DNA from: Chitinophagales bacterium
Lineage (GTDB): Bacteria > Bacteroidota > Bacteroidia > Chitinophagales > Saprospiraceae
Assembly: GCA_013299105.1 (NCBI GenBank)
Contig: JAAFJY010000011.1
Span: 1 to 64,000 of the forward strand
Length of the DNA: 64,000 nucleotides
Direction: 5' to 3'
Of the stretch, positions 1 to 64,000 are shown in pieces. How positions within the stretch are numbered: the first letter of the stretch is position 1; the number at the start of each line of letters is the position of its first letter. The notes under the pieces are model-generated. The model worked only from the letters and a program-made list of their open reading frames with translations. It had not been told where the DNA came from and ran no database searches. A program made the position numbers and the translations under genes.

Positions 1-115
1 GAATTGAGATTTACTTTTCCCTGTTGCGCCCTTAAACTGTCGGTCGGTTCGTATCGACTTGTAGTCAATCATGTTTTTTACGCAAAGATACTAAAAATTT
101 GATTATCAAGGGTGA

Positions 116-289
116 ACAAGTCTAATTAGTAACACAACGACTCAAAAAGGCTTGACCATAAAAGCTGTCTTAGACCAAAACACCTATGAAAAAGCTATAA
201 AGATAAGTGATGAAGAATTAGGAAGAGTAAACATTACACCTCATGAATTTCATGGAGAATGGAATTATAAAATTAAACCCAATACTTAA
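116..289 (+). pseudogene. 3' fragment of an ISAzo13-type transposase
   Basis: An open frame without its own start runs from just after a stop at 113 to a TAA at 287-289. Its translation holds TTTQKGLTIKAVLDQNTYEK and ends with HEFHGEWNYKIKP. From memory, this resembles the C-terminus of ISAzo13-family (Rhodopirellula-type DDE) transposases, which end in a similar FHG(E/D)WNY motif. Everything upstream of about position 116 is unrelated, so only some 57 codons remain. It is a dead remnant, and the family assignment rests on motif recall only. Confidence 0.55.
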
Positions 290-319
290 TTCAATAGGAT
301 GTTATTCTTGCGAAAACCC

Positions 320-622
320 TTACGACTTACGAGTGACAACTTACGACTTACGAAGTAGGGGCTCGCTGGCAAGATCTTAGGGTTCTTAGACTTCCATTTT
401 TACGGTTTGGTATTTTTGAGTTAACCTCAGCTTTGGAATGTTTTTAAAATATTGAAAAACAATTACTTGCAAACATTTTTCGCGCCCACTAAAGATGCAA
501 TAAAATTGACTGAGCTATTTTATTGGGAAAACTTGAATCGTAAAAACGATGATTTGATGAACCACAAATTTTCAATCGAAGCCCTACTTCGTAAGTCGTA
601 AGTCGTCACTCGTAAGTCGTCA
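320..622. repeat. 41-bp near-perfect inverted repeat flanking a 221-bp spacer
   Basis: The arm at 320-360 and the arm at 582-622 are reverse complements with about two mismatches. Each arm is built from repeats of ACTTACGA. The spacer (361-581) is AT-rich and shows no convincing gene. Part of the left half (about 330-425) resembles 27235-27335, sharing the string TAGGGCTCGCTGG and following blocks, so the unit belongs to a dispersed family. Together with the transposase stub just upstream it may mark an old insertion. No gene is seen between 290 and 764. Confidence 0.6.
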
Positions 623-764
623 CTCAAAAAAAGTCTTTGTGGCTTCATGAACAGAACAAACTCGTTTTGAATCACCACTTGAAACCCAATAAGAGCCTTT
701 CTTTAAAGGGTTAGTCAAAATCTGACTCACTTTCACGACTAAACCTCAAATATTGAAATACGCT

Positions 765-1391
765 CTAAAAATTAAAGCCAAAATGAAATCCCGGTTCTCC
801 AAAGATGAATTTAGACCATTTGTCATCCAACTGTTTAAATCGATCGGGCAATTTTGTGTGATAAGCACGGTGAGTAGTTGCAATTGATGGCTGGATGAAA
901 AACCTGTCTTTGAAAAGTTTGACGTGATAACCAACACGGTATGTGTTGAAAACCTGAAAACCATTGTCAATTTTTTTGCCTTTGTCGTTTACAAAATCTT
1001 GTAAGGAAGGCATTACATTAAGCTCGGCATATAAACCTTTCCACAAAAATCGTTGGTAAGCCACTGATAAGCCATATTCACGAACATACCCTGGAAATTC
1101 TTCCTCCGGCTTTCCATATGATTTGTTAAAAAGTGGGTGAATCCCATTCGGCCAGGCATATTTCCAGGTTTTTGGTTCTAATGAAATGACATCTTTTCCT
1201 GTAATCCGATAGCCTAAATTGAGTTGAGCCAAGTTGGGTGGGTTTACGGAGGATAAATTACCTAATAAAAACATAGTGCTCCCAACAAACCACCGTTTGT
1301 AAGTGCTGTCTTGTTTGGTATATTGTGCGTTGACTTGTAGCGTGCTTGCCATCATTAAGGTCAAAGTGAACAATACAATTTTCTTTTGCAT
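765..1391 (-). CDS. small secreted, probably outer-membrane beta-barrel protein (paralog 1)
   Basis: 208 residues. The start was set at the internal Met (MQKKIVLF), which begins a typical signal peptide ending in VNAQ; all three paralogs in the window share that start. The mature part is rich in alternating aromatic and polar residues and ends in FHFGFNF. A C-terminal aromatic residue is characteristic of outer-membrane barrels, so a small porin-like fold is inferred. No known family was recognised. It lies 85 bp downstream of a Crp/Fnr regulator gene on the same strand. A palindromic operator sits between them, suggesting direct control by that regulator. Confidence 0.85.
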   Translation of the reverse strand: MQKKIVLFTLTLMMASTLQVNAQYTKQDSTYKRWFVGSTMFLLGNLSSVNPPNLAQLNLGYRITGKDVISLEPKTWKYAWPNGIHPLFNKSYGKPEEEFPGYVREYGLSVAYQRFLWKGLYAELNVMPSLQDFVNDKGKKIDNGFQVFNTYRVGYHVKLFKDRFFIQPSIATTHRAYHTKLPDRFKQLDDKWSKFIFGEPGFHFGFNF

Positions 1392-1421
1392 ATCAATACA
1401 ATTAGTTGTTAAATGATACTG

Positions 1422-1466
1422 CAAAAGTAGATTGGCAATAGGCTTAAAATCGTTATCTTAAGATAA
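1422..1466 (-). promoter_or_regulatory. promoter with 14-bp palindromic operator for barrel paralog 1
   Basis: On the minus strand a perfect palindrome TTATCTTAAGATAA (1453-1466) is followed by exactly 23 bp and then TACTTTTG (1422-1429), a match to the Bacteroidota -7 box TAnnTTTG. No good -33 TTTG is present. The palindrome centre would fall near -42, the position of class II activator sites of Crp-type proteins. The same arrangement with the same spacing is found at 3924-3968 and 5181-5225. Confidence 0.6.
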
Positions 1467-1476
1467 GAAAATGAAG

Positions 1477-2058
1477 TTACTCTTTGCTCTTTTCCATAAT
1501 TCTTGCTCTCAACCTGCTCAATGATTGTGGTATCATACCTAAAAAACTTGCTAATTGGTGTTGTGGGACACGCTGAATAAGGTCCGGTCTATTTTGCAGT
1601 AAATTCAGGTATCGCTCTTCGGGTGATGCAATCTTAAACTCGTCAAAATTAAGTTGTTGCTTAGCTAAAAGTTCATTAGACAGTACTTTACACATTAGTT
1701 GAAGTTTGGGGAACTTAATGAATAATTCAACTCCAATATCTATGTGAGCAACCGTTAGTATGGTATCCTCAACACAACTTACAAAATATTCAGATGGAGT
1801 ATTATTTATTGCACAATGTGGCGTTAAACCCTCCATTTCTGTAAAAAAGGCGGTAGTTTTTTCTTCACCATCTGTGATGTAATATTTACGTATGCATCCT
1901 TTTAGAACAAAGTATTCATCCCGCGACTTCTGTCCTCTTTTGAGTAAAATAGTCCCCTTCTTCACAGATCGAAATATGTCTAACGAAAGTATTGTGTCTT
2001 TCTCATCTTCAGTTAGAGAAATGTATTTTGACATAAAGTCAAATAGTTTGTCTTGCAT
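1477..2058 (-). CDS. Crp/Fnr-family transcriptional regulator (paralog 1)
   Basis: 193 residues. The N-terminal part (about 20-130) is a cyclic-nucleotide-binding-type beta-roll: LFDFMSKYISLTEDEK, then KKGTILLKRGQ and YFVLKGCIRKYY. The C-terminal part (about 145-190) is a helix-turn-helix with QHQLASFLGMIPQSLSRLRA. This is the common Bacteroidota Crp form, and the ligand cannot be told from sequence. It precedes barrel paralog 1 on the same strand and is preceded by a promoter block shared with two other genes. A close paralog is at 5270-5851. It is likely an activator of the adjacent barrel gene (inference from the palindrome). Confidence 0.93.
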   Translation of the reverse strand: MQDKLFDFMSKYISLTEDEKDTILSLDIFRSVKKGTILLKRGQKSRDEYFVLKGCIRKYYITDGEEKTTAFFTEMEGLTPHCAINNTPSEYFVSCVEDTILTVAHIDIGVELFIKFPKLQLMCKVLSNELLAKQQLNFDEFKIASPEERYLNLLQNRPDLIQRVPQHQLASFLGMIPQSLSRLRARIMEKSKE

Positions 2059-2163
2059 TGTTTTTGTATGTTATCAAGTAACTAGCGTCTGTTGCAATCG
2101 CCACCAACAGGCCGCATATTTGTGAAGACAGCACTTTGGAAACCCTCCATTCGCGTCCATTCA

Positions 2164-2194
2164 CAAAAATAACATAAAATCCCGACTGTTCAAA
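2164..2194 (-). promoter_or_regulatory. duplicated promoter block, copy 1 (upstream of crp paralog 1)
   Basis: On the minus strand TTTG (2194-2191), 19 bp, then TATTTTTG (2171-2164), a canonical Bacteroidota -33/-7 pair. It lies within a conserved stretch of about 110 bp (about 2100-2200) that recurs upstream of crp paralog 2 and of the gene at 6042-6977. The shared stretch includes the spacer (near-identical GATTTTATG) and a leader with GAATGGAGGGTTT-like sequence. The leader to the start codon would be about 100 nt. Confidence 0.65.
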
Positions 2195-2840
2195 GGCTTC
2201 TAAGCAGACCTGCTTTATAGATATAGTGGCGTTGGAGTACGCAGCTGGGTATTGCGACAAACTACTGCTCTGCGGAGCAGTAGTTGCACCGCGACCCCCA
2301 AAGGAGTTGCGGCGCAACGGTTTAGTGCTTGACCAAGACAGGGAAATCAAAGTGCTTCAGTTCTACAACTGTACAAAGGGTTAGTAGAAGTTCAAAAGCC
2401 ATAGTTTGCACAGGGTGCGGCTCCAATCAGCTGTAAAAGTCAAGCTTTTTCACAGCTACTTGATCGGAGCTTAAACGGGCCTTGAGCAAATCCCGATTTT
2501 GCGAAAGAGCACTTTAAAGCGCGACGGATCAGAAGCCACCACTGTTTGAGCGACGAAGGAGCGAGTTTGGTGGATTCCCATTGTTCCTTGGAACTGCCCT
2601 TTCAAGCAAAATCGTGGGATTTGATCACAGCCCTTGCCTTTTTTGTGAAAACTAATGTATCAAATTTGAGTGTACTTTTTCGTTTAAAAGTACATCAAAC
2701 GGGAGCCGCACCCGTTTGCACGTCAGCCCTGCTTTTGCCGATACTTGGTTAGTAGCTCGTTTTTATATCGGCACTTTATCTCAAAATTTTATTCACATAT
2801 CTACGCTAACTCCTCATCAAATTTTTCGTTCAAAGGTTTT
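2195..2840. other. intergenic stretch without a recognisable gene
   Basis: About 650 bp in which no frame looks coding. It contains a perfect 10-bp-stem hairpin, ACTACTGCTC-TGCG-GAGCAGTAGT (2261-2284). Scattered short inverted pieces also occur, such as TTGAGTGTACTTTT/AAAAGTACATCAA near 2670-2698. It probably represents decayed mobile or plasmid DNA, but no specific element could be named. Confidence 0.4.
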
Positions 2841-3260
2841 TCATGACCCAATACGAGGCCATTTCCATGCATAACGGATGATGAGACCAAGAAGAACGAC
2901 TTCTACCACAGCGCCAAACACCATGTGCATCCAGGCTTCTCCTGCCAAATTGAACAACATGTAAGGAATATATACCGTGGCAACGATGATATTTGCCCAG
3001 CGATTTACTTTAGCTGGCAGGGCAACAGCAAGAAAAATCATCAGTGTCGGAATTGTCATTGAGACAAGCGCAGCCATCAGAAATCCTTGCGTAATATCAA
3101 ATACAAAGACCCTTCCTTTCATAATGTCAGCTATCTTACCCGGCATATACAAATGAAAATAGTCCACATAGATGTAGAGAAACATAAAGCTTGTCCATAG
3201 CATAGCAAGCTTCAGTTTCACACTGACTTTGATGTCTTCCAGTGAGTTTTGTGTGTTCAT
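2841..3260 (-). CDS. four-helix membrane protein, DUF6326-like
   Basis: 139 residues with about four hydrophobic helices: around 15-33, 55-80, 85-105 and 110-130. The motifs YVDYFHLYMPGKI and GEAWMHM are recalled from the DUF6326 family of small integral membrane proteins of unknown role. The gene starts 9 bp after the stop of barrel paralog 2 on the same strand, so the two are probably co-transcribed. It has no counterpart next to the other two barrel paralogs. Function is unknown; the family name is given from memory. Confidence 0.83.
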   Translation of the reverse strand: MNTQNSLEDIKVSVKLKLAMLWTSFMFLYIYVDYFHLYMPGKIADIMKGRVFVFDITQGFLMAALVSMTIPTLMIFLAVALPAKVNRWANIIVATVYIPYMLFNLAGEAWMHMVFGAVVEVVLLGLIIRYAWKWPRIGS

Positions 3261-3269
3261 AATGGTTGA

Positions 3270-3893
3270 CTAAAAATTAACGCCGAAATGTAGCCCAGGT
3301 TCAGGCGTATATTTTGGCCACTTGTCATCTTTTTGTTTAAAACCATCAGGCATTTCGGTGTAATAAGCACGGCCAGCAATGCCAAGTGATGGTTGGAAAA
3401 AACCCTTATCTCTAAAGAGTTTAATGTGATAACCAATTCGGTTGGTGTTGAATACAATGAACCCATTATCCACCTTATCACCGTTGTCATTCTTAAATAT
3501 TTGCACCATAGGCGTTGCATGTACTGCTACAAAGAGACCTTTCCCAAAGAACCTTTGATAAGCAAGACCAATGCCATACTCACGAATATACCCCGGAAAT
3601 TTTTCTTCTTGCTTTCCGTATGATTTGTTTAAAAATGGGTTAATGCCAAGTGGCCAGGCATGTTTCCAAGTTATTAGTTCAAGAGAAATTACATCTTTTC
3701 CTGTAATGCGATAGCCTAAATTCAGTTGAGCAAAGCCAGGGGGATTTACGGGCGCTAAATTACCCAATAAAAACACAGTACTACCAAGGAACCAGCGCTT
3801 GTAAGTGCTGTCTTGTTTGGCATATTGGGCTTTGACTTGTAGCGTGCTTGCCATCATTAACGTCAAAGTGAACAATAGAACTTTCTTTTGCAT
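3270..3893 (-). CDS. small secreted, probably outer-membrane beta-barrel protein (paralog 2)
   Basis: 207 residues. The start is at the internal Met MQKKVLLF, beginning a signal peptide that ends VKAQ. It is closely similar to paralog 1 throughout (shared KQDSTYKRWF, LNLGYRITGKDVISLE, FPGY(V/I)REYG) and ends in GLHFGVNF, the aromatic end expected of an outer-membrane barrel. Unlike paralogs 1 and 3 it has no crp gene directly upstream; a gap of about 420 bp lies there. Its promoter-operator is conserved, so a regulator encoded elsewhere in the array could control it. The DUF6326-like gene follows at 9 bp. Confidence 0.85.
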   Translation of the reverse strand: MQKKVLLFTLTLMMASTLQVKAQYAKQDSTYKRWFLGSTVFLLGNLAPVNPPGFAQLNLGYRITGKDVISLELITWKHAWPLGINPFLNKSYGKQEEKFPGYIREYGIGLAYQRFFGKGLFVAVHATPMVQIFKNDNGDKVDNGFIVFNTNRIGYHIKLFRDKGFFQPSLGIAGRAYYTEMPDGFKQKDDKWPKYTPEPGLHFGVNF

Positions 3894-3923
3894 AGCAATA
3901 CAATTAATTGTTAAACAATACTG

Positions 3924-3968
3924 CAAAAGTATATTAGCGAGCTACAATAGCTCGTTCACTTAAGTTAA
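3924..3968 (-). promoter_or_regulatory. promoter with palindromic operator for barrel paralog 2
   Basis: On the minus strand TTAACTTAAGTGAA (3955-3968), a palindrome with one mismatch, then 23 bp, then TACTTTTG (3924-3931). The layout and spacing are identical to those of paralogs 1 and 3, although the 23-bp spacer sequence is only partly conserved. That supports selection on the spacing of operator and -7 box. Confidence 0.6.
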
Positions 3969-4390
3969 GAAAAGAGACTGGTGCTTTTACAAATCGTGCG
4001 GTCCTTGATGCGCACCTACCAGATAGCTGCTGGATGTGAATACGGGGTGTTCGCTTGCTCCCGACTGAGGACCTCGGAGGCACGATGCCGGATGTGCTGC
4101 TGGTTTTATTTTGAAAATAAGGTGGAAAGGCAAGTGGTAATACAAAGTACCAGAAGGCGCTAAAGCACTAACTCAACTTACTGAATTTCAAATAAATGCA
4201 AAAATCACATCTAGCATCGTATAACCCTGGACTTGAGTACGAGAACAAAGGACTCCCGCCCATGCCTCATGCATCTATCCGGTAGTTGCATCTTTGATCA
4301 TTAGGAGGCTACTTAAAAGGAAGCCAATAACATCTTTTCCTGACTATGTGTAGAGCAATTTGGGCTTACCTCATAAATTGTCAAAGAACC
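3969..4390. other. intergenic stretch where a crp copy might have been lost
   Basis: About 420 bp without a convincing gene. In the other two units a crp gene occupies this position. No crp remnant could be read in any frame here. The only open frame (3981-4163, 60 codons, plus strand) has no recognisable features and looks like chance. Confidence 0.35.
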
Positions 4391-5014
4391 CTAAAAATTA
4401 AATCCAAAATGAAGCCCAGGTTGAATAAAGTAATTTGGCCATTCTTTTTCTACTAATTCAAAAGACTCCGGAACATTGGTTCTTACAGGCCAATAACTAC
4501 AGCCAATAGCTGGTTCAAAAAAGAACCGGTTTTTAAAAAACTTAAATTGGTAACCCAAATGGAAATTCAGATACAAGGTGTATCCATTTCCAATCTTTAC
4601 TTGATTCTCATCAATATATTTTTCAAAAGCATTCAATGCATAAACTGATGCATAAGCTCCTTTCCACCAAAAACGCTGGTATCCTAACGTAGGTGCAAGT
4701 ATGCGTGCGTGTCCAGGATAATTGAGTCCAGGTGCATCAAATGATGGCCCAAAAGGAATACCTATTGGCCAAGCATAAATGGATCTTTTAAATTCAAAGG
4801 AAACGACATCTTTAGGTGTCAGCCGATATCCAATATTTAATTGTATATACTCAGGGGGATTTGGGTCATTAGGAATGAAATTTCCTAGCATATAGAGTGA
4901 ACTTCCAACGTACCACCTTTTGTAAGTAGTGTCTTGTTTGGCATTTTGTGCTTTGACTTGTAGCGTGCTTGCCATCATTAAGGTCAAAGTGAATAACAAA
5001 AACTTCTTTTGCAT
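4391..5014 (-). CDS. small secreted, probably outer-membrane beta-barrel protein (paralog 3)
   Basis: 207 residues from the internal Met MQKKFLLF (signal peptide ending VKAQ), ending in GLHFGFNF. It is more diverged than paralogs 1 and 2 but keeps KQDTTYKRWYVGSS, LNIGYRLTPKDVVSFE and the aromatic C-terminus. The open frame extends 39 codons further upstream, but that extension is translated MITE-A sequence and is not part of the family. The MITE-A insertion lies between the promoter-operator and the start codon, so the transcript carries a palindromic leader of about 130 nt that the other two paralogs lack. Confidence 0.85.
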   Translation of the reverse strand: MQKKFLLFTLTLMMASTLQVKAQNAKQDTTYKRWYVGSSLYMLGNFIPNDPNPPEYIQLNIGYRLTPKDVVSFEFKRSIYAWPIGIPFGPSFDAPGLNYPGHARILAPTLGYQRFWWKGAYASVYALNAFEKYIDENQVKIGNGYTLYLNFHLGYQFKFFKNRFFFEPAIGCSYWPVRTNVPESFELVEKEWPNYFIQPGLHFGFNF

Positions 5015-5029
5015 ATCAATACAATTAGT

Positions 5030-5160
5030 ATTTGAGCTAAAATAAGATGGACATCTTTGTTTTTGAGGTTTAGCAAAAAAAGAACACAACTTACTTTCAT
5101 CCAGTTGCTTTTCTTTTTTCACTAAACCCAAACCTGTCCACCTTATTTTTTTACGCTCCC
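5030..5160 (-). mobile_element. MITE-A copy 1, short palindromic element inserted in a 5' leader
   Basis: 131 bp with long imperfect terminal inverted repeats: GAGCTAAAATAAGATGGACA at one end, and GGAGCGTAAAAAAATAAGGT at the other when read on the opposite strand. Flanks read TTAGT on both sides (5025-5029 and 5161-5165). The paralogous leaders at 1391-1410 and 3893-3912 run on without the insert, through ACAATTAGTTGTTAAA or a one-base variant. This is direct evidence of insertion with an apparent 5-bp target duplication. It encodes no transposase. Other copies lie near 26085, 59977 and 60826. Confidence 0.8.
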
Positions 5161-5180
5161 TTAGTTGTTAAACGATGCTG

Positions 5181-5225
5181 CAAAAGTAGATTGGTGAGCT
5201 ACGATAACTCGTTCACTTAAGTTAA
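5181..5225 (-). promoter_or_regulatory. promoter with palindromic operator for barrel paralog 3
   Basis: On the minus strand TTAACTTAAGTGAA (5212-5225), 23 bp, TACTTTTG (5181-5188). The operator is identical to that of paralog 2. It lies 44 bp downstream of the crp paralog 2 stop and upstream of the MITE-A insertion, so the insertion leaves promoter and operator intact. Confidence 0.6.
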
Positions 5226-5269
5226 GAAAAGGAATTTGGGATGGTCAAAAAGGCCAGACACAAAACTCC

Positions 5270-5851
5270 CTAACTCTTGCTCTTTTCAAAAATTCTTGCA
5301 CGCAGCCTGCTTAATGATTGAGGTTTAATCCCCAAATAGCTCGCCAATTGGTGCTGCGGAACACGCTGAATAAGGTCTGGTCTTTTTTGAATTAAGTTCA
5401 GGTAGCGTTGTTCAGGTGAAGAAGTTTTAAACTCGTCAAAATCCATCCGTTGTTTTGCCAAAAGTTCTTCGGAAAGCATTCTACACATCATTTCAAACTT
5501 TGGAAATTTATGGTTTGTTTCTATTTCCATGTCAGCATTTGAAACGGTAAGGATCGTGTCTTCTATACAACTTATGTAATATTCAGATGGTGTTTTGCTG
5601 ATTACACTAGGGGGTGTCAAAGCTTCCATTTCGGTGTAGAAAGCAGTAGTTTTTTCTTCCCCATCTAAAACATAATATGCTCGAATACAACCTTTTAGAA
5701 CAAAATAACTATCTTTCGATCTTTGCCCTTCTTTGAGTAAAGTCGTCCCTTTCTTTACCGAGCGGAATATGTCCAGAGAAACGATTGCATTCTTCTCCTC
5801 TTCGGTCAGCGAAACGTATTTTGAGATAAAGTCAAATAGGATGTTTTTCAT
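5270..5851 (-). CDS. Crp/Fnr-family transcriptional regulator (paralog 2)
   Basis: 193 residues, the same length as the copy at 1477-2058 and clearly a duplicate. Shared features are the cNMP-binding beta-roll (KKGTTLLKEGQ, YFVLKGCIRAYY) and a C-terminal HTH with QHQLASYLGIKPQSLSRLRA. Divergence is concentrated in the middle (about 85-140), around the dimer helix, so ligand or partner may differ. It precedes barrel paralog 3 with a palindromic operator between them. It has the duplicated promoter block upstream (5952-5982). Confidence 0.93.
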   Translation of the reverse strand: MKNILFDFISKYVSLTEEEKNAIVSLDIFRSVKKGTTLLKEGQRSKDSYFVLKGCIRAYYVLDGEEKTTAFYTEMEALTPPSVISKTPSEYYISCIEDTILTVSNADMEIETNHKFPKFEMMCRMLSEELLAKQRMDFDEFKTSSPEQRYLNLIQKRPDLIQRVPQHQLASYLGIKPQSLSRLRARIFEKSKS

Positions 5852-5951
5852 AGCTTTGCTGTTGTTACTGTCGGCTGCTTACACTTACCATCAACAGGCC
5901 GCACATACGTGAGGGCAGCGCATTTGCGCACCCTCAATTCACGACCGGGCA

Positions 5952-5982
5952 CAAAAATACCATAAAATTCCGACTGTTCAAA
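5952..5982 (-). promoter_or_regulatory. duplicated promoter block, copy 2 (upstream of crp paralog 2)
   Basis: On the minus strand TTTG (5982-5979), 19 bp, TATTTTTG (5959-5952). The surrounding sequence (about 5890-5995) matches copy 1 in the spacer (AACAGTCGGAATTTTATGG) and in the leader. The leader here can fold: GTGAGGG and CCCTC...CAC flank GCGCATTTGCGC at about 5910-5945. Confidence 0.65.
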
Positions 5983-6041
5983 GTTTACCAAGTAGGGATG
6001 TTTTTACAAAACTGCTTGCTGGTAGCAGTCATTTTCGTCTA

Positions 6042-6977
6042 TTACTCAATATGGTCGTGAATACCAATTTCTCTATAAAGTTTCATTGAACAATTTTTCT
6101 CTCGTTTCCAAATTCTTATTCCCTTACCTGAGCCTACACCTGAATTGTCTGAAGTATGCCACTTTACATAAAATCTTGGATACTCAATTACATAGTCATC
6201 ACATTCTTCAAAATATTCGTTGTAAATGTTTATTGTGTCGATCTTTACTGGATAGCTATTGTAGTCAATTAGATGTGTCCTGATGGATTTGATTCCAACT
6301 TTTGATGAATCGGCAAAAGGCATAAAAATAGCATCATCGGTAAAAAAATCTGCCCTTAAATTTCCATCTCGTGTTTGCACAGATTTCTCCATAAGAGTAT
6401 TCAATGCCATTAAATCAAAAGCAAGATCTTTAGCCGTATTAAGTTGTTGTGGAAACTGATAAGTCGAATGTTCTTTCGATACTTTTACTAAATGTGAACT
6501 TGGATTGTTAATGTTGTGTAAGTAGCCGAAGGATTCCGCTTTCAGTTTCAAATCTCCATTTGGTTGCAATATCCAAATATTCAAGTATTTACCGTTCAAT
6601 GTTGTTTTTTGTCCTTCAATATTTTGATAGGCTGTAGAAAATGTGCCAATTTCAACAATATTATTTTTAAGCTGCATCGTTTCTAAAATGGTTTTATTGA
6701 AAAAAGCGGTTTGCCGCCTTTTGAGTATTTCTAAATAATATTCATTTATTGCCTTTGTTCCTTTCATTGATGGTTGAAATTCAGGCATACAAATAGCATC
6801 TTTGTCAAAAAGGTTGATTATTATCTCCACTTCTTTGTCTATGAATGCTTGAGCTATTTGCTTATTTTTTTCTTCAATTTTGCTCGTATAATTGACAATT
6901 TTTTTTGATTGCCCAAAAACAGAAATGTCCACAAAGAACAAAAGTGTCAAACAGAAAACAGCTTTTAAAATTTTCAT
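6042..6977 (-). CDS. secreted protein with two NTF2-like (SnoaL/DUF4440-type) domains
   Basis: 311 residues: a signal peptide (about 1-23, ending VFGQ) followed by two NTF2-like halves. The first (about 30-160) has EEKNKQIAQAFIDKEVEII and the typical LFDKDAICMPEFQPSMKGTK pattern. The second (about 190-305) has FFTDDAIFMPFADSSKVGIK and ends in a beta-rich part with RIWKREKN. DUF4440-type domains often bind small molecules or act as simple enzymes; no substrate can be named. Its promoter block is shared with the two crp genes, so it may belong to the same duplicated module. Confidence 0.85.
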   Translation of the reverse strand: MKILKAVFCLTLLFFVDISVFGQSKKIVNYTSKIEEKNKQIAQAFIDKEVEIIINLFDKDAICMPEFQPSMKGTKAINEYYLEILKRRQTAFFNKTILETMQLKNNIVEIGTFSTAYQNIEGQKTTLNGKYLNIWILQPNGDLKLKAESFGYLHNINNPSSHLVKVSKEHSTYQFPQQLNTAKDLAFDLMALNTLMEKSVQTRDGNLRADFFTDDAIFMPFADSSKVGIKSIRTHLIDYNSYPVKIDTINIYNEYFEECDDYVIEYPRFYVKWHTSDNSGVGSGKGIRIWKREKNCSMKLYREIGIHDHIE

Positions 6978-7107
6978 TCGGTCTTAGAATTGGTTGTTAT
7001 CAATTTAAGAATTTTGATTTTGAACGTGATTTCGTTTAGGGTTGTCTCCAACAGTCCACATGTTTGCGCAGGTAGCCCATATGAAACCCTCCATTCGCAC
7101 CTAGGCA

Positions 7108-7138
7108 CAAAAATACCATAAAATCTTGACGGTTCAAA
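7108..7138 (-). promoter_or_regulatory. duplicated promoter block, copy 3 (upstream of the double NTF2-like gene)
   Basis: On the minus strand TTTG (7138-7135), 19 bp, TATTTTTG (7115-7108). The similarity to copies 1 and 2 covers about 7055-7165, including CGAATGGAGGGTTT in the leader, which is also present in copy 1. Outside the block the three downstream genes are unrelated in the case of this copy, so the block itself, not only the genes, has been copied. Confidence 0.65.
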
Positions 7139-7165
7139 GGCTTCCGATCAGGTCTGTTTTTACAA

Positions 7166-7605
7166 ATAGGGTGCTGGAGGAAGGGATTAGGGATTACTGT
7201 CAACGGGATCATATACGAACCTCACATTCCCAAAAGCAAACATGCAAAAATTGAAGAGAAACGTAACTTTCTTTGATTAGAAAATCACAAATATTGGCAT
7301 CCAATATTTTAAGCAATCAGCCTCTAGAATTGAAAGACACTTTACAATACCAAATGCTCACCTTTTATCCTTGCTTTTTATCCAACAGGATGATTTCTTC
7401 AACAACAACTTCAGTAACGAATCGCTTTACTCCTTGTTTGTCTTCGTATGAATGGGTACGGTTTTCCCGGCTAAGCGCATTTATAATTTTTTTCCATAAA
7501 ACGGCCTAATTTCGCCTCTCCCAAAATAAATTTGCCCTCTCCTGCGCTATCCAGGCGTACTGAACACCGATTTTCACAACCCAAGATAAAACACCTTCTA
7601 GCCCA
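7166..7605. other. intergenic stretch without a recognisable gene
   Basis: About 440 bp between a divergent pair (the NTF2-like gene to the left, the SUKH gene to the right). It must hold the SUKH gene promoter, but no clear TTTG/TAnnTTTG pair was found. The small open frames here have no features of real genes. Confidence 0.35.
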
Positions 7606-8673
7606 ATGAAAAGACCTGAAACAGTACATCCTGAAGCCATATTGAAATTTGATGGCTGGCACCTAGGGACATTGACGAAGAAAGGGAATCCATTAGGACC
7701 GTATACCATCTGGGATGAAGATGGTAAGCTGTTCCTGGATGGTGATTTTGACCAATCATCAAATATCAATTGGCTAAAAACCTATTATCCTGATGGGAGC
7801 ATAGGTCGTGACATCACCTACGACAAAGAATCAAAAACAACTAAGGTACAATATAGAAGTTATCACAAATCCTTCTCCAAATTGATTACTCCACTGAATA
7901 CAGGAGACAAAAGGTATGCAGAAAAGATTTACAAGGGCAAATTGTCGATAAACAATCCTGAAATTCACAATGGCTCACCCGAAGGAGTGTCTTTTTATGA
8001 TGAACCTGGTGAACTCCTTTACACGTACAATGAGGACCGCTATTCTTCCTTGATCGAAAAATACACGCAAGGCAATGTGAACGAAACCTGGCAAAAAGCA
8101 CTGGAAAGGTTGAACGATTATTGGCTTGAACTAAAAGCCTTGTTTACAAAAGATGATTACGAAATCGAAAACGATTATTTCACGGTAAGTTTTGATAAAA
8201 GTGTTACAAAGCAAGATTTAGAGCATGCAGAAGCCAGGCTTGGTGTCCAATTTCCAGTGAGCTATAAAGATTTTGTCATCAATCAAGGTTTGATCAAATT
8301 TGGGGAAACCCAAGGACGCTTTCAAAACATCGCACAAAGGATGTTGGCCCCTCATGAATTGCAAAACATCGAATACGCATTGGACCCCGATGAAAAAGCT
8401 TACTTCGAAGCTGATTTCACTTTGCCAAAAGAGACAAGAAAAAAAGTAATTTGCTTTTTTCAAGACCAGACTGATATCCAGTATGAAGGATGGAGCGTAT
8501 TTGATTTTACCCTACAAGATGGGGTTGAAGTTAATGTAGTGTTTGATGTTGGCTGCAAAAATATTGATGCCTGGGAAAGGAATATCGGCAAAGAGGTCCG
8601 CAAGGATTTGAATACGATGGACCATTTTATCTCCACTTATGTCAATCGTTTGATCACCCAAAGGGAGCCTTAA
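7606..8673 (+). CDS. SMI1/KNR4 (SUKH) domain protein with N-terminal MORN-like part
   Basis: 355 residues, no signal peptide. The first part (about 15-75) has GTLTKKGNPLGPYTIWDEDG and YYPDGSIGRDITYD, resembling the MORN/YwqK-like antitoxin repeats. The C-terminal half (about 185-345) has VTKQDLEHAEARLGVQFPVS and YKDFVINQGL, the hallmark start of the SMI1/KNR4 (SUKH) fold. SUKH proteins are frequently immunity proteins for polymorphic toxins. No toxin gene is adjacent, so it is an orphan here. Fold assignment is good; the immunity role is inference. Confidence 0.88.
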   Translation: MKRPETVHPEAILKFDGWHLGTLTKKGNPLGPYTIWDEDGKLFLDGDFDQSSNINWLKTYYPDGSIGRDITYDKESKTTKVQYRSYHKSFSKLITPLNTGDKRYAEKIYKGKLSINNPEIHNGSPEGVSFYDEPGELLYTYNEDRYSSLIEKYTQGNVNETWQKALERLNDYWLELKALFTKDDYEIENDYFTVSFDKSVTKQDLEHAEARLGVQFPVSYKDFVINQGLIKFGETQGRFQNIAQRMLAPHELQNIEYALDPDEKAYFEADFTLPKETRKKVICFFQDQTDIQYEGWSVFDFTLQDGVEVNVVFDVGCKNIDAWERNIGKEVRKDLNTMDHFISTYVNRLITQREP

Positions 8674-8804
8674 TTGGGTGTTTGTCCTTTTTGAGTAAAA
8701 GCCTGTAATTTGCTCAAGGTCTGCCGTCCGATCTACAAGCCAATTTCAGTGACGCAATACAGTCTGGTGTTTTATGGTCCGCAGGGTGTTTTTAAACAGT
8801 TTCT

Positions 8805-8812
8805 TACCTTTG
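8805..8812 (+). promoter_or_regulatory. putative -7 box of the acyltransferase gene
   Basis: TACCTTTG matches TAnnTTTG and lies 22 bp before the ATG. A poor TTTT-type -33 region is about 20 bp upstream. The predicted leader is short, about 15 nt. Confidence 0.45.
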
Positions 8813-8833
8813 CCCTAAAATCAGCCACCAATC

Positions 8834-9712
8834 ATGAGTCGGATATTGTACTACCTCTTTTTAAAACCCCTTTCTCTGCTGCCTTTATCGGTTTTATACG
8901 TTTTTTCCGACTTCATCGCTTTCACGGTTTTCCGCCTGATCGGCTACCGCCGAAAAGTAGTGATGACCAACCTCCGCAACTCCTTTCCTGAGCGGCCAGA
9001 AGCTGAACTGAAGGGCATGGCCCGCACTTTTTACCGTTTTTTTTGCGATCAAATGATCGAGACCCTGCGCTTGTTTTCGATGCCCGCTGAAGAATTGAAA
9101 CGCCGCTGCTTGATCGTCAACCAAGACTTGTTTCAGCGCTTGGCTGATGAGGGTCGCAGCGTAATCATCACCGCTGGGCACCACAACAACTGGGAAATGG
9201 CCGCCATGTCGGTGGGTTTCAGCATTCCACACCAATCTTCAGCCATTTTTCACCCTTTGAAAGATGCTTTTCTCAATCAGAAACTCTACGATTCACGTTC
9301 TCGCTTTGGCCTGACACTCGTTTCGACCAAAGCAGTGAAGGAGTATTTTTCTCAAAACAGAGAATTGATCGCGGTTCTTTTTGCTACCGACCAAGCCCCC
9401 TCCAATCCTTACAACGCCTACTGGACCACCTTCCTAAACCAGGACACCCCCGTTTTTTGGGGCACCGAAATTTTTGCCAAACGCAATAACCTGGCAGTAG
9501 TGTATGGCAAAATCAGCCGCCTGAGTCGGGGTCACTATGTCATGAGTTTTGAACTGATCACCGACAACGCCAAAGACGAGCCACGGGGGGCCATCACCGA
9601 AAAGCATACCCGCGCCCTGGAACGCGCCATCCTGGAAGCACCCGAATACTGGCTGTGGAGCCACCGTCGCTGGAAAAGGCAAAGGCCTGCGGATTTAATT
9701 GCGAATAATTAA
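8834..9712 (+). CDS. LpxL/HtrB-type lysophospholipid or lipid A acyltransferase
   Basis: 292 residues. An N-terminal membrane anchor (about 5-35) is followed by VVMTNLRNSFPE, typical of the bacterial lipid A acyltransferase family. The catalytic H-x4-D/E motif is seen as GHHNNWE (His116, Glu121). RRWKRQRP near the C-terminus matches the family end. The enzyme would transfer a secondary acyl chain to lipid A, or to a related lipid such as an ornithine lipid, at the inner face of the inner membrane. The exact acceptor is not deducible. An AraC-type regulator follows 15 bp downstream. Confidence 0.93.
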   Translation: MSRILYYLFLKPLSLLPLSVLYVFSDFIAFTVFRLIGYRRKVVMTNLRNSFPERPEAELKGMARTFYRFFCDQMIETLRLFSMPAEELKRRCLIVNQDLFQRLADEGRSVIITAGHHNNWEMAAMSVGFSIPHQSSAIFHPLKDAFLNQKLYDSRSRFGLTLVSTKAVKEYFSQNRELIAVLFATDQAPSNPYNAYWTTFLNQDTPVFWGTEIFAKRNNLAVVYGKISRLSRGHYVMSFELITDNAKDEPRGAITEKHTRALERAILEAPEYWLWSHRRWKRQRPADLIANN

Positions 9713-9727
9713 GGATTAGTTCAACTC

Positions 9728-10888
9728 ATGGGTAAAATGATCTTGAATGGCTATGCCTTAATGCTGTGGATGGCACTTTTTCAAGCCATCCTTTTTGCCA
9801 TCCTCTTGCTTGTTAGGTCATATCGACAAAGCAAACACTCGGATCTATTGCTGGCGCTCCTTGTACTCATCTTGGGGCTGTCCACTATTCCGCACCTGTT
9901 TGGCTGGCTAGGCATCGCTGTTTTATGGAACGATTGGACGTTTTACCCCTGGAATGGGCTGGAATTGGCCGTTTTGCCCACTGCATTTTTATTTTTACAA
10001 AGCCGATTAAATACTCAATGGCGAGTAAGTTTAAAGGATTTGAGGCTTTATTGCCTATATATTGTTTACGTCTTTTGTCACTTGGCCGTCGCCGTTCAGG
10101 GCAAGGAATTCGCCAAATGGTGGTGGTTTGAGGTCAATAATCGCTATAATATTGACGCTGTTTTCAGTTTTTGCAATGTGGTATTGTTTGCCTTCCACAT
10201 TCGGCGTTTTTTCAAAACTTATAACGCTTACCAACATTGGAGCGCCAACCGATACTCCAATTTACCTTTGTTGAGCATCAGCTGGATTCGAAGTTTCTTG
10301 ATCGCTTATTTTATTTTCATCGCCATTGATGTGGGACTTACCGTCATGGAGTTGAGCATCGGCGCCCAATATGACAAAATGTGGTGGGCTTACCTTGGCA
10401 ATCTGGCGCTTACCTACCACATCAGCCTTTATGGATTTTACGAAAAACCTCCAGCAGAAGTTTTTTTTGAGATGCCGCGAGCTGAGAACGAAAGCGAAAA
10501 GGCCACCGATAAGCCACCTTTTTCGCCGGCTGAAATCAGCGATTGGCGAGATAAAATTTCTAGGTATCTAAACTCCGAACAGCCTTACCTCAACCCTGAA
10601 TTGCGCCTGAGCGAATTGGCGCAGCATTTCAACATCAACATCAGCTTGCTGTCCACTTTGATCAATTTGTGCTTCGAGCAAAATTTCAATGACCTCATCA
10701 ACACTTATCGCATTGAGGCTTTTGTACAAAAAATAGAAACCGGAGCTTTGACCCAGTTTACCCTCTTGAGCATCGCTTTTGACTGTGGCTTCAATTCAAA
10801 AACTACGTTCAACCGGGTATTTAAAAAACAATTAGGTCTTGCACCAAGTGATTTTTTGAAGAAAAGACCAGTAAAAGGTGCCGAATAA
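9728..10888 (+). CDS. membrane-anchored AraC-family transcriptional regulator
   Basis: 386 residues. The first 235 or so form about seven hydrophobic helices (LMLWMALFQAILFAILLLV, then further segments). The C-terminal 100 are an AraC HTH pair: LSELAQHFNINISLLSTLIN, then LLSIAFDCGFNSKTTFNRVF, with GLAPSDFLKK at the end. This 7TM-plus-AraC layout is common in Bacteroidota, with the membrane part presumed to sense an envelope signal. It starts 15 bp after the acyltransferase stop, so an operon is possible, but the target genes are unknown. Confidence 0.93.
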   Translation: MGKMILNGYALMLWMALFQAILFAILLLVRSYRQSKHSDLLLALLVLILGLSTIPHLFGWLGIAVLWNDWTFYPWNGLELAVLPTAFLFLQSRLNTQWRVSLKDLRLYCLYIVYVFCHLAVAVQGKEFAKWWWFEVNNRYNIDAVFSFCNVVLFAFHIRRFFKTYNAYQHWSANRYSNLPLLSISWIRSFLIAYFIFIAIDVGLTVMELSIGAQYDKMWWAYLGNLALTYHISLYGFYEKPPAEVFFEMPRAENESEKATDKPPFSPAEISDWRDKISRYLNSEQPYLNPELRLSELAQHFNINISLLSTLINLCFEQNFNDLINTYRIEAFVQKIETGALTQFTLLSIAFDCGFNSKTTFNRVFKKQLGLAPSDFLKKRPVKGAE

Positions 10889-10959
10889 TTATTTGGAGCG
10901 CCAAACAGGAGCAAAGAGGGCACCTTTGTCGCAGATTCTTTAACCCAAATCCAGCGACC

Positions 10960-11583
10960 ATGAAAAAGTCCTTCATTACCATTGCCTTCTTTTTTTGCCT
11001 GGCTTTCGTTCTTCAGGCCAAAGACCTGATTCTCTCCAATACTGGTAATCCACAATTGGATGGCGTTTACAAACCTTCACTTGTCCTCAACGGGGCTACA
11101 AGTTTTAGCAAAACCATTGAGGGGCTTACCTTTAAAATAGCACGTTTCCAAGTCAGCGACGGGCGTACAGGAAGTCTTTTTGGTTGGATGATCTCCGATT
11201 CGAACAACAAGGAGTACTTTGCAGTGACGGATGCAAGCCTGCAAATTCCAAGCGAAGGTTGGGATATAGCCCGTGCTGGAGTGGGACTGAATGTGAATTT
11301 TGAATTGACTTTTCGCGACTTGGCGGGCCTTCAAACTCAAGCCTTTACGATGGCCAATACCAACGCCAGTTCCATCAAGGTTTATCCCAATCCCACTTTT
11401 GGAGAAGTAATGGTGGAAGCCAATACGGATATTGAGCGATTAAGCCTGCTCAATGCCAGTGGCCAAGTGCTAAAAACTGGACAAGACAATCGCCTGGATT
11501 TGTCTAAACTACCCAGCGGCATTTATTTTTTGAGCATCCAGATCAATGGGCAACAAAGCTTGAAACGGATTGTAAAACAATGA
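10960..11583 (+). CDS. secreted protein with type IX secretion C-terminal sorting domain
   Basis: 207 residues. A signal peptide (1-20, FCLAFVLQAK) is followed by an unassigned beta-rich domain (about 21-130). A Por-type sorting domain completes it (about 135-207), with IKVYPNPTFGEVMVE, LSLLNASGQVL and LPSGIYFLSI, ending LKRIVKQ. The protein should cross the outer membrane through the T9SS and be attached or released after cleavage. The body of the protein was not recognised. A strong hairpin follows directly after the stop codon. Confidence 0.9.
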   Translation: MKKSFITIAFFFCLAFVLQAKDLILSNTGNPQLDGVYKPSLVLNGATSFSKTIEGLTFKIARFQVSDGRTGSLFGWMISDSNNKEYFAVTDASLQIPSEGWDIARAGVGLNVNFELTFRDLAGLQTQAFTMANTNASSIKVYPNPTFGEVMVEANTDIERLSLLNASGQVLKTGQDNRLDLSKLPSGIYFLSIQINGQQSLKRIVKQ

Positions 11584-11584
11584 A

Positions 11585-11623
11585 GAAGAAGCTCGTGAAT
11601 TTTCATGGTTCACGAGCTTCTTC
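11585..11623. terminator. bidirectional hairpin terminator between convergent genes
   Basis: A perfect 15-bp stem (11585-11599 with 11609-11623) and a 9-nt loop start one base after the T9SS protein's stop codon. The right arm overlaps the stop of the convergent gene at 11622-11882. There is no long T-run, but position and strength suit a shared terminator. Confidence 0.7.
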
Positions 11624-11882
11624 AATTCCACCTCCCTTTGTTTAGCATCATTGAGAGAAAAAACAGCAAAATAACCAATATCAGCAGCACAGTGGGTGCA
11701 CCTACGAGGTACAGGGCCAGCGTAGGTTTACTTTTTCGCAAAATCAAGCCCGCAACGAGCAGGGCCATGATGATGAAAAAACGCATTTGATAAACGCCAT
11801 TTTTGTTGGAACTGGTAAAAAAAGCTTCGTAGCCCATTCCCAAGGCAAACAAAGCATCGATGATGACAAATACGATGAACAT
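11622..11882 (-). CDS. small membrane protein, three helices, unknown
   Basis: 86 residues with three hydrophobic segments (about 1-18, 33-47 and 56-80) separated by short charged loops (SSNKNGVYQMR, RKSKPT). Length and hydrophobicity are consistent with a real small membrane protein, though no family was recognised. The stop codon lies inside the hairpin shared with the convergent T9SS gene. It has no obvious operon partner. Confidence 0.65.
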   Translation of the reverse strand: MFIVFVIIDALFALGMGYEAFFTSSNKNGVYQMRFFIIMALLVAGLILRKSKPTLALYLVGAPTVLLILVILLFFLSMMLNKGRWN

Positions 11883-12022
11883 GGTTTGGTGTTTTTAGGT
11901 GTGTTGATAAATAAGGGGGGTGAGTTTTTTTTACGCTCCCTAAATTCAGTTAAAAAGGACAAGAACGCTCTAAATCACATGCGACAGCTCTTATTCTGCA
12001 AAGTTCTTCAGCTGTTCCTCAA

Positions 12023-12361
12023 TCACGCGCTGGCTTTTTGCAAAAACATTTTCATTTTAGGATGGCGCATGCCGGATACAATGTCTTTTGGTACAACCCC
12101 GAGATCGATTAATTCCTCTTCAATTTTTGCATCTGTTCGATTTTCCTGTATCCAAATTTGCTGGTCGATGATGCTGAAGTGAAAAACGCTGTAATGAACG
12201 TGGTTGTCTTTGTACCAACCCATCCTGACCAACTGATAATGGTGATTCTTCAAGTCAGAAATTACCAAATTTTCTACTTCTGGCATAAATGGAGACTTGA
12301 TCTGGGCGTAGTCTTCCAGTAGCTTGAGTAGGATTTTTTGATACTTTTTTATCTTTTCCAT
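12023..12361 (-). CDS. XisI family protein (fdxN-element excision controlling factor type)
   Basis: 112 residues, matching XisI proteins in length and motifs: the N-terminal YQKILLKLLEDYAQIKSP, then YQLVRMGW with YSVFHFSIIDQQIWIQENRT, and the C-terminal ELGV-like DLGVVPKDIV ending GMRHPKMK. XisI and XisH were first described as factors needed for excision of the cyanobacterial fdxN element and usually occur as an adjacent pair. No xisH-like gene is visible on either side, so it is an orphan. Its present role is unknown. Confidence 0.88.
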   Translation of the reverse strand: MEKIKKYQKILLKLLEDYAQIKSPFMPEVENLVISDLKNHHYQLVRMGWYKDNHVHYSVFHFSIIDQQIWIQENRTDAKIEEELIDLGVVPKDIVSGMRHPKMKMFLQKASA

Positions 12362-12630
12362 GCGACAACAGTTTGGGTGATTGGTTCAAAAATAATAAAT
12401 TTCAACGAAAATTTCTGGATTGCCTTCTTGAAAATAGGAGATTCTTCTAATTTTTTCAGGCCCAAGGTTGGAATTGCAATGAATAACTCCCAGGGAGAAG
12501 TTTGTGGTTCTTTGACAAATCATGTGGACAAGTATTCTGCTTAACACGCATGATGATTAATGCGCTAGTGCTTTGAGAACTAAATAATAAGCCATTAATA
12601 ATTTATGGTAAAAAGCATCTCGAATGCCCA

Positions 12631-12793
12631 GCTTCGTAAGAAGCACAAGATTTGTAGTATGGTCATTCCGTTCCTATTTCCCAATTGCTGGCTTCGCAAG
12701 AAGCCTAAGATTTATGATACCTTAGGCTTCTTGCGAAGCCAGGACCTGCCCTTGGAATCCAACTTCTACAAAGCTTTTGGCTTCTTGCGAAGC
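12631..12793. repeat. cluster of GGCTTC-TTGC-GAAGCC hairpins, two forming a 22-bp perfect palindrome
   Basis: Four copies of a self-complementary motif of about 15 bp lie at 12631-12644, 12690-12704, 12725-12740 and 12779-12793. The middle two sit in opposite orientation and extend to a perfect 22-bp inverted repeat (12688-12709 with 12721-12742, 11-nt loop). No gene is supported between 12362 and 13226; the rest of that gap holds repeat F2 (13059-13218). The motif could be a REP-like hairpin or a protein-binding array. Confidence 0.6.
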
Positions 12794-13058
12794 ACGCTCG
12801 CTAATGGGATTTCAAGGGTAAAATGGATATTTGGTTACACGTTTGGGCAGCTGGAATGGTTTTAGACTTCAATCAAAACCAAGCATTCATTCGCCAAAGT
12901 ATATAGACACTTAATTTCGTGCTCGCTCCACTAGTTTCATGCAGTCAGTAGATGCATCCCTCGAAAACTCGTGGCCTGCACATGGAGCCAAGAACACGAT
13001 CACATGGATGAGATTTGAAAAAATATGCCCTTCCACACTATTTGTCAAAGAACCAAAA

Positions 13059-13218
13059 GAATAAGGTATAAAAATTGGCACCTCCGATTTTGAGTCAAGT
13101 GGGGTCAACGCCATGCTGGAAATCCGTGTAAATCTGTTGAATCCGTTTCATCCGCGTTCCCATCCCGCGAAGCGGGGCAAAGCACCAATTCTTACAAGTT
13201 ATTTTTTGTGGCCCTTAG
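13059..13218 (+). repeat. dispersed repeat F2, copy 1
   Basis: About 160 bp, sharing with 31945-32116 and 51112-51284 a series of blocks in the same order. These are ATAAAAATTGGCA, GATTTTGA, GGGGTCAAC followed by CATGCTGGAAATC, ATCCGTTT(C/T)ATCCG, GCGAAGCGGGGCAAAG, and finally GTGGCCCTT. It is non-coding and lies just downstream of the stop of the convergent-side hydrolase gene. The family is not recognised. Confidence 0.65.
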
Positions 13219-13226
13219 GTTGACAA

Positions 13227-15140
13227 TTATTTCGATTCTGGTACGATCCTCGCCTTGTAAACCGACTCGTGCATCCGTCGGCGCAAGCTGCGGCTGAACA
13301 AGTTTTGATTCAAGCGCGTGGGATGTACGCGGTTGGTAAAAAAGATCAGCAAAATCCCGGTTTTGGGATCGGCCCAGGTGTAAGTTCCCGTGTAGCCCGT
13401 GTGCCCAAAACTATCACTGCTGGCCTCAGCGGAGTAGGCCGCCCGCTCTGGTGAATAAGTGATCAAAGGTTTGTCAAAACCCAGGCCCCGGTGAATCCCT
13501 TCCTCGCAGTATTGACAACGGATGAACTCGCGAATGGCGGGTTCGGCAATCAAGCTTTCGCCGCCGTAAGTACCGAAGTTGAGGTAAGTCTGCATCAATT
13601 TAGCCAGGTCATTGACCGAGCCAAACAAACCTGCGTGGCCCGAAACCCCGCCCAACATCGAAGCACCCTCGTCGTGTACCCGCCCGTGCAAGGTAGTCAT
13701 GCGGAAAAAAGTATCCCGTTCGGTAGGGATGATTTTTTCTTTGGGGTAAAAGCGCAAGGGATTGAAAGTGAGGGAATAAGCACCAATTTTGCGGTAAAAA
13801 TTGCTTTTTATGTAAGTCTCAAAATCGACACCCGTGCGTTCTTTTACAATTTTTGGCATCAGGTAAAAGAAAAAATCAGAATACACAAAACCGGGTTTGG
13901 CATTGAGCGGGCTCTGGTAAATCGACTGGTAAATGGTTTCATGGTACTTGCGGTACAGCCACAATTTATTCGTCACTTGCACGCTGTAGCGGCGGGTAGA
14001 ATCTGGTTTGAAGGTACGTTTTTTAAAGTCCCCATCGCTGATCCGGTCCGCATTCCAACCCTGCTCCCAAGGGTTGGTGGTATTCCATTTGAGGGTGCCG
14101 CGCCAGAATGGGATCCAGGCCATGAGTTGGGCGGTATGGGTCAAAATCCGGCGCATCGACAAGCCCGCTTTGTTGCTTCCTTTGACTTCGGACAAGTAAA
14201 CGCCCAGGCTGTCGTCGAGTTTAAAACTGCCCTCGCCATGCCATTTCATCAACACGGGAAGGCCGGTTGTGATTTTGGTAATGGAGGCAAAATCATACAC
14301 ATCAGTTAGGCGCACTGGGCGCTCATTGTCGTAAGTATGCTGGCCAAAAGCTTGGTGATAAACCACTTTGCCATCCTTTGCTACCAGCACTTGTGCGCCA
14401 GGATAAGCTTTGTAGCGCAGCCCTTCTTCGCACAGGGCTTTGATGCTGTCGCGCAGCAATTGACCATCCAAGCCCACCAACTCAGCAGGCGCATAACCCA
14501 GGCGAATGGCCGGACCGAGGTCCATGCCTGCACCAAAACTGTAATTGGGACTCAGGGGTTTGCGCAGGCGAGCCACGGTTTCCGTGCCGCCAAAAATGAG
14601 CTGTGCCGCCAGCGATTGTCCTTCCTGGGTGTTGTCGGATGTAATTAAACAGGGTACAGTTTCCAGCAAGGGGAATTTTTGCAAAGCCTGATTGGGCGAA
14701 AAAAGCACCACGGCTACTTTATCGGCAGCCATCAGGCCCTTGATCCACTCCTTGTCGGCCAGGTAATCGGGCTCTTCCACCGTTGAAGATTGGTCTTCGA
14801 GGCCGATGATAAAAAAATTGAAGCGCTGGGTTTGGGTACGGATCCAAGTTTGGGTTTCACTGGCCGAGGCCACGCTTGGAAACTGGATAGTAGTAACCTG
14901 GGTATAGCGCTCCAAAAAATCCTGAAAAGTCACTTGCTTGCGTTGGGCCGCACCAATGTAGGCCACTTTTAGGGTATCCAGGCCCTTCAAAGGCATTAAA
15001 TTGCCTTCGTTGCGCAGCAGCACCAAATCAGCAAGGGCTTCCTGGTAAGCGTTGAGGACAGCTTGGTTGTTTTGGGCAAAAGAAAAAACGGGGAGGAGCA
15101 AAAACAGCCAACTAAGCAATTTTGAATGCGTCATGTTCAA
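13227..15140 (-). CDS. secreted serine hydrolase of the beta-lactamase/PBP fold with N-terminal GH3-like domain
   Basis: 637 residues with a signal peptide (about 1-22, FSFAQ). The N-terminal 30-215 resembles the C-terminal domain of family 3 glycosidases: ALADLVLLRNEGNLMPLKGL, then DTLKVAYIG. The larger C-terminal part is a class C beta-lactamase-type domain with S-I-T-K (Ser286, Lys289), Y-S-D (420-422) and H-T-G (580-582). Catalysis probably acts on peptidoglycan fragments or esters in the periplasm. Such fusions are usually GH3 enzyme plus hydrolase; here the GH3 catalytic barrel is absent. It is divergent from a PBP4-type gene. Confidence 0.9.
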   Translation of the reverse strand: MNMTHSKLLSWLFLLLPVFSFAQNNQAVLNAYQEALADLVLLRNEGNLMPLKGLDTLKVAYIGAAQRKQVTFQDFLERYTQVTTIQFPSVASASETQTWIRTQTQRFNFFIIGLEDQSSTVEEPDYLADKEWIKGLMAADKVAVVLFSPNQALQKFPLLETVPCLITSDNTQEGQSLAAQLIFGGTETVARLRKPLSPNYSFGAGMDLGPAIRLGYAPAELVGLDGQLLRDSIKALCEEGLRYKAYPGAQVLVAKDGKVVYHQAFGQHTYDNERPVRLTDVYDFASITKITTGLPVLMKWHGEGSFKLDDSLGVYLSEVKGSNKAGLSMRRILTHTAQLMAWIPFWRGTLKWNTTNPWEQGWNADRISDGDFKKRTFKPDSTRRYSVQVTNKLWLYRKYHETIYQSIYQSPLNAKPGFVYSDFFFYLMPKIVKERTGVDFETYIKSNFYRKIGAYSLTFNPLRFYPKEKIIPTERDTFFRMTTLHGRVHDEGASMLGGVSGHAGLFGSVNDLAKLMQTYLNFGTYGGESLIAEPAIREFIRCQYCEEGIHRGLGFDKPLITYSPERAAYSAEASSDSFGHTGYTGTYTWADPKTGILLIFFTNRVHPTRLNQNLFSRSLRRRMHESVYKARIVPESK

Positions 15141-15214
15141 AAAAATGAGTTCCTGAATGGATAGTTACGCTTATCTTGGAGGCGTTCGTGAAACTTACAA
15201 AAACGCCTTCATTG

Positions 15215-16549
15215 ATGCGAAAGATAGCCCAAATCCTATTAACTACTCTTTTTTTCTTGCCCCAATTCCTCAGTGCTCAAGCCCTGAACAATGTACAAAA
15301 AGCAGCACTTGATAAATTGGTTTTGCAATCCCCGGTTTTTGCCCGGCATTTTTATGGCTTCATGCTGTACGACCCCAACGGCAAACTGACCTTGATGCAA
15401 AAAGACGCAGACAAGTTTTTCACCCCAGCGTCGAACACCAAAATCATGACCCTGTACACTGCACTGAGGGTATTGCGTGACAGCATGCCCGTGTTGCGGC
15501 ATACCCGACAAGGTGCATTCACCATCGTGCAAGGGCTGGGCAATCCCGTTTTTCTGAATCCCATGTTTCCGCAAGACACTACAGCCATCACATTTTTGCG
15601 GCGAACCAAAGGAGCCTTGGCTTTTTCGGCCCACAATTTCAAAGACGGGCGTTTTGGCGATGGTTGGGCCTGGAATGATTTCACCGAAAGCTATCAACCC
15701 GAAAAAGGCTCGATGCCCCTGTATGGCAATCTGGTCGATTTCAGCATTGACTCCAGCCGCAAGGAATGGCGTGTGAAACCTGCCTTTTTTCTGCCCAGCC
15801 TGGAGTACGACCCCAACAACACCAGTACCAGTGCCCAAGTAATCCGCGATGAAGACGGGCAGCATTTTCGCTACAATGCTGCTGCTTTGCGCCGGGCAAG
15901 GTACAGCACCACCGCGCCTTTCAACTATTCCGATCACCTGATTTGTGAACTACTGACCGATACCCTCAAACGCAAAGTGCAACACTGGGAACAAGCGCCA
16001 ACTGCTATTGATTGGAAAACCCTCTCCATGCCCATGCAAGACAGTATGCTACGGGTATTTATGCAAGACAGCGACAATTTTCTGGCGGAACAGTTGCTAT
16101 TGATGAGCGCTGCCAAACAATTTGGAGAATTGAATACCGAAAAAATCATCGAATACAGCAAGAATGTGCTGCTCAATGGTGCCCCGGAAGGCATGGTGTG
16201 GGTGGATGGTTCAGGCTTGTCGCGTTACAACCTTTTTGCGCCCAAAACCCTGGTGGGAGTACTAGAGCGCATGTACAATGAACAAGCAACGAGCCGCTTG
16301 TTTTCCATTTTTCCAGCGGGTGGAGTCAATGGCACGATCAAAGATTGGTATGCGGGCAAAGATGGCAAGCCTTATGTTTTTGCCAAAACGGGCACCCTAT
16401 CCAACAACCACAACCTGAGCGGCTACCTCCGCACCAACAAGGGACGCATCCTAATTTTCAGCTTCATGCACAACCATTACCTCGGCGGGGCCACGCCCAT
16501 TCGCCGCGAAATGCAGAAGGTGTTGGAATGGATTCGGGATAATTTGTAA
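15215..16549 (+). CDS. dacB: D-alanyl-D-alanine carboxypeptidase/endopeptidase, PBP4 type (peptidase S13)
   Basis: 444 residues from the Met that opens a signal peptide (MRKIAQILL, ending LSAQA); an upstream ATG at 15176 adds 13 residues that would spoil it. Active-site motifs are S-N-T-K (Ser73), S-D-N (286-288) and K-T-G (391-393), the S13 set. The enzyme trims or cuts peptidoglycan peptides in the periplasm. It is divergent from the beta-lactamase-fold gene with 74 bp between starts, suggesting a shared control region and a common cell-wall role. Confidence 0.92.
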   Translation: MRKIAQILLTTLFFLPQFLSAQALNNVQKAALDKLVLQSPVFARHFYGFMLYDPNGKLTLMQKDADKFFTPASNTKIMTLYTALRVLRDSMPVLRHTRQGAFTIVQGLGNPVFLNPMFPQDTTAITFLRRTKGALAFSAHNFKDGRFGDGWAWNDFTESYQPEKGSMPLYGNLVDFSIDSSRKEWRVKPAFFLPSLEYDPNNTSTSAQVIRDEDGQHFRYNAAALRRARYSTTAPFNYSDHLICELLTDTLKRKVQHWEQAPTAIDWKTLSMPMQDSMLRVFMQDSDNFLAEQLLLMSAAKQFGELNTEKIIEYSKNVLLNGAPEGMVWVDGSGLSRYNLFAPKTLVGVLERMYNEQATSRLFSIFPAGGVNGTIKDWYAGKDGKPYVFAKTGTLSNNHNLSGYLRTNKGRILIFSFMHNHYLGGATPIRREMQKVLEWIRDNL

Positions 16550-16570
16550 GAAAGATTTTCCCCAAACAAA

Positions 16571-16597
16571 AAGCCTCCTGGGGAGACAGGAAGCTTT
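16571..16597 (+). terminator. hairpin terminator after the PBP4 gene
   Basis: AAGCCTCCTG and CAGGAAGCTT form a stem with one mismatch, followed by TTTTGC. It starts about 20 bp after the stop codon at 16549. Confidence 0.55.
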
Positions 16598-16862
16598 TGC
16601 AGGGAAAAAAGGATGGATTCTAGGGAATTGGATGTTTCTTAGAGGTAAAAGTTGGGAGGCAAAGTACGAAACCCGCCTCCACTGGGGTATGCCTTATGTT
16701 TTGTAAGGCATCCCTAACTCCAAAAACCTGCTACCTCGTATGCTTTTTACGGTTTATACCGCTTGTTTTAGTTTTATTTGCTTGCGCAATTACAAACCAT
16801 ATGACAAGCCTTGCTGGCAGTGGGTCGCAGAAAATTGAAGGTTTTGTACAAAATTTATGCGG

Positions 16863-17032
16863 AAAGCTACGGAGATAAGGTAATCTCAACAATCAAGCGA
16901 GGTGTTTTTTGTCTAAACCAGAATTTTGTCTAAACCAGAATTTGCAGAATACCAGAATTACAGAATTGCTTGTGTGACGTTGACCAGACTTGAATTTACA
17001 AGAATTTTCAGAATTGGCCGCAGCGCGGTTTG
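16863..17032 (+). repeat. dispersed repeat F1, copy 1
   Basis: About 170 bp. Blocks in order: CTACGGAGATAAGGTAATCT, CAATCAAGCGAGG, TCTAAACCAGAATTTT (present twice in tandem, 16911-16944), CAGAATTGCTTGTGTGACG, then GTTGACC, then AATTGGCCGC. Other copies are at 40322-40478 (opposite strand), 52511-52830 (interrupted) and 55811-55956. It is non-coding; nothing else is seen between 16598 and 17032. Confidence 0.65.
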
Positions 17033-17085
17033 GATCCAGCATCGTCACTGGTAAGGTCAAAACCCAAGCCTGCTGGATATTTAGG
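17033..17085 (-). pseudogene. duplicated fragment of the 3' end of the PiT gene
   Basis: About 50 bp closely match 17218-17268 in the phosphate transporter gene: CAGCATCGTCACTGGTAAGG against CAAGCATCGTTACTGGCAAG, and GGTCAAAACCCA in both. On the minus strand it still reads AWVLTLPVTML as in the intact protein. It lies about 90-140 bp beyond the intact gene's stop, and the fragment is preceded by repeat F1. It looks like a leftover of a tandem duplication or rearrangement. Confidence 0.6.
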
Positions 17086-17106
17086 CTCCAAATCTCTCAA
17101 AACCAA

Positions 17107-17149
17107 AAAACGCGCCAAACCGGAATCCCCTCCCAGTTTGGCGCGTTTT
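17107..17149. terminator. strong hairpin terminator downstream of the PiT gene
   Basis: A perfect 14-bp stem (AAAACGCGCCAAAC at 17107-17120 with its complement at 17136-17149) and a 15-nt loop. It carries A/T runs on both sides, so it can stop transcription from the minus-strand PiT gene, whose stop is 26 bp away. Confidence 0.75.
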
Positions 17150-17174
17150 GTTTTTTCCCCAAGGTCAAGTGTGA

Positions 17175-18554
17175 TCACCCAAACACCGCCCGGAACAAAT
17201 AAAACAAGCCACCCGCCCCAAGCATCGTTACTGGCAAGGTCAAAACCCAGGCCAGCAGGATATTCGTTAGAGTGGAGCGCTGGAGGTTTTGAGTGCCGTT
17301 TTTGGCAATCATTGTACCTGCCACTGCCGAAGACAGTACATGGGTAGTACTTACCGGAGCCTTGAAAAAAGTGCTCAAGGCAATGGTGATTGCTGCAATG
17401 ATCTCAGCACTGGCTCCTTGGGCGTAGGTGAGGTGAGTTTTGCCGATTTTTTCACCGATGGTTACTACGATGCGCTTCCAACCAATCATCGTGCCAATAC
17501 CCAAGGCCAAGGAAATCAAAATCACCACAAACCAAGGCGCGTAATCGGTGTAAGACTTTAGTTTTTTCTCAAAACCCTTGAATTGGGCTTTATCTTCATC
17601 GCTGTAATACCCCTTTTCATCAGCCGCTACTTTACCCAGGCTTTTGACCAAGCCGCCCAGTTCCTTGCGTACAGCAACGCGATCAACGGTAGGCACGGTC
17701 AACAGTGGGCGCAATTTTTCTACCCCCTCGTTGATTTTTGTGTACAGCTCGCTTGTGCCTTTTTCTTCTGAAATGATCACCGAGAGGCTTTGAATCTCGT
17801 CGAGTTGTTTGCCCAGTGCCGCCGCGTCAAAGGACTTATGTAAGGCAAATTGGGCGGGCAAAAACATCATCAGTACAATCATGAACAGGCTGATGCCTTT
17901 TTGGCCGTCGTTGCTGCCATGAAAAAAACTGACAAAACCACAGGTAGCAATTAGGATCGAACGAATCCACCACTTTGGTGCCCGTTCAGTGGGGGCTTCA
18001 AAAAATTCTTTGTTGCGGATTAATTTAGCCGCCAAAAACATCAGCAACATGGCTGCTAGACATCCGAAGAGTGGAGAAAACAACAAGGCTAAACCCACTT
18101 CACTGGCTTTTTCCCAGTTGACACCTTCGCCGCCATGGACCCAAAAAAACGCAATGCCAGCCCCCAGCATTGAACCAATCATGGTGTGTGAGCTTGAACA
18201 GGGAATGCCAAAATACCAGGTACCCAGGTTCCAAGCAATGGCAGTGATGAGCACGCCCCCTACAAAACTTCCGATTTCCACAAAAGGCATGGCCATCAGG
18301 TCGTTCATGGGCAAAAGTTTGACCATGCCCATTGCAACACCAGTGCCGCCCATGATGACCCCCAACAAATTGAGCATACCGGAGTAGGCTACTGCAAGGT
18401 TGGGCTGTAAAGATTTGGTATAAATCACCGTTGCTACCGCATTAGCGGTATCGTGAAAACCATTGACAAACTCAAAGAAAAGGACTAAAAACAAGAAGAA
18501 CAGCAGTAGGATCATCCCACTTACTTGCAATGTAGAGAGGTCGAATGCATTCAT
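17175..18554 (-). CDS. inorganic phosphate transporter, PiT family
   Basis: 459 residues from MNAFDLSTL; a further upstream Met adds ten residues without support. The N-terminal signature FVNGFHDTANAVATVIYTKS and the C-terminal APVSTTHVLSSAVAGTM are the two PiT repeats. PCSSSHTMIGSM is the second half of the first repeat. A hydrophilic insert (about 225-325) is likely an extramembrane domain, seen in longer PiT members. It moves phosphate with a cation (H+ or Na+) across the inner membrane. No PhoU-like gene adjoins it. A duplicated piece of its 3' end lies just downstream. Confidence 0.95.
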   Translation of the reverse strand: MNAFDLSTLQVSGMILLLFFLFLVLFFEFVNGFHDTANAVATVIYTKSLQPNLAVAYSGMLNLLGVIMGGTGVAMGMVKLLPMNDLMAMPFVEIGSFVGGVLITAIAWNLGTWYFGIPCSSSHTMIGSMLGAGIAFFWVHGGEGVNWEKASEVGLALLFSPLFGCLAAMLLMFLAAKLIRNKEFFEAPTERAPKWWIRSILIATCGFVSFFHGSNDGQKGISLFMIVLMMFLPAQFALHKSFDAAALGKQLDEIQSLSVIISEEKGTSELYTKINEGVEKLRPLLTVPTVDRVAVRKELGGLVKSLGKVAADEKGYYSDEDKAQFKGFEKKLKSYTDYAPWFVVILISLALGIGTMIGWKRIVVTIGEKIGKTHLTYAQGASAEIIAAITIALSTFFKAPVSTTHVLSSAVAGTMIAKNGTQNLQRSTLTNILLAWVLTLPVTMLGAGGLFYLFRAVFG

Positions 18555-18670
18555 GTTGACGGGTTCGTGATTCAAGTGCCACAAATCGGGTACAAAATTA
18601 GCATTTAATTCTGACCCAATGTTAAGCTAACTTTAAATATGCCACCCTGTTCAGATTGAAATTTGTTGCG

Positions 18671-18994
18671 CTACAACTCCAGTTCCAAATTAACTTTTGC
18701 GTTTTTCAACTCAGCTAATGCATGTTGATCATTGAGTTTTTGGGCCACACTGATGCCCTGCGTATATACGTCCATGGCTTCGAGAAATGCATTTTGGCGC
18801 TCATACAACTTGGCCAGGTGGTAAAAAACACCAACATAGCTGGGGTCCTGGTCTAATACCTGTTGGTAATAGTGCAGTGCCTCTTGGTCATCCTTGAGCC
18901 CTTCGTACTCTTTGGCTATGGCGAACAACAAGAATGGATCATTAGGGGTTTCCTGCTGTAACTCCATCAATTGGAACAAACGATCGCTACCCAT
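18671..18994 (-). CDS. small tetratricopeptide-repeat protein
   Basis: 107 residues made almost wholly of about two and a half TPR units: NDPFLLFAIAKEYEGLKDDQ with EALHYYQQVLDQDPSYVGVF, then YHLAKLYERQNAFLEAMDVY. There is no signal peptide, so it is cytoplasmic. Such proteins scaffold protein-protein contacts and the partner is unknown. It stands alone between the PiT gene and the divergent etf operon. Confidence 0.85.
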   Translation of the reverse strand: MGSDRLFQLMELQQETPNDPFLLFAIAKEYEGLKDDQEALHYYQQVLDQDPSYVGVFYHLAKLYERQNAFLEAMDVYTQGISVAQKLNDQHALAELKNAKVNLELEL

Positions 18995-19170
18995 CGCAAT
19001 ATGGTTTTGGTTAAAATTAGAAAGGAGGCAAATGCCTCAGTGTCGCGATTGGTTCAAGGGAAAATGCTGACTCTTGGCATGTTTTGGCGACATGTTCAGC
19101 AAACAAAATCGGTTTTGAGTAGTTATTTTTCGCAAGAGAAGACTTTTTAGCGAAATTTCGCTAAATGCAC

Positions 19171-19202
19171 TTGCGTCTTACTGTTGCGAATATCTATATT
19201 TG
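19171..19202 (+). promoter_or_regulatory. promoter of etfBA
   Basis: TTGC (19171-19174), 20 bp, then TATATTTG (19195-19202), fitting the Bacteroidota -33/-7 pattern. The predicted leader to the etfB ATG at 19248 is about 40 nt. An AT-rich inverted motif, TAGCGAAATTTCGCTA (19148-19163), lies just upstream and is a perfect palindrome that could be an operator. Confidence 0.6.
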
Positions 19203-19247
19203 TCCGGGTTTTGAATAGCCCTTTTTAAAAAAAATCAACCAAGTCCA

Positions 19248-19994
19248 ATGAAATTACTGGTTTGCGTAAGTAAAACGCCAGATACTACCACCAAAATCGT
19301 GTTCAACGCCGCTGGCAATGAACTTGATACCAACGGGGTACAGTACATCATGAACCCCTACGACGAGTGGTACGCCCTGGTCCGTGCCTTGGAACTGAAA
19401 GAATCGCCCCTGGGAGGCAGCGTGACGATCATCAATGTAGGCCCTGATGCCAACGACGCCATCATCCGCAAAGGCTTGGCCATCGGTGCAGACGAAGCGG
19501 TGCGCATCAATGCTGACCCGAAAAGCGCCTTGAATGTGGCTTTCCAGATCGCTGAATACGCTAAGCAAGGCAATTTTGACATGATCCTGCTAGGCAAAGA
19601 AACCATCGACTACAATGGCTCCGAAATTGGTGCAATGGTAGCCGAGTTTTTGGACCTGCCCTTCATTTCATACGCCAGCAAACTCGATACTGCCGATGGC
19701 AAGACCGCGACCATCCAGCGCGACATCGAAGGGGGCATTGAGGTAGTAGAAGTGGCTACCCCATTTGTACTCAGCGCTGCGAAAGGCTTGGCCGAGCAAC
19801 GCATCCCCAACATGAAAGGCATCATGATGGCCAAAAGCAAGCCACTGAATGTGCTTGCTCCGGCTCCTTTTGATGAATTATCAGTACCTGTACACTACGA
19901 TTTGCCTCCGGCCAAAGCCTCGGTTCGCATGATTGCCCCCGAAAACATGGAGGAATTGGTGCGTCTGTTGCACGAGGAAGCAAAGGTGATTTAA
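19248..19994 (+). CDS. etfB: electron transfer flavoprotein subunit beta
   Basis: 248 residues, typical EtfB length. The N-terminal KLLVCVSKTPDTTTKI and YIMNPYDEWYALVRALELKE belong to the AMP-binding Rossmann-like fold. FVLSAAKGLAEQRIPNMKG is the conserved recognition loop that docks acyl-CoA dehydrogenases. With EtfA it forms the FAD heterodimer that takes electrons from fatty acid and amino acid dehydrogenases and passes them to ETF:quinone oxidoreductase. etfA follows 60 bp downstream on the same strand. Confidence 0.97.
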   Translation: MKLLVCVSKTPDTTTKIVFNAAGNELDTNGVQYIMNPYDEWYALVRALELKESPLGGSVTIINVGPDANDAIIRKGLAIGADEAVRINADPKSALNVAFQIAEYAKQGNFDMILLGKETIDYNGSEIGAMVAEFLDLPFISYASKLDTADGKTATIQRDIEGGIEVVEVATPFVLSAAKGLAEQRIPNMKGIMMAKSKPLNVLAPAPFDELSVPVHYDLPPAKASVRMIAPENMEELVRLLHEEAKVI

Positions 19995-20054
19995 ACCTTT
20001 TATTTTAAAACTCCAGCAGACGTTTACCCAGATGTTTGCTTCAATCCAATAAAT

Positions 20055-21014
20055 ATGGTTCTTGTTTTTGCAGAAAGCCAAAAAGGAACGTTCAAAAAAT
20101 CCGCTTTCGAAGCGGTGACTTACGGCTACAAAACCGCTCAAGCCCTTGGCACCTCATGTGCTGCCTTAGTATTGGGTACTGCCAACGATGCCGCCCAACT
20201 GGGCAAATACGGTGCCAGCAAGGTTTTTCACGTAGCCGATACGAGCCTAGACCAGCTCGACAGCCAAGTGCATACGGCGGTGATTGCCGCAGCGGCCCAG
20301 CAAGTTGGGGCCAAAGTGGTCATTTTAAGCAACTCATCCACTGGCAAGGCCATATTGGGTCGCCTGGCCGCACGTTTGCGTGCAGGCTCAGTGGCCGGTG
20401 CAAATAGCTTGCCGGACGTAAGCAATGGTTTCGTAGTCAAAAAAGGGGTGTTTTCTGGCAAAGCCATTGCGTCTTATGCCATCAGCTCCGAGCTGAAAGT
20501 CATTTCGGTAATGGGCAATTCCCTACAACCCGAAGCCGTAGGCGCAGATGCAGCTGTCGAAGCATTGAACATTCCAGTTCCTGCCTCCAAGGTGAAAATC
20601 GTATCGGTAAGCCGCATCGAAGGCACCGTACCCCTGCCCGAAGCCGAGTTGGTGGTATCTGCTGGCCGTGGCATGAAAGGCCCGGAGAATTGGGGGATTG
20701 TTGAAGAAATGGCCAATATTTTGGGGGCAACCACGGCCTGCTCGCGCCCAGTGGCCGACACCCACTGGCGCCCCCACCACGAACACGTAGGCCAAACCGG
20801 GATCGCCATTCGCCCCAATTTGTACATCGCCATCGGTATTTCTGGGGCCATTCAGCACCTGGCGGGGGTCAACAACTCCAAAACCATTGTGGTGATCAAC
20901 AAGGATCCCGAAGCACCCTTCTTCAAGGCGGCGGATTACGGGGTCGTAGGTGATTTGTTTGAGGTAGTGCCACGCTTGAACGAAGCCTTTAAGAAATTCA
21001 AAGCCAACGCTTAA
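20055..21014 (+). CDS. etfA: electron transfer flavoprotein subunit alpha
   Basis: 319 residues. Domain I is N-terminal (MVLVFAESQKGTFKKSAFEA). The C-terminal FAD-binding domain II shows VVSAGRGMKGPENWGIVEEM, ADTHWRPHHEHVGQTG, and YIAIGISGAIQHLAG with NKDPEAPFFKAADYGVVGD. It is the FAD-carrying partner of EtfB. It is the second gene of the etfBA operon, and no further etf-linked dehydrogenase gene is present in the window. Confidence 0.97.
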   Translation: MVLVFAESQKGTFKKSAFEAVTYGYKTAQALGTSCAALVLGTANDAAQLGKYGASKVFHVADTSLDQLDSQVHTAVIAAAAQQVGAKVVILSNSSTGKAILGRLAARLRAGSVAGANSLPDVSNGFVVKKGVFSGKAIASYAISSELKVISVMGNSLQPEAVGADAAVEALNIPVPASKVKIVSVSRIEGTVPLPEAELVVSAGRGMKGPENWGIVEEMANILGATTACSRPVADTHWRPHHEHVGQTGIAIRPNLYIAIGISGAIQHLAGVNNSKTIVVINKDPEAPFFKAADYGVVGDLFEVVPRLNEAFKKFKANA

Positions 21015-21057
21015 TGATAAATTGAGCCAAGGGAAGATTTGTAAAAAATATTCCTGA

Positions 21058-21091
21058 TTTGTGCAAGAGTTTGCGAAAAGTATTACCTTTG
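21058..21091 (+). promoter_or_regulatory. promoter of rpsO
   Basis: TTTG (21058-21061), 22 bp, TACCTTTG (21084-21091), close to the Bacteroidota consensus. It lies 49 bp upstream of the rpsO ATG. Confidence 0.55.
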
Positions 21092-21140
21092 CGCCGCTGT
21101 AACTGATTTTCGTAATCACTAACGGTATTAACTCAACACG

Positions 21141-21416
21141 ATGGCAAACTATTTATCGAACGAGAAGAAAGTTGAGATTTTTGCTCAACATGGTGGTAGC
21201 GCCAACAACACTGGCTCTACAGAAGGACAAATCGCATTGTTTACGTACCGGATTCAGGAGCTGTCCAAGCACTTGAATGTCAACCGCAAAGACCATTCTT
21301 GCCGGCGTACCCTGCTGATGTTGGTTGGTAAGCGCAAGCGCTTGTTGCAATACCTGATGCACAAGGATATTGTCAAGTACCGCGAACTGATCGAGAAACT
21401 GGGTATCCGTAAGTAA
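21141..21416 (+). CDS. rpsO: 30S ribosomal protein S15
   Basis: 91 residues, the expected S15 length. Signature regions are NTGSTEGQIALFTYRIQELS, LNVNRKDHSCRRTLL and LVGKRKRLLQYL. It binds 16S rRNA early in small-subunit assembly. It is followed by a strong terminator and then pnp, the usual rpsO-pnp order. Confidence 0.98.
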   Translation: MANYLSNEKKVEIFAQHGGSANNTGSTEGQIALFTYRIQELSKHLNVNRKDHSCRRTLLMLVGKRKRLLQYLMHKDIVKYRELIEKLGIRK

Positions 21417-21430
21417 ATAAAGTACCCAAA

Positions 21431-21469
21431 GGAAGCGTTTCGTTGACTCGGAACGCTTCCTTGCGTTTT
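21431..21469 (+). terminator. rho-independent terminator of rpsO
   Basis: GGAAGCGTT (21431-21439) pairs with AACGCTTCC (21452-21460), followed by TTGCGTTTT. It starts 15 bp after the rpsO stop. Confidence 0.8.
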
Positions 21470-21470
21470 A

Positions 21471-21633
21471 GAGTGTGTTTAAATATTGGAGGATTAGCCG
21501 GAAAACGTGGCAAATTTTGACTAGTCGAGGCGGGAAAAGCGGAGTTATGCAGCGCATAATGAGCATTTTCCCAACGAAGAGTAGTCGAAACTAGGCCGTT
21601 TTACGGCAAACAAAAAATTTTAAACATACTCTC
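21471..21633 (+). repeat. dispersed repeat F3, copy 1 (MITE-like)
   Basis: 163 bp with inverted ends: GAGTGTGTTTAAAT at the left, and GAGAGTATGTTTAAAATTTT when the right end is read on the other strand. The core has TAGTCGAGGC and the near-palindrome GTTATGCAGCGCATAAT followed by GAGCATTTT. Copy 2 is at 41682-41848. It encodes no protein and begins two bases after the rpsO terminator. The remaining leader up to pnp (21634-21960) shows nothing further. Confidence 0.7.
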
Positions 21634-21960
21634 AAGCAGTTCCGCGCTGTGGATTAGACAGATCAAACAAGACCAAGAGTTATCCTAAGCTATTTTACCA
21701 GCAAAAGGCAAATTCCAGAGAATAACTTCAAGTACAATCAAGGGCATAGATTTGCCTCCATATTCTGTCAAGTTGTTTTTGAACGTCCTTAGCGTTTGTC
21801 CGTCGTCCTTTCTTCCGCCTCCTTTTGTACCTGTTTCTCATCGATTGACAGGATTTGAGGCCCTCAATTTTGGATACAACGAAGGTATATAAATCAAGAC
21901 TTGTGTGGAGTGAGCAGCCAAAAGGGGCTACTTGCCGCAAGTCAAAAAGTAACATTCAAC

Positions 21961-24237
21961 ATGGGACAACAGATTGGAATCACTACGTCCTTTAACTTGC
22001 CCGATGGTCGCGAAGTGACCATTGAAACAGGTAAGTTGGCCACCCAAGCCGACGGTTCGGTAGTGGTACGTGTAGGCGACACGATGATTTTCGCCGTTGC
22101 GACTTCAGATCGCAAAGCCCGCGAAGGGCAAGAATTTTTTCCCTTGTCGGTTGACTACCAGGAGAAATTCGCCGCAGCAGGCCGTATCCCTGGCAACTTT
22201 TTCCGCCGCGAAACTAAATTGTCGGATTATGAAGTTTTGACTTCTCGCCTGGTGGACCGCGCCATTCGCCCGCTGTTCCCGGACCATTACATGAACGATA
22301 CACAAATCATCATCAACCTGCTTTCTTCCGAGAAAGACGTGTTGCCCGATGCATTTGTAGCCTTGGCTGCTTCTGCTGCTTTGACCGTATCTGACATTCC
22401 GTTTGCTGGTCCGATCTCGGAAGTACGCGTAGCCCGCATCGACGGTGAATATGTGGTGAACCCCAACAAGAGCGCACTGGAGCGCGCTGATCTCGACTTC
22501 ATCGTAGGTGCAACCTTGGCGGACATCACAATGGTAGAAGGCGAAGCCAAAGAAGTGGACGAACAGGCCATGATCGACGCCCTGAAAGTGGCCCACGAAG
22601 CCATCAAGGTGCAGTGCAATGCCCAGTTGGCCCTGGCTCAAAAAGTAGGCGGCTCTGCCCTGAACAAGCGCGAAGTAGCCCCACTACCCGAAGACGAAGA
22701 CGTAAAATCACGCACCAAAGCCCAGGCCGAAGCCAAAATTCGCACCCTGGCCAGCAGTGCTTCTGATAAAAACTCTCGCAAAAAAGGTTTTGACGAAATC
22801 AAAACCGCAGCTGAAGCAGCCTTGGCTGAAGCTTATGGCGAAGCTGAATGGCCTGCCAAGAAACCTTTCTTCAAGCGCTATTTCGACGAGCTGAAGAAGA
22901 AAACCGTACGCGATGTGATCCTGGATGGCAAGCGTTTGGATGGCCGTGGACCAGCTGACATTCGCCCAATCTGGTGCGAAGTAGGCTACCTGCCTTCACC
23001 ACACGGCTCGGCAATCTTCACGCGTGGCGAAACCCAGTCCTTGACCACCCTGACCCTGGGTACCAAGCTGGACGAAGCGATGATCGATACAGCCCAAAAC
23101 TTGGGCTTCGAAAAGTTCATCCTGCACTACAACTTTCCCGGTTTTTCGGTAGGTGAAGTAAAACCCCAGCGCGCCCCTGGCCGCCGTGAAGTAGGCCACG
23201 CCAACTTGGCGGCCCGCTCTCTGCGCCAGGTCTTGCCCAGTGGCCTGCCTTACACCATCCGTTTGGTGTCGGACATTTTGGAATCCAATGGTTCTTCCTC
23301 AATGGCTACGGTTTGTGCAGGTACACTGGCCCTGATGGACGGTGGTGTGCAAATCAAATCTCCGGTTTCGGGCATCGCAATGGGTCTGATCAAGGAAGGT
23401 GATCGCATCGCCATCCTGAGCGATATCCTGGGCGATGAAGATGCTTTGGGTGACATGGACTTCAAACTGACGGGTACTGCTAACGGCATCACCGGCTGTC
23501 AGATGGACATCAAAATTGACGGCATGCCTTACGATCTGCTCGAACGCGCGCTCAAGCAGGCCCGCGAAGGTCGTTTGCACATCCTGTCGAAGATGGCCGA
23601 AACCATCGAAGGCCCACGCGAAGACTACAAGCCTCACGCGCCTCGCATCGTAGAATTGATCATCGACAAGAGCTACATCGGTGCCGTGATCGGCCCAGGT
23701 GGCAAAGTGATCCAGGAGATCCAGGCCCAAACGGGTACGATCATCAACATCGAAGAAAAGAACGAAAAAGGCTACGTGAACATCGCTTCTTCCAACAAAG
23801 ATTCGATCGACAAAGCCCTGGAATGGGTCAAGCGCATCACCTTCACCCCAAGCGAAGGCGACGTGTTCACCGGGGTAGTGAAAACCGTTCAGCCTTATGG
23901 CGTTTTCGTGGATTTCATGGGCAAGAGTGGCTTGCTGCACGTATCAGAAATCTCGCATACTCGCATTGAGAACGTAGAAGACGTACTCAAAGAAGGCGAC
24001 GAAATCAAAGTGCAGATTGTAGAAATCGACAAAAAGACTGGTAAAATCCGCTTGTCTCGCAAGTCGTTGATCCCTCGACCACCACGCAAAGATGGCGAGC
24101 CTGACGATGATGACCAAGGCGGCGACCGCGGACCGCGCCCTCCTCGCAGAGATGGCGACCGTGGCCCACGCCGGGACGACCGTCGCGATGACCGCCGAGG
24201 TGGTGGCGACCGGGGTGACCGCCGCGACCGCCGTTGA
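21961..24237 (+). CDS. pnp: polyribonucleotide nucleotidyltransferase (PNPase)
   Basis: 758 residues from MGQQIGITTSF; the frame is open 20 codons further up, but those are not family-like. Order: first RNase PH domain (GREVTIETGKLATQADGSVV), linker, second RNase PH domain (RRDVGHA-like RREVGHANLAARSL, SNGSSSMATVCAG), KH domain (IGAVIGPGGKVIQEIQAQTG) and S1 domain (GVVKTVQPYGVFVDFMGKSG). A tail from about residue 705 is almost only D, R, G and P. It degrades RNA 3' to 5' using phosphate. A hairpin follows the stop. Confidence 0.97.
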   Translation: MGQQIGITTSFNLPDGREVTIETGKLATQADGSVVVRVGDTMIFAVATSDRKAREGQEFFPLSVDYQEKFAAAGRIPGNFFRRETKLSDYEVLTSRLVDRAIRPLFPDHYMNDTQIIINLLSSEKDVLPDAFVALAASAALTVSDIPFAGPISEVRVARIDGEYVVNPNKSALERADLDFIVGATLADITMVEGEAKEVDEQAMIDALKVAHEAIKVQCNAQLALAQKVGGSALNKREVAPLPEDEDVKSRTKAQAEAKIRTLASSASDKNSRKKGFDEIKTAAEAALAEAYGEAEWPAKKPFFKRYFDELKKKTVRDVILDGKRLDGRGPADIRPIWCEVGYLPSPHGSAIFTRGETQSLTTLTLGTKLDEAMIDTAQNLGFEKFILHYNFPGFSVGEVKPQRAPGRREVGHANLAARSLRQVLPSGLPYTIRLVSDILESNGSSSMATVCAGTLALMDGGVQIKSPVSGIAMGLIKEGDRIAILSDILGDEDALGDMDFKLTGTANGITGCQMDIKIDGMPYDLLERALKQAREGRLHILSKMAETIEGPREDYKPHAPRIVELIIDKSYIGAVIGPGGKVIQEIQAQTGTIINIEEKNEKGYVNIASSNKDSIDKALEWVKRITFTPSEGDVFTGVVKTVQPYGVFVDFMGKSGLLHVSEISHTRIENVEDVLKEGDEIKVQIVEIDKKTGKIRLSRKSLIPRPPRKDGEPDDDDQGGDRGPRPPRRDGDRGPRRDDRRDDRRGGGDRGDRRDRR

Positions 24238-24262
24238 TTTTCGACGCAGCAATAGCATACCA

Positions 24263-24291
24263 ACAGCCTCCGGTTTATCATCGGGGGCTGT
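24263..24291 (+). terminator. hairpin terminator after pnp
   Basis: ACAGCCTCCG (24263-24272) pairs with CGGGGGCTGT (24282-24291) with one wobble. It lies 25 bp after the pnp stop; the T-run is weak. Confidence 0.6.
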
Positions 24292-24385
24292 TTGCATTTG
24301 GGCCTTTGCCCAAAGCAAGCAAAATGCCAGTTTTTTTTGCAAAAAATCCTAAAACCCCTAATTTGCCGAAAAACATCCTCACTCA

Positions 24386-26053
24386 ATGAAAGACAAGCCA
24401 AATCCTGTTGCTCAATTTTTAAAAAAAATCTGGAACTTTAGAGGTAAATCCCTGCTGCAAAACTTCTTGGATTGGACCATGATGGGGCTTAAACTTGCAG
24501 GATTGGTCATTCTCATCGCATTGGTACGCTACATTGTCATGGAGTTGCGCAAAGACAACTACGCCATTCAATCCTTTCAAGTACCCAAACATTTGGAGGA
24601 GTCTGGCTTGACAGGTACCGTTTTGGCCCAAAAAATCATGGACGAGGTATCGATCATTAAGAACGCTACCACCATCAAAAGTGATTCGGTCAAATTTGAC
24701 GCCTCGCTCAAACCCGATATTGACATGAGCGTGATGGGCATCGGCTTCTCCTTAGAAACTGTTTTTTATTACGCCCGTCGCATCATGGGCAAAAAAGAAC
24801 GCAGCGTAAGCGGAGACCTGACCCACATTGGCAATGAAATGGAGCTGACCCTGCGTTTCAGCGATGCCCCAAAGATTAGGGTGAGCAATTATGAAAGTAA
24901 TTTACCCATTGAGAAACGGGTCAAAAAATTAATGGGTGCTGCTGCTGAAAAAGTCCTGCGTTGGAGTGATCCTTATCGTTTAGCGGCTTTTTACATCCGC
25001 AAAGATCGCGACGAAGAGGCCCTCAAAGTAGTGCGCATGATGCTCAAGAAACGACCCAATGACCGTAAATGGGCCTACCTCGCCTGGGGCAAAATCCTGG
25101 TCAAACAAAAAGACAACAAAGGGGGCCTGGAAAAATTTAAAAAAGCCCTGGAAATCGACCCCAATTTTGAATCTCCTTTGAGGAACACTGCATGGTTGTA
25201 TTATGCCGACAACAACTACAAAAAAGCTTTGCCCTACTTCAAAAAACTAGTGTCGATGGAAGTAGAGGCGGACGAACTCGCCGATACATGGGAAGGAATT
25301 GCCGCTTGCCAGTACTACCTCAAGGACTATAAAAAAACGGCTGAAGCGTATCAAATGAGCATCAAAGCCGAGCCAAAGAACGTGTACCGCTACAGCAACT
25401 ATGCCGGGTTTAAACTGAGCACCCAAAAAGATACGGCAGGAGCCATGAAGCTTTTGGACCAGGCCCAAAAATCCGTGCCCGAATCTGCCGAAACCTACAT
25501 GATGCTGGCCACTATGATGTACCTCCGAAATGACAAAGAAAAAGTTTTGTCCCTCGTCAACAAAGCCCTGGAAATGGATCCAGACAACTTCGTTGCCTTG
25601 CAATACGCGATTAGTATTGAATTTTTATTGAAGAAATACGACCAAGTTATCAACACGGGACGTAGATCATTGGCCGTTGGGAATAAGACGCCAAAAAGCC
25701 GAGAAAGCATTTACTATGGACAGCACGCCTACAATTACATGGCCATGGCCGCCTACAAACAATCGCGCTACGATTCGGCATTGGTGCTGATCAAAAAAGG
25801 CATTGCAATGGATACCACCAACGGAACTCCTTACACCACACTAGCCGAAACCTACCTCCTGATGAACCGCCGCGAAGACTTTTATCGCAACATCAGCAAA
25901 GCGGTGAAGAAAGGATTCAAATATGTCCCACAGATTTTTGAGAATGAGGTGTACAAACCCTTGGCCAGTGATCCCCGGTTTTTGAAGATCACGGGGCTCG
26001 ATGTGGCTGCGGATAAGAAAGGGGTGACGAAGCAGAACAAGGCTGGGAAGTAA
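24386..26053 (+). CDS. membrane-anchored tetratricopeptide-repeat protein
   Basis: 555 residues. A single transmembrane helix (about 30-47, GLKLAGLVILIALVRYIV) follows a short basic N-terminus. Residues 60-190 form a non-repeat domain. From about 195 to 540 there are successive TPR units such as RKWAYLAWGKILVKQKDNKG and FESPLRNTAWLYYADNNYKK. It is probably a cytoplasmic-membrane scaffold; partners cannot be deduced. It is monocistronic by spacing: a terminator-like hairpin lies upstream and a MITE-A copy begins 32 bp after the stop. Confidence 0.88.
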   Translation: MKDKPNPVAQFLKKIWNFRGKSLLQNFLDWTMMGLKLAGLVILIALVRYIVMELRKDNYAIQSFQVPKHLEESGLTGTVLAQKIMDEVSIIKNATTIKSDSVKFDASLKPDIDMSVMGIGFSLETVFYYARRIMGKKERSVSGDLTHIGNEMELTLRFSDAPKIRVSNYESNLPIEKRVKKLMGAAAEKVLRWSDPYRLAAFYIRKDRDEEALKVVRMMLKKRPNDRKWAYLAWGKILVKQKDNKGGLEKFKKALEIDPNFESPLRNTAWLYYADNNYKKALPYFKKLVSMEVEADELADTWEGIAACQYYLKDYKKTAEAYQMSIKAEPKNVYRYSNYAGFKLSTQKDTAGAMKLLDQAQKSVPESAETYMMLATMMYLRNDKEKVLSLVNKALEMDPDNFVALQYAISIEFLLKKYDQVINTGRRSLAVGNKTPKSRESIYYGQHAYNYMAMAAYKQSRYDSALVLIKKGIAMDTTNGTPYTTLAETYLLMNRREDFYRNISKAVKKGFKYVPQIFENEVYKPLASDPRFLKITGLDVAADKKGVTKQNKAGK

Positions 26054-26084
26054 GGAGTTAAAAAGGGAATACCTTGAGTCGAAG

Positions 26085-26226
26085 AGGGCGTAAAAAAATA
26101 AGGTGGACAAGTTTGGGTTTAGTGAAAAAAGAGCACTACCAGTTCAAGCAACTGGATGAAAGGAAGTTGTGTTCTTTTTTTGCGAAACCTCAAAAACAAA
26201 GATGTCTATCTTATTTTAGCTCAAAT
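26085..26226 (+). mobile_element. MITE-A copy 2
   Basis: About 142 bp. It begins GGGCGTAAAAAAATAAGGTG and ends CTTATTTTAGCTCAAAT, the two ends being imperfect inverted repeats of about 45 bp. It lies between the convergent TPR and esterase genes. An open frame across it is only translated repeat. Clear target duplications could not be assigned for this copy. Confidence 0.7.
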
Positions 26227-26282
26227 ACAAAGAGAGTTTTGTGTCCGGTTTTTTTTCGGCGGGCCACTTTTTAATATCCCCC

Positions 26283-27068
26283 TCAACAACACCCCTCAAA
26301 CCAAACCAAACTCCGCCCCAGATACCTAGACCAATACTCCCAACTGTGCCCGCCCGGATATTCCTCGTAGACATGTGGGATGCCTGCCGCCTGCAGAGCC
26401 GTGTGCAACTCCCGGTTGTGGGCGATTAGCGGGTCATCCACCCCGCAATCGAAACGAAAGGGGGGTAAGTTGTTCTGGTTTTTCAAAATCCAGTCAAACG
26501 CAGGGTCTTGCTCCAGTGCATCGGCCTGGAGTTGGGGGTAGTTGGATACGAACTGGGCCATTTGTCCAAACTCAGTGATCGAAGACATGCCCGAAAACGC
26601 CCGAAACACCTGCGGGTACTTGGCCCCCAGGCGCAAAGCCCCGTAACCGCCCATCGACAAGCCTGCGATGAAAATGGGCGAATCAGCGGTCAGGACTGGA
26701 AACTGCTCTTTCATCACCTGCACCACGTCTTCCACAATCCATTTTTCATAGTTGGCCTTTTTGTGGGGCACATAGCCGCTGCCGTCGCCGTACAACCCAT
26801 CCGAGGGCATGGCCAGGATCATGGGGCGGATGATGTCGTCGGCCATCAGCGTTTCGAGGGTATCGGGGGCTCCACCTTTGGCACTCCAGGCCCAATGGCT
26901 GCCATACACCCCGTGCAGCAAAATGACCAAGGGCATACCTGGGCTGAGCCAGGCGGGTGCCGGACAGTAAGCGCTGAGGTCGGCGCGGTGGCCCAGGGCA
27001 TTGCTTTTGACGGTGATCAGTTGGAGGTTGCCAGCGGGGGCGGTTTCGGTGGTGAAGAATTGGCTCAT
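26283..27068 (-). CDS. alpha/beta hydrolase, esterase D / S-formylglutathione hydrolase-like
   Basis: 261 residues. The LVILLHGVYGSHWAW oxyanion region, the nucleophile elbow G-L-S-M-G-G-Y-G and a late GGHSWEYW His region define a D-type esterase. The acid is probably the Asp in DCGVDDPL. No signal peptide is evident. The likely reaction is hydrolysis of a carboxylic or thioester; the substrate is unknown. It is a single gene, ending 56 bp from a MITE-A copy. Specific naming as S-formylglutathione hydrolase is not justified because the context gives no formaldehyde pathway. Confidence 0.88.
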   Translation of the reverse strand: MSQFFTTETAPAGNLQLITVKSNALGHRADLSAYCPAPAWLSPGMPLVILLHGVYGSHWAWSAKGGAPDTLETLMADDIIRPMILAMPSDGLYGDGSGYVPHKKANYEKWIVEDVVQVMKEQFPVLTADSPIFIAGLSMGGYGALRLGAKYPQVFRAFSGMSSITEFGQMAQFVSNYPQLQADALEQDPAFDWILKNQNNLPPFRFDCGVDDPLIAHNRELHTALQAAGIPHVYEEYPGGHSWEYWSRYLGRSLVWFEGCC

Positions 27069-27550
27069 GTAGTTGAAAAGTTTAGGGTTGAAAGGTTGAA
27101 AAGAGTGGGACTCTCCTGGAATTAGAGGGGGATCGATTGAAAGTGGAATTATACTCGTCCACTACTAGTTTTGTGCAAATCATTGGTCAACGTGAGTTTT
27201 GGTTTGTTGGGCATGTTTTTTTGACATACAATAGACGACTTACGACATATGATTTAGGGCTCGCTGGGGAAATTTGTACTGTTTTAGGTTCTCGTTTGCA
27301 CGGTTTGAGATTTTTGAAATTTAAAATTGATAAATTTGCACCTGTTCTTAGGAGTAAATCCTTGAGGAACAAGCTCTTTTTCCTCAGTATTCACCTTAGT
27401 CATTTTACAGTGCCGCCGCTCACGCACCGTGTCACGTACAGTGTGAGAACGTGATGCGGTAGGTGAACTTTAATATCAGAAAATTAGTTTGAAATGCACA
27501 AAACCTAAAATGGTTGAGTATATAGCGCTAAACAACTCATTTTTCCCCAA
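27069..27550. other. intergenic stretch with short repeats
   Basis: No gene is supported. At 27070-27100 there are GTTGAAAAG/GTTGAAAGG heptamer-like tracts. 27235-27335 resembles 330-425 near the left end of the window (ACTTACGAC, TAGGGCTCGCTGG, TTTTAGGTTCT, ACGGTTTGA), making a second copy of that dispersed unit. Confidence 0.45.
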
Positions 27551-27591
27551 TAAAAAAAGCCATTCCAGCAGCTTTCGCTTGCTGAAATGGC
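27551..27591 (-). terminator. rho-independent terminator of the sigma/anti-sigma/DUF4097 operon
   Basis: On the minus strand GCCATTTCAGCAAGC pairs with GCTGCTGGAATGGC and is followed directly by seven T residues (27558-27552). It is about 225 bp downstream of the DUF4097 stop, with no gene between them. Confidence 0.75.
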
Positions 27592-27816
27592 GAGTCGGAA
27601 ATATAGATCAGTAAAATTGGAAAAAACTTGTTGATGTCCGGGAGCGATGATGGGCTTAAGGGGCTATGCAAAAAATAAGCTACCCAAATCCAATGCGCTT
27701 TAACAGCGTTTTAAGTGGCTCTTTTCAACATTTCAACCCTTCAACATTTCAACTACTATAGGACTTTGGTGAAAACATGAGCCCAAGCCTTGGGTGTATT
27801 TTTATTTAAAAACTCC

Positions 27817-28926
27817 TTAGTTATTCACCACCTTGATGCCCCCGTAGCTCAAGCTGGCCTTGATCACGGGCACGCTGCTGGCTTTGGCCCCCACATAACC
27901 TTTGATGACGTGCGAGGAGGGCTTTTCGACCTGATACGTTACGTTCATGGCTTGCGGGTAGCGGATGCCGGCGTAGGTCGCTGAGGCATCAAGCTCGTAA
28001 CAGCAGAGGTCGGAATTAATTTTGAGGGTCACGTCGGTGTAGCTGGTGTTGACATTCACAGCGCTCAAGCCCTTGCCCAAGCCCAAACTGGCACTGCCGT
28101 AACGCATATCCAGGTCAAGGTTGCGGCTGACGTCGGCCGCGGAGACGGTATTGTAGCTGCCGCTGACCTGGATCGCACCCACATTGGTGGCTTGGACTTT
28201 GGTGTAGTTGCAAGCTACTTTCAGGCTTTTGACATTGGTGATGGCGTAGTTGTCGTATTTGGCGGTGGTACTCAAAATATCCACGTTGCCAAACACCAGA
28301 CCGGAGTAAGCGGAATTAACCGTCGCTTCTTCTGCCTCATTCACGTTCAACTTAGAATAGCTGACCCCGAAATAAGCATTTTTAGCTTTTCCCACGGTAC
28401 CATTGCCATAGCCCAACTCAAAACTGGAGCCATCTCCCACCGATTCAACTTCGAAGTTACCATACTTGACCACCACTTTGGCCTTGCCGCTGATCGCCTC
28501 GGCGTACAAATTGCCGTATTTTTGGTCGGCAGTCAGGTTCAAGGTGCTGGGCATGTACACCTCGTAGTTGATCTTGTAATCCGACTTGTCGCCACTCCAA
28601 GACCAGTTGCGGCGCAAGGGTTCGATCAAGGTTTCGGCCTTGACATAGTCGTTGCCGTTGGTAAAATTGATTTTAATGGCATCGAACACCCTTTGGGCTT
28701 CTTCTTCGCTGCCTTCGCGCACCAGGATGGTAACGGTGACCTTGACCCGGTTTTTGTCCCAGGTTTTGACGTCCATTTTCCCGTACTTGTTATAAAGGTA
28801 GACATTACCCACGGGAGTTATATCGTACTCTTTTTTGACAGTTTTGCTAAACTCCTCGGCGTGGAGTGAGGGCAGCAAAAAGATTGCAAGAAGTGCAATC
28901 AGGCAGTATTTACAGGCTGACTTCAT
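27817..28926 (-). CDS. secreted DUF4097-type beta-helix protein
   Basis: 369 residues from the Met opening a signal peptide (MKSACKYCLIALLAIFLLPS). The mature part repeats short beta-strand units, e.g. YLYNKYGKMDVKTWDKNRVK and LTADQKYGNLYAEAISGKAK, typical of DUF4097/DUF2807-type adhesin-like helices. It is envelope located. It is the last gene of an operon with an ECF sigma factor and an anti-sigma-like gene. Its ATG overlaps the end of the anti-sigma gene by 17 bp, so translation is probably coupled. It may be a target or sensor part of that sigma pathway (inference). Confidence 0.88.
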   Translation of the reverse strand: MKSACKYCLIALLAIFLLPSLHAEEFSKTVKKEYDITPVGNVYLYNKYGKMDVKTWDKNRVKVTVTILVREGSEEEAQRVFDAIKINFTNGNDYVKAETLIEPLRRNWSWSGDKSDYKINYEVYMPSTLNLTADQKYGNLYAEAISGKAKVVVKYGNFEVESVGDGSSFELGYGNGTVGKAKNAYFGVSYSKLNVNEAEEATVNSAYSGLVFGNVDILSTTAKYDNYAITNVKSLKVACNYTKVQATNVGAIQVSGSYNTVSAADVSRNLDLDMRYGSASLGLGKGLSAVNVNTSYTDVTLKINSDLCCYELDASATYAGIRYPQAMNVTYQVEKPSSHVIKGYVGAKASSVPVIKASLSYGGIKVVNN

Positions 28927-29461
28927 TGTTTTTGGGTTTAATCGTTTCTGGATTGGATTGGCGTACCTGCTGCAAAACCTGTTCAAGGATCTGCACTTTG
29001 GTCTGGTACGTTTGGATCATGGTTGAAATGATCTCGGCTTCCTGGCCTTTGGGTGCCACGCTGAGTTCTTTTTTCAACTCTTCCATCACCGCGTCCATTT
29101 GCTTCATGTCCTTGATCACCGCGCTGTTGGGCTCGTATTTGACCAATTGCTGAATTTGTTCGTCGATTTGCTCGCGGTACTGTTGCTCCAATTCCAGGTA
29201 CTGGGGATTGACTTCTTCGATGATTGCCACCGCATCACCCTGGCTCCACTTGGAGAGGTAAGACCCTCCTAAGCCGCCAATGCAAAGCAAGACTGCTACC
29301 GCAACAGCCATCCTCAAAGCGCGGATGATGGTGAATTTTGGACGGGCATTGCGTGCCTGCATTGCCCGGTCAATCTCAGCCCAAGCCTTCAAACTAGGCG
29401 TGGCATCATCAAAAGCCTCGCGATTGGTTTGAATGAATTGTTCAAGATTGTCGTTTTGCAT
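28910..29461 (-). CDS. anti-sigma-factor-like membrane protein
   Basis: 183 residues with one transmembrane helix (about 48-68, MAVAVAVLLCIGGLGGSYL). The N-terminal cytoplasmic part (LEQFIQTNREAFDDATPSLK with W27) fits a short anti-sigma domain, though no zinc-type HxxxCxxC is present. The periplasmic part (80-183) is a long charged helix or coiled coil. Its place between an ECF sigma gene (114 bp upstream) and a DUF4097 gene matches many Bacteroidota sigma operons. Function is inferred from that context. Confidence 0.82.
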   Translation of the reverse strand: MQNDNLEQFIQTNREAFDDATPSLKAWAEIDRAMQARNARPKFTIIRALRMAVAVAVLLCIGGLGGSYLSKWSQGDAVAIIEEVNPQYLELEQQYREQIDEQIQQLVKYEPNSAVIKDMKQMDAVMEELKKELSVAPKGQEAEIISTMIQTYQTKVQILEQVLQQVRQSNPETIKPKNNEVSL

Positions 29462-29575
29462 TGTAGAAAATGTTGTGCGGCATCAGGCAAAAAATGTTGT
29501 TCTGGGACTGTTCGACTGTTTTTCCTGATTATCGCTGTTTACCAAAATAAAAACGTTCTAGGGGGGTGAAAAAGA

Positions 29576-30292
29576 TTACATCGCTTGTGAATCAAAGCGA
29601 CGCTCACTCAGTATTTCTCGCAGCTTGGCTTTCGCTCGGCTGTATTGTGACTTCGAAGTAGCCTCGGTGACACCCAGGATTTCGCCAATTTCCTGGTGGT
29701 CGTATCCCTCCAGCATGTAGAGCGAAAAAACCACGCGGTAGCCATCGGGCAATTCAAAAAGGGCTCTTTTCACGGTTTCCACGCTCAAACCTTCTTGACC
29801 TGCATCATGGTGGTTATCATCGTGGATATTACCATGTTTTTCGTCAAGTTCAGTCCATTGCAGGCGGCGCTTTTTTAGGGCGTTGATGCAATTGTTGACT
29901 ACGATGCGTTTGATCCAGGCACCGATGGCGGATTCAAACTTGAAGCTTTCCAGTTTGGTAAAGACGTCGATGAAGGCGTTTTGCAGGATGTCCTCGGCTT
30001 CAAATTCGTCTTTGACCATACGCAAGCACACGTTGTACATCGCTTTCGAGTACAATCGGTACAGCTCAAACTGTGATTGTCGTTCGCCTTTTTTACAACG
30101 GTCGACAAGGTCTCGGTGGGTGTTTGCGTAATCCAATTTTACGATCTTCAGGTTAGTGCGAAAGGCCTCTGTCTCCGGTTCCACAGCAGTTTGTGGAGCC
30201 GCAGCCCAAGCGGAGTCATTCGGCGGGCAGGCCGAAATATCCTTGTCCTTGGACGAGGTAGTTGGGTGCATTTGTATAACCTTGCTTTTCAC
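29576..30292 (-). CDS. ECF-type RNA polymerase sigma-70 factor
   Basis: 238 residues. Region 2 (about 70-135) has FELYRLYSKAMYNVCLRMVK and EAEDILQNAFIDVFTKLESF. Region 4 (about 175-230) has ELPDGYRVVFSLYMLEGYDH, QEIGEILGVTEATSKSQYSR and AKLREIL. The N-terminal 50 or so residues are low-complexity and of doubtful translation; a start at Met8 is possible. It directs RNA polymerase to a small regulon and is presumably held by the downstream anti-sigma-like protein. Confidence 0.95.
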   Translation of the reverse strand: MKSKVIQMHPTTSSKDKDISACPPNDSAWAAAPQTAVEPETEAFRTNLKIVKLDYANTHRDLVDRCKKGERQSQFELYRLYSKAMYNVCLRMVKDEFEAEDILQNAFIDVFTKLESFKFESAIGAWIKRIVVNNCINALKKRRLQWTELDEKHGNIHDDNHHDAGQEGLSVETVKRALFELPDGYRVVFSLYMLEGYDHQEIGEILGVTEATSKSQYSRAKAKLREILSERRFDSQAM

Positions 30293-30385
30293 GGTACTGC
30301 TCTAAATTTCACGGTTAAAGACAAGGACAAGGGGGATTTTGAAGGGTTGCAGGAAGGGGGTGTTTTTTTTGATGGGGGTGTTCAT

Positions 30386-30434
30386 TTTTCGATGGCCGTT
30401 GACCATCGTTGACGTATCGCGCCCTTTCAGGGCT
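30386..30434. repeat. REP unit 1 next to the RAYT transposase gene
   Basis: 49 bp identical to 31026-31074 on the other side of the transposase gene. It contains two small hairpins: GATGG...CCATC and GCCCT-TTC-AGGGC. Confidence 0.8.
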
Positions 30435-30456
30435 GTGGGGGGCTTGTTTATCTATC

Positions 30457-30520
30457 ATTTCGATGGGCGTTGCCTTTCGATGGACGTTGCCCATCGCTTA
30501 CGTATCGCGCCCTTTCAAGG
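30457..30520. repeat. REP unit 2, diverged
   Basis: It carries CGATGGACGTTGCCCATCG (hairpin) and TACGTATCGCGCCCTTTCAA, matching most of REP unit 1 with several changes. It lies 10 bp before the transposase gene's stop, so downstream of the gene there are two REP units. Confidence 0.7.
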
Positions 30521-30529
30521 TTGGGGGGA

Positions 30530-30982
30530 TTAGTCCCAGACGTAGCGTTCGTCGTATTCTACTTTGTATTTCTTCAAGAATCCTCGGTATTCATCTTGGT
30601 AGGTTTTTTTGCGGTGGTGCTCGTGCTGGTTGGCAATATACTTGATTACGGTTCCAATTTGAGTGGGATTTACTGAAAAAGCACCGTAGCCGTCTTGCCA
30701 ATAAAAATTGCGGAACTCCTCACCTTTTGTTTTCATCCATTTGGAGGAGTGGACTTTGAGGTGTTCGATGAAATTTACCAAGGTGATTTTTTTGGATAAC
30801 ATGCATAGGATGTGGACATGGTCGACATATCCACCTACTTTTAAGGCTTGGCATTCGTTTTTGTTGCAGATGCCACCAAGGTAACTGTTTAGTTCTGTTT
30901 CTATGGGAGGCGCGATAAAGGGTTGACGGTTTTTGGTACTGTAGATGATGTGGAGGTAGTTTTTTACGAGAGATTGTCCCAT
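30530..30982 (-). CDS. REP-associated tyrosine transposase (RAYT), IS200/Y1 family
   Basis: 150 residues. The HUH motif is seen as D-H-V-H-I-L (His55, His57) and the probable nucleophile is Tyr115 in VIKYIANQHEHH. The N-terminal HIIYSTKNRQPFI is typical of Y1 transposases. Length matches the single-domain class. It is flanked by REP hairpins on both sides (30386-30434, 30457-30520, 31026-31074), the arrangement of REP/RAYT units, where the enzyme nicks single-stranded REP hairpins. The frame is intact, so it may be active. Confidence 0.92.
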   Translation of the reverse strand: MGQSLVKNYLHIIYSTKNRQPFIAPPIETELNSYLGGICNKNECQALKVGGYVDHVHILCMLSKKITLVNFIEHLKVHSSKWMKTKGEEFRNFYWQDGYGAFSVNPTQIGTVIKYIANQHEHHRKKTYQDEYRGFLKKYKVEYDERYVWD

Positions 30983-31025
30983 GGCTTTTAGGTGTTGTGC
31001 TGGATGATGGATTGGCTGTTGTATA

Positions 31026-31074
31026 TTTTCGATGGCCGTTGACCATCGTTGACGTATCGCGCCCTTTCAGGGCT
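31026..31074. repeat. REP unit 3, identical to unit 1
   Basis: An exact 49-bp copy of 30386-30434 in the same orientation, 43 bp upstream of the RAYT start codon. The unit pair brackets the transposase gene. Sequence identity over the full 49 bp suggests recent copying. Confidence 0.8.
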
Positions 31075-31204
31075 TTGGATTTGGCAAGATATATAAATTT
31101 TTACGATTTTTCGCGTAAATCTGAGTTATTGCATATACCATTAATTGGGCCACTAGCCTTTATGTTTGTACATTTCACCTTCTTTACACCAAGCAATTCA
31201 GCGG

Positions 31205-31909
31205 ATGAAATACCTGATCCTTGTATTTGTCTCATTCCAATTTCAGGCGCAAGCACAGCTTTCAGCAGTAGAAATTCTGGAAAAATCGATTAAGGTCCAC
31301 GATCCTAAAAACCGTTGGAAGCGACTTGAGGCTGCGTTTGAGATGAGTATAGTGCGCGAAAAAGTGGCCGATCGTTTTTTTACCATTCACTTCGATCTGC
31401 CGCAAAAGTCTTTCTTTTATGAGGTGAAAAATGACTCGCTGCATTACAGGCAAGGGTTCCGTGATACCAGCCACCATGTTTTTTTGAATGGGGAAACAAT
31501 GCTGAGTGAACAACTGGTTTCCCGTTATGACTTGGGGAAAAAACGGACCCAATACCTGCGCGAGGTCTACGAATATTTGTTGCTTTTGCCCATGCGCTTA
31601 CAAAACGACATGAAATTTCTATCAAAAGATGTCTCAATGGAGGCGTTTAATCAAAAGTCCTGCTACAAAATCACCTTTAACTACGAACCCATCAATGAAA
31701 ATGAAACCTGGCATTTTTTCATTGACCAACAGACTTTTGTGCTACACGGCTACCAATTTTACCTCAAAGACAAAAGCACCAACGGAGAATACATCTATGC
31801 CACAGACTACGCGTTGATCAAAGACATCTTGATGCCAAAAACCAAAAGCTGGTACTGGAACAAAGACAACTCGTTTTTCAGAACTGATCGAATTTTGAAG
31901 GTGCGATGA
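31205..31909 (+). CDS. secreted protein of the DUF6503-like type, unknown function
   Basis: 234 residues from the Met that opens a signal peptide (MKYLILVFVSFQFQAQAQ). The body is beta-rich: AVEILEKSIKVHDPKNRWKR, then FTIHFDLPQKSFFYEVKND, and near the end EYIYATDYALIKDILMPK with the terminal ILKVR. This outline recalls DUF6503 / outer-membrane lipoprotein-sorting-like proteins, from memory only. It should be periplasmic. No operon partner is visible. Confidence 0.83.
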   Translation: MKYLILVFVSFQFQAQAQLSAVEILEKSIKVHDPKNRWKRLEAAFEMSIVREKVADRFFTIHFDLPQKSFFYEVKNDSLHYRQGFRDTSHHVFLNGETMLSEQLVSRYDLGKKRTQYLREVYEYLLLLPMRLQNDMKFLSKDVSMEAFNQKSCYKITFNYEPINENETWHFFIDQQTFVLHGYQFYLKDKSTNGEYIYATDYALIKDILMPKTKSWYWNKDNSFFRTDRILKVR

Positions 31910-31944
31910 AGAAGTTTTGACCAAAATGGGACCCTAGGGATGGC

Positions 31945-32116
31945 AAAAGAATAAGTATAAAAATTGGCACCTCCGATTTTGAGTTGATTGAGGTCAACAT
32001 GATGCTGGAAATCAGTGAATATCCGTTTCATCCGTAAAATCCGTGTTCCTAACCAGCGCCGCGAAGCGGGGCAAAGTATTTACCAATTATTACAAGTTGT
32101 TTTTTCCGTGGCCCCT
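31945..32116 (+). repeat. dispersed repeat F2, copy 2
   Basis: It shares the ordered blocks of copy 1: ATAAAAATTGGCACCTCCGA, GGTCAACATGATGCTGGAAA, TATCCGTTTCATCCG, GCGAAGCGGGGCAAAG, TTACAAGTT, GTGGCCCCT. It lies between the convergent 31205-31909 gene and the polyferredoxin gene. Confidence 0.65.
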
Positions 32117-32151
32117 ACTGGATAATTGCTTTAGCCTAAGCCACCTGCCAA

Positions 32152-33738
32152 TCATGCCTCGATAAAAGCCCCATTTTCGCCAAAACGAATCACCCGCTCC
32201 TCCCCTGCTCGGGTATGTACGTCCAGTGCGCTGTTTTCCAGGCGCAAAACTCCGCGAGGGCATACTGCCGCACAAATGCCACAACCTACACAGGAGGCCC
32301 GCACGATGTCCTGGCCTTTTTGGGCATAAGCCCGCACGTCGATGCCCATTTCGCAATAAGTGGAGCAATTGCCACAGGAAATGCATTGCCCGCCATTGGT
32401 GGTGATGCGAAAACGGCTGAAAAACTTTTGCTGCAAACCCAAAATGGCCGCCATCGGACAGCCAAAACGGCACCATACCCGGCTGCCAAACAAGGGATAG
32501 AAACCCACCCCGATCACCCCAGAAAAAATAGCACCGATGAAAAACCCATACCAAGCCTTGAGCCAATCGCTGGGTACAAAGAAAATATCTGGATTGCCGA
32601 GGAAGTAACCTGAAGCACTGGCCAATACCAGAACGGCCAAAATCGCAGTCGCTGCTACTTTTACTTGGGGGTTCAAGCCCTTGAATGCTTGGGGCCGAAA
32701 CCACAACAACAAAGCCAGTCCGCCAAAAATACAGGCAGAAATTATCGCCATACCAAGGCTGTTGACGTAATATCCGGTCGGATTTTTGTGAAAAATGGCA
32801 AACAAAGTCGCCAAGGTCATCAGTACAGCAAAAACCAACACGGCATGGATCAGCCAGCGCTCCAATTGCCAGGCTTTGAGTGTTTTGTTGGACAATTGGC
32901 GGAAAGGATCACCCACCGTTTCGGCCAATCCACCACAACCACATACCCAGGAACAATACCATCTTTTGCCATAAAAATAGGTGAGTACTGGGGAGACAAT
33001 GAAAATCATCAGCACGCCAAAAACGATCATGAACAGGCCCACCCCACCAGATTGCAGCAAGTACTGCATTTGGTTTTCTTCAAAAAAATCATAGTCTAGC
33101 GGCCACATGTTTTTGAAATCGTAGTAAGGTTGGTTGAGCCTTTGCATGAATTCGGGCAACAAAAAGGCGATACCCGTCTGGAAAAACATCACCGAACAAG
33201 TGCGAATTACCTGGTAACGGTTGTGGCGGTATTTCCAGATGAACTTGAAGCCCATGACCAAAATGCCCAGGGTGTACAACACGCCGTACACAAACCATTG
33301 GCTGGCGTTTTGCTTTTTCAAAAACTGACTCAGTGGGTCAAAAAGGCCAACCAAACCCGTGTTGGCAGCCCCATTGCTGCCTTGCCCCAAGGCTTGCGGG
33401 AAAAAGTACAGCAACACATACAAGGCCGTAATGGCCAAAGTGCTGATCCAACCCCAAAGGCCACGATTACTCAAAGAATTGGCCCATACGCCATTGTTTT
33501 TGATGCCTGCTGGTTTGCCTTGGTAGCTGGCCCAGCCGTACAGCAAAATACCGCCCCCCATGCCCAGTAGCGAGAGCGTCAGTACCAAAACCGGAGCTGG
33601 CAAGGCGACTCCGGCAAAAGCCAATATTTGCAACAAAAGCCCCGAAAAACCCAGGACCAGGCCTGTTTTTTGCCCCAAATTGAGCTGCAAGTGCATTCTT
33701 GGGCTGCTCAATGACATGCTTGGTTCTACTTGACTCAT
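32152..33738 (-). CDS. membrane polyferredoxin, NapH/NosR-like
   Basis: 528 residues with at least five or six membrane helices. Inner-membrane cysteine motifs are YCSWVCGCGG (about 260) and VWCRFGCPM, as in NapH/NosR/CcoG proteins. The C-terminal domain has two 4Fe-4S motifs, CISCGNCSTYCEMG and CVGCGICAAVCPRG. It likely moves electrons across the membrane between a quinol or cytoplasmic donor and an envelope acceptor. It lies 4 bp after the FAD oxidoreductase gene, so the two almost certainly form an operon. No nitrate or nitrous oxide reductase gene is near, so the acceptor is unknown. Confidence 0.9.
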   Translation of the reverse strand: MSQVEPSMSLSSPRMHLQLNLGQKTGLVLGFSGLLLQILAFAGVALPAPVLVLTLSLLGMGGGILLYGWASYQGKPAGIKNNGVWANSLSNRGLWGWISTLAITALYVLLYFFPQALGQGSNGAANTGLVGLFDPLSQFLKKQNASQWFVYGVLYTLGILVMGFKFIWKYRHNRYQVIRTCSVMFFQTGIAFLLPEFMQRLNQPYYDFKNMWPLDYDFFEENQMQYLLQSGGVGLFMIVFGVLMIFIVSPVLTYFYGKRWYCSWVCGCGGLAETVGDPFRQLSNKTLKAWQLERWLIHAVLVFAVLMTLATLFAIFHKNPTGYYVNSLGMAIISACIFGGLALLLWFRPQAFKGLNPQVKVAATAILAVLVLASASGYFLGNPDIFFVPSDWLKAWYGFFIGAIFSGVIGVGFYPLFGSRVWCRFGCPMAAILGLQQKFFSRFRITTNGGQCISCGNCSTYCEMGIDVRAYAQKGQDIVRASCVGCGICAAVCPRGVLRLENSALDVHTRAGEERVIRFGENGAFIEA

Positions 33739-33742
33739 GGGA

Positions 33743-35089
33743 TCAGGATTTTGCTTTTTGTAAAAATTTTAAGACTGCGTTCAAGCCGCGTTTTTGCCGC
33801 AAGGGAAGTTTTTTGCCACTTTGCTGTTCGTATTTTTCGAGCAAATGTTGCTCGTGCTGGGGGTAGAATTCAGGGTCGAAATTGGCCAGACCCAGGTTTT
33901 GCAAAACCGTTTCGACGTGCGTTTTTTCGCGCAACCATTTTTCACAAACCTCCTGTCGGTAACGCACACCCATCAAGTTGAAGCCTTTGATTGCGCCGCT
34001 GCTTTTTTCATACACCAAGCGAATGCTTTTTTTGCCTGTGGGGTGCTCCCAGTACAAATTGGCTTGATCGTCAGGCGTTTTAGGCAAAATCTGGCCGTAC
34101 ACCTGGTATTCAATGTCAAAAAATTTGGCCGAATTGAACCAAATGCCTGGGTCGTAAACCTTCGGCTGCCCGCAAAGCGTGTGGGCTAAAGTTTCACCCA
34201 TCATGCGGCCTGTATACCATACCGCTTCGATGGCTTTGCGGCCGGGCTGGGGTTCGCGCAGCGCTGCACAATCGCCGATGGCGTACACATTGGGCAGGTT
34301 GGTTTCGAGGTGTTTATTGACCAAGATGCCACGATTGATTTCGAGGGCACTGCCTTTTAACCAGTCGATGTTGGGGGTCACGCCAACGGTCAAGCCCACG
34401 TAAGCGCAGTCGACGCGTTCACCGTTTTTGGTCAACACAGCCCCTGCTTTGCCCTGGCCATCGTCCAGGATTTCTTGCAATTCGGTGCCCAATCTAAGGT
34501 CAATGCCGTGCTCCAAAATGTGCCGATTGACCATTTCAGATTCTTCATGGGGCAAAATATGGTTCCAAAAACTAGGCTCGCGCACCAAGAAAGTGACCGG
34601 AATATGCCGAGAATGGAACATTTCAGCCATTTCGATGCCGATCAAGCCCCCGCCTACAATCACCGCTCGCTTTAGCCCCTGGCTACCCTGCTCCATTGCT
34701 TCCAGGTCTTGCAAGCTGTACAAACCATGAACATTACCGAGGTTTTGCCCTGGCCAACCAAACTTATTGGGCTTGGAACCCGTGGCGATTACCAGTTTGT
34801 CGTAGTGAATTTCTTCGCCCTCATGGCTGGTAAGTACCTGTGCATGATGGTCGATTTTTTGGATCAAAGCCCGCTTGAGTGCGATTTTATTTTTTTCCCA
34901 AAACCAATTTTCATACGGCTGGGTGTCTTGTAATCGCAAGTGCCCCATGTACACGTACATCAGTGCAGTGCGTGAAAAAAAATAACCTGACTCTGCTGAA
35001 ATCACCGTGATCTGGTGTTCGCTCAACTTGCGAACATGCCTGGCTGCGGTGATGCCACTGATGCCGTTGCCGATGATGACGATGTGCAT
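33743..35089 (-). CDS. FAD/NAD(P)-dependent oxidoreductase, NirB/rubredoxin-reductase type
   Basis: 448 residues. The FAD Rossmann motif is IVIIGNGISGITAARHV at the N-terminus. The NAD-binding motif is VIVGGGLIGIEMAEMF (about 148). VYAIGDCA (about 280) is the second FAD motif. Overall it is like the FAD domain of nitrite reductase NirB and rubredoxin reductases. The C-terminal 110 residues (FNSAKFFDIEYQVYGQ onward) are of the type found in assimilatory reductases. First gene of an operon with the polyferredoxin, to which it probably passes NAD(P)H electrons (inference). Confidence 0.92.
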   Translation of the reverse strand: MHIVIIGNGISGITAARHVRKLSEHQITVISAESGYFFSRTALMYVYMGHLRLQDTQPYENWFWEKNKIALKRALIQKIDHHAQVLTSHEGEEIHYDKLVIATGSKPNKFGWPGQNLGNVHGLYSLQDLEAMEQGSQGLKRAVIVGGGLIGIEMAEMFHSRHIPVTFLVREPSFWNHILPHEESEMVNRHILEHGIDLRLGTELQEILDDGQGKAGAVLTKNGERVDCAYVGLTVGVTPNIDWLKGSALEINRGILVNKHLETNLPNVYAIGDCAALREPQPGRKAIEAVWYTGRMMGETLAHTLCGQPKVYDPGIWFNSAKFFDIEYQVYGQILPKTPDDQANLYWEHPTGKKSIRLVYEKSSGAIKGFNLMGVRYRQEVCEKWLREKTHVETVLQNLGLANFDPEFYPQHEQHLLEKYEQQSGKKLPLRQKRGLNAVLKFLQKAKS

Positions 35090-35313
35090 AAAATGGAGGT
35101 TCTGATTGAAGAAGCGTCCAAAGGAAAAGCAAAAAAAGCGAGTCCCGATGGATATTTTTGTCCGCGTTTGAACATTTACCTTGTTAATATGGTCTTAATC
35201 CAGGGTACTGCCCTTGCCCTTTCGACAATATACGCCTATTTTTGTCGTAAGATTTTTGTGAGGCATCCGATATGTGCTAAACCCAATCCCAAAACCACTA
35301 ACTGACATCCACC

Positions 35314-36048
35314 ATGAAGCATACCTTACTCCTCGTTTTAATCCTCCTACTTGGCCTGGGTGCAAATGCACAGACCAATCTACTGACTTTTTCTACAACA
35401 AACGCCAAAAAAGATGCGGCGGTGGATCTTTCGGATCAATTTCTGGACGTGCAGGTGCCCATCACCATCACCAATGTGTCCAAAGATACCTTGCGTTTGC
35501 GCTGGCGGAGAGTAGAAGTGACCCGCCCTAGCAAGTGGGAAACCCGCGTATGCGACGTCAATGATTGCTACGACCAAATCGTTTCTTCCAATATCGACAG
35601 CCGCCTGGGCTTGAATGCACCTTTGAAAATTGCACCCAATGCCAAGTCGAACCTGATTCTATATTTCCTGCCTTTTGGTGCGGCAGGTTCTGGCAAATTT
35701 TCGATCCAGTTGATGCTTACTTTCAAGCCCGATTCGGTCATTGCCACCCTCAATTACGAGGCCACGATCCGCAACCTCAGTACCAGCACCCGCGACCTCA
35801 AAGCGGAAAGTTTGCAGATTTTCCCCAATCCAAGCAGTGATTATTTCCAAGTAAAAAATGGCAGCGAAGTGGAATACATTGAGCTCTACAATGTAATCGG
35901 TCGCAAAGTACGCAGCTACACCGCCGAAGCCGACGCGAATTACCGCCTCAATGGCCTGCCTGATGGCATTTACCTTGCCGCTTTGCTCAACAAGAAAAAA
36001 GGAGTGATCCGCACTTTGCGATTGCAAAAGAAGAGTGAGCGGCCTTAA
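35314..36048 (+). CDS. secreted protein with type IX secretion C-terminal sorting domain
   Basis: 244 residues: a signal peptide (1-20, LGLGANAQ), then an immunoglobulin-like middle domain (about 35-165). The domain has VQVPITITNVSKDTLRLRWR, resembling the DUF1573/MSP-type folds. A sorting domain follows (about 170-244) with LQIFPNPSSDYFQVKNG, YIELYNVIGRKV and LPDGIYLAAL. Exported by the T9SS. Function of the middle domain is unknown. Short GTTGAGG-type tracts follow the stop. Confidence 0.9.
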   Translation: MKHTLLLVLILLLGLGANAQTNLLTFSTTNAKKDAAVDLSDQFLDVQVPITITNVSKDTLRLRWRRVEVTRPSKWETRVCDVNDCYDQIVSSNIDSRLGLNAPLKIAPNAKSNLILYFLPFGAAGSGKFSIQLMLTFKPDSVIATLNYEATIRNLSTSTRDLKAESLQIFPNPSSDYFQVKNGSEVEYIELYNVIGRKVRSYTAEADANYRLNGLPDGIYLAALLNKKKGVIRTLRLQKKSERP

Positions 36049-36217
36049 AAGTTGAGGGTTGAGAAGTTGAGCAGTTGAGGGGGACTTGCGATTGTTCTTA
36101 CAAAACGAAAATATCTATTCAACTTTTCTGCTCATAGTTTGTATCCTTATGCAAGTATTGGGCTGATTTTTATGTCAGCTTGTTTCTCCGAACCTCACTG
36201 GGATTAACCACTTGCAC

Positions 36218-37366
36218 ATGAAAATTGGCATCGTTTGCTATCCAACCTACGGCGGAAGCGGTGTTTTAGCCACAGAATTGGGCCTTGCCTTGGCCCGCAA
36301 CGGACACGAAATCCACTTCATTACCTACAAGCGGCCTGCTCGCCTGTCCTCCCATTTTCACGAAAACGTGTTTTTTCATGAAGTGGATACTGAGCAATAT
36401 CCGCTGTTTGAATATACCCCTTACGACACTGCCCTGGCCAGCAAAATGGTGGATGTGGTGCAAAGTGCCAACCTCGATCTGCTGCATGTGCATTACGCGA
36501 TTCCCCACGCGGCGGTGGCTTACATGGCCAAAAAAATACTGCTTACCCAGGGCCGATATTTACCAGTGGTGACAACTTTGCATGGCACCGACATCACCTT
36601 GGTAGGCAAAGACCGCTCTTTTGCGCCAGTAGTTGAGTTTTCGATCAATAAATCAGATGGGGTCACGGCGGTATCCAATAGCTTGCGCAAGCAAACCCAC
36701 GAGACCTTCGACATCAAGCGCAACATCGAAGTCATTTACAACTTCATCGACTTCAGTCGGTTCAAAAAAATCAACAAAGACCACTTCAAAAAAGCCATTG
36801 CCCCCGCTGGCGAGCGGATTTTGATCCACGTCTCCAATTTCCGGAAGGTGAAGCGCATCCAGGATGTGGTGCAGGTTTTTGCCAGAGTCCGGGCCGTGAT
36901 GCCCGCCAAGTTGTTGCTGATCGGAGATGGTCCCGAGCGCCGCAACGCTGAAGACCAAACCCGCGAACTGGGTATTTACGAAGATGTGCGTTTTTTGGGA
37001 AAACAGGACGCAGTGGAGGAACTACTCGCTATTTCTGACATCTTTCTGATGCCTTCCGAAAGCGAGAGTTTTGGCCTGGCCGCCTTAGAAGCAATGGCCT
37101 GCGAAGTCCCCGTCATTTCTTCCAATGCTGGAGGCTTGCCAGAGGTCAATATTCATGGTAAAACGGGGTACATGAGTAATGTAGGCGATGTAGAAGACAT
37201 GGCCGCCAATACCCTGCTGATATTGAGAGATGAGGAAGTGCTGGCGCAATTCCGGGCCAACGCATTGGCGCAGGCCCAGCGTTTCGACATCACCGAAATT
37301 TTACCCCACTACGAAGCTTATTATGAAGAAGTGTTGAAGTCGGCTTTGATTACCAATGCGCTTTGA
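36218..37366 (+). CDS. bshA: N-acetyl-alpha-D-glucosaminyl L-malate synthase BshA
   Basis: 382 residues from ATG at 36218; a TTG two codons upstream is a less likely start. It is a GT4 glycosyltransferase beginning MKIGIVCYPTYGGSGVLATE, which is characteristic of BshA. VTTLHGTDITLVG and PSESESFGLAALEAMACEVP are the donor-binding parts. It joins UDP-GlcNAc and L-malate, the first step of bacillithiol synthesis. bshB and bshC are not in the window, so the rest of the pathway must lie elsewhere. The nearest downstream gene is convergent. Confidence 0.95.
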   Translation: MKIGIVCYPTYGGSGVLATELGLALARNGHEIHFITYKRPARLSSHFHENVFFHEVDTEQYPLFEYTPYDTALASKMVDVVQSANLDLLHVHYAIPHAAVAYMAKKILLTQGRYLPVVTTLHGTDITLVGKDRSFAPVVEFSINKSDGVTAVSNSLRKQTHETFDIKRNIEVIYNFIDFSRFKKINKDHFKKAIAPAGERILIHVSNFRKVKRIQDVVQVFARVRAVMPAKLLLIGDGPERRNAEDQTRELGIYEDVRFLGKQDAVEELLAISDIFLMPSESESFGLAALEAMACEVPVISSNAGGLPEVNIHGKTGYMSNVGDVEDMAANTLLILRDEEVLAQFRANALAQAQRFDITEILPHYEAYYEEVLKSALITNAL

Positions 37367-37371
37367 ATTGT

Positions 37372-38025
37372 TCATTTAGGCTCAAATGCCCGCCACCGAC
37401 ACCAAGCAATATAGTCCTGGATTGCCAAAATACTGCCACTGATCAATTGCTGCCAGGTTTGTTTTTCAGGCTCTGTTAGGCTTCGCAAGGCATTGGGCAT
37501 TTGTTTTTGCAAAAAAGCAACACATTTCACCTGCTTTTCAATCGCTTGGATACACGCCGAAGAATCTGGCTCTTGCAATTTGCTTTTGGCTAAACTAAAA
37601 TAAGCACTGGCATTGGTCAACAAAGTGGCTATTTTATCACTGCGTTCAGCGACAGTCCATTCTTTTTGTGCTAAAATGTGCTGTAATTGTGGCTTCAAGT
37701 CGTAAATCGCTGGGTCCTTAGCTTGTTTTTTGAGCGTATGTTGAGCAATACGGAGTTGATTTTGATAAGCTACCACCATTTTCCAGTTCTTGCTTTTTAT
37801 CAAAGCAGGTTCTAACTTTTCTAAAGTTTCCAAGGTTTCATCCACAAAAAGGCTTTCTTCCTGCCATTGTTCCAGGGGCATGGTCTCCAAGTGCTGCAGA
37901 TGCTGGCGTTCCATTTTTCGCCACTGGTTTTGCAGGCGGCGAAAACGGGCTTCTTCCGAGTTGCAGCTACTCAGGACAAAGCACAGGAGCAAAAAAACCA
38001 GGGAAATCAAGGCTAACGGGCGCAT
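37372..38025 (-). CDS. lipoprotein of unknown function, helical
   Basis: 217 residues. The signal peptide ends in a lipobox, L-S-S-C (Cys21). The mature part is strongly helical and rich in Gln, Lys and Glu (RRLQNQWRKMERQHLQHLET and following). No family was recognised. It starts 2 bp after the cmk stop on the same strand, so it is probably co-transcribed with cmk, although a functional link is not obvious. Confidence 0.82.
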   Translation of the reverse strand: MRPLALISLVFLLLCFVLSSCNSEEARFRRLQNQWRKMERQHLQHLETMPLEQWQEESLFVDETLETLEKLEPALIKSKNWKMVVAYQNQLRIAQHTLKKQAKDPAIYDLKPQLQHILAQKEWTVAERSDKIATLLTNASAYFSLAKSKLQEPDSSACIQAIEKQVKCVAFLQKQMPNALRSLTEPEKQTWQQLISGSILAIQDYIAWCRWRAFEPK

Positions 38026-38027
38026 GG

Positions 38028-38696
38028 TTAAGCTTTAAGTCGGCTTTGGGCCAAGACTACACAAATGGCCAATTGTTCTTCTGGGCTCAAGTTGGTGTTG
38101 TCGAGGTTGATGGCATCTGGCGCACGCTTGAGCGGGCTGTCTGAGCGGGTAGAGTCGATGTAGTCGCGCTCATACAGGTTGTGCAAGATGTCTTCGGGGT
38201 CGATGAAATGGCCCTGTTCGCGCAATTGCAAGAAGCGGCGCTCAACCCGTTTTTCGACCGTAGCGGTAAGGAAAATTTTGAGCTTGGCGGCAGGAAAAAC
38301 GACCGTGCCGATGTCGCGGCCATCCATCACCACATGGTTTTGGGCACCCAATTGGCGTTGTTGCATCACCAATTGGCGGCGCACTTCGGGCAGGGTCGCC
38401 ACCTGGCTCACTTTCGAGGCTACGGCCATTTCTCGAATCTGGTCTTCCACATCCTCCCCATTGAGCAGGGTGCGGTTGCCATCCGGGGTCATTTTGAACG
38501 AAACCTGGGTGTTTTTCAGGGCGGCGGCAATGGCCTGGTGGTCAAAAAGGTCGATGTCCTGACGGATAAAAGCCAGGGTCACGGCCCGGTACATGGCACC
38601 AGAATCGACATAAATAAACGACAAAGACTTGGCCAGGGCTTTGGCCAAGGTGCTTTTTCCACAGGAAGAATGGCCATCAATGGCAATTTGGAGCAT
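38028..38696 (-). CDS. cmk: cytidylate kinase
   Basis: 222 residues, standard length. P-loop GHSSCGKST near the N-terminus, then YVDSGAMYRAVTLAF and V-M-D-G-R-D-I-G-T-V-V-F-P, the CMP-kinase signature. RSDSPLKRAPDAINLDNTNL lies near the end. It phosphorylates CMP and dCMP. A lipoprotein gene follows at 2 bp. Confidence 0.97.
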   Translation of the reverse strand: MLQIAIDGHSSCGKSTLAKALAKSLSFIYVDSGAMYRAVTLAFIRQDIDLFDHQAIAAALKNTQVSFKMTPDGNRTLLNGEDVEDQIREMAVASKVSQVATLPEVRRQLVMQQRQLGAQNHVVMDGRDIGTVVFPAAKLKIFLTATVEKRVERRFLQLREQGHFIDPEDILHNLYERDYIDSTRSDSPLKRAPDAINLDNTNLSPEEQLAICVVLAQSRLKA

Positions 38697-38915
38697 GGTT
38701 GTGTTGCAAAAGGGTCCGAAAAGCAGGTTTCGGAGGGCAAATATAAGGGAATCGAGAATTTGGGTGTGGGAAATGTTGGAGGGAGTTTTCCAGCGAATGG
38801 CGCTAAAGTGTCATATACACAGAGGTGTTTCAAAAAATATTGACGAATTTAAACCTTTTTTTTCAAAATTAGCTCTATATTTGTCAATACTTCACGTTTT
38901 TCAATTCAATTTCTT

Positions 38916-40232
38916 ATGCTAATTGAATTTTTCTTCGAAAATTACCGTTCATTCAAAGACCAGCAAACGTTTTCTTTGATGCTGGAATCTGGAAAATACA
39001 ACGCTGATCCAACCTTTGAAGTAGAAACAGCCGACAGTAAAAAATTGAGGTTGCTCAAGTCTGCAATTTTGTATGGCTCCAATGCTGCTGGTAAGTCCAA
39101 TTTCATTCGGGCACTCTTTACCTTGAAAAACCTGATTGTACGTTCAGGTAATTGGAGGATTGACGAACCGATTGAAGGGTACGATCCATTTAAGTTCGAC
39201 GTGAATACAGTAGAAAAGCCTACCATATTCAAAATTGAATTCATTGCTGACCGATTGCGTTATCGCTATCAAGTTGCTTTTACGCACAAGGAAGTGGTGC
39301 ATGAATCGCTAGATTATAGGCCCAAAGGCCAAATGACCAACCTCTTTCAACGCAATAATCAGCCGGGTAATGAACACTCTGACTTTCATAAAATTGAGTT
39401 TGGTGGTGCTTTAGAAGACAAACGCAACATCAGGAAAACGGTACTCAAAAACCACTTATTCCTTTCGGTTTTTGGTACGGAGCCTCATGTTCAATTGACT
39501 CGAATTTTTAAATACTTTAGTGCCTGGGACATTTGGAACATCAACGAAAACTCACAAATTGACGCATTAAAAAGACAATTGGTCAAAGATTTGATACAAC
39601 CAGAGAACGAGCATTTGAAAGCCCGGTTGAGTCAATTGGTCAAGATTGCAGACACCAGAATAGAGGGCATTAATGTACGCGAGTCTTCTGACGAGGAGTT
39701 CAAGTTTCCTGAAACTGTACCCCTGACATTGAGGCGAAAAATCATTGAGGACAATCGGACAAGGGTTTTTGCTCGCCATTCCTTGTTTGAAGAAGGCAAG
39801 GTGAAAAATGTGATAGAACTTGATTTCGATGAGGAGTCCATAGGCACTAATGTGCTTTTTGCCTTAGGGGGATTGATGCTACAAAAGTTGGAACAAGGAG
39901 GCTTGATTGTTTTTGATGAGCTGGACAATAGTTTACATCCACAGTTGCTGCAATTTTTGATCAAGCTTTTTAACAATCCGATCGTCAACCGACACAATGC
40001 CCAAATCATCTGCGCCAGCCATGAAGCTTTGCTTTTAGACAAAGAAATTTTCAGGAAGGATCAAATTTGGGTCAGTCAAAAAGACAAGTATGGGGCTTCT
40101 AAAATGAGCCGCATCAGCGATTTTGATGGGGTACGCGAAGACACCCCTTTGCTCAAATGGTATTTGGCTGGCAAGTTCGGGGGCACGCCCAACATCAAAG
40201 AACTGGAATTCATTTTTGCGGAACATGCCTAA
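38916..40232 (+). CDS. RloA-like AAA ATPase (AAA_15/AAA_21 type), probable defence protein
   Basis: 438 residues. The N-terminal IEFFFENYRSFKDQQTFSL is the classic opening of this ABC-ATPase-like AAA family. Walker A G-S-N-A-A-G-K-S is at residues 54-61. Walker B with D-E-L-D (Asp334, Glu335) is followed by NSLHPQLLQFLIKLF, the D-loop region. In known systems (RloA, AbiL-type) this ATPase is coupled to a downstream RloB-like gene. Here only an 11-codon stub overlaps its 3' end. Likely an abortive-infection component now lacking its partner. Confidence 0.9.
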   Translation: MLIEFFFENYRSFKDQQTFSLMLESGKYNADPTFEVETADSKKLRLLKSAILYGSNAAGKSNFIRALFTLKNLIVRSGNWRIDEPIEGYDPFKFDVNTVEKPTIFKIEFIADRLRYRYQVAFTHKEVVHESLDYRPKGQMTNLFQRNNQPGNEHSDFHKIEFGGALEDKRNIRKTVLKNHLFLSVFGTEPHVQLTRIFKYFSAWDIWNINENSQIDALKRQLVKDLIQPENEHLKARLSQLVKIADTRIEGINVRESSDEEFKFPETVPLTLRRKIIEDNRTRVFARHSLFEEGKVKNVIELDFDEESIGTNVLFALGGLMLQKLEQGGLIVFDELDNSLHPQLLQFLIKLFNNPIVNRHNAQIICASHEALLLDKEIFRKDQIWVSQKDKYGASKMSRISDFDGVREDTPLLKWYLAGKFGGTPNIKELEFIFAEHA

Positions 40233-40257
40233 AAAGAAGACTTATCGAACGCTGTGA
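40225..40257 (+). pseudogene. possible 5' stub of a RloB-like partner gene
   Basis: The ATG at 40225 overlaps the last codons of the ATPase gene. Ten codons (MPKKKTYRTL) with the basic flavour of RloB N-termini follow, then TGA. The overlap is that expected for a coupled operon. Just after it, AAAACTTAGGAGAAGTCTC resembles the start of repeat F1. A RloB gene may have been cut by a repeat-associated rearrangement. This is suggestive only. Confidence 0.3.
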
Positions 40258-40321
40258 AAACTTAGGAGAAGTCTCACAAGGTATGGATTTTGCGATTTTT
40301 ATGATGAACATGCAGCTTTTA

Positions 40322-40478
40322 TGACCGCGAAGCGGGCCAATTCTGAAATTTTTTCAAATTCTGTCTCGGTCAACGTCATGCAAGTAAATTCTGCAATTCT
40401 GTAATCCTGAAAATTCTGGTTTAGACAAAAAAATCTTGCTTGATTGTTGACACCACCTTACGCTGAAGTTTCCAAAAC
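40322..40478 (-). repeat. dispersed repeat F1, copy 2
   Basis: Read on the minus strand: CAACAATCAAGCAAG, TTTTTGTCTAAACCAGAATT, TTACTTGCATGACGTTGACC, GGCCCGCTTCGCGG. Same block order as the copies at 16863 and 55811. Nothing else is seen between 40258 and 40596. Confidence 0.65.
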
Positions 40479-40596
40479 GCTGTTTATTGCTTATTTCTTA
40501 CCTCAAAACCGTTACACCGCTATTTTCCCCAAAAAAACACCCCAATAACCGTTCATCCAACAAAAAAACCTATTTTTAGCCCTACAAAGCACCCAA

Positions 40597-41682
40597 ATGA
40601 GGTACCTAAAACTACCATTAATACTCCTTTTTTGTTTTTTACCCGGACTACTATCTGCGCAAGCCAAGCAGGCTCCTGCTTTTTATTATTCCAAACCCAA
40701 GCTTGTTTTCAAAGAAAACGACATGCAACTGGCCGTGGAGCAAGGGGTAAAAAAGCTCTGCCTGCGTTATTTCAACCTCGACTGGAGTGCGGGTTACCAG
40801 CAAGCTATCCCGATGGATGTGCTGACCATTGGCTGGAATTTGCAATACGACCTCGACGAAGTAGTGCCTTGCGTAGGCATCAGCAATACCGCTTTGAGCA
40901 AGTCAACTGGCTTGGCTCTCGACTCTTTGGCGGCAAGGGTGGGCCGTAAAATCGTACAAATCACTGATGAGCTCCAACAGGGGCATTTCGTCAGTTATTA
41001 CTACCGCATTCCCAACAACCTGACTTGGGAAGAGAAAAATGACCTCGTTGATTCTATCAAGCAAAATTGGACGCTCCAACATTTGCGCGAAGTGCAAATC
41101 GACTGCGCATGGACCCCCGAAACCAAGGATGCTTATTTCCGCTTTTTGCGCTTGCTCGCCGCCCGCCATCCCGAGTGGCAAATCACCTGTACGGTCAGTT
41201 TGCAACAATACCGGGAACGCAAAAAAATGGGCATTCCTCCCGTCAAATCAGTGGCTTTGTTGTGCTTCAACGCTCAAAGAGGGCCTGACTTTGGCCTGCC
41301 TGCTGCTGCTAGCTTGGATGCTTACCTCAAAGGCAAAAAATACCCCTTGCCCATCAACCCCGTTCTGCCCATTTTCAATTGGGGCGTTTGGTACCGCAAC
41401 GAAAATTTGATAGGCGTGCTGCGAGAATTAGGCCAATTTGAAAAAGTTTTTCAACAACAGGACGATACCCACCTCGTAGTACAGGCAAATTGGAACAATG
41501 GAAGCATCTTTTTGCAAAAGGGTGATGTGATCCACACGGAAACACCCGATGAAGAAAATTTAAAGCAAGTACTGCTGGTGTTGCGCAACCGCTTGGGTAG
41601 CCGCATGGGCCAAGTGTTGTATTTTGATTGGGACAGCGAAAAAATTAAAACCAATGAAGCCTTACTTCGAGCTTTGCGTTAG
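40597..41682 (+). CDS. secreted DUF3142-like protein, possible TIM-barrel glycosidase fold
   Basis: 361 residues with a signal peptide (1-22, PGLLSAQA). The core has LREVQIDCAWTPETKDAYFR, FLRLLAARHPEWQITCTVSL and KSVALLCFNAQRG, the pattern recalled from DUF3142 proteins (a strand with D, a helix, then a strand). These are thought to have a glycoside-hydrolase-like barrel. The catalytic role is unproven. The stop codon's last base begins repeat F3 copy 2, after which a lipoprotein-like gene follows. The two form a probable operon. Confidence 0.85.
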   Translation: MRYLKLPLILLFCFLPGLLSAQAKQAPAFYYSKPKLVFKENDMQLAVEQGVKKLCLRYFNLDWSAGYQQAIPMDVLTIGWNLQYDLDEVVPCVGISNTALSKSTGLALDSLAARVGRKIVQITDELQQGHFVSYYYRIPNNLTWEEKNDLVDSIKQNWTLQHLREVQIDCAWTPETKDAYFRFLRLLAARHPEWQITCTVSLQQYRERKKMGIPPVKSVALLCFNAQRGPDFGLPAAASLDAYLKGKKYPLPINPVLPIFNWGVWYRNENLIGVLRELGQFEKVFQQQDDTHLVVQANWNNGSIFLQKGDVIHTETPDEENLKQVLLVLRNRLGSRMGQVLYFDWDSEKIKTNEALLRALR

Positions 41683-41848
41683 AGGATGTTTAAATTTAGG
41701 ATTGCAGGCAAAAATGAGCACGTTTTTGTCTAGTCGAGGCACAAAAAGCGGAGTTATGCAGCGCATAATGAGCATTTTTTGGAACGGCGTAAATCAAGAC
41801 TTAGGCGGAGCCATTTTGGACCAAACAAAAATTTTTAAACATACTCTC
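41682..41848 (+). repeat. dispersed repeat F3, copy 2 (MITE-like), inside an operon
   Basis: 167 bp with ends GAGGATGTTTAAAT and, at the right, TTTTTAAACATACTCTC, inverted to each other. The core TCTAGTCGAGGC and GAGTTATGCAGCGCATAATG is shared with copy 1 at 21471. It starts on the stop codon of the DUF3142-like gene. It stays open in the frame of the next gene, so it supplies or overlaps that gene's start. Confidence 0.7.
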
Positions 41849-44359
41849 AAGAGGATTTTACTCAAAAGCTTGGCATATACCTTGGCTACGGTCCTGGTTT
41901 TACTGCCGCTGCGCTACATCAATGGCTGTGGGCATTATGTGGAATTTGAGGCTTTTCGCATGGTATTTTTCGATCCACAACTGCAGGGCGAAAGTGAAAT
42001 GTCACCCTTTGTGTTCAGCTTCGACTACTTGCAACCCGAAACTGGCGACCCCGAAAAACTGGATTACCAGCAAAATTGCCGCGAATGGGCAGCTTATTTG
42101 GGTGATGTAAGTGAGGAAGAGGTTTTTCAAGTCATTTACGAAAGCCCTGTTGATCGCTTTTTGAGTAGCCTCGAAACCGGGCAATTGGACCGCCAGTTTC
42201 CTGGCAATCGCTTTGTAAAAAAGCTACAAATGCCTGCCCACAAAGACGCACTTGATTACCTGGCAATGGCTTTCAAAGCAGAGTTTAGCCAGTTTGCCAA
42301 CCAAGACCCCTGGGGATTTGGCGACAACAACGCAATTCCCTTCGGCTCAGTAGAAGTGCTTGATGTAGTGAAAGAAAAGCTCAAAACCCTGCAAGACCCC
42401 TTCTTGCGCCAGCGATATGCCTACCAACAGGTGGTTCATGCCCGCTACTTGCAGGATTATAGCCTTTGTATTGATACTTATGACCAGTTTTTGGGCGAAA
42501 CAAATAGCAAGAAGAGCATCGTCGCTCCTTGGGGACTTTTGCACAAGGCTTATGCGGTCGAAATGTTAGGCGATACCGTCCAGTCCAACTTGCTCCTGAG
42601 CCAGGTTTTTGACCAATGCCACAGCAAAAAAGTACGTGCAGTGGTGGGCTTTTACCAAGATTACCGCGAGCGCACCTTGGAGTTGGCTAAAACACCCAAA
42701 GAGAAAGCCTTGGTCAATGTGCTCTCTTGTATGCGACAAAACGGCCCCATGCATGCTCGTTTGCAACAAATTGCCGAATGGACGCCTCAAAGCCCTTACT
42801 GGCCCCAACTCCTGAGCCGTGAGATCAATAAAATGGAGAACTGGCTGCTTACCCACGAACTGACCTTTCAAAGCAGCGATGTCAACATGCGTTATGATAC
42901 CCTGCAGGGTGTGAGTGAAGAACTGGCTTTGAGCGAACCTGACAATCCCTATCACCGCAGCAGGACAGCGCAGGATCTGCGATACCTTGGCGAATTACAA
43001 GCCCTGGTCGAAAAGCTCTTGCCCCAAGCTCCAGCCGAGCAGCGCGATTTCATGCACTTGGCTGCTGCTCATTTGGCGGTTTTGGCCAAACAACCCGCCC
43101 GCGCCGAGCAGTACTTGAATGCGGTCAAAGCCCCCGCACATACCGCTGTCGCCTGGCAACGTACCGTGCAAGATTTGCTGCTTTTGCCCCAACTGCTCGA
43201 CATCACTACCGCTGCTGCCAAAACCCAGATTTTGGACTTGTTCAGGCAACTCAAAGAATCGAAGTACCAACCCCAGCACAAATTCAATATGTACGCCAAG
43301 CTGGAGCTTATTTACTCCCGCATGTACCATAAAAAAAAGGACCTGATCACCGCAGGTTTGCTTTATAACCGCTGTGTACATATTCCCGTTAACGCTTACC
43401 GAGGTTCGGAGTATTATAAGTACATGGCCTATTTTGATCGCTATGCCAGTCTGGAGGAAATAGACAAATTGCTGGCGTTGCTAGCCAAAAAGGACCATGA
43501 CCCCTTCGAAAAATTTCTTTTAGCTCCGCTTGATAGGGTTGAACGCCCTTACTACATTCCTGAGGTCCCAGCAGAAATAGCAGAAGAAGAGCAGTGGTGG
43601 TATGGAGAGGATCCGCCTACTTATGGGATTGAAGAACCCATTACCCCCTCGCACGAGCAATTGTTGGACTTAAAAGGCACCATTGCCTTGCGTCAGCACA
43701 ACTTGCCAGTGGCCTTGGCGGCGTTTCAACAGTTGCCTCCAACCTATTGGGATTCTACCTATGCTTTCCGTTACTACCTGCACCGCGACCCTTTTGTCGA
43801 TACCAAAAGCATGGCCTGGGAAAGCCCGGAATTGGCCAATTTCAGCAAAGCGGTCATTGTGGAAGAATGGATCAAGCAGGAAGCCAAAGCAAAGCAAAGC
43901 GGCCAAAGCAGTGCCGAAGCCCACTACCTGTTGGGCAATTTGGCCTACAACATCAGCTACTGGGGCAACAGTTGGATGATGTTCAGCTATGGCAAAACCT
44001 ATGCTGAGTTTTCTTTGAATACCGGAGGCGAGTATTACAGTTTTCATCCCAATGCGCGCAAGTACTTCGATCAGTACTACAACCTATCAGAAGCCACCAG
44101 GCACTATCTAAAGGCATTGAGCAGCAGCAAAGACCCCGAATTGAATGCCTTTTGTATGCTCATGTTGGGCCAATGCGAGCAAAAACAACACGAGTTGGTG
44201 GACATGCGCAGCCGAAAGTATTGGTGGAGTGATGATCCAGAGAAAAAGAAGTTCATGTCGCCCCATTTCCGCGAAGCCCAGCGTTTGTATGGTGAGACCG
44301 AAGCTTTTCAGCAACAGTTGCTGAGGTGCCCGGAATTGGACGCGTATTTCGAGAAGTGA
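41768..44359 (+). CDS. large helical envelope protein with lipoprotein-type signal, unknown
   Basis: About 863 residues depending on the start. The frame is open from 41624 through repeat F3. The ATG at 41768 and a TTG at 41816 are both plausible; the signal region is KRILLKSLAYTLATVLVLLP followed by I-N-G-C, an acceptable lipobox. The rest is helical with TPR-like stretches (AYVQAY-type, YLLGNLAYNISYWGNSWMMF). No family was recognised. It is the second gene of an operon with the DUF3142-like protein. The start is uncertain because the element occupies the normal leader. Confidence 0.85.
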   Translation: MSIFWNGVNQDLGGAILDQTKIFKHTLKRILLKSLAYTLATVLVLLPLRYINGCGHYVEFEAFRMVFFDPQLQGESEMSPFVFSFDYLQPETGDPEKLDYQQNCREWAAYLGDVSEEEVFQVIYESPVDRFLSSLETGQLDRQFPGNRFVKKLQMPAHKDALDYLAMAFKAEFSQFANQDPWGFGDNNAIPFGSVEVLDVVKEKLKTLQDPFLRQRYAYQQVVHARYLQDYSLCIDTYDQFLGETNSKKSIVAPWGLLHKAYAVEMLGDTVQSNLLLSQVFDQCHSKKVRAVVGFYQDYRERTLELAKTPKEKALVNVLSCMRQNGPMHARLQQIAEWTPQSPYWPQLLSREINKMENWLLTHELTFQSSDVNMRYDTLQGVSEELALSEPDNPYHRSRTAQDLRYLGELQALVEKLLPQAPAEQRDFMHLAAAHLAVLAKQPARAEQYLNAVKAPAHTAVAWQRTVQDLLLLPQLLDITTAAAKTQILDLFRQLKESKYQPQHKFNMYAKLELIYSRMYHKKKDLITAGLLYNRCVHIPVNAYRGSEYYKYMAYFDRYASLEEIDKLLALLAKKDHDPFEKFLLAPLDRVERPYYIPEVPAEIAEEEQWWYGEDPPTYGIEEPITPSHEQLLDLKGTIALRQHNLPVALAAFQQLPPTYWDSTYAFRYYLHRDPFVDTKSMAWESPELANFSKAVIVEEWIKQEAKAKQSGQSSAEAHYLLGNLAYNISYWGNSWMMFSYGKTYAEFSLNTGGEYYSFHPNARKYFDQYYNLSEATRHYLKALSSSKDPELNAFCMLMLGQCEQKQHELVDMRSRKYWWSDDPEKKKFMSPHFREAQRLYGETEAFQQQLLRCPELDAYFEK

Positions 44360-44510
44360 AGCGAGTCCAGTTTTTGTAAAAACACCATTCAATCCAGGTG
44401 TTTTTACCTGAAATCTGCGTACCTGTTCGATAAGTTCGTGAAAATAGCGACACAGCGTTCAAAAAATGTGCATTTTTGGTGCTAAACCCAACTATTAAAA
44501 GCCGTATTCA

Positions 44511-45530
44511 ATGAATCTTTGCTCTGCTACTCGTTTTTTTCTGGCCATCATCGGCCTTTTTGTTTCAGCAGGATTGCATGCACAAAGCGCTTCTCCTGCC
44601 ACCTCCATTTTTGATGAGCTTTCAAACAACGAAGTGCTGGAAATGGAGATCAACACCGATCTGACCCAACTCAAAGCCCAAAAAAAAACCAACGAATACC
44701 AAACCGCCACCCTTAGCTACACTGATGCCGCTGGCCAGGCCAAAAAATGGAGCATCAAAATCCGCTCCAGGGGGAAATTCCGTCGCCGGATTTGTGTTTT
44801 CCCACCCTTGAAGCTCAATTTTAACAAAACCGAACTACAAAAAGCCAACCTGAAAAAAGACGATGAGATCAAACTCATCACCCATTGCATGGACGGCCCC
44901 GATGGCAAGGAGTTTTTGGTGCGGGAATACCTGGTTTACCAAATGTTTCAGCTCATCAGCCCAGTTGCCTACCGCGTGCACTTGGCCCAGGTAAAATACC
45001 AAGACAGCAAAAGCAAGCAAAAAGTCAACGGTTGGGGCATCATCATGGAGGACGAGAGCACCCTGGCCAAGCGCAGCGGTGGAAAATTCTGCGACAATTG
45101 CTACTCTTACCCGCCAGATAGCCTCAATTTGGCGCAAGTACACGCCGCAACCCTGTTCGAGTACATGATCGCCAACACCGATTGGTCGATTCCGATGGTG
45201 CGCAACATGAAAATGCTAAAAATGGCGAATGGCCAAAAAGCCATGATGATTCCTTATGATTTTGACTTTTCCGGCATGGTCAACGCCTCTTATGCAGTGC
45301 CCGATGTGAACTACAAGTTGACCAGCGTAAGGGATCGCATTTTTCTGGGCTTAGCCCAAACCGACGCTGAACTGGCAGAGACTTTCGCATTGTTCAAAAG
45401 CAAAAAACAAGCCATGATCGATACCATCAAAGGCTGCAAAACCCTCAGCGCAGCTGGCCGCAGCGACATGGTGAATTTTTTGGAAAGCTTTTTTGACGCC
45501 ATCAAACAGCCTTTGTTGAGGAAACAGTAA
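44511..45530 (+). CDS. secreted CotH-like (kinase-fold) protein
   Basis: 339 residues with a signal peptide (about 1-24, ending LHAQ). IKIRSRGKFRRRICVFPPLK and LNF recall the CotH N-terminal motif. LAQVHAATLFEYMIANTDWS, then MIPYDFDFSGMVNA, correspond to the family's catalytic-loop N-x-D and metal DFD regions. CotH proteins are atypical kinases. Assignment is from motif memory and could be wrong at superfamily level. jetA begins only 17 bp after its stop on the same strand, so co-transcription with the Wadjet genes is possible. Confidence 0.8.
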   Translation: MNLCSATRFFLAIIGLFVSAGLHAQSASPATSIFDELSNNEVLEMEINTDLTQLKAQKKTNEYQTATLSYTDAAGQAKKWSIKIRSRGKFRRRICVFPPLKLNFNKTELQKANLKKDDEIKLITHCMDGPDGKEFLVREYLVYQMFQLISPVAYRVHLAQVKYQDSKSKQKVNGWGIIMEDESTLAKRSGGKFCDNCYSYPPDSLNLAQVHAATLFEYMIANTDWSIPMVRNMKMLKMANGQKAMMIPYDFDFSGMVNASYAVPDVNYKLTSVRDRIFLGLAQTDAELAETFALFKSKKQAMIDTIKGCKTLSAAGRSDMVNFLESFFDAIKQPLLRKQ

Positions 45531-45547
45531 TGACACATCAGAACTGA

Positions 45548-47008
45548 ATGACCGAAAGTTCAAAAATAGTAGAAATACTGAACACTTCGCCGAGTGTGGA
45601 ACTCCTGCGTTTGCGAAACCGGGAAATGGTCATTGCTTTTCTTGCCAAGACTTTTTCACACAAGCAAGTGGTCATTTCTTCCGAAAACATCCACAATCAT
45701 TTGGCCGATTTTTTAGAAGGAAGTGAAGACGAGGTGGACGAAGACGGGGACCTCACCAAGCTCGACACTTTTGAAGTAAAAGCCAAAAAATACATCCAAA
45801 GCTGGACCAATAAAGGTTTCCTGACCAATTACCCCGACGAGCAGGGCGAGGTCTTTTACGAACTATCATCCCACTCCAGCAAGACTTTGGATTGGTTGGC
45901 CAGTTTGAAAAAAGAAGAATTTGTCGGGACCGAATCGAAGTTCAACAACATCTTGAACCAGTTGAAAGAGCTGGTGGAATTCACCAACGAAAACACCGAA
46001 AAACGCATTCAAATCCTGGAGGAGCGGAAACTGGAGATCGAGAAACAGATCAAACGAATAAAAACCGGGCAGGACGTAAAGGTGTTTGAGGAATACGAAA
46101 TCGTGCCGCGCTTCAAACAACTCAACCAATCCGCCCGGGAACTCATCTCCGATTTCAAAGAAGTAGAAGACAACTTCAAAGAAATCACCAAAGGCATTTA
46201 CCAAAAACACGCCGACGAAAGCCTGAGCAAAAGCGACATCCTGGAATTCACTTTTGACGCAATCGACGAGTTGAAAAACAGCCAGCAGGGCAAAAGTTTT
46301 TACGCCTTTTACACTTTCTTGTTGAGCCGCGACCTGCAAACCCAATGGGAAAACCTGACCAAAGAGCTGTACGAAACCCTGGAGCAAAAAGCCGTTCCAG
46401 TGAACGATCCTTTCCTCAAGGGCATGAAAAAACACCTGCATGGCTCAGGGCAAAAAGTGTACAAGGCCAATGATAAAATGGCCGAGAAACTGAGCCGGAT
46501 CATCCGCGAAAGTGAAAGCTCAAAATCGGAAGCGACGAAAACCGTGATCCAGGAAATCAAGAAGCAATTGCTGGAAATCAGCATGCACAAAAAAGCCCCC
46601 GACATCTCATTCGAGCTGGAAAACCAAATCGGCATCAACATGCCTTTTGAGCGAAAACTGACTTTTGAACAAAGCGAAGAGTTGGTTTACGATAGCAAAC
46701 CAAGCGTGGCCAATGACGACATCAGCGCTGCCAATCACTTGAGTAAGTTGTTTGCACAATCCAACATCGACAAAGCCTTGCTGCGCAAAAGGATCAAAGA
46801 TGTGCTCAAAGAAAAATCGCAGGCGAGCCTCCTCGACATCATTGAAAATTACGGCGGGCTGGAAAAAGGTTTGCCCGAATTGTTTGGGTACATTGGGGTG
46901 GTAAAAGAATTCAAGCACATGGTCAGTGCCGAAAAAACCCAGCACATCGTGTTTGATGTTGAAAACCGCAAACAAATCAAAATCCCCGAAATCATCCTGA
47001 GCTTATGA
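45548..47008 (+). CDS. jetA: Wadjet type I subunit JetA (DUF3375, MukF/kleisin-like)
   Basis: 486 residues. It begins with a winged-helix-like part (IVEILNTSPSVELLRLRNRE, then MVIAFLAKTF) and has a long coiled coil (about 140-230, IQILEERKLEIEKQIKRIK). A second winged-helix-like end follows (DISAANHLSKLFAQSNIDKA). This is the DUF3375 layout of JetA. In the Wadjet complex it is the kleisin that bridges the JetC ATPase heads and binds JetB. The system cleaves closed circular plasmid DNA. Its last 4 bp overlap jetB (ATGA). Confidence 0.94.
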   Translation: MTESSKIVEILNTSPSVELLRLRNREMVIAFLAKTFSHKQVVISSENIHNHLADFLEGSEDEVDEDGDLTKLDTFEVKAKKYIQSWTNKGFLTNYPDEQGEVFYELSSHSSKTLDWLASLKKEEFVGTESKFNNILNQLKELVEFTNENTEKRIQILEERKLEIEKQIKRIKTGQDVKVFEEYEIVPRFKQLNQSARELISDFKEVEDNFKEITKGIYQKHADESLSKSDILEFTFDAIDELKNSQQGKSFYAFYTFLLSRDLQTQWENLTKELYETLEQKAVPVNDPFLKGMKKHLHGSGQKVYKANDKMAEKLSRIIRESESSKSEATKTVIQEIKKQLLEISMHKKAPDISFELENQIGINMPFERKLTFEQSEELVYDSKPSVANDDISAANHLSKLFAQSNIDKALLRKRIKDVLKEKSQASLLDIIENYGGLEKGLPELFGYIGVVKEFKHMVSAEKTQHIVFDVENRKQIKIPEIILSL

Positions 47009-47586
47009 GCGAATTGGACCCAAGGCTAAGGCCCTACAGCAAGGCCATTGTGCGGCTCTTGAAAGGAGTGGTGGAGCGAAATTCCACCGTCTGGGACGAC
47101 ATTGCCAACAACTACCGGACGGAGATTGCCGAATATTTGCAACAGATCGGCCTGGAGTTGATCGTCAAAAAAGACGAAGGTTTTGCTTTTGTAAAACAGT
47201 TCGAAGACCTTGAAGGCAATACGCAGGGCTTGGTCGTGAGGCGGCAAATTGGCTTTGAAACCTCGATTGTACTGGTGGTCTTGCGGCAAAGTTTGGAAGA
47301 ATTTGACAGCAACCCCACCCAACTGGCCACCGAAAAATTCATCACCGATTCGGAAATCAAAGATGAGTTAGAGCTCTTTTTGCAAGAAGGCTACAACAAG
47401 CTGAAATTCCAAAAAGACCTCGACAAATACATTAAAAACGCCGTGGACTTGGGCTATTTGAAGGAAATCAGCAAAAAAGGCAACGAAACGAAATACCAAA
47501 TCCACCGCATCATCAAGGAGAAGATAACGTTGGATATTTTGCAGGAATTCAAAACTAAACTAGAAGCGTATGTTGAGTCTGTTTAG
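47005..47586 (+). CDS. jetB: Wadjet type I subunit JetB (DUF4194, MukE/KITE-like)
   Basis: 193 residues, the normal JetB size. LRPYSKAIVRLLKGVVERNS, IGLELIVKKDEGFAFVKQFE and ETSIVLVVLRQSLEEFDSNP fit DUF4194, a tandem winged-helix KITE protein. It binds the kleisin JetA. It overlaps jetA by 4 bp and jetC by 17 bp, indicating tight translational coupling and fixed stoichiometry. Confidence 0.94.
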   Translation: MSELDPRLRPYSKAIVRLLKGVVERNSTVWDDIANNYRTEIAEYLQQIGLELIVKKDEGFAFVKQFEDLEGNTQGLVVRRQIGFETSIVLVVLRQSLEEFDSNPTQLATEKFITDSEIKDELELFLQEGYNKLKFQKDLDKYIKNAVDLGYLKEISKKGNETKYQIHRIIKEKITLDILQEFKTKLEAYVESV

Positions 47587-50500
47587 TACCAGTTCCGACA
47601 AAGCGGGTTTTAGGCTTCAGTACATGGAGGTGTTCAATTGGGGAACCTTCAATGAAAAAATATTCCGAATCAACCCCCAAGGCAACAATTCGCTGCTGAC
47701 GGGTGCCAATGCATCGGGCAAAAGTACATACATCGACGCCTTGCTGACCCTGGTCGTTCCTGCCAAAAAAGACCGTTTTTACAACCAATCCTCCGGGGTA
47801 GAGAAAAAAGGCGACCGCACCGAAGAAACCTATGTACTGGGCCATTATGGCAGCATCCAGGAAGAGGGAAAAAGCGCTACCTCGACCCAGGCACTGCGCG
47901 ATAAAAAAACTTATTCCGTCATCCTGGCCTCTTTTTCCAACACCGACCAAAAGCACGTCACCTTGTTTCAGGTGCGCTGGTTTAACAATGGTGAATTGAA
48001 GAGGCAGTTTGGCATTGCCCACGTTCCGCTTGATATCCAAAAAGATTTCAGCCAGTTTGATCTGCGGGGAGAATGGAAACGGCGCTTGGATAAAACCTAC
48101 AATTCAGCCCCACCCAAGCGCAAAATCGAGTTTTTGGACGGCCCCACCGCCTATGCCGAACGCCTCTCGAACCTATTCGGCATGCGTTCGGTCAAGGCAT
48201 TGAGCCTGTTCAATCAGGTAGTGGGGGTAAAAGTGTTGGATGACCTGGACGAGTTCATCCGGACCAACATGCTGGAGGAACAAGACGCCGAAGCGGAGTT
48301 TATCCAACTGAAAGAAAGCTTTTTGACCTTGATGGACGCCAAAACGAACATCGAAAAGGCCAAAGAGCAGATCAAGCAGCTGACCCCGATCAACGAAATT
48401 GCCAACAAGCTGAAAAAAATTCAAGCTGATTTGACCCAATTGGAGCAATCCAAAGAAATGGCGGCCTATTGGTTTGCCAAAAAAGGGGTAGAACTGGGTG
48501 AAATAGAATTGGAAAAATGCGCGGAAGCATTGATTGTGCTGAATGAAGATTTGGCACAATTGAGAAGCAAGGAAAAAACACTCCGCGAAGAAGAAAGAGC
48601 GATTTCCTTGGCCATTGAAAAAGACGAGGTGGGCAGCAAAATCAAGGACCTGGAAAAGGAAATCCGAAGCCTGCAAAGCCAAAAAGACAACCGCAGCAAA
48701 AAACTGGACGACTACAACAAAATCGCCCAAAGTATCGACCTAAGCACCAACCCCAGCGAAAGTACTTTTGCGGAAAGCCGGGAAAAAGCCAAGCTTTTGA
48801 AGCAAAGCACCCAGCAAAAAATGGACGATGAGAGCGAAAACATCCGCGCCCTGAAAAATAAAGAAGATGAGCTAAACCGGACCATCGACGAACTGGTCAG
48901 CGACATCCAAACCTTGCAAAAAAACAAAAACAACATCACGGGCCGGGTGGCTGAAATCCGGGATGAAATCATCGAGCACATCGGCGTAGGGCCAGAAGAA
49001 ATCCCCTTCATTGGCGAGTTGATCAAAGTAAAAGAAGACGAAGCGGACTGGGAGTCTTCTATCGAAAAAGTGCTGCACAATTTTGCCCTGCATTTGATTG
49101 TGCCCACCAAATACTATTCACAAGTAAACGCTTACGTCAACAACCACAACTTGCGGGGCCGCATCCGCTACGACAAATACGACACACCGGAGTACCTCAA
49201 GAGCCTTAACCAAAGGGACCGGAATGAAAAATCCCTTGCGAACAAAATTGACATCAAGCCCCGGACGCAGTATTACGATTGGTTGCTGAACTACCTGGAG
49301 TCTCAGTTCAACTTCACTTGCGTGGACAGCCTGGCCGAATTTGAACGGTACTCGGAAATGGCCATCACCAAAAATGGCTTGATCAAATTCAAAAAAGGAA
49401 GGCACGAAAAAGACGACCGTCCCAACGTGTCAAAAAAAGAAAACTACGTCTTGGGCTGGGACAACAAGGAGAAAATTGCGGCTTTGAAACGAGAGTTGAA
49501 CGGCCTGCAAAACCAACAGACGGAGACCAAAAGAGCAATTTACAGTGCAAACATCGAGATGAAAAGGCTGGCTGCTTTCAAAGATGATTGCCATAGCTTG
49601 TTTTCCAAATTTGAGAAATACGATGAAATCGACTGGCAAAGCTATGCCCGTGAGATCAACGAAAAAGAAAGCCAAAAAAATGACCTGGAGAAAACCAATG
49701 ACCGGGTCAAAAAGCTGCAAGAACAACTGCGCAAGGTTGAGTTAGACTTGAAGCAAGTGACCGAAGTGGAGATCAAAAACAAGGACCGCGAAATTTTTCA
49801 AACCGAAGAAAAGGAAAAAAGAATTGCGGAATCCGTTCGAGAAAACACTAGCCGTAGTGCAACATTTAAAAAGATCGACATTTCGGATTTTGAAAAGCAA
49901 AATCCGCACTTGCTAAACATCGAATTCGCAGACTTGGTCGCCAGCCTCAATAATTTTCAGGAGAAGATCGCGAAAGAAATGGCTGCCTTGAGCAGGCAAA
50001 AGCAACAAAATGAAATGGCGGTGGGCGATAAAATCTCTGCCTTCAAAAACCCACCGGATGAAATCACCAGTAAATTCAAAGACTGGCGCTCGGATGTAAG
50101 TGCTTTGCCCAACGCTACCAATTTGGATTTCATCAGCGAGTACCAAAAGCTGTTGGAAAAATTGGAGAAAGACAACCTGCCGAAGTTTGAAAAAAAGTTC
50201 AACGATTACCTCCAGGAAACGATCACCAACAAGGTCGGTGATTTCAGGATGTTTTTTGAAAACTGGTCGGACTCGATCAAAGAAAACATCCGGCACCTCA
50301 ACGACTCCTTGAAAGAAATTGATTTCAAAAACAACCCCAAAACCTACATCCAACTGGTTGCCTCCAACAAGCGCAACGACGAAGTGGCCGAATTCAGGAA
50401 ATTACTGGAAAACGCAGTACCCAATATCCAGTTGGTGAACGCATCGATTGACGGCAGGAAACACCATTTCAACAAAAACATCCAACCCTTTATCGACAAA

Positions 50501-50971
50501 TTGGACCGGGAAGATTACCGCAAAAAAGTGATGGATGTGCGGACTTGGTTAAGCTACAAAGCCGAAGAGTTTTACAAGGAAAACAACCAGAAATTCAAGA
50601 CCTACGAAAACATGGGGCAGCTTTCTGGCGGTGAAAAAGCCCAGTTGACCTACACCATTTTAGGCTCGGCCATTGCTTACCAATTCGGTTTGACCAGGGA
50701 AGGTTTGCAAAACAACTCTTTCCGCTTCATCGCCATCGACGAAGCCTTCAAGGCGCAAGATGAAGACAAGGCGCGCTACCTGATTACCCTTTGCAAGCAA
50801 CTCCATTTGCAGTTGCTGGTGGTCACGCCGAGCGACAACATCCACATTGTTGAAAACGACATTTCATTCGTGCATTTCGTGGAGCGCAAAGAAGAAAGGC
50901 ATTCCTGGTTGTATGACATGCCCATCGAACAATTCAAAGAAGAGAAAGCGAGCTACTTGAACCAATCCTAG
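47570..50971 (+). CDS. jetC: Wadjet type I subunit JetC (SMC/MukB-like ATPase)
   Basis: 1133 residues. Walker A G-A-N-A-S-G-K-S-T is at 45-53. Two long coiled coils (about 240-450 and 650-780) flank a hinge-like region (about 460-630, PEEIPFIGELIKVKEDEADW). The ABC signature L-S-G-G-E is at 1018-1022, and Walker B ends in D-E (1057-1058). All motor motifs are intact. It extrudes loops on the target plasmid until JetD cuts. A gap of 371 bp with repeat F2 separates it from jetD, unlike the tight packing of the first three genes. Confidence 0.96.
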   Translation: MLSLFSTSSDKAGFRLQYMEVFNWGTFNEKIFRINPQGNNSLLTGANASGKSTYIDALLTLVVPAKKDRFYNQSSGVEKKGDRTEETYVLGHYGSIQEEGKSATSTQALRDKKTYSVILASFSNTDQKHVTLFQVRWFNNGELKRQFGIAHVPLDIQKDFSQFDLRGEWKRRLDKTYNSAPPKRKIEFLDGPTAYAERLSNLFGMRSVKALSLFNQVVGVKVLDDLDEFIRTNMLEEQDAEAEFIQLKESFLTLMDAKTNIEKAKEQIKQLTPINEIANKLKKIQADLTQLEQSKEMAAYWFAKKGVELGEIELEKCAEALIVLNEDLAQLRSKEKTLREEERAISLAIEKDEVGSKIKDLEKEIRSLQSQKDNRSKKLDDYNKIAQSIDLSTNPSESTFAESREKAKLLKQSTQQKMDDESENIRALKNKEDELNRTIDELVSDIQTLQKNKNNITGRVAEIRDEIIEHIGVGPEEIPFIGELIKVKEDEADWESSIEKVLHNFALHLIVPTKYYSQVNAYVNNHNLRGRIRYDKYDTPEYLKSLNQRDRNEKSLANKIDIKPRTQYYDWLLNYLESQFNFTCVDSLAEFERYSEMAITKNGLIKFKKGRHEKDDRPNVSKKENYVLGWDNKEKIAALKRELNGLQNQQTETKRAIYSANIEMKRLAAFKDDCHSLFSKFEKYDEIDWQSYAREINEKESQKNDLEKTNDRVKKLQEQLRKVELDLKQVTEVEIKNKDREIFQTEEKEKRIAESVRENTSRSATFKKIDISDFEKQNPHLLNIEFADLVASLNNFQEKIAKEMAALSRQKQQNEMAVGDKISAFKNPPDEITSKFKDWRSDVSALPNATNLDFISEYQKLLEKLEKDNLPKFEKKFNDYLQETITNKVGDFRMFFENWSDSIKENIRHLNDSLKEIDFKNNPKTYIQLVASNKRNDEVAEFRKLLENAVPNIQLVNASIDGRKHHFNKNIQPFIDKLDREDYRKKVMDVRTWLSYKAEEFYKENNQKFKTYENMGQLSGGEKAQLTYTILGSAIAYQFGLTREGLQNNSFRFIAIDEAFKAQDEDKARYLITLCKQLHLQLLVVTPSDNIHIVENDISFVHFVERKEERHSWLYDMPIEQFKEEKASYLNQS

Positions 50972-51000
50972 GGCCGCTGATTTTTCACCGTAAAGATAAT

Positions 51001-51284
51001 TTACTCCCCCGCTTCGCGGTGGAGGGTTGGAACACGGATGAAACAGATAAAACGGATCAACACAGATTTGAACCCCGGTTTTAGCTTGAACATCTGTAAG
51101 GTTAGGAATGCCTAAAAAATAAGTTATAATTTTGGCAAAGCTGATTTTGAATTAAGTGGGGTCAACGTCATGCTGGAAATCCGTGAAAACCAGTGGTATC
51201 CGTTTTATCCGTGTTCTAACTCAGCACCGCACAGCGGGGCAAAGCATTTGCCAATTTTTATACGTTATTATTTCAGTGGCCCTT
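51001..51284 (+). repeat. dispersed repeat F2, copy 3, between jetC and jetD
   Basis: 51112-51284 carries the F2 blocks: AAGTGGGGTCAACGTCATGC, TGGAAATCCGTGAAAAC, CAGCGGGGCAAAGCATTTGC, CAGTGGCCCTTA. In addition 51001-51070 is a partial copy in the opposite orientation (CGCTTCGCGG, ACACGGATGAAACAGATAAA, ACGGATCAACACAGATTT). The whole jetC-jetD gap is thus made of repeat sequence. A jetD promoter was not identified. Confidence 0.65.
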
Positions 51285-51342
51285 AAAACCAAGGTAATGC
51301 TTTTAGTAATGATGTCTGATGTGATAACCTATTTTCTATAAC

Positions 51343-52491
51343 ATGATCACGCCAAAAGAAATAAAGGAAAAAGCTGAAAGAAAATACACCGCTTTCCTGC
51401 AATCCACGCTTGAAAACGAGCCTTTTTCAAGGCTGGTGATCCGTGGCGACAAGTCTTACACCAAATCTTCATTGCCCGAATTTGAAAAAGAAATCCAACT
51501 GATCAGCAGTCAGTCTAAAGAGAAAAAAGGGTTTGGTTATACCCTTGAATTCCAGCAAGTCAAAACAAAACACCTCGGCACCCAGGGCCTGCCCATTTCC
51601 ATTTACTTCGATACGGAACAGGATTTTTTGAAATTCCTGGGCAAGGAGCAGGAAGTAGAACTGTTCAAACGCGATGCGGCGGCGATAAGCAGCGCATTTC
51701 CCGCATTGAAAGAATGGACCATCAAAAACCCCGTCAAGGTGATTCAAAACCAGGGCAGATGGGACGATATTTTGAAAGTTTGCCACTATTTTGTAGAAAA
51801 TCCTCAACCCAATTTGTACATCCGTGAACTGCCGATCAAGCTACACACCAAATTTGTGGAGCAAAACCAAGGCACGATCAAAGAATTACTCGAAATACTG
51901 CTGGCCGAACACCTCAACGCAGCAGAAAAGCAATTTGAAAAACGCTTCCATTTGAAATACAGCGAGCCCCAGGTTCGCTTCAAAATCCTTGACCAAGCCA
52001 TCAGTGAAAAATTTTTTTCGGGCATTAACGACTTGGCGGTGCCCATCGGTCAGTTTGAAAAATTGAATTTCCCGATCAAAAAAGTACTGCTGGTTGAAAA
52101 CAAAACCAGCCTCTACACCACCCTAACTTTGCCAAACATGGACCACACCATCGCCATATTCGGCAGTGGTTACGGCGTAGCCCACCTCAAAAACGTAGCC
52201 TGGTTTGCCGACCTGGAGCTCTTGTATTGGGGTGACCTGGATGTGCAGGGATTTGAAATCCTTGCCCAGTTCAGGACTTATTTTCCACAGACCAAAAGTG
52301 TGCTGATGGACCAGGTAACTTTTGACCATTTTTTTGAAAATGACCCCGGCACACCCAGCAACATCAAAGCGCAACTTAAGCTGACCATTGAAGAACAAGC
52401 ACTCTACGATCTGTTGAAAACCAACAATTGGCGTTTGGAGCAGGAGAAAATTCCCTTTGCTTATGTGAATGCGGTTTTTGGGAAGGGATGA
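51343..52491 (+). CDS. jetD: Wadjet type I nuclease subunit JetD (DUF3322 + DUF2220, Toprim)
   Basis: 382 residues. The N-terminal part (1-220) is DUF3322-like, with RELPIKLHTKFVEQNQGTI as its hallmark. The C-terminal part (about 225-382) is a topoisomerase VI/Spo11-like Toprim (DUF2220), with the catalytic Glu in L-V-E-N-K (Glu252) and D-x-D in Y-W-G-D-L-D (Asp298, Asp300). JetD makes the double-strand cut on plasmid DNA. The key acidic residues are intact. It completes the type I gene set despite the repeat-filled gap before it. Confidence 0.95.
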   Translation: MITPKEIKEKAERKYTAFLQSTLENEPFSRLVIRGDKSYTKSSLPEFEKEIQLISSQSKEKKGFGYTLEFQQVKTKHLGTQGLPISIYFDTEQDFLKFLGKEQEVELFKRDAAAISSAFPALKEWTIKNPVKVIQNQGRWDDILKVCHYFVENPQPNLYIRELPIKLHTKFVEQNQGTIKELLEILLAEHLNAAEKQFEKRFHLKYSEPQVRFKILDQAISEKFFSGINDLAVPIGQFEKLNFPIKKVLLVENKTSLYTTLTLPNMDHTIAIFGSGYGVAHLKNVAWFADLELLYWGDLDVQGFEILAQFRTYFPQTKSVLMDQVTFDHFFENDPGTPSNIKAQLKLTIEEQALYDLLKTNNWRLEQEKIPFAYVNAVFGKG

Positions 52492-52510
52492 TTGAGGGGC
52501 TTTTTTCTGG

Positions 52511-52830
52511 TCTAAATTTTCTGAAAACTTCGGAGAACACGATCTCGACATTCAGGCGAGATTTTTTTATCTAAACCAGAATTTTCGGTCCTGAACAACT
52601 AAAGTATGCTAAAAGGAATGCGTATTTTAGAACCAATTTTTGAAACACAAAAGAATCCTTTTGATGCTGTATCAACTCTTCTTGGGTTTGATGTGATTTA
52701 AAGTATATTTAAATTTTTTGTCTAAACCAGAATTTTCAGAATTGCAGAATTAGAAAATTACTTGCGTGACGTTGACCAATTCTTTCTAAACAAGAATTTG
52801 AAAGAATGAGAGAATGAGACCTGCTTCGAA
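52511..52830 (+). repeat. dispersed repeat F1, copy 3, split by an insert of about 134 bp
   Basis: The F1 start (TCTGAAAACTTCGGAGAACA, GATCTCGACA) runs to 52586. F1 resumes at 52721 with CAGAATTGCAGAATT and TTGCGTGACGTTGACC. The 17-bp string TCTAAACCAGAATTTTC occurs at both junctions (52570-52586, 52721-52737). The intervening DNA holds a 31-codon frame (52606-52701) of no recognised identity. Nothing else is seen up to 53023 except CTATCTTATTTTAGCTCAA (about 52988), a remnant of a MITE-A end. Confidence 0.6.
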
Positions 52831-53023
52831 GGTTGCCTACATCACGATCAATGAGGCTAATAGTCCCCAGATTTAGGCTCAAACCAAAGGGGGATTGCTT
52901 CCGGAATGGGACTCAAAAATCACAAATGGGTTGATAATCAATGCTAGTTCAGCATACCATGTTCGTTCAGCATATAAAAGTAAATATGCCTATCTTATTT
53001 TAGCTCAACTACTAAGTTGAAAC

Positions 53024-53422
53024 TCAAGCCTTCTGTCTAACACGTTGGATGGTTCTGAATAAATAAACGGCACTGATGACCAAGACCAGCCAGGACCAAG
53101 CCACCGTATGGATGAAGGAAAAATTGATCCAGGTCAGCGCAAAGATCGTGATAAGGATGAGGGTGAGCGCATTGTCTAGCCACCTGAATTTAGCTTTTGC
53201 AGCGGTTTGGTTCCAAAAAATTGGATTATAAACAAGTGCTGAAAACAATATGATGGTTGAGATGGCCGACTTTAAAGTATCCGTAGGCAGCCCTTCACGA
53301 TTGGCCCACAGCTCAATGGCGGATATCATCAATAAAATCGCAGAAAGCCCAAGGAGCATGCCGATGGTGAGTTTTATGAAAGCTGCTGTTTTGGCACTTG
53401 TTGGGAGTGATTCGTTTTGCAT
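53024..53422 (-). CDS. small membrane protein, about four helices, unknown
   Basis: 132 residues with hydrophobic segments at about 15-40, 52-70, 83-100 and 105-125. LTIGMLLGLSAILLMISAIE and HTVAWSWLVLVISAVYLFRT show clear helix patterning with basic loops. No family was recognised. It stands alone. The region on its upstream side (53423-53728) holds no gene and must carry promoters for both this gene and the divergent 53729 gene. Confidence 0.75.
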   Translation of the reverse strand: MQNESLPTSAKTAAFIKLTIGMLLGLSAILLMISAIELWANREGLPTDTLKSAISTIILFSALVYNPIFWNQTAAKAKFRWLDNALTLILITIFALTWINFSFIHTVAWSWLVLVISAVYLFRTIQRVRQKA

Positions 53423-53728
53423 GGTTTGTGCTTATTGCGTGTTTTAAAGTGGTTTTTAGATCAAGCGGTCCAATTTTATCCCCCCTTTGGGGTGATTTAT
53501 TGAAAGTGCTTAAAAAATTGGTTTTCAATGATTTAAAAATACAAATTAGCATATTTTGACGCAAAAAATATCGACTAATTGACCAAAATACGGCACGGTT
53601 CTACGGATTTGAGGGACTGGCTTATTTTCCTCATCTCATATAGAATGGCACCACCTCCACAATTTTCCACCAATCTATTGTCCTTCTCAACGATAATACC
53701 GAAATTGAGCAGCAAAACCTAATGGCCC

Positions 53729-55147
53729 ATGCGTAAGCTACTCGAAACAGAACAGAAAGCCCTGGAAATCAACCTCGATCCCATCATTTATGGCACCTTT
53801 GCCGAGATTGGAGCAGGGCAAGAAGTAGCGCGTTATTTCTTTCAGGTGGGGGCCGCCGCAGGTACCATCGCCAAAACCATGTCGGCCTACGACAAGGTTT
53901 ATTCCGACCACATCTACGGCCCAGAGCCCAGTGGGCGCTACGTGTGTGAGTCGCGCTTGTACAAAATGCTCGACCACGAGTACGAGCTCATGGACACCCG
54001 CCTGCGCCAGGAGCGGCCGGAGTGCAGTTTTTTCGTGTTTGCCGATACCATTTCGGCGGTCAATTTTCAGCGCACCATAAAAGGCGATGGCTGGTTGGGC
54101 ATCCGTTTTCAACTCAAACCTGGCGGCGATACCAACGACTTGGTCCTGCACGTGCGCATGCTCGACAACGACAACAAACTCCAGCAGCAGGCCATTGGTA
54201 TCTTGGGGGTCAATTTGATTTATGCCTGTTTTCGCTACAACGAAAATCCCGAAATCCTGCTCGAATCCTTGATCGACAGCCTGCGGGGCCGGGTGAAAAT
54301 CGACATGGTACGCCTCACCGGACCGGGTTTTGAGGGGGTTGACAACCGTTTGCTCAGTCTTTACCTGATCAAGAATGGGTTGTCCGACGTGGCCATGTTT
54401 GGGCCGGATGGGCGCAACGTACACGCCTCCGAGTTTTTGTACCGCCGCGATGTATTGGTGGTCCGGGGCAGTTTTCGCCCGGCTACTTTGGTCAACATGG
54501 ACATGATCAAGTCGGCCTACCAGCAATTTCGCAACGAGCCCGATGTGGATGTCAAAAAAACCTACCTGCTCACCGAAATCACCCTTTCCAACCTGATGGC
54601 CGATGGCGAGCTCGACGAAAAAGACTTCCTCGACCGCGCCGAACTGCTCAATGCCCTCAACCAAACGGTGATCATCTCCAACTGCGAGGAGCACCCACAA
54701 TTGGTAAATTACCTGGCTGATTACCGCATCAACAAGATTGGCCTGGTGCTCGGCGTACAATTCCTGCTCGAACTGGTGAACAGCAAGTACTACGAAAACA
54801 TCGACGGTCGCTTACTCTCGGCCTTTGGCGAGTTGTTTACGAAAAACTTGAAGATGTACGTCTATCCCATCATGCAGGAAGGCAGCGAGGAGTTGATGAC
54901 CGCCCAAAACATGCCCGTGCCAGAGGGGGTCAAGTTCTTGTATTTCCACCTGCTCGAAAGCCAACACATCGTCGATATCGAGGGTTTTGACCCGAATATC
55001 CTGCACATTTTCTCCAAAGAAGTGCTCTCATTGATCCGCACGGGCAATGCCAGCTTTGAAAAATTGGTGCCGCCCAAGGTGGCTACTTTGGTCAAAGAAA
55101 AATACTTGTTTGGGTATCCTTTGGAACAGAAGGAGTTTGAGTATTGA
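53729..55147 (+). CDS. conserved cytoplasmic protein of unknown function
   Basis: 472 residues, no signal peptide or membrane helix. It begins with a striking block, NLDPIIYGTFAEIGAGQEVA, then RYFFQVGAAAGTIAKTMSAY, which I recall from a widespread but uncharacterised family. That family is sometimes mislabelled as a nicotinate-nucleotide adenylyltransferase or TonB-related protein. Neither a nucleotidyltransferase HxGH motif nor a TonB box was seen. FLDRAELLNALNQTVIISNC lies in the C-terminal half. No operon partner. Function should be left unknown. Confidence 0.88.
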   Translation: MRKLLETEQKALEINLDPIIYGTFAEIGAGQEVARYFFQVGAAAGTIAKTMSAYDKVYSDHIYGPEPSGRYVCESRLYKMLDHEYELMDTRLRQERPECSFFVFADTISAVNFQRTIKGDGWLGIRFQLKPGGDTNDLVLHVRMLDNDNKLQQQAIGILGVNLIYACFRYNENPEILLESLIDSLRGRVKIDMVRLTGPGFEGVDNRLLSLYLIKNGLSDVAMFGPDGRNVHASEFLYRRDVLVVRGSFRPATLVNMDMIKSAYQQFRNEPDVDVKKTYLLTEITLSNLMADGELDEKDFLDRAELLNALNQTVIISNCEEHPQLVNYLADYRINKIGLVLGVQFLLELVNSKYYENIDGRLLSAFGELFTKNLKMYVYPIMQEGSEELMTAQNMPVPEGVKFLYFHLLESQHIVDIEGFDPNILHIFSKEVLSLIRTGNASFEKLVPPKVATLVKEKYLFGYPLEQKEFEY

Positions 55148-55304
55148 GGAGTTTTATAAAACAAATGTTAATTTATTGCACATAATTGATAAATAACACC
55201 CTATGCCCTTCACACAAATCAAAAAATTCAAGTAAGTTTGATCTAGGATTGTTTTAAGATCTGAAACAATCCGAACATTTCATCCAACCCTAAAACTCAA
55301 AAAA

Positions 55305-55799
55305 ATGGAAGACAACACCATTCTCGATTCCTTTAACGACGACGGTTCAGGCAAGGGCCTGAGCCTTACCAACGAAATCAAAGGTTACCTGAGCGAAACT
55401 GCCCGTTGGGCCAAGTTCATCTCGATTATAATGTTCGTGATGACTGGTTTTGCGGTCTTGTTCGCCATCTTTGGGGGCGCGATCATGGGCTCTATGGCTT
55501 CTGCCTTCGGACAAGGTGGTGCAGGCATGGGCCTGATTGGTGGCGTCGGCATCTTTATCATGTATGGTTTGGTTGCAGCCTTGTTGTTCTTTTACGCTTG
55601 GTACCTGTTCAAATTTGCCACACAAATGAAAATGGCCCTGCTTGGCTCAGACCAGGACGCTTTGGTGACTTCTTTCTCCAATTTGAAAAGCTATTACAAG
55701 CTGTCAGGAATTGTCATGCTCATTGGGGTGATTTTCTATGGCATTTTCTTTGTCATTGCGATTATTACAGGTTTGGGCGTAGCCGCAGGCGGCTTTTGA
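55305..55799 (+). CDS. DUF5362-type membrane protein
   Basis: 164 residues with an N-terminal hydrophilic tail and three or so helices (about 38-62, 78-105 and 135-160). LSETARWAKFISIIMFVMTG and ALLFFYAWYLFKFATQMK match the DUF5362 family as I remember it. Function is unknown. Single gene, followed by repeat F1 copy 4. Confidence 0.85.
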   Translation: MEDNTILDSFNDDGSGKGLSLTNEIKGYLSETARWAKFISIIMFVMTGFAVLFAIFGGAIMGSMASAFGQGGAGMGLIGGVGIFIMYGLVAALLFFYAWYLFKFATQMKMALLGSDQDALVTSFSNLKSYYKLSGIVMLIGVIFYGIFFVIAIITGLGVAAGGF

Positions 55800-55810
55800 T
55801 TTTCCTGGAT

Positions 55811-55956
55811 ACTGAAAACTTCGGAGGAAGGCGATCTCGACAATCAGGCGAGATTTTTTGTCTAAACCAAAATTTTCAGAATTGCAGAATTACTTGCATG
55901 ACGTTGACCAAAACAAGAATTTTAAAGAATTAGAGAATTGGGCCGCTTCGCGGCTA
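55811..55956 (+). repeat. dispersed repeat F1, copy 4
   Basis: The most complete copy: CTGAAAACTTCGGAGGAAGG, CGATCTCGACAATCAGGCGA, GTCTAAACCAAAATTTTCAG, AATTGCAGAATTACTTGCAT, GACGTTGACC, AATTGGGCCGCTTCGCGG. It follows the DUF5362 gene at about 10 bp. Confidence 0.65.
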
Positions 55957-56011
55957 TAAACGCTGCATGTTCAGACAGCATTTCCGAAGTTTCCAGTGGA
56001 TAGGAAATCGA

Positions 56012-56044
56012 GAAGCGCCAGGATGTTGACATTCCTGGCGCTTC
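56012..56044. terminator. hairpin terminator downstream of smpB
   Basis: A perfect 12-bp stem (GAAGCGCCAGGA at 56012-56023 with its complement at 56033-56044) lies 18 bp beyond the smpB stop on the minus strand and after the convergent DUF5362 gene. No T-run on the minus side, so it may act mainly as an mRNA end stabiliser. Confidence 0.6.
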
Positions 56045-56062
56045 GCATTTGAGAGGGGATTT

Positions 56063-56536
56063 TCAGCCCTTCATCTTCTCATACCGATCCATTTCGCGGC
56101 GGTTGTCCTTTTCCTTGATCGAATCGCGCTTGTCATAGGCTTTTTTACCTTGGGCCAGGGCAATTTCTACTTTTACAAAGCCCCTTTCACTCAGGTACAT
56201 GCGGTAGGGCACGATCGTGAAACCCTTTTCGGAGGTTTTGCGTTCCAGTTTTTTCAACTCGTTGCGTTTGAGCAGCAGTTTGCGCACCCGGCGAGGTTGA
56301 TGGTTCGAGTAAGTACCATTTTCGTATTCGGCGATGTAGAGGTTGTGGATGAACAGTTCCCCTTTGTTGAAAAGGCAGTAGGCATCAGTCAGGTTGATGT
56401 TGCCTGCCCGATAGGTTTTGATTTCGGTACCAAAGAGGGCAATACCTGCTTCGATCCTTTGCAAAAAATGGTATTCAAAAGTGGCCCTCCGGTTGAGAAT
56501 TTCCGGTGGGGCTTTCTTTTTTTTCTTGTCGCTCAT
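56063..56536 (-). CDS. smpB: SsrA-binding protein SmpB
   Basis: 157 residues from MSDKKKKK; the frame extends 8 codons further up without family support. EIKTYRAGNINLTDAYCLFN and the basic C-terminal tail KGKKAYDKRDSIKEKDNRRE are diagnostic. It binds tmRNA for rescue of stalled ribosomes. No tmRNA gene was recognised next to it. It is upstream of a hairpin shared with repeat-containing DNA. Confidence 0.97.
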   Translation of the reverse strand: MSDKKKKKAPPEILNRRATFEYHFLQRIEAGIALFGTEIKTYRAGNINLTDAYCLFNKGELFIHNLYIAEYENGTYSNHQPRRVRKLLLKRNELKKLERKTSEKGFTIVPYRMYLSERGFVKVEIALAQGKKAYDKRDSIKEKDNRREMDRYEKMKG

Positions 56537-56761
56537 CGTGTTGCTTTCCAAAAATTTCAAAAAGGGGGCCTAATGCAAAAAAAATCAAAAAATGACCCGC
56601 TTGCAAACCGTTTTTCGAACAACTATTTCACAAGCGGGTCGTGCCATCAGACAAAGATAATAAACCCCGGCGGATGGCCAAAAGTTCCAAATCAGGAGCT
56701 TTTTAAAATATTTTGTTTTATGCAATTGGTCTCTCTTCAACCCTAAACCTTTCCACTCAAC

Positions 56762-59035
56762 TCACTGCTTGATTGGTGGCGCTTCGTTGAGTTTCTTCTT
56801 GCGACGCACTTGCTCTTTCATGTTCAGGGCATCGCGGTTGAGTACATCTACAGCCTTGGTAGGCGGCGCGGTTTCTACCCCTTTGAGCTTTTCGTTCAAA
56901 AAGTCAGTCATCTTTTTGTACAAGTGAAAACGGGTATTGCCGCCGTAGATGCCGTGGTTGCGGTTGGGGTAAAAATAAGTGTCAAATTGCTTGTCGCTTT
57001 CTACCAGGGCATTCACCAGCTCAGCGGTGTGCTGGAAGTGTACGTTGTCGTCACCCATGCCGTGCACCAGCAGGTAATTGCCATTCAGTTTTTCGGTAAA
57101 ATTGATCGGCGAATTGAGTTGGTAGCCGTTGGGATTTTCGTCCACGGTGCGCATGTAGCGCTCGGTGTAGATGTTGTCGTACCATTTCCAGTTGGTCACG
57201 GGCGCTACGGCAATGGCGGCTTTGAGCACACCTTCTCCTTTGAACAAGCAATTAGACGACATGAAACCGCCGTAGCTCCAGCCAAAGATGCCAATGCGGG
57301 CGGGGTCCACGTAACGGAGCTTGCCCAGATAGCGGGCGGCTTCGAGCTGGTCTTCGGTTTCGTATTTGCCAAGTTGCAGGTAGGTCATTTTTTTGAACTC
57401 CTCGCCACGACCTCCCGTGCCACGGTTGTCAACGCAAGCGATCAAGTAACCTTGCTGGGCCAGGTATTGGAACCACCAGTAGTTTTGTCCGCGCCAGGTT
57501 TCTTTTACTTCCTGGCTACCAGGTCCACCGTACAAGAACATCAGCACTGGATAACGCTTGGTAGGGTCAAAGTTGGCGGGTTTGATGTTCCAGCCGTACA
57601 GCTCGGTATTGCCACGGGTACTGAAGTTGAAAAACTCTACGGGCTGCACGCCATAGTCTTTTTGCAATTGGCGCAAGGTAGCATTGTCTTCGATCACGCG
57701 TACTTGGGCTCCGCTGCGGGCATACACAGTGTAGGTAGGCGGAGTATTGGCCGTAGCATGGTCGATCACATAATAATCGTAAGTACTGCTGAACTGGGCA
57801 TTGTTCCAACCCTTGTTGGCGGCGATGGCTTTTTTATTGCTGCCATCCAATCCGATTTGGTAAACCTGGCGCTCCAGGTGCGAGCCTTCACCAGCCTGGT
57901 AGTAGATCAGGTTGTTTTTTTCATCCACGCCATATACATTGCTCACTTCCCACTGGCCGCTGGTGATTTGCTTGAGTTTGTTGCCTTGTAGGTCGTAAAG
58001 GTAGATGTGGTTCCAGCCGTCCATTTCGCTGGTCCAGACGAAACGCTGGCCATCTTTGAGGAAGCGCAGGTTGTCGTGCAAGTCCACATAGTATTTGTTG
58101 TCTTCTTTGAGCAAGCTACGGATTTGGCCAGTGCCTGCATCCGCCAGCACTAACTCCATTTTATTCTGGTGACGATTGAGCAAAAACACACAGAGCTGGC
58201 GTGGGTCCTGGGTCCACTTGATGCGGGGAATGTACTCGTTGTTGTCAGGAGTAGCCACTTTGGTAGTCTGGCCGCTGGTCAAGTCGTAAATGTGGACTTT
58301 CACTTGTGAGTTGGTTTCGCCTACTTTTGGGTATTTGAAATTCACGTAGCTGGGGTGCATTCCACCTTCAAAATTGGTCATGGTAAACTGGGGCACTTTT
58401 TGCTCGTCAAAACGGAAAAAAGCGATGCGTGCTCCATCGGGCGACCATTCAAACCCCCGGTCCATCGAAAATTCCTCTTCATAGACCCAATCCACAGCAC
58501 CATTGATGACGGCATTCATTTGGCCGTCCTTGGTGATTTGGGTAACTTTTGCGCTGGGCAGGTCCTTGACATAAAGGTTGTTGTCAAAAATGAAAGCCAC
58601 TTTGTCGGCCTGGGGATTGAAAGTGGCGTACATTACCTTGCCCTCGCTGAACAAAGCAGTGGCCTGCTTGCTGCTGAGGTCATACACATAATAGGTGCTC
58701 TTGCTGGAGTGGCGGTAAATTTGATCAGTTGCGGTAGCCAAGAGCAATTTTTGCTCATTGTCGCTAAAAGTGTAGCCTTCTACAGCCAGGTTACCAGCGG
58801 TAGCGGGGTCAAAAATCACTTGCACGCTGCTGCCCGTACTCAGGTCGTACTGTACCACCTTGTTGCCCGTGCCCAAACGGCTGTAACTTTTGCCATCGGC
58901 CATGAAATTAAAGCCAGGCACCGATTTGGCGTTGAAGGTATATTTTTTCCAAATGTCCTCCAGGGTAATGGCCTTTTGGGCAAAAATTGAGCTGCCGAGC
59001 AGCAGGAAAGAAATAAAAGAAATGAATCTGGTCAT
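56762..59035 (-). CDS. dipeptidyl peptidase IV (S9B prolyl peptidase)
   Basis: 757 residues from the Met that opens the signal peptide (MTRFISFISFLLLGSSIFAQ). The N-terminal eight-bladed propeller covers about 30-480 and includes the E-E motif, VDWVYEEEFSM. The C-terminal alpha/beta hydrolase has the nucleophile in G-W-S-Y-G-G-F, an Asp in MGDDNVHFQH and a His in NRNHGIYGG. It removes X-Pro or X-Ala dipeptides from peptides in the periplasm. The gene is followed only by a short gap; its upstream neighbour is 59100-59900 on the same strand. Confidence 0.95.
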   Translation of the reverse strand: MTRFISFISFLLLGSSIFAQKAITLEDIWKKYTFNAKSVPGFNFMADGKSYSRLGTGNKVVQYDLSTGSSVQVIFDPATAGNLAVEGYTFSDNEQKLLLATATDQIYRHSSKSTYYVYDLSSKQATALFSEGKVMYATFNPQADKVAFIFDNNLYVKDLPSAKVTQITKDGQMNAVINGAVDWVYEEEFSMDRGFEWSPDGARIAFFRFDEQKVPQFTMTNFEGGMHPSYVNFKYPKVGETNSQVKVHIYDLTSGQTTKVATPDNNEYIPRIKWTQDPRQLCVFLLNRHQNKMELVLADAGTGQIRSLLKEDNKYYVDLHDNLRFLKDGQRFVWTSEMDGWNHIYLYDLQGNKLKQITSGQWEVSNVYGVDEKNNLIYYQAGEGSHLERQVYQIGLDGSNKKAIAANKGWNNAQFSSTYDYYVIDHATANTPPTYTVYARSGAQVRVIEDNATLRQLQKDYGVQPVEFFNFSTRGNTELYGWNIKPANFDPTKRYPVLMFLYGGPGSQEVKETWRGQNYWWFQYLAQQGYLIACVDNRGTGGRGEEFKKMTYLQLGKYETEDQLEAARYLGKLRYVDPARIGIFGWSYGGFMSSNCLFKGEGVLKAAIAVAPVTNWKWYDNIYTERYMRTVDENPNGYQLNSPINFTEKLNGNYLLVHGMGDDNVHFQHTAELVNALVESDKQFDTYFYPNRNHGIYGGNTRFHLYKKMTDFLNEKLKGVETAPPTKAVDVLNRDALNMKEQVRRKKKLNEAPPIKQ

Positions 59036-59099
59036 GATTTGATCAGGTTTGAAATATGCTCGCAAAAAGGCAAAGCTAAAAAAGACCACGGGCAAATGC

Positions 59100-59900
59100 T
59101 CACTCCCTCACGTAATTCACCAATTGCTTGACATTTACTTTGGGTTCGATGTTGGTGAGGCTTTCGATTTCCAGGCCCATGTCGAATTTCATGGTTTCGC
59201 GGCGGCCTACAATCAAGAGGTCATCTTTTCGCACATAAAACACGAGGGTGAGCTGGTATGACTTGGCGATGGACCCCTTGGTATCTGGATGAAGGCTGCT
59301 GACTTCCGCTTGCATGGCTTTTTGCCGCTCCACTACTTCGGGGGGCAAAATATAGGACTTTTTCAACTGGAGGGTGTAGCAGTCCTGGCCCGAGAAAACC
59401 TGGTCATTCAACACCGTTTGCTGGTCCATAGAGTCAAGGCTGCTGCCTTTTTTGGCCAAAGATCGAATCATCAGGCTGGTGGGAATGGAAATTACATTGC
59501 CGCCCAAAAAACCCAAGCCCTCAATCGCGCCAGGAATGGAGTCTTCAAAAACTTTTTCCTGCTCGCGGTAAGAACGACGAAAAGTACCCAAAGGGCTGAC
59601 GAGGTCTTTGCGAAAACGATAAATCACGGGTTTATCGCCTTTTTCGGCGAGTTTGAAGCCCTGAAAGTAAAAATTACCAAGGTGGTCGAAGGCCAATTGG
59701 GTTTCTTCCAAATTGGAATGAGAACCTTGGGACGAGCGATAAACAATACTGGTTTTGGTTTTGTCGGTATAATTACTGAGGCTGGCATAGCTTCGCTTGA
59801 CCTCCTCAATCAGGTTTTGAGGGGTAAGACCCTGGGCTGTTCCTAGCATTGGGCTGCAAAAAATGAGGTAGAAGAAGGACTTGGTAAACAGGTTGTGCAT
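59100..59900 (-). CDS. secreted protein of unknown function, lipoprotein-sorting-like
   Basis: 266 residues from the internal Met MHNLFTKSFF, which opens a signal peptide (ending MLGTAQG); upstream codons are not signal-like. The mature part, QNLIEEVKRSYASLSNYTDK, then beta-strands such as FYFQGFKLAEKGDKPVIYRF, recalls LolA/outer-membrane lipoprotein-sorting-type folds, but no firm match can be claimed. It sits 64 bp upstream of the DPP-IV start on the same strand, so an operon is likely. Its own leader contains MITE-A copy 3 about 76 bp upstream of the ATG. Confidence 0.82.
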   Translation of the reverse strand: MHNLFTKSFFYLIFCSPMLGTAQGLTPQNLIEEVKRSYASLSNYTDKTKTSIVYRSSQGSHSNLEETQLAFDHLGNFYFQGFKLAEKGDKPVIYRFRKDLVSPLGTFRRSYREQEKVFEDSIPGAIEGLGFLGGNVISIPTSLMIRSLAKKGSSLDSMDQQTVLNDQVFSGQDCYTLQLKKSYILPPEVVERQKAMQAEVSSLHPDTKGSIAKSYQLTLVFYVRKDDLLIVGRRETMKFDMGLEIESLTNIEPKVNVKQLVNYVRE

Positions 59901-59976
59901 TTGGCGTGGGGTATGGTTTAGAAAGAACGTTTTTTTGGGGGGTTGCGGTATGGGCAGTTGCATCTGAAATCAGTAA

Positions 59977-60117
59977 GGGAGCGTAAAAAAATAAGGTAGC
60001 CGGGTTTGGGTTTAGTGAAAAAAGAGCATTACCAGTTTAATCAACCGGATGAAAGGATTTGTGTTTTTTTTGCTAAACCTCAAAAGCAAAGTCGTCTACC
60101 TTATTTTAGCTCAGGTA
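59977..60117 (+). mobile_element. MITE-A copy 3
   Basis: About 141 bp from GGGAGCGTAAAAAAATAAGG to CTTATTTTAGCTCAGGTA, with the inverted ends of copies 1 and 2. The internal CAACCGGATGAAAGG corresponds to CAACTGGATGAAAGG of copy 2. It lies upstream of the 59100-59900 gene and downstream of the Fur-family gene. The rest of the gap (60118-60273) shows no gene. Confidence 0.7.
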
Positions 60118-60273
60118 CAAAGTAGTTTGAAAAGCCGCGAAATTGGATATGGTGTGAAAGTATATTCGAGCCGCGTTATTTTTCATCTGATCCGAGGAAA
60201 AAACGGGCTGGTAAAAAGGGGGGAAGCTTTCGTAATTTAGCGATTGAGTTAATGGAGTAGTTGTAAAACGCAC

Positions 60274-60702
60274 CTAACTTGCCACCTGACAATTGCTACA
60301 AGTGCCATGAATGACGAGGTGGGTTTTAGAAATGGAAAAACCCGGTGGCGGGCTCAATATTGGCGCGGCGATTTCTTCCACACAGGTAGTTTTACCACAA
60401 TCGTCGCAGTGAAAATGGGCATGGTGGTCAAAATGTTGATTGGGCTTGCATTGGGTATGCTTGCACAGGGCATATTTCTGCTTATCGGTCCCGTCAATGG
60501 CCTTGTGAATCAGCCCACTCTCCTCGAAAGTACGCAAGGTGCGGTACAAGGTGATCCGATCCGCTTCGCCCAAGCTGTTCTCCAAGTCGTTTTGTGACAA
60601 AGCCTCCTGGTGACTCAAGAACAAGTCGAGTACCTTGATCCGCATATCGGTGATGCGGAGTTGCTGCGCCTTGAGTAATTGGGTAGAAGCTGACATATTC
60701 AT
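60274..60702 (-). CDS. Fur-family transcriptional regulator, probably Zur-like
   Basis: 142 residues from MNMSASTQL (or two codons later); the long upstream open frame is not family-like. An N-terminal winged helix, RITDMRIKVLDLFLSHQEAL with DRITLYRTLRTFEESGLIHK, is followed by the metal and dimer domain: H-H-A-H-F-H-C-D-D-C-G and a final C-S-N-C, the structural zinc site. It is divergent from a His-rich protein and a TonB receptor, which argues for zinc (Zur) rather than iron control. Metal choice is inference. Confidence 0.94.
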   Translation of the reverse strand: MNMSASTQLLKAQQLRITDMRIKVLDLFLSHQEALSQNDLENSLGEADRITLYRTLRTFEESGLIHKAIDGTDKQKYALCKHTQCKPNQHFDHHAHFHCDDCGKTTCVEEIAAPILSPPPGFSISKTHLVIHGTCSNCQVAS

Positions 60703-60758
60703 AGATGTGTGCTGTTGAGCCCTACAAAAGTACAATTTTTTTGAGAAAAAATCTATTT

Positions 60759-60793
60759 TTTGAAACATTGTTGCAATTAAAACCTTAACTTTG
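60759..60793 (+). promoter_or_regulatory. promoter with palindromic site upstream of the His-rich/TonB receptor genes
   Basis: TTTG (60759-60762), 23 bp, TAACTTTG (60786-60793). Between the boxes lies ATTGTTGCAAT (60767-60777), a short palindrome well placed for a repressor such as the adjacent Fur-family protein. The start site would be near 60800, so MITE-A copy 4 (60826-60957) falls in the leader. Confidence 0.45.
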
Positions 60794-60825
60794 TAGTTCC
60801 TGTTCAGATTCAGTCGATGCAATAA

Positions 60826-60957
60826 GGGAGCGTAAAAAAATAAGGTGTACGGATTCGGGCCTAGTAAAAAAAGAAAAGCAACCAATTGGAAAGAAGTTGG
60901 GTTCTTTTTTTTGCTAAACCTAAAAAGAAAATTTGTTTAACTTATTTTAGCTCAAAT
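60826..60957 (+). mobile_element. MITE-A copy 4, in the leader of the metal-uptake genes
   Basis: About 132 bp from GGGAGCGTAAAAAAATAAGG to CTTATTTTAGCTCAAAT. CAATA occurs just outside each end (about 60820-60824 and 60960-60964), a possible target duplication. The right end is 10 bp from the ATG of the His-rich gene, so the element provides nearly all of its leader. Confidence 0.7.
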
Positions 60958-60967
60958 ACCAATAGAA

Positions 60968-61324
60968 ATGGTGCCAATACACGTACAAAAAAGATTCGCC
61001 TTGTTGTTGTTCCTGGTGTTCACCGGGGCTATGGTGGGGTCGTATTTGCATTTGTACATTGAGGCTGTTGCCCATGAGCACCATGAAGTTCAGGGGAATC
61101 ATGGGCATGATGAGCAGGGCTTACACCTCAGCGAAGCTGAGCACCAGCACCATTGTGGCTTGTGTGAGTTCCAATTTGTCATTTTTACCACTCCCAACTG
61201 GCCAATGCCTTTGGTAGAGTTTCAGCGAAATACGCTCACTGCACTTGAGTTCCACGTTGACGGGGCCAATTCGTGCAACTTTACCCAGCAGGCTCCCGCC
61301 CGGGCACCGCCAGCACTTGTTTGA
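60968..61324 (+). CDS. small His-rich exported protein, probable metal-related accessory
   Basis: 118 residues. One N-terminal hydrophobic segment (about 10-32, FALLLFLVFTGAMVGSYLHL) acts as a signal anchor. A histidine cluster (about 36-62) follows, with AHEHHEVQGNHGHDEQG and EAEHQHHCGLCEF. Such short His-rich proteins occur directly upstream of TonB receptors under Fur/Zur control and may bind zinc in the periplasm. The TonB receptor starts 104 bp downstream. Role is inferred. Confidence 0.83.
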   Translation: MVPIHVQKRFALLLFLVFTGAMVGSYLHLYIEAVAHEHHEVQGNHGHDEQGLHLSEAEHQHHCGLCEFQFVIFTTPNWPMPLVEFQRNTLTALEFHVDGANSCNFTQQAPARAPPALV

Positions 61325-61428
61325 TTTCCACTATTGCTGTTGTTTTTGTTGCCATCTTATTCAAAGCTGGTTATCTCAAGCGGGTGAAAAATGATTCCGT
61401 TTTTTCGCTCGCTTCAAGTCAACTTTTC

Positions 61429-63741
61429 ATGCCATTTTTTTCAGGAATCAAAAAGAGCCTTTGCCTCCTTTTGACGTGTTTCTGGGTCTTTGTTCTGCAA
61501 GCGCAAAAATGTGATTTTGTCATCAGCGGACAGGTTCAGGCTTTGGGTCAACCCATGCCCAATGCCCATGTGCTGATTGTCGAAACACAGCAAGGTTTGC
61601 AGAGTGACGCTGAAGGCCGCTTTGCCTTCAATGGCTTGTGTGAAGGGGAATACACCCTCAGTTGTACCCACTTGAACTGTGAGCACCTCCAGCAAAGAAT
61701 AGTCCTCAAGCACAACGAAAGCATCAACATCAGCCTGAATCCGCACTCCTACAACCTGGAGCAAGTACTTGTCCAAGCCCAACGCAACGACAATCTTGCC
61801 GCCAAAAACAGCCTCAGCGGTGCCGACCTGGAAGCCACACAAGGCATTGGCTTGGGGGAAAGCCTGCGGCGCTTGCCTGGCGTTTCTACTTTGAACACCG
61901 GGGCCAGCATCGCGAAACCCGTGATCCAGGGCTTGCACAGCAATCGCATTGTGCTGTTCAACAATGGCGTAAGGCAAGAAGGCCAGCAATGGGGTGCCGA
62001 ACACGCGCCGGAAATCGACCCTTTCGCCAGTGCCAAAATCACCGTAGTGAGGGGAGCCGCCAGTGTGCGTTACGGGGCCGATGCGTTGGGCGGCGTGTTG
62101 CTGTTCGAACCACAAGCGATCCGCAGCGCCAAAGGCTTGGGTGGAGAGTTGCAAATGCAAGGTTTCAGCAATGGGCGCGGTGGCGTTGCTTCGGGCATGC
62201 TCGAAGGCCGTTTGAGCGAGAAATTACCTTTGTCGGGCAGGGTCCAAGGTACCCTCAAGCGCCAAGGCAACTTGCAAACCCCCGATTACTTCCTCAACAA
62301 CACGGGCCTGAGCGAAAGCAATTTCTCCTGGACCACCAGGTACCAACCCAAGCGCGGCTTTGTCGAAACCTATTACTCGCGTTTTTACAACCAATTGGGC
62401 ATCTTGAGTGACGCACACATTGGCAATTTGACAGACTTGCAAAACGCCATTGATCGTGGCCGACCCTTGAGCGATGGACAATTTTCTTACGACTTGAACC
62501 GACCACAACAGCGCATTTTGCACGAGTTGGTCAAGCTGAAAGGAGCGCATGAACTGAAACAAGGCCAAGTGAGTTTTCAAGTGAGCCGCCAGTTCAACCG
62601 CAGGCAGGAATACGACTCGCACCGCCGCTTCAACCCCCTGCCCGAAACCCTGGATGAGCCCAGTATCGAGTTTGAACTGACTACTTGGGCGGCTGAATTG
62701 GCCTGGGAGTACCGCCGCAAACACTGGCGAGGCTCCACGGGACTGAGCAGCCAGCACCAGCGCAATACCACTGATCGGGGAGCTTTGTTGCCCAATTACC
62801 AAAACCTGGACTGGGGCATTTTCTGGACCGAAAGCTGGCGCAAAAACGAAAATCCCTGGCAGGTAGAATTCGGCTTTCGCTACGACCAACGGCGTTTAGA
62901 AACCAGCACCCAGGGCAATCGGGTCTTGGAGGAAGACCGCAATTTTTCCGGTTTTTCGGGCAACATGGGTGCTGTTTACCATTTTTCGCCCAGTTTTTTG
63001 TTGCGCTACCAGCTTGGCACGGCCTGGCGCTCGCCGCATGTGAGCGAGCTGTTCAGCAATGGGGTGCACCACGGTACGGCCAGTTTTGAAACGGGCAATG
63101 CCAGTTTGCAGGCCGAGAGGGCCCTCAAACAAGGCTTGAGCCTGGAATGGAAAGCCCAAAATCGCCAGCACAGCGCCAACTTGAGCTTGTACTACAACGT
63201 GATCAATGACTTCATTTACCTCGAACCCCAAGCCCGACCCCAATTGACCATTCGGGGAGCTTTCCCGGCTTTTGCTTACGCCCAAAACGACGCCCGCATC
63301 ATGGGCCTGGATTGGACCGCGCAAGTGGACCTGGGCAAGGGCTGGTTTCTGGAGCAACGCCTGGCCCTGATCAATGGCTGGAACCGCAACCTGAACGATT
63401 ACCTCGTGTACATGCCGCCCCTGCGCCTGGAACAAGGGCTGCGCTGGTATTTCAAGGCCCAAAAAGAACAAGAACAAAAAGCCTTTGTGCGCATCAACGC
63501 CCAATGGACCGCCCGGCAAAACATGGCACCAGACACCGATTTTGCCCCACCCCCAGCAGGCTATTTCAGGCTGGATGCGGAGCTTTTTTATCCTTTGAAA
63601 GTGGGTAAACAAAACTGGGAAATGGGCTTGTCGGCCTTCAACTTGCTGAATACTCGCTACCGTGACTACCTGGACCGCCTGCGCTATTTCGCCCAGGCCC
63701 CCGGCAGAAATGTGGCTTTAAGACTGAAAATACCTTTTTAA
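61429..63741 (+). CDS. TonB-dependent outer-membrane receptor with carboxypeptidase-like N-domain
   Basis: 770 residues from the Met that opens the signal peptide (MPFFSGIKKSLCLLLTCFWV). A CarboxypepD_reg-like domain (about 30-110) has SGQVQALGQPMPNAHVLIVE. The plug domain (about 115-230) has GESLRRLPGVSTLNTGASIA and RGAASVRYGADALGGVL. A 22-strand-type barrel follows, ending in the aromatic LKIPF. It imports a metal or chelate across the outer membrane with TonB. Context with a Fur-family gene and a His-rich protein suggests zinc. Confidence 0.94.
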   Translation: MPFFSGIKKSLCLLLTCFWVFVLQAQKCDFVISGQVQALGQPMPNAHVLIVETQQGLQSDAEGRFAFNGLCEGEYTLSCTHLNCEHLQQRIVLKHNESINISLNPHSYNLEQVLVQAQRNDNLAAKNSLSGADLEATQGIGLGESLRRLPGVSTLNTGASIAKPVIQGLHSNRIVLFNNGVRQEGQQWGAEHAPEIDPFASAKITVVRGAASVRYGADALGGVLLFEPQAIRSAKGLGGELQMQGFSNGRGGVASGMLEGRLSEKLPLSGRVQGTLKRQGNLQTPDYFLNNTGLSESNFSWTTRYQPKRGFVETYYSRFYNQLGILSDAHIGNLTDLQNAIDRGRPLSDGQFSYDLNRPQQRILHELVKLKGAHELKQGQVSFQVSRQFNRRQEYDSHRRFNPLPETLDEPSIEFELTTWAAELAWEYRRKHWRGSTGLSSQHQRNTTDRGALLPNYQNLDWGIFWTESWRKNENPWQVEFGFRYDQRRLETSTQGNRVLEEDRNFSGFSGNMGAVYHFSPSFLLRYQLGTAWRSPHVSELFSNGVHHGTASFETGNASLQAERALKQGLSLEWKAQNRQHSANLSLYYNVINDFIYLEPQARPQLTIRGAFPAFAYAQNDARIMGLDWTAQVDLGKGWFLEQRLALINGWNRNLNDYLVYMPPLRLEQGLRWYFKAQKEQEQKAFVRINAQWTARQNMAPDTDFAPPPAGYFRLDAELFYPLKVGKQNWEMGLSAFNLLNTRYRDYLDRLRYFAQAPGRNVALRLKIPF

Positions 63742-63838
63742 GTTGAGAAGTGGAGAGGTTGAGGAGTTGAGAAGAAAGAGCTCTGGCACTCAACTTCTAA
63801 ACTACTCAACTACTCAACCAATTTAAAACTTACCAACC

Positions 63839-64000
63839 ATGCAAATCAAACACTTGAGATTGCTCCCCGTACTCCTCCTTTCCCTGACCCTTTGGAGTTG
63901 TGAAGGCGACGATGACGATGGTGGCGACAATGAAGAAGAACTGATCACCACTGTAGAATTGACTGCAATTGGAGGCGGCGCCACGCTGACTGCTAAAGTA
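63839..64000 (+). CDS. lipoprotein downstream of the TonB receptor, cut by the window end
   Basis: 54 codons are visible. A signal peptide ending in L-W-S-C (lipobox Cys20) is followed by an acidic stretch, EGDDDDGGDNEEELITTVEL, then TAIGGGATLTAKV. This opening is recalled from lipoproteins annotated as type 1 periplasmic-binding-fold proteins next to Bacteroidota TonB receptors. It probably captures or senses the same substrate. The gap before it (63742-63838) is filled by repeats of GTTGAGG and its complement. Confidence 0.75.
   Translation, partial: MQIKHLRLLPVLLLSLTLWSCEGDDDDGGDNEEELITTVELTAIGGGATLTAKV

Follow-up and report, generated by a model that had tools for sequence, protein, structure and literature searches.

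A stretch of 64,000 nucleotides from a Chitinophagales bacterium (hereafter the window) carries, all on the minus strand, three paralogous genes for small secreted barrel-like proteins and two genes for Crp/Fnr-family regulators, which raises the question of what controls the barrel genes and whether it is the regulators encoded beside them. The answer that we favour, and hold to be quite probable, is that a dedicated Crp/Fnr one-component activator acting near -42 (class II) switches on the neighbouring barrel genes.

Barrel genes and their Crp/Fnr neighbours

765–1391, minus strand: barrel gene P0001, type A (208 aa; predicted secreted 8-stranded outer-membrane barrel)
1477–2058, minus strand: Crp/Fnr-family regulator P0004 (193 aa; recognition helix MIPQSLSR; PF00027 2.1e-6)
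2841–3260, minus strand: DUF6326 membrane protein P0006 (PF19851 5.5e-11), a frequent follower of type A barrels
3270–3893, minus strand: barrel gene P0002, type A (207 aa; 70% identity with P0001)
4391–5014, minus strand: barrel gene P0003, type B (207 aa; 48% identity with P0001)
5270–5851, minus strand: Crp/Fnr-family regulator P0005 (193 aa; recognition helix IKPQSLSR; PF00027 8e-9)

On this strand the crp gene P0004 precedes P0001, and the crp gene P0005 precedes P0003 and then P0002, so that two of the three barrels directly follow a Crp/Fnr gene, as an earlier note on this DNA had remarked. The window thus contains a complete cassette (P0005-P0003-P0002-P0006) as well as a diverged second pair of crp and barrel (P0004-P0001), whose operator is a variant. 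A fourth crp-barrel pair is found elsewhere in the genome (G000:C1), with TTAACCCAAGTCAA, 23 bp and TAACTTTG.

The earlier note had proposed looking for the same neighbourhood in other genomes, and there the pairing, as read from gene order, is conserved: a Crp gene lies within 3 kb of the barrel in 74 of 80 named loci and none does in the other 6. These loci are the best 80 of 357 relatives, so that counts based on them lean toward close relatives of P0001. A Crp gene was also within 3 kb in 10 of 13 loci from relatives and in 24 of 30 from a class-wide search, one set of loci having flanks of only about 1.5 kb. In 41/80 loci crp is followed by a type B and then a type A barrel, and in 33/80 by a type A barrel; as a rule every barrel gene comes with an operator and a -7 box of its own, and the operator is missing in front of crp. 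Relatives of the DUF6326 protein P0006 are present in 32/80 loci; where an ORF directly follows a barrel (33 cases), it is such a relative in 29. Horizontal transfer of the cassette, examined on a Crp tree of 72 loci with good support for just 8 of its 69 branches, is a hint at most: labelled by taxonomic order, the tree requires 22 changes against 23.2 with shuffled labels (55 of 200 shuffles as low), with no excess clustering, and labelled by family it requires 33 against 37.5 (2/200 as low), more clustered than most shuffles.

Outer-membrane barrels of eight strands typically combine a signal peptide, eight antiparallel strands and a C-terminal aromatic residue. All of these appear in the predicted model of P0001, with a helix at residues 2-23, eight long strands and a last residue F208, so the mature protein is predicted to be an 8-stranded OmpA/OprF-like outer-membrane barrel, in line with the barrel fold first supposed. 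The barrel scores below the cut-off of every Pfam and NCBIfam family (P0001 has no Pfam match), and a sequence search of solved structures returned five matches, all with E 0.93 or worse. Members of the OmpA family carry a peptidoglycan-binding C-terminal domain, whereas the window protein ends with the barrel and lacks that domain; its identity with OmpA/OprF N-terminal barrels and other small barrels of the outer membrane is at most 15% among the 50 matches listed. We infer a function in the cell envelope. Uptake or export of a compound, suggested initially, found no evidence, an 8-stranded OmpA-like barrel not being an obvious channel.

The candidate operator and its position

1422–1429, minus strand: -7 box TACTTTTG of P0001
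1453–1466, minus strand: candidate operator TTATCTTAAGATAA before P0001 (site 1), a perfect palindrome
3924–3931, minus strand: -7 box TACTTTTG of P0002
3955–3968, minus strand: candidate operator TTAACTTAAGTGAA before P0002 (site 2), the family consensus
5181–5188, minus strand: -7 box TACTTTTG of P0003
5212–5225, minus strand: candidate operator TTAACTTAAGTGAA before P0003 (site 3)

The earlier note had placed these sites correctly: all three 14-bp sequences lie exactly 23 bp before TACTTTTG, forming units at 1422-1466, 3924-3968 and 5181-5225, a combination that occurs nowhere else in the 7.67-Mb genome. The pattern TTANCTTAAG-N27..36-TANNTTTG has three matches in the whole genome, exactly the window sites, and its reversed control has one. 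The description of the sites as palindromes holds in full for site 1, sites 2 and 3 having one mismatched pair each, and the statement that the spacers differ was too simple, as the three promoter regions belong to a single repeat family, at 73% and 89% across 71 nt. For this reason the fixed spacing inside the window could stem from duplication alone, but comparison with other genomes shows that the likeness of the sites is more than that.

Within 250 bp upstream of barrel starts in the best 80 of the 357 relatives' loci, the core TTNAC-N4-GTNAA is present at 112 of 129 and missing at 17, a co-occurrence of palindrome and barrel family that the earlier note had asked to be checked; in the same loci none of 75 crp starts has the core, and among 534 other ORFs 4 do. 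In an information profile of 62 promoters (kept of 114 after removal of similar spacers), the 14 operator positions carry 1.56-2.0 bits and spacer positions 17-34 carry 0.05-0.85 bits. A recent duplication of the crp-barrel unit, leaving alike sites and a palindrome devoid of function, would fit the shared repeat family and the nearly identical signal-peptide parts of the window barrels, but it is refuted as a whole explanation by these counts and by near-invariant sites among dissimilar spacers, and we give it hardly any credence. Site 1 also speaks against it: its departure from the consensus is a matching change in both half-sites (6/8 core bases fit), and the same 14 bases recur, with 23 bp and TATTTTTG, at locus L210. 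Autoregulation of crp through the same operator was rejected on the 0/75 crp starts.

The core is followed after 21-24 bp by NNNNTTTG at 104/129 barrel starts, 0/75 crp starts and 3/534 other ORFs of the best 80 loci, and among the 112 cores, 100 have a spacing of 23 bp and 4 one of 22; another 6 are followed at 22 or 23 bp by a looser box, and 2 have no box. Class II activation by CRP or FNR uses a site centred at -41.5. Since the Flavobacterium psychrophilum promoter map of PMC9723704 puts TAnnTTTG at -12 to -5, the operator centre would fall at about -42.5, which fits the activation near -42 that had been proposed for the window. The missing -33 box, also cited in its favour, turned out to be uninformative: TTTG at -33 spacing is seen in 0/70 barrel promoters, and candidate promoters of other genes have it in only 2 cases out of 82, so its absence does not discriminate.

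Nor does that absence discriminate against the neighbouring Crp acting as a repressor that would block RNA polymerase at the promoter until a signal releases the barrels. Crp/Fnr proteins can both activate and repress, and the site overlaps the region occupied by polymerase; however, a repressor site could slide, whereas the observed spacing hardly varies, and a site kept in strict phase with the -7 box is what class II activation typically shows. We therefore regard repression as unlikely. Under activation by the neighbour, a homodimer of the dedicated regulator would bind TTAAC-N4-GTGAA, centred ~42 bp upstream of the transcription start, where at the class II position it could touch RNA polymerase; its sensor domain would detect a signal, and the adjacent small 8-stranded outer-membrane barrel gene or genes would be switched on, in a cassette that sometimes ends with a DUF6326 membrane protein.

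The regulators and their recognition residue

Both regulators pass the PF00027 sensor-domain cut-off of 27.5 bits (P0005 35.8, P0004 28.0), and their scores for the Crp-type helix-turn-helix PF13545 (13.4 and 15.0 bits) are below its 27-bit cut-off. The recognition helix could be aligned with the ETISR of FNR, Q178 falling on its Glu, and with 3dn7 (6.2e-25 for P0005). FNR senses oxygen through an N-terminal Fe-S cysteine cluster, which is absent here, P0004 and P0005 having no cysteine before C55. The cAMP receptor CRP has a cAMP-binding phosphate-cassette motif (a PROSITE-like pattern), found in 0/108 Crps, and cAMP was rejected as the ligand on this ground. The sensor-domain cysteines C55 and C95 are nearly invariant in the barrel branch.

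P0005 has 26 matches in this genome, itself included, and another Crp/Fnr paralogue or a global regulator might read the site, the neighbour reading something else. The operator geometry is indeed common to further paralogues: for 90 Crps lacking a barrel in their locus, the motif lies 22-23 bp from NNNNTTTG within 350 bp in 24 (shuffled control: mean 0.04, largest 1) and none was seen within that distance in 66, with a spacing of mostly 22 bp (20/24) against 23 at barrel sites. By contrast, a genome scan allowing up to 2 mismatches to TTAACTTAAGTGAACG yields only two sites, the window containing both (4 for the reversed control), and a wide regulon built on precisely this site was rejected. 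In addition, the helix residue covaries with the base in the neighbouring operator. Another reader is accordingly improbable in our view, and we retain the neighbouring Crp as the probable one.

The covariation was scored in 108 pairs by comparing the residue that occupies CRP position 181 with the base in third place of the promoter-proximal half-site, leaving out Crps with no motif within 350 bp (66/90 non-barrel Crps), those repeating the last 120 residues of one counted, and helix-pattern misses. In these pairs Q goes with G (GTGAA) in 78/78 pairs, E (n=24) with C (GTCAA) in 21, G in 2 and T in 1, P (n=5) with T (GTTAA) in 3 and G in 2, and V with A in 1. The exceptions are E with GTGAA at L071 and L142, E with GTTAA at L097, and P with GTGAA at L172 and L244. 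At L138, GTCAA stands beside a crp broken across frames. On a tree with 22 randomly drawn Q-G barrel rows and four barrel-adjacent pairs added by hand (L026, L031, L150, L157; operator not beside crp), there are 2 independent pairs of switches on well-supported branches, against 5 when the best tree is used; across 200 pairings, the counts are 1.6 for a base change in the same direction, 0.0 for the opposite direction and 0.4 for no difference, which is not significant because independent switches are too few.

For E and P the correspondence agrees with the CRP/FNR code of PMC1274295, where Ser/Pro180 leads to TTGACnnnnGTCAA and a change of Glu181 to Pro to GTAACnnnnGTTAC. The Gln181 example there is NssR, with symmetric TTAACnnnnGTTAA, whereas the proximal half of the operators beside the present Gln181 Crps reads TTCAC.

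Known systems and surrounding repeats

The system is of a known kind, and its regulon and barrel family appear undescribed. The operator shares its geometry with that of FNR (TTGAT-N4-ATCAA against TTNAC-N4-GTNAA), and an estimated centre near -42 in fixed phase with the core promoter resembles CRP/FNR class II activation; unlike those promoters, the present ones have the Bacteroidota sigma-A -7 box TAnnTTTG in place of -10/-35 elements and would serve a local regulon, and unlike FNR and CRP the regulators have neither the FNR-type N-terminal cysteine cluster nor the cAMP motif. As in HcpR1, HcpR2 and NssR, whose TTGACnnnnGTCAA, GTAACnnnnGTTAC or TTAACnnnnGTTAA sites depend on residues 180 and 181, specificity would lie in the helix, but the targets in PMC1274295 are nitrogen-oxide and nitrosative-stress genes and here outer-membrane barrels, and the halves here are asymmetric (TTAAC/TTCAC) with Gln181. 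Literature searches brought up no publication that deals with DUF6326 or with Crp/Fnr genes paired with barrels, which is weak evidence of absence, the slash term being unsearchable and subscription journals mostly uncovered, and no described targets for this Bacteroidota Crp/Fnr group.

Crp/Fnr paralogues can number in the dozens in a Bacteroidota genome. For one such paralogue the cassette supplies a probable target, together with a near-invariant operator, the place of that operator on the unusual promoter type of Bacteroidota and a specificity residue. The cassette likewise delimits a widespread family of barrels below all Pfam/NCBIfam cut-offs and offers a way to guess the operators of other paralogues. 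A broader reading, which we put forward as tentative and rather doubtful, is a Bacteroidota-wide rule by which many expanded Crp/Fnr paralogues would be private activators of one neighbouring, often envelope-related gene, substituting for a -33 element from a position at about -42, with an operator that helix residues 181/182 (CRP numbering) would predict, with C55/C95 of the barrel branch sensing a redox or envelope signal and the cassette spreading between orders by transfer.

Three repeats accompany these genes:

2092–2222, minus strand: dispersed promoter-bearing repeat upstream of P0004, with TTTG (2194-2191), 19 bp and TATTTTTG (2171-2164)
5030–5163, no strand assigned: ~134-bp dispersed, MITE-like repeat in the P0003 5' leader, after the promoter and before the ATG
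5879–6010, minus strand: dispersed promoter-bearing repeat upstream of P0005, with TTTG (5982-5979), 19 bp and TATTTTTG (5959-5952)

Hairpins in the crp-type leaders were rejected, single-sequence folds disagreeing, and an Rfam search of window positions 1-9000 gave nothing at E up to 1. The MITE-like repeat has at least 41 near full-length copies (89-100%) in its own genome, the window copy included, with 40 of 450 first-look candidates scored.

The crp–barrel cassettes and their candidate operators

The cassettes of the window comprise the following genes:

5270-5851, minus strand, Crp/Fnr-family regulator gene (crp), P0005
4391-5014, minus strand, predicted secreted 8-stranded outer-membrane barrel, P0003
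3270-3893, minus strand, predicted barrel of the same kind, P0002
2841-3260, minus strand, DUF6326 membrane protein, P0006
1477-2058, minus strand, Crp/Fnr-family regulator gene (crp), P0004
765-1391, minus strand, predicted barrel of the same kind, P0001

The two regulators are 72% identical, and P0001 shares 70% identity with P0002 and 48% with P0003. The palindrome that an earlier note had placed at a fixed 23 bp before the promoter box is confirmed at all three barrels: in each case a 14-bp site, palindromic or nearly so, precedes TACTTTTG by exactly 23 bp. Across the genome (7.67 Mb, 77 contigs) this pattern of site and box occurs at these three places only, the reversed control giving one match; a fourth crp–barrel pair, on another contig, carries TTAACCCAAGTCAA followed after 23 bp by TAACTTTG. 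Since the promoter regions of the window barrels are repeats of each other, the fixed spacing alone proves little within the window. The signal peptides (minus strand, 1391-1323, 3893-3825 and 5014-4946) likewise resemble each other much more closely than the mature proteins do: 20 of 23 residues are invariant, compared with an overall identity of 48-70%, a pattern as if signal peptides and promoters had been swapped by gene conversion.

Conservation of site and spacing among relatives

Whether the spacing reflects duplication or function is settled, at the level of sequence comparison, by the relatives. The barrel is present in 14 of 100 genomes (E up to 0.001; the set includes the window's own genome), the weakest two of these matches being doubtful (E 1.7e-6 and 4.2e-4), and is absent from all four other genomes of the same genus in that search. 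When the whole class was searched with a distant member as query, 25 of 395 genomes had it (E up to 1e-8), and scanning named genomes gave 357 confirmed relatives. The best 80 of these 357, analysed here, come from Cytophagales, Chitinophagales, Saprospirales, Flavobacteriales and others; the same-strand order is crp, P0003-like barrel, P0001/2-like barrel in 41 loci and crp, P0001/2-like barrel in 33, with six lacking crp. Two relatives (L028 and L029) have no detected Crp in about 4.8-5 kb of upstream flank and no recognisable operator in the 230 bp examined, so the barrel can exist outside the regulon described here.

In these best 80 loci, 129 barrel starts have sufficient DNA ahead of them. 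The core TTNAC-N4-GTNAA lies within 250 bp of 112 of them, against 0/75 crp starts and 4/534 other ORFs. With a NNNNTTTG box 21-24 bp further, the counts are 104/129, 0/75 and 3/534, and with a NANNTTTG box at 22-23 bp they are 97/129, 0/75 and 3/534. The spacing from core to NNNNTTTG is 23 bp in 100 of the 112 and 22 bp in four, the others having a looser box at 22 or 23 bp (six) or no box (two). The operator centre stands 56-74 bp from the ATG in all but one of these 112. Once promoters with similar spacers had been removed, 62 of 114 remained, and their consensus consisted of a nearly invariant TTAACTTAAGTGAACG, a weakly conserved spacer and TACTTTTGC. The site is not symmetric: its distal half is usually TTAAC (third base A in 93%, C in 6%) and its proximal half TTCAC, in fixed orientation.

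In 74 of the 80 loci the barrel has a Crp within 3 kb, and this conserved pairing of crp, barrel and site supports the main interpretation of the earlier note, namely that activation by the Crp/Fnr regulators fits the barrel promoters. The ensemble is probably a conserved Crp/Fnr–outer-membrane-barrel regulon that appears to be undescribed; the proposed mechanism is of an already known kind, and what gives the case moderate interest is how large, sharp and testable it is.

The transcription-start map published for Flavobacterium psychrophilum (PMC9723704) has TAnnTTTG at -12 to -5. Together with the 23 bp between, this would put the candidate operator centre at about -42.5. This lies a single base off the classical class II position. 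A further argument for activation, the poor -33 box, proved uninformative: at the spacings tried, few of the other genes of these loci (2/82) or of the crp genes (1/16) have it either. Both window crp genes are preceded by TTTG-N19-TATTTTTG, a match to the Bacteroidota promoter consensus with its -33 part; the motif is carried on a dispersed repeat.

Recognition residues, operator bases and possible signal

The barrel operator candidate has FNR geometry, and residue 178 of P0005 aligns with the specificity Glu of the FNR recognition helix. In 108 pairs, covering barrel-linked Crps and Crps beside quite different genes, the residue at this position tracks the third base of the promoter-proximal half-site. 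Q-type Crps go with GTGAA in 78/78 (76 of them barrel-linked), E-type with GTCAA in 21, GTGAA in two and GTTAA in one, P-type with GTTAA in three and GTGAA in two, and the V-type with GTAAA in one. When the residue following E is Thr, position 3 of the distal half is G in 7/7; when it is Ser, in 1/17. The E and P pairings agree with the CRP/FNR code of PMC1274295 (Ser/Pro180 with TTGACnnnnGTCAA, Pro181 with GTAACnnnnGTTAC); its Gln-type example, NssR, reads TTAAC in both halves and so does not predict the TTCAC half of the Gln-type barrel sites.

On a Crp tree built with the two specificity residues masked, Q with G is seen both in the barrel branch and in L229 and L231, a well-supported pair of non-barrel Crps placed apart from it; an E–C branch (support 89) lies between the two. 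Independent residue–base contrasts, two on well-supported branches and five on the best tree, are too few for significance; none is opposed and some show no difference. The three E exceptions fall within the Q-type barrel branch, so the base is not set by residue 178 alone. In locus L138, the crp beside the barrel pair is broken around 3962-4142, its fragments lying in different frames, and the two operators have GTCAA and 22-bp spacing versus the usual GTGAA and 23.

The site before P0001 (1466-1453, TTATCTTAAGATAA) is off-consensus at positions 4 and 11, a symmetric change in both half-sites as would be expected of a homodimer operator. The same 14 bases precede a barrel of locus L210, also 23 bp before a TAnnTTTG box. 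In P0004 the residue just before PQSLSR is Ile, at a position usually taken by Lys, Thr or Gln in the other barrel-linked Crps, and the L210 Crp has PVSLSR in place of PQSLSR. A private candidate operator for the P0004–P0001 pair is plausible.

The cAMP pattern was found in 0 of 108 Crps, and an N-terminal FNR-type cluster in neither P0004 nor P0005. Sensor-domain cysteines of the KGC type occur in 75/84 barrel-linked Crps versus 6/24 others, and of the CxE[DEN] type in 79/84 versus 9/24; this near-constant pair suggests a possible thiol-based signal for the barrel-linked Crps.

Wider Crp architecture and surrounding repeats

An operator of the same class, 22-23 bp from a NNNNTTTG box, also occurs within 350 bp for 24 of the 90 Crps whose locus has no barrel, where dinucleotide-shuffled sequence yields 0.04 on average and never more than 1; the window's own genome has six matches in 5 of 23 paralogue loci (shuffled mean 0.14, largest 2). 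Judging from these matches, the barrel cassette is a single, very well conserved example of a wider habit. The 24 retained non-barrel pairs have a spacing of 22 bp in 20 and 23 bp in four, which makes the barrel sites, at 23, the odd ones. By eye, several non-barrel targets are small secreted barrel-like or membrane proteins.

A dispersed repeat some 134 bp long (5030-5163), with imperfect terminal inverted repeats (by eye), sits in the 5′ leader of P0003, so that the operator centre there is about 204 bp away from the ATG. The repeat has at least 41 near full-length genome copies, itself included (89-100% identity); as the scoring covered just 40 of the 450 candidates from a first look, it could be a MITE of high copy number. 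A second repeat, of about 120 bp (2092-2222, 5879-6010 and 7036-7166), precedes the two crp genes and a DUF4440 gene; on the minus strand it bears the promoter motif TTTG-N19-TATTTTTG, and it has a leader rich in GC. A mobile promoter or an element of a cassette array is one possible reading. The 12 genome matches of this repeat, window copies included, stand ahead of unrelated genes (by eye, acetyltransferase-like, nucleotidyltransferase-like, another crp and an SDR), and some copies occur in series, 1.2-1.6 kb apart.
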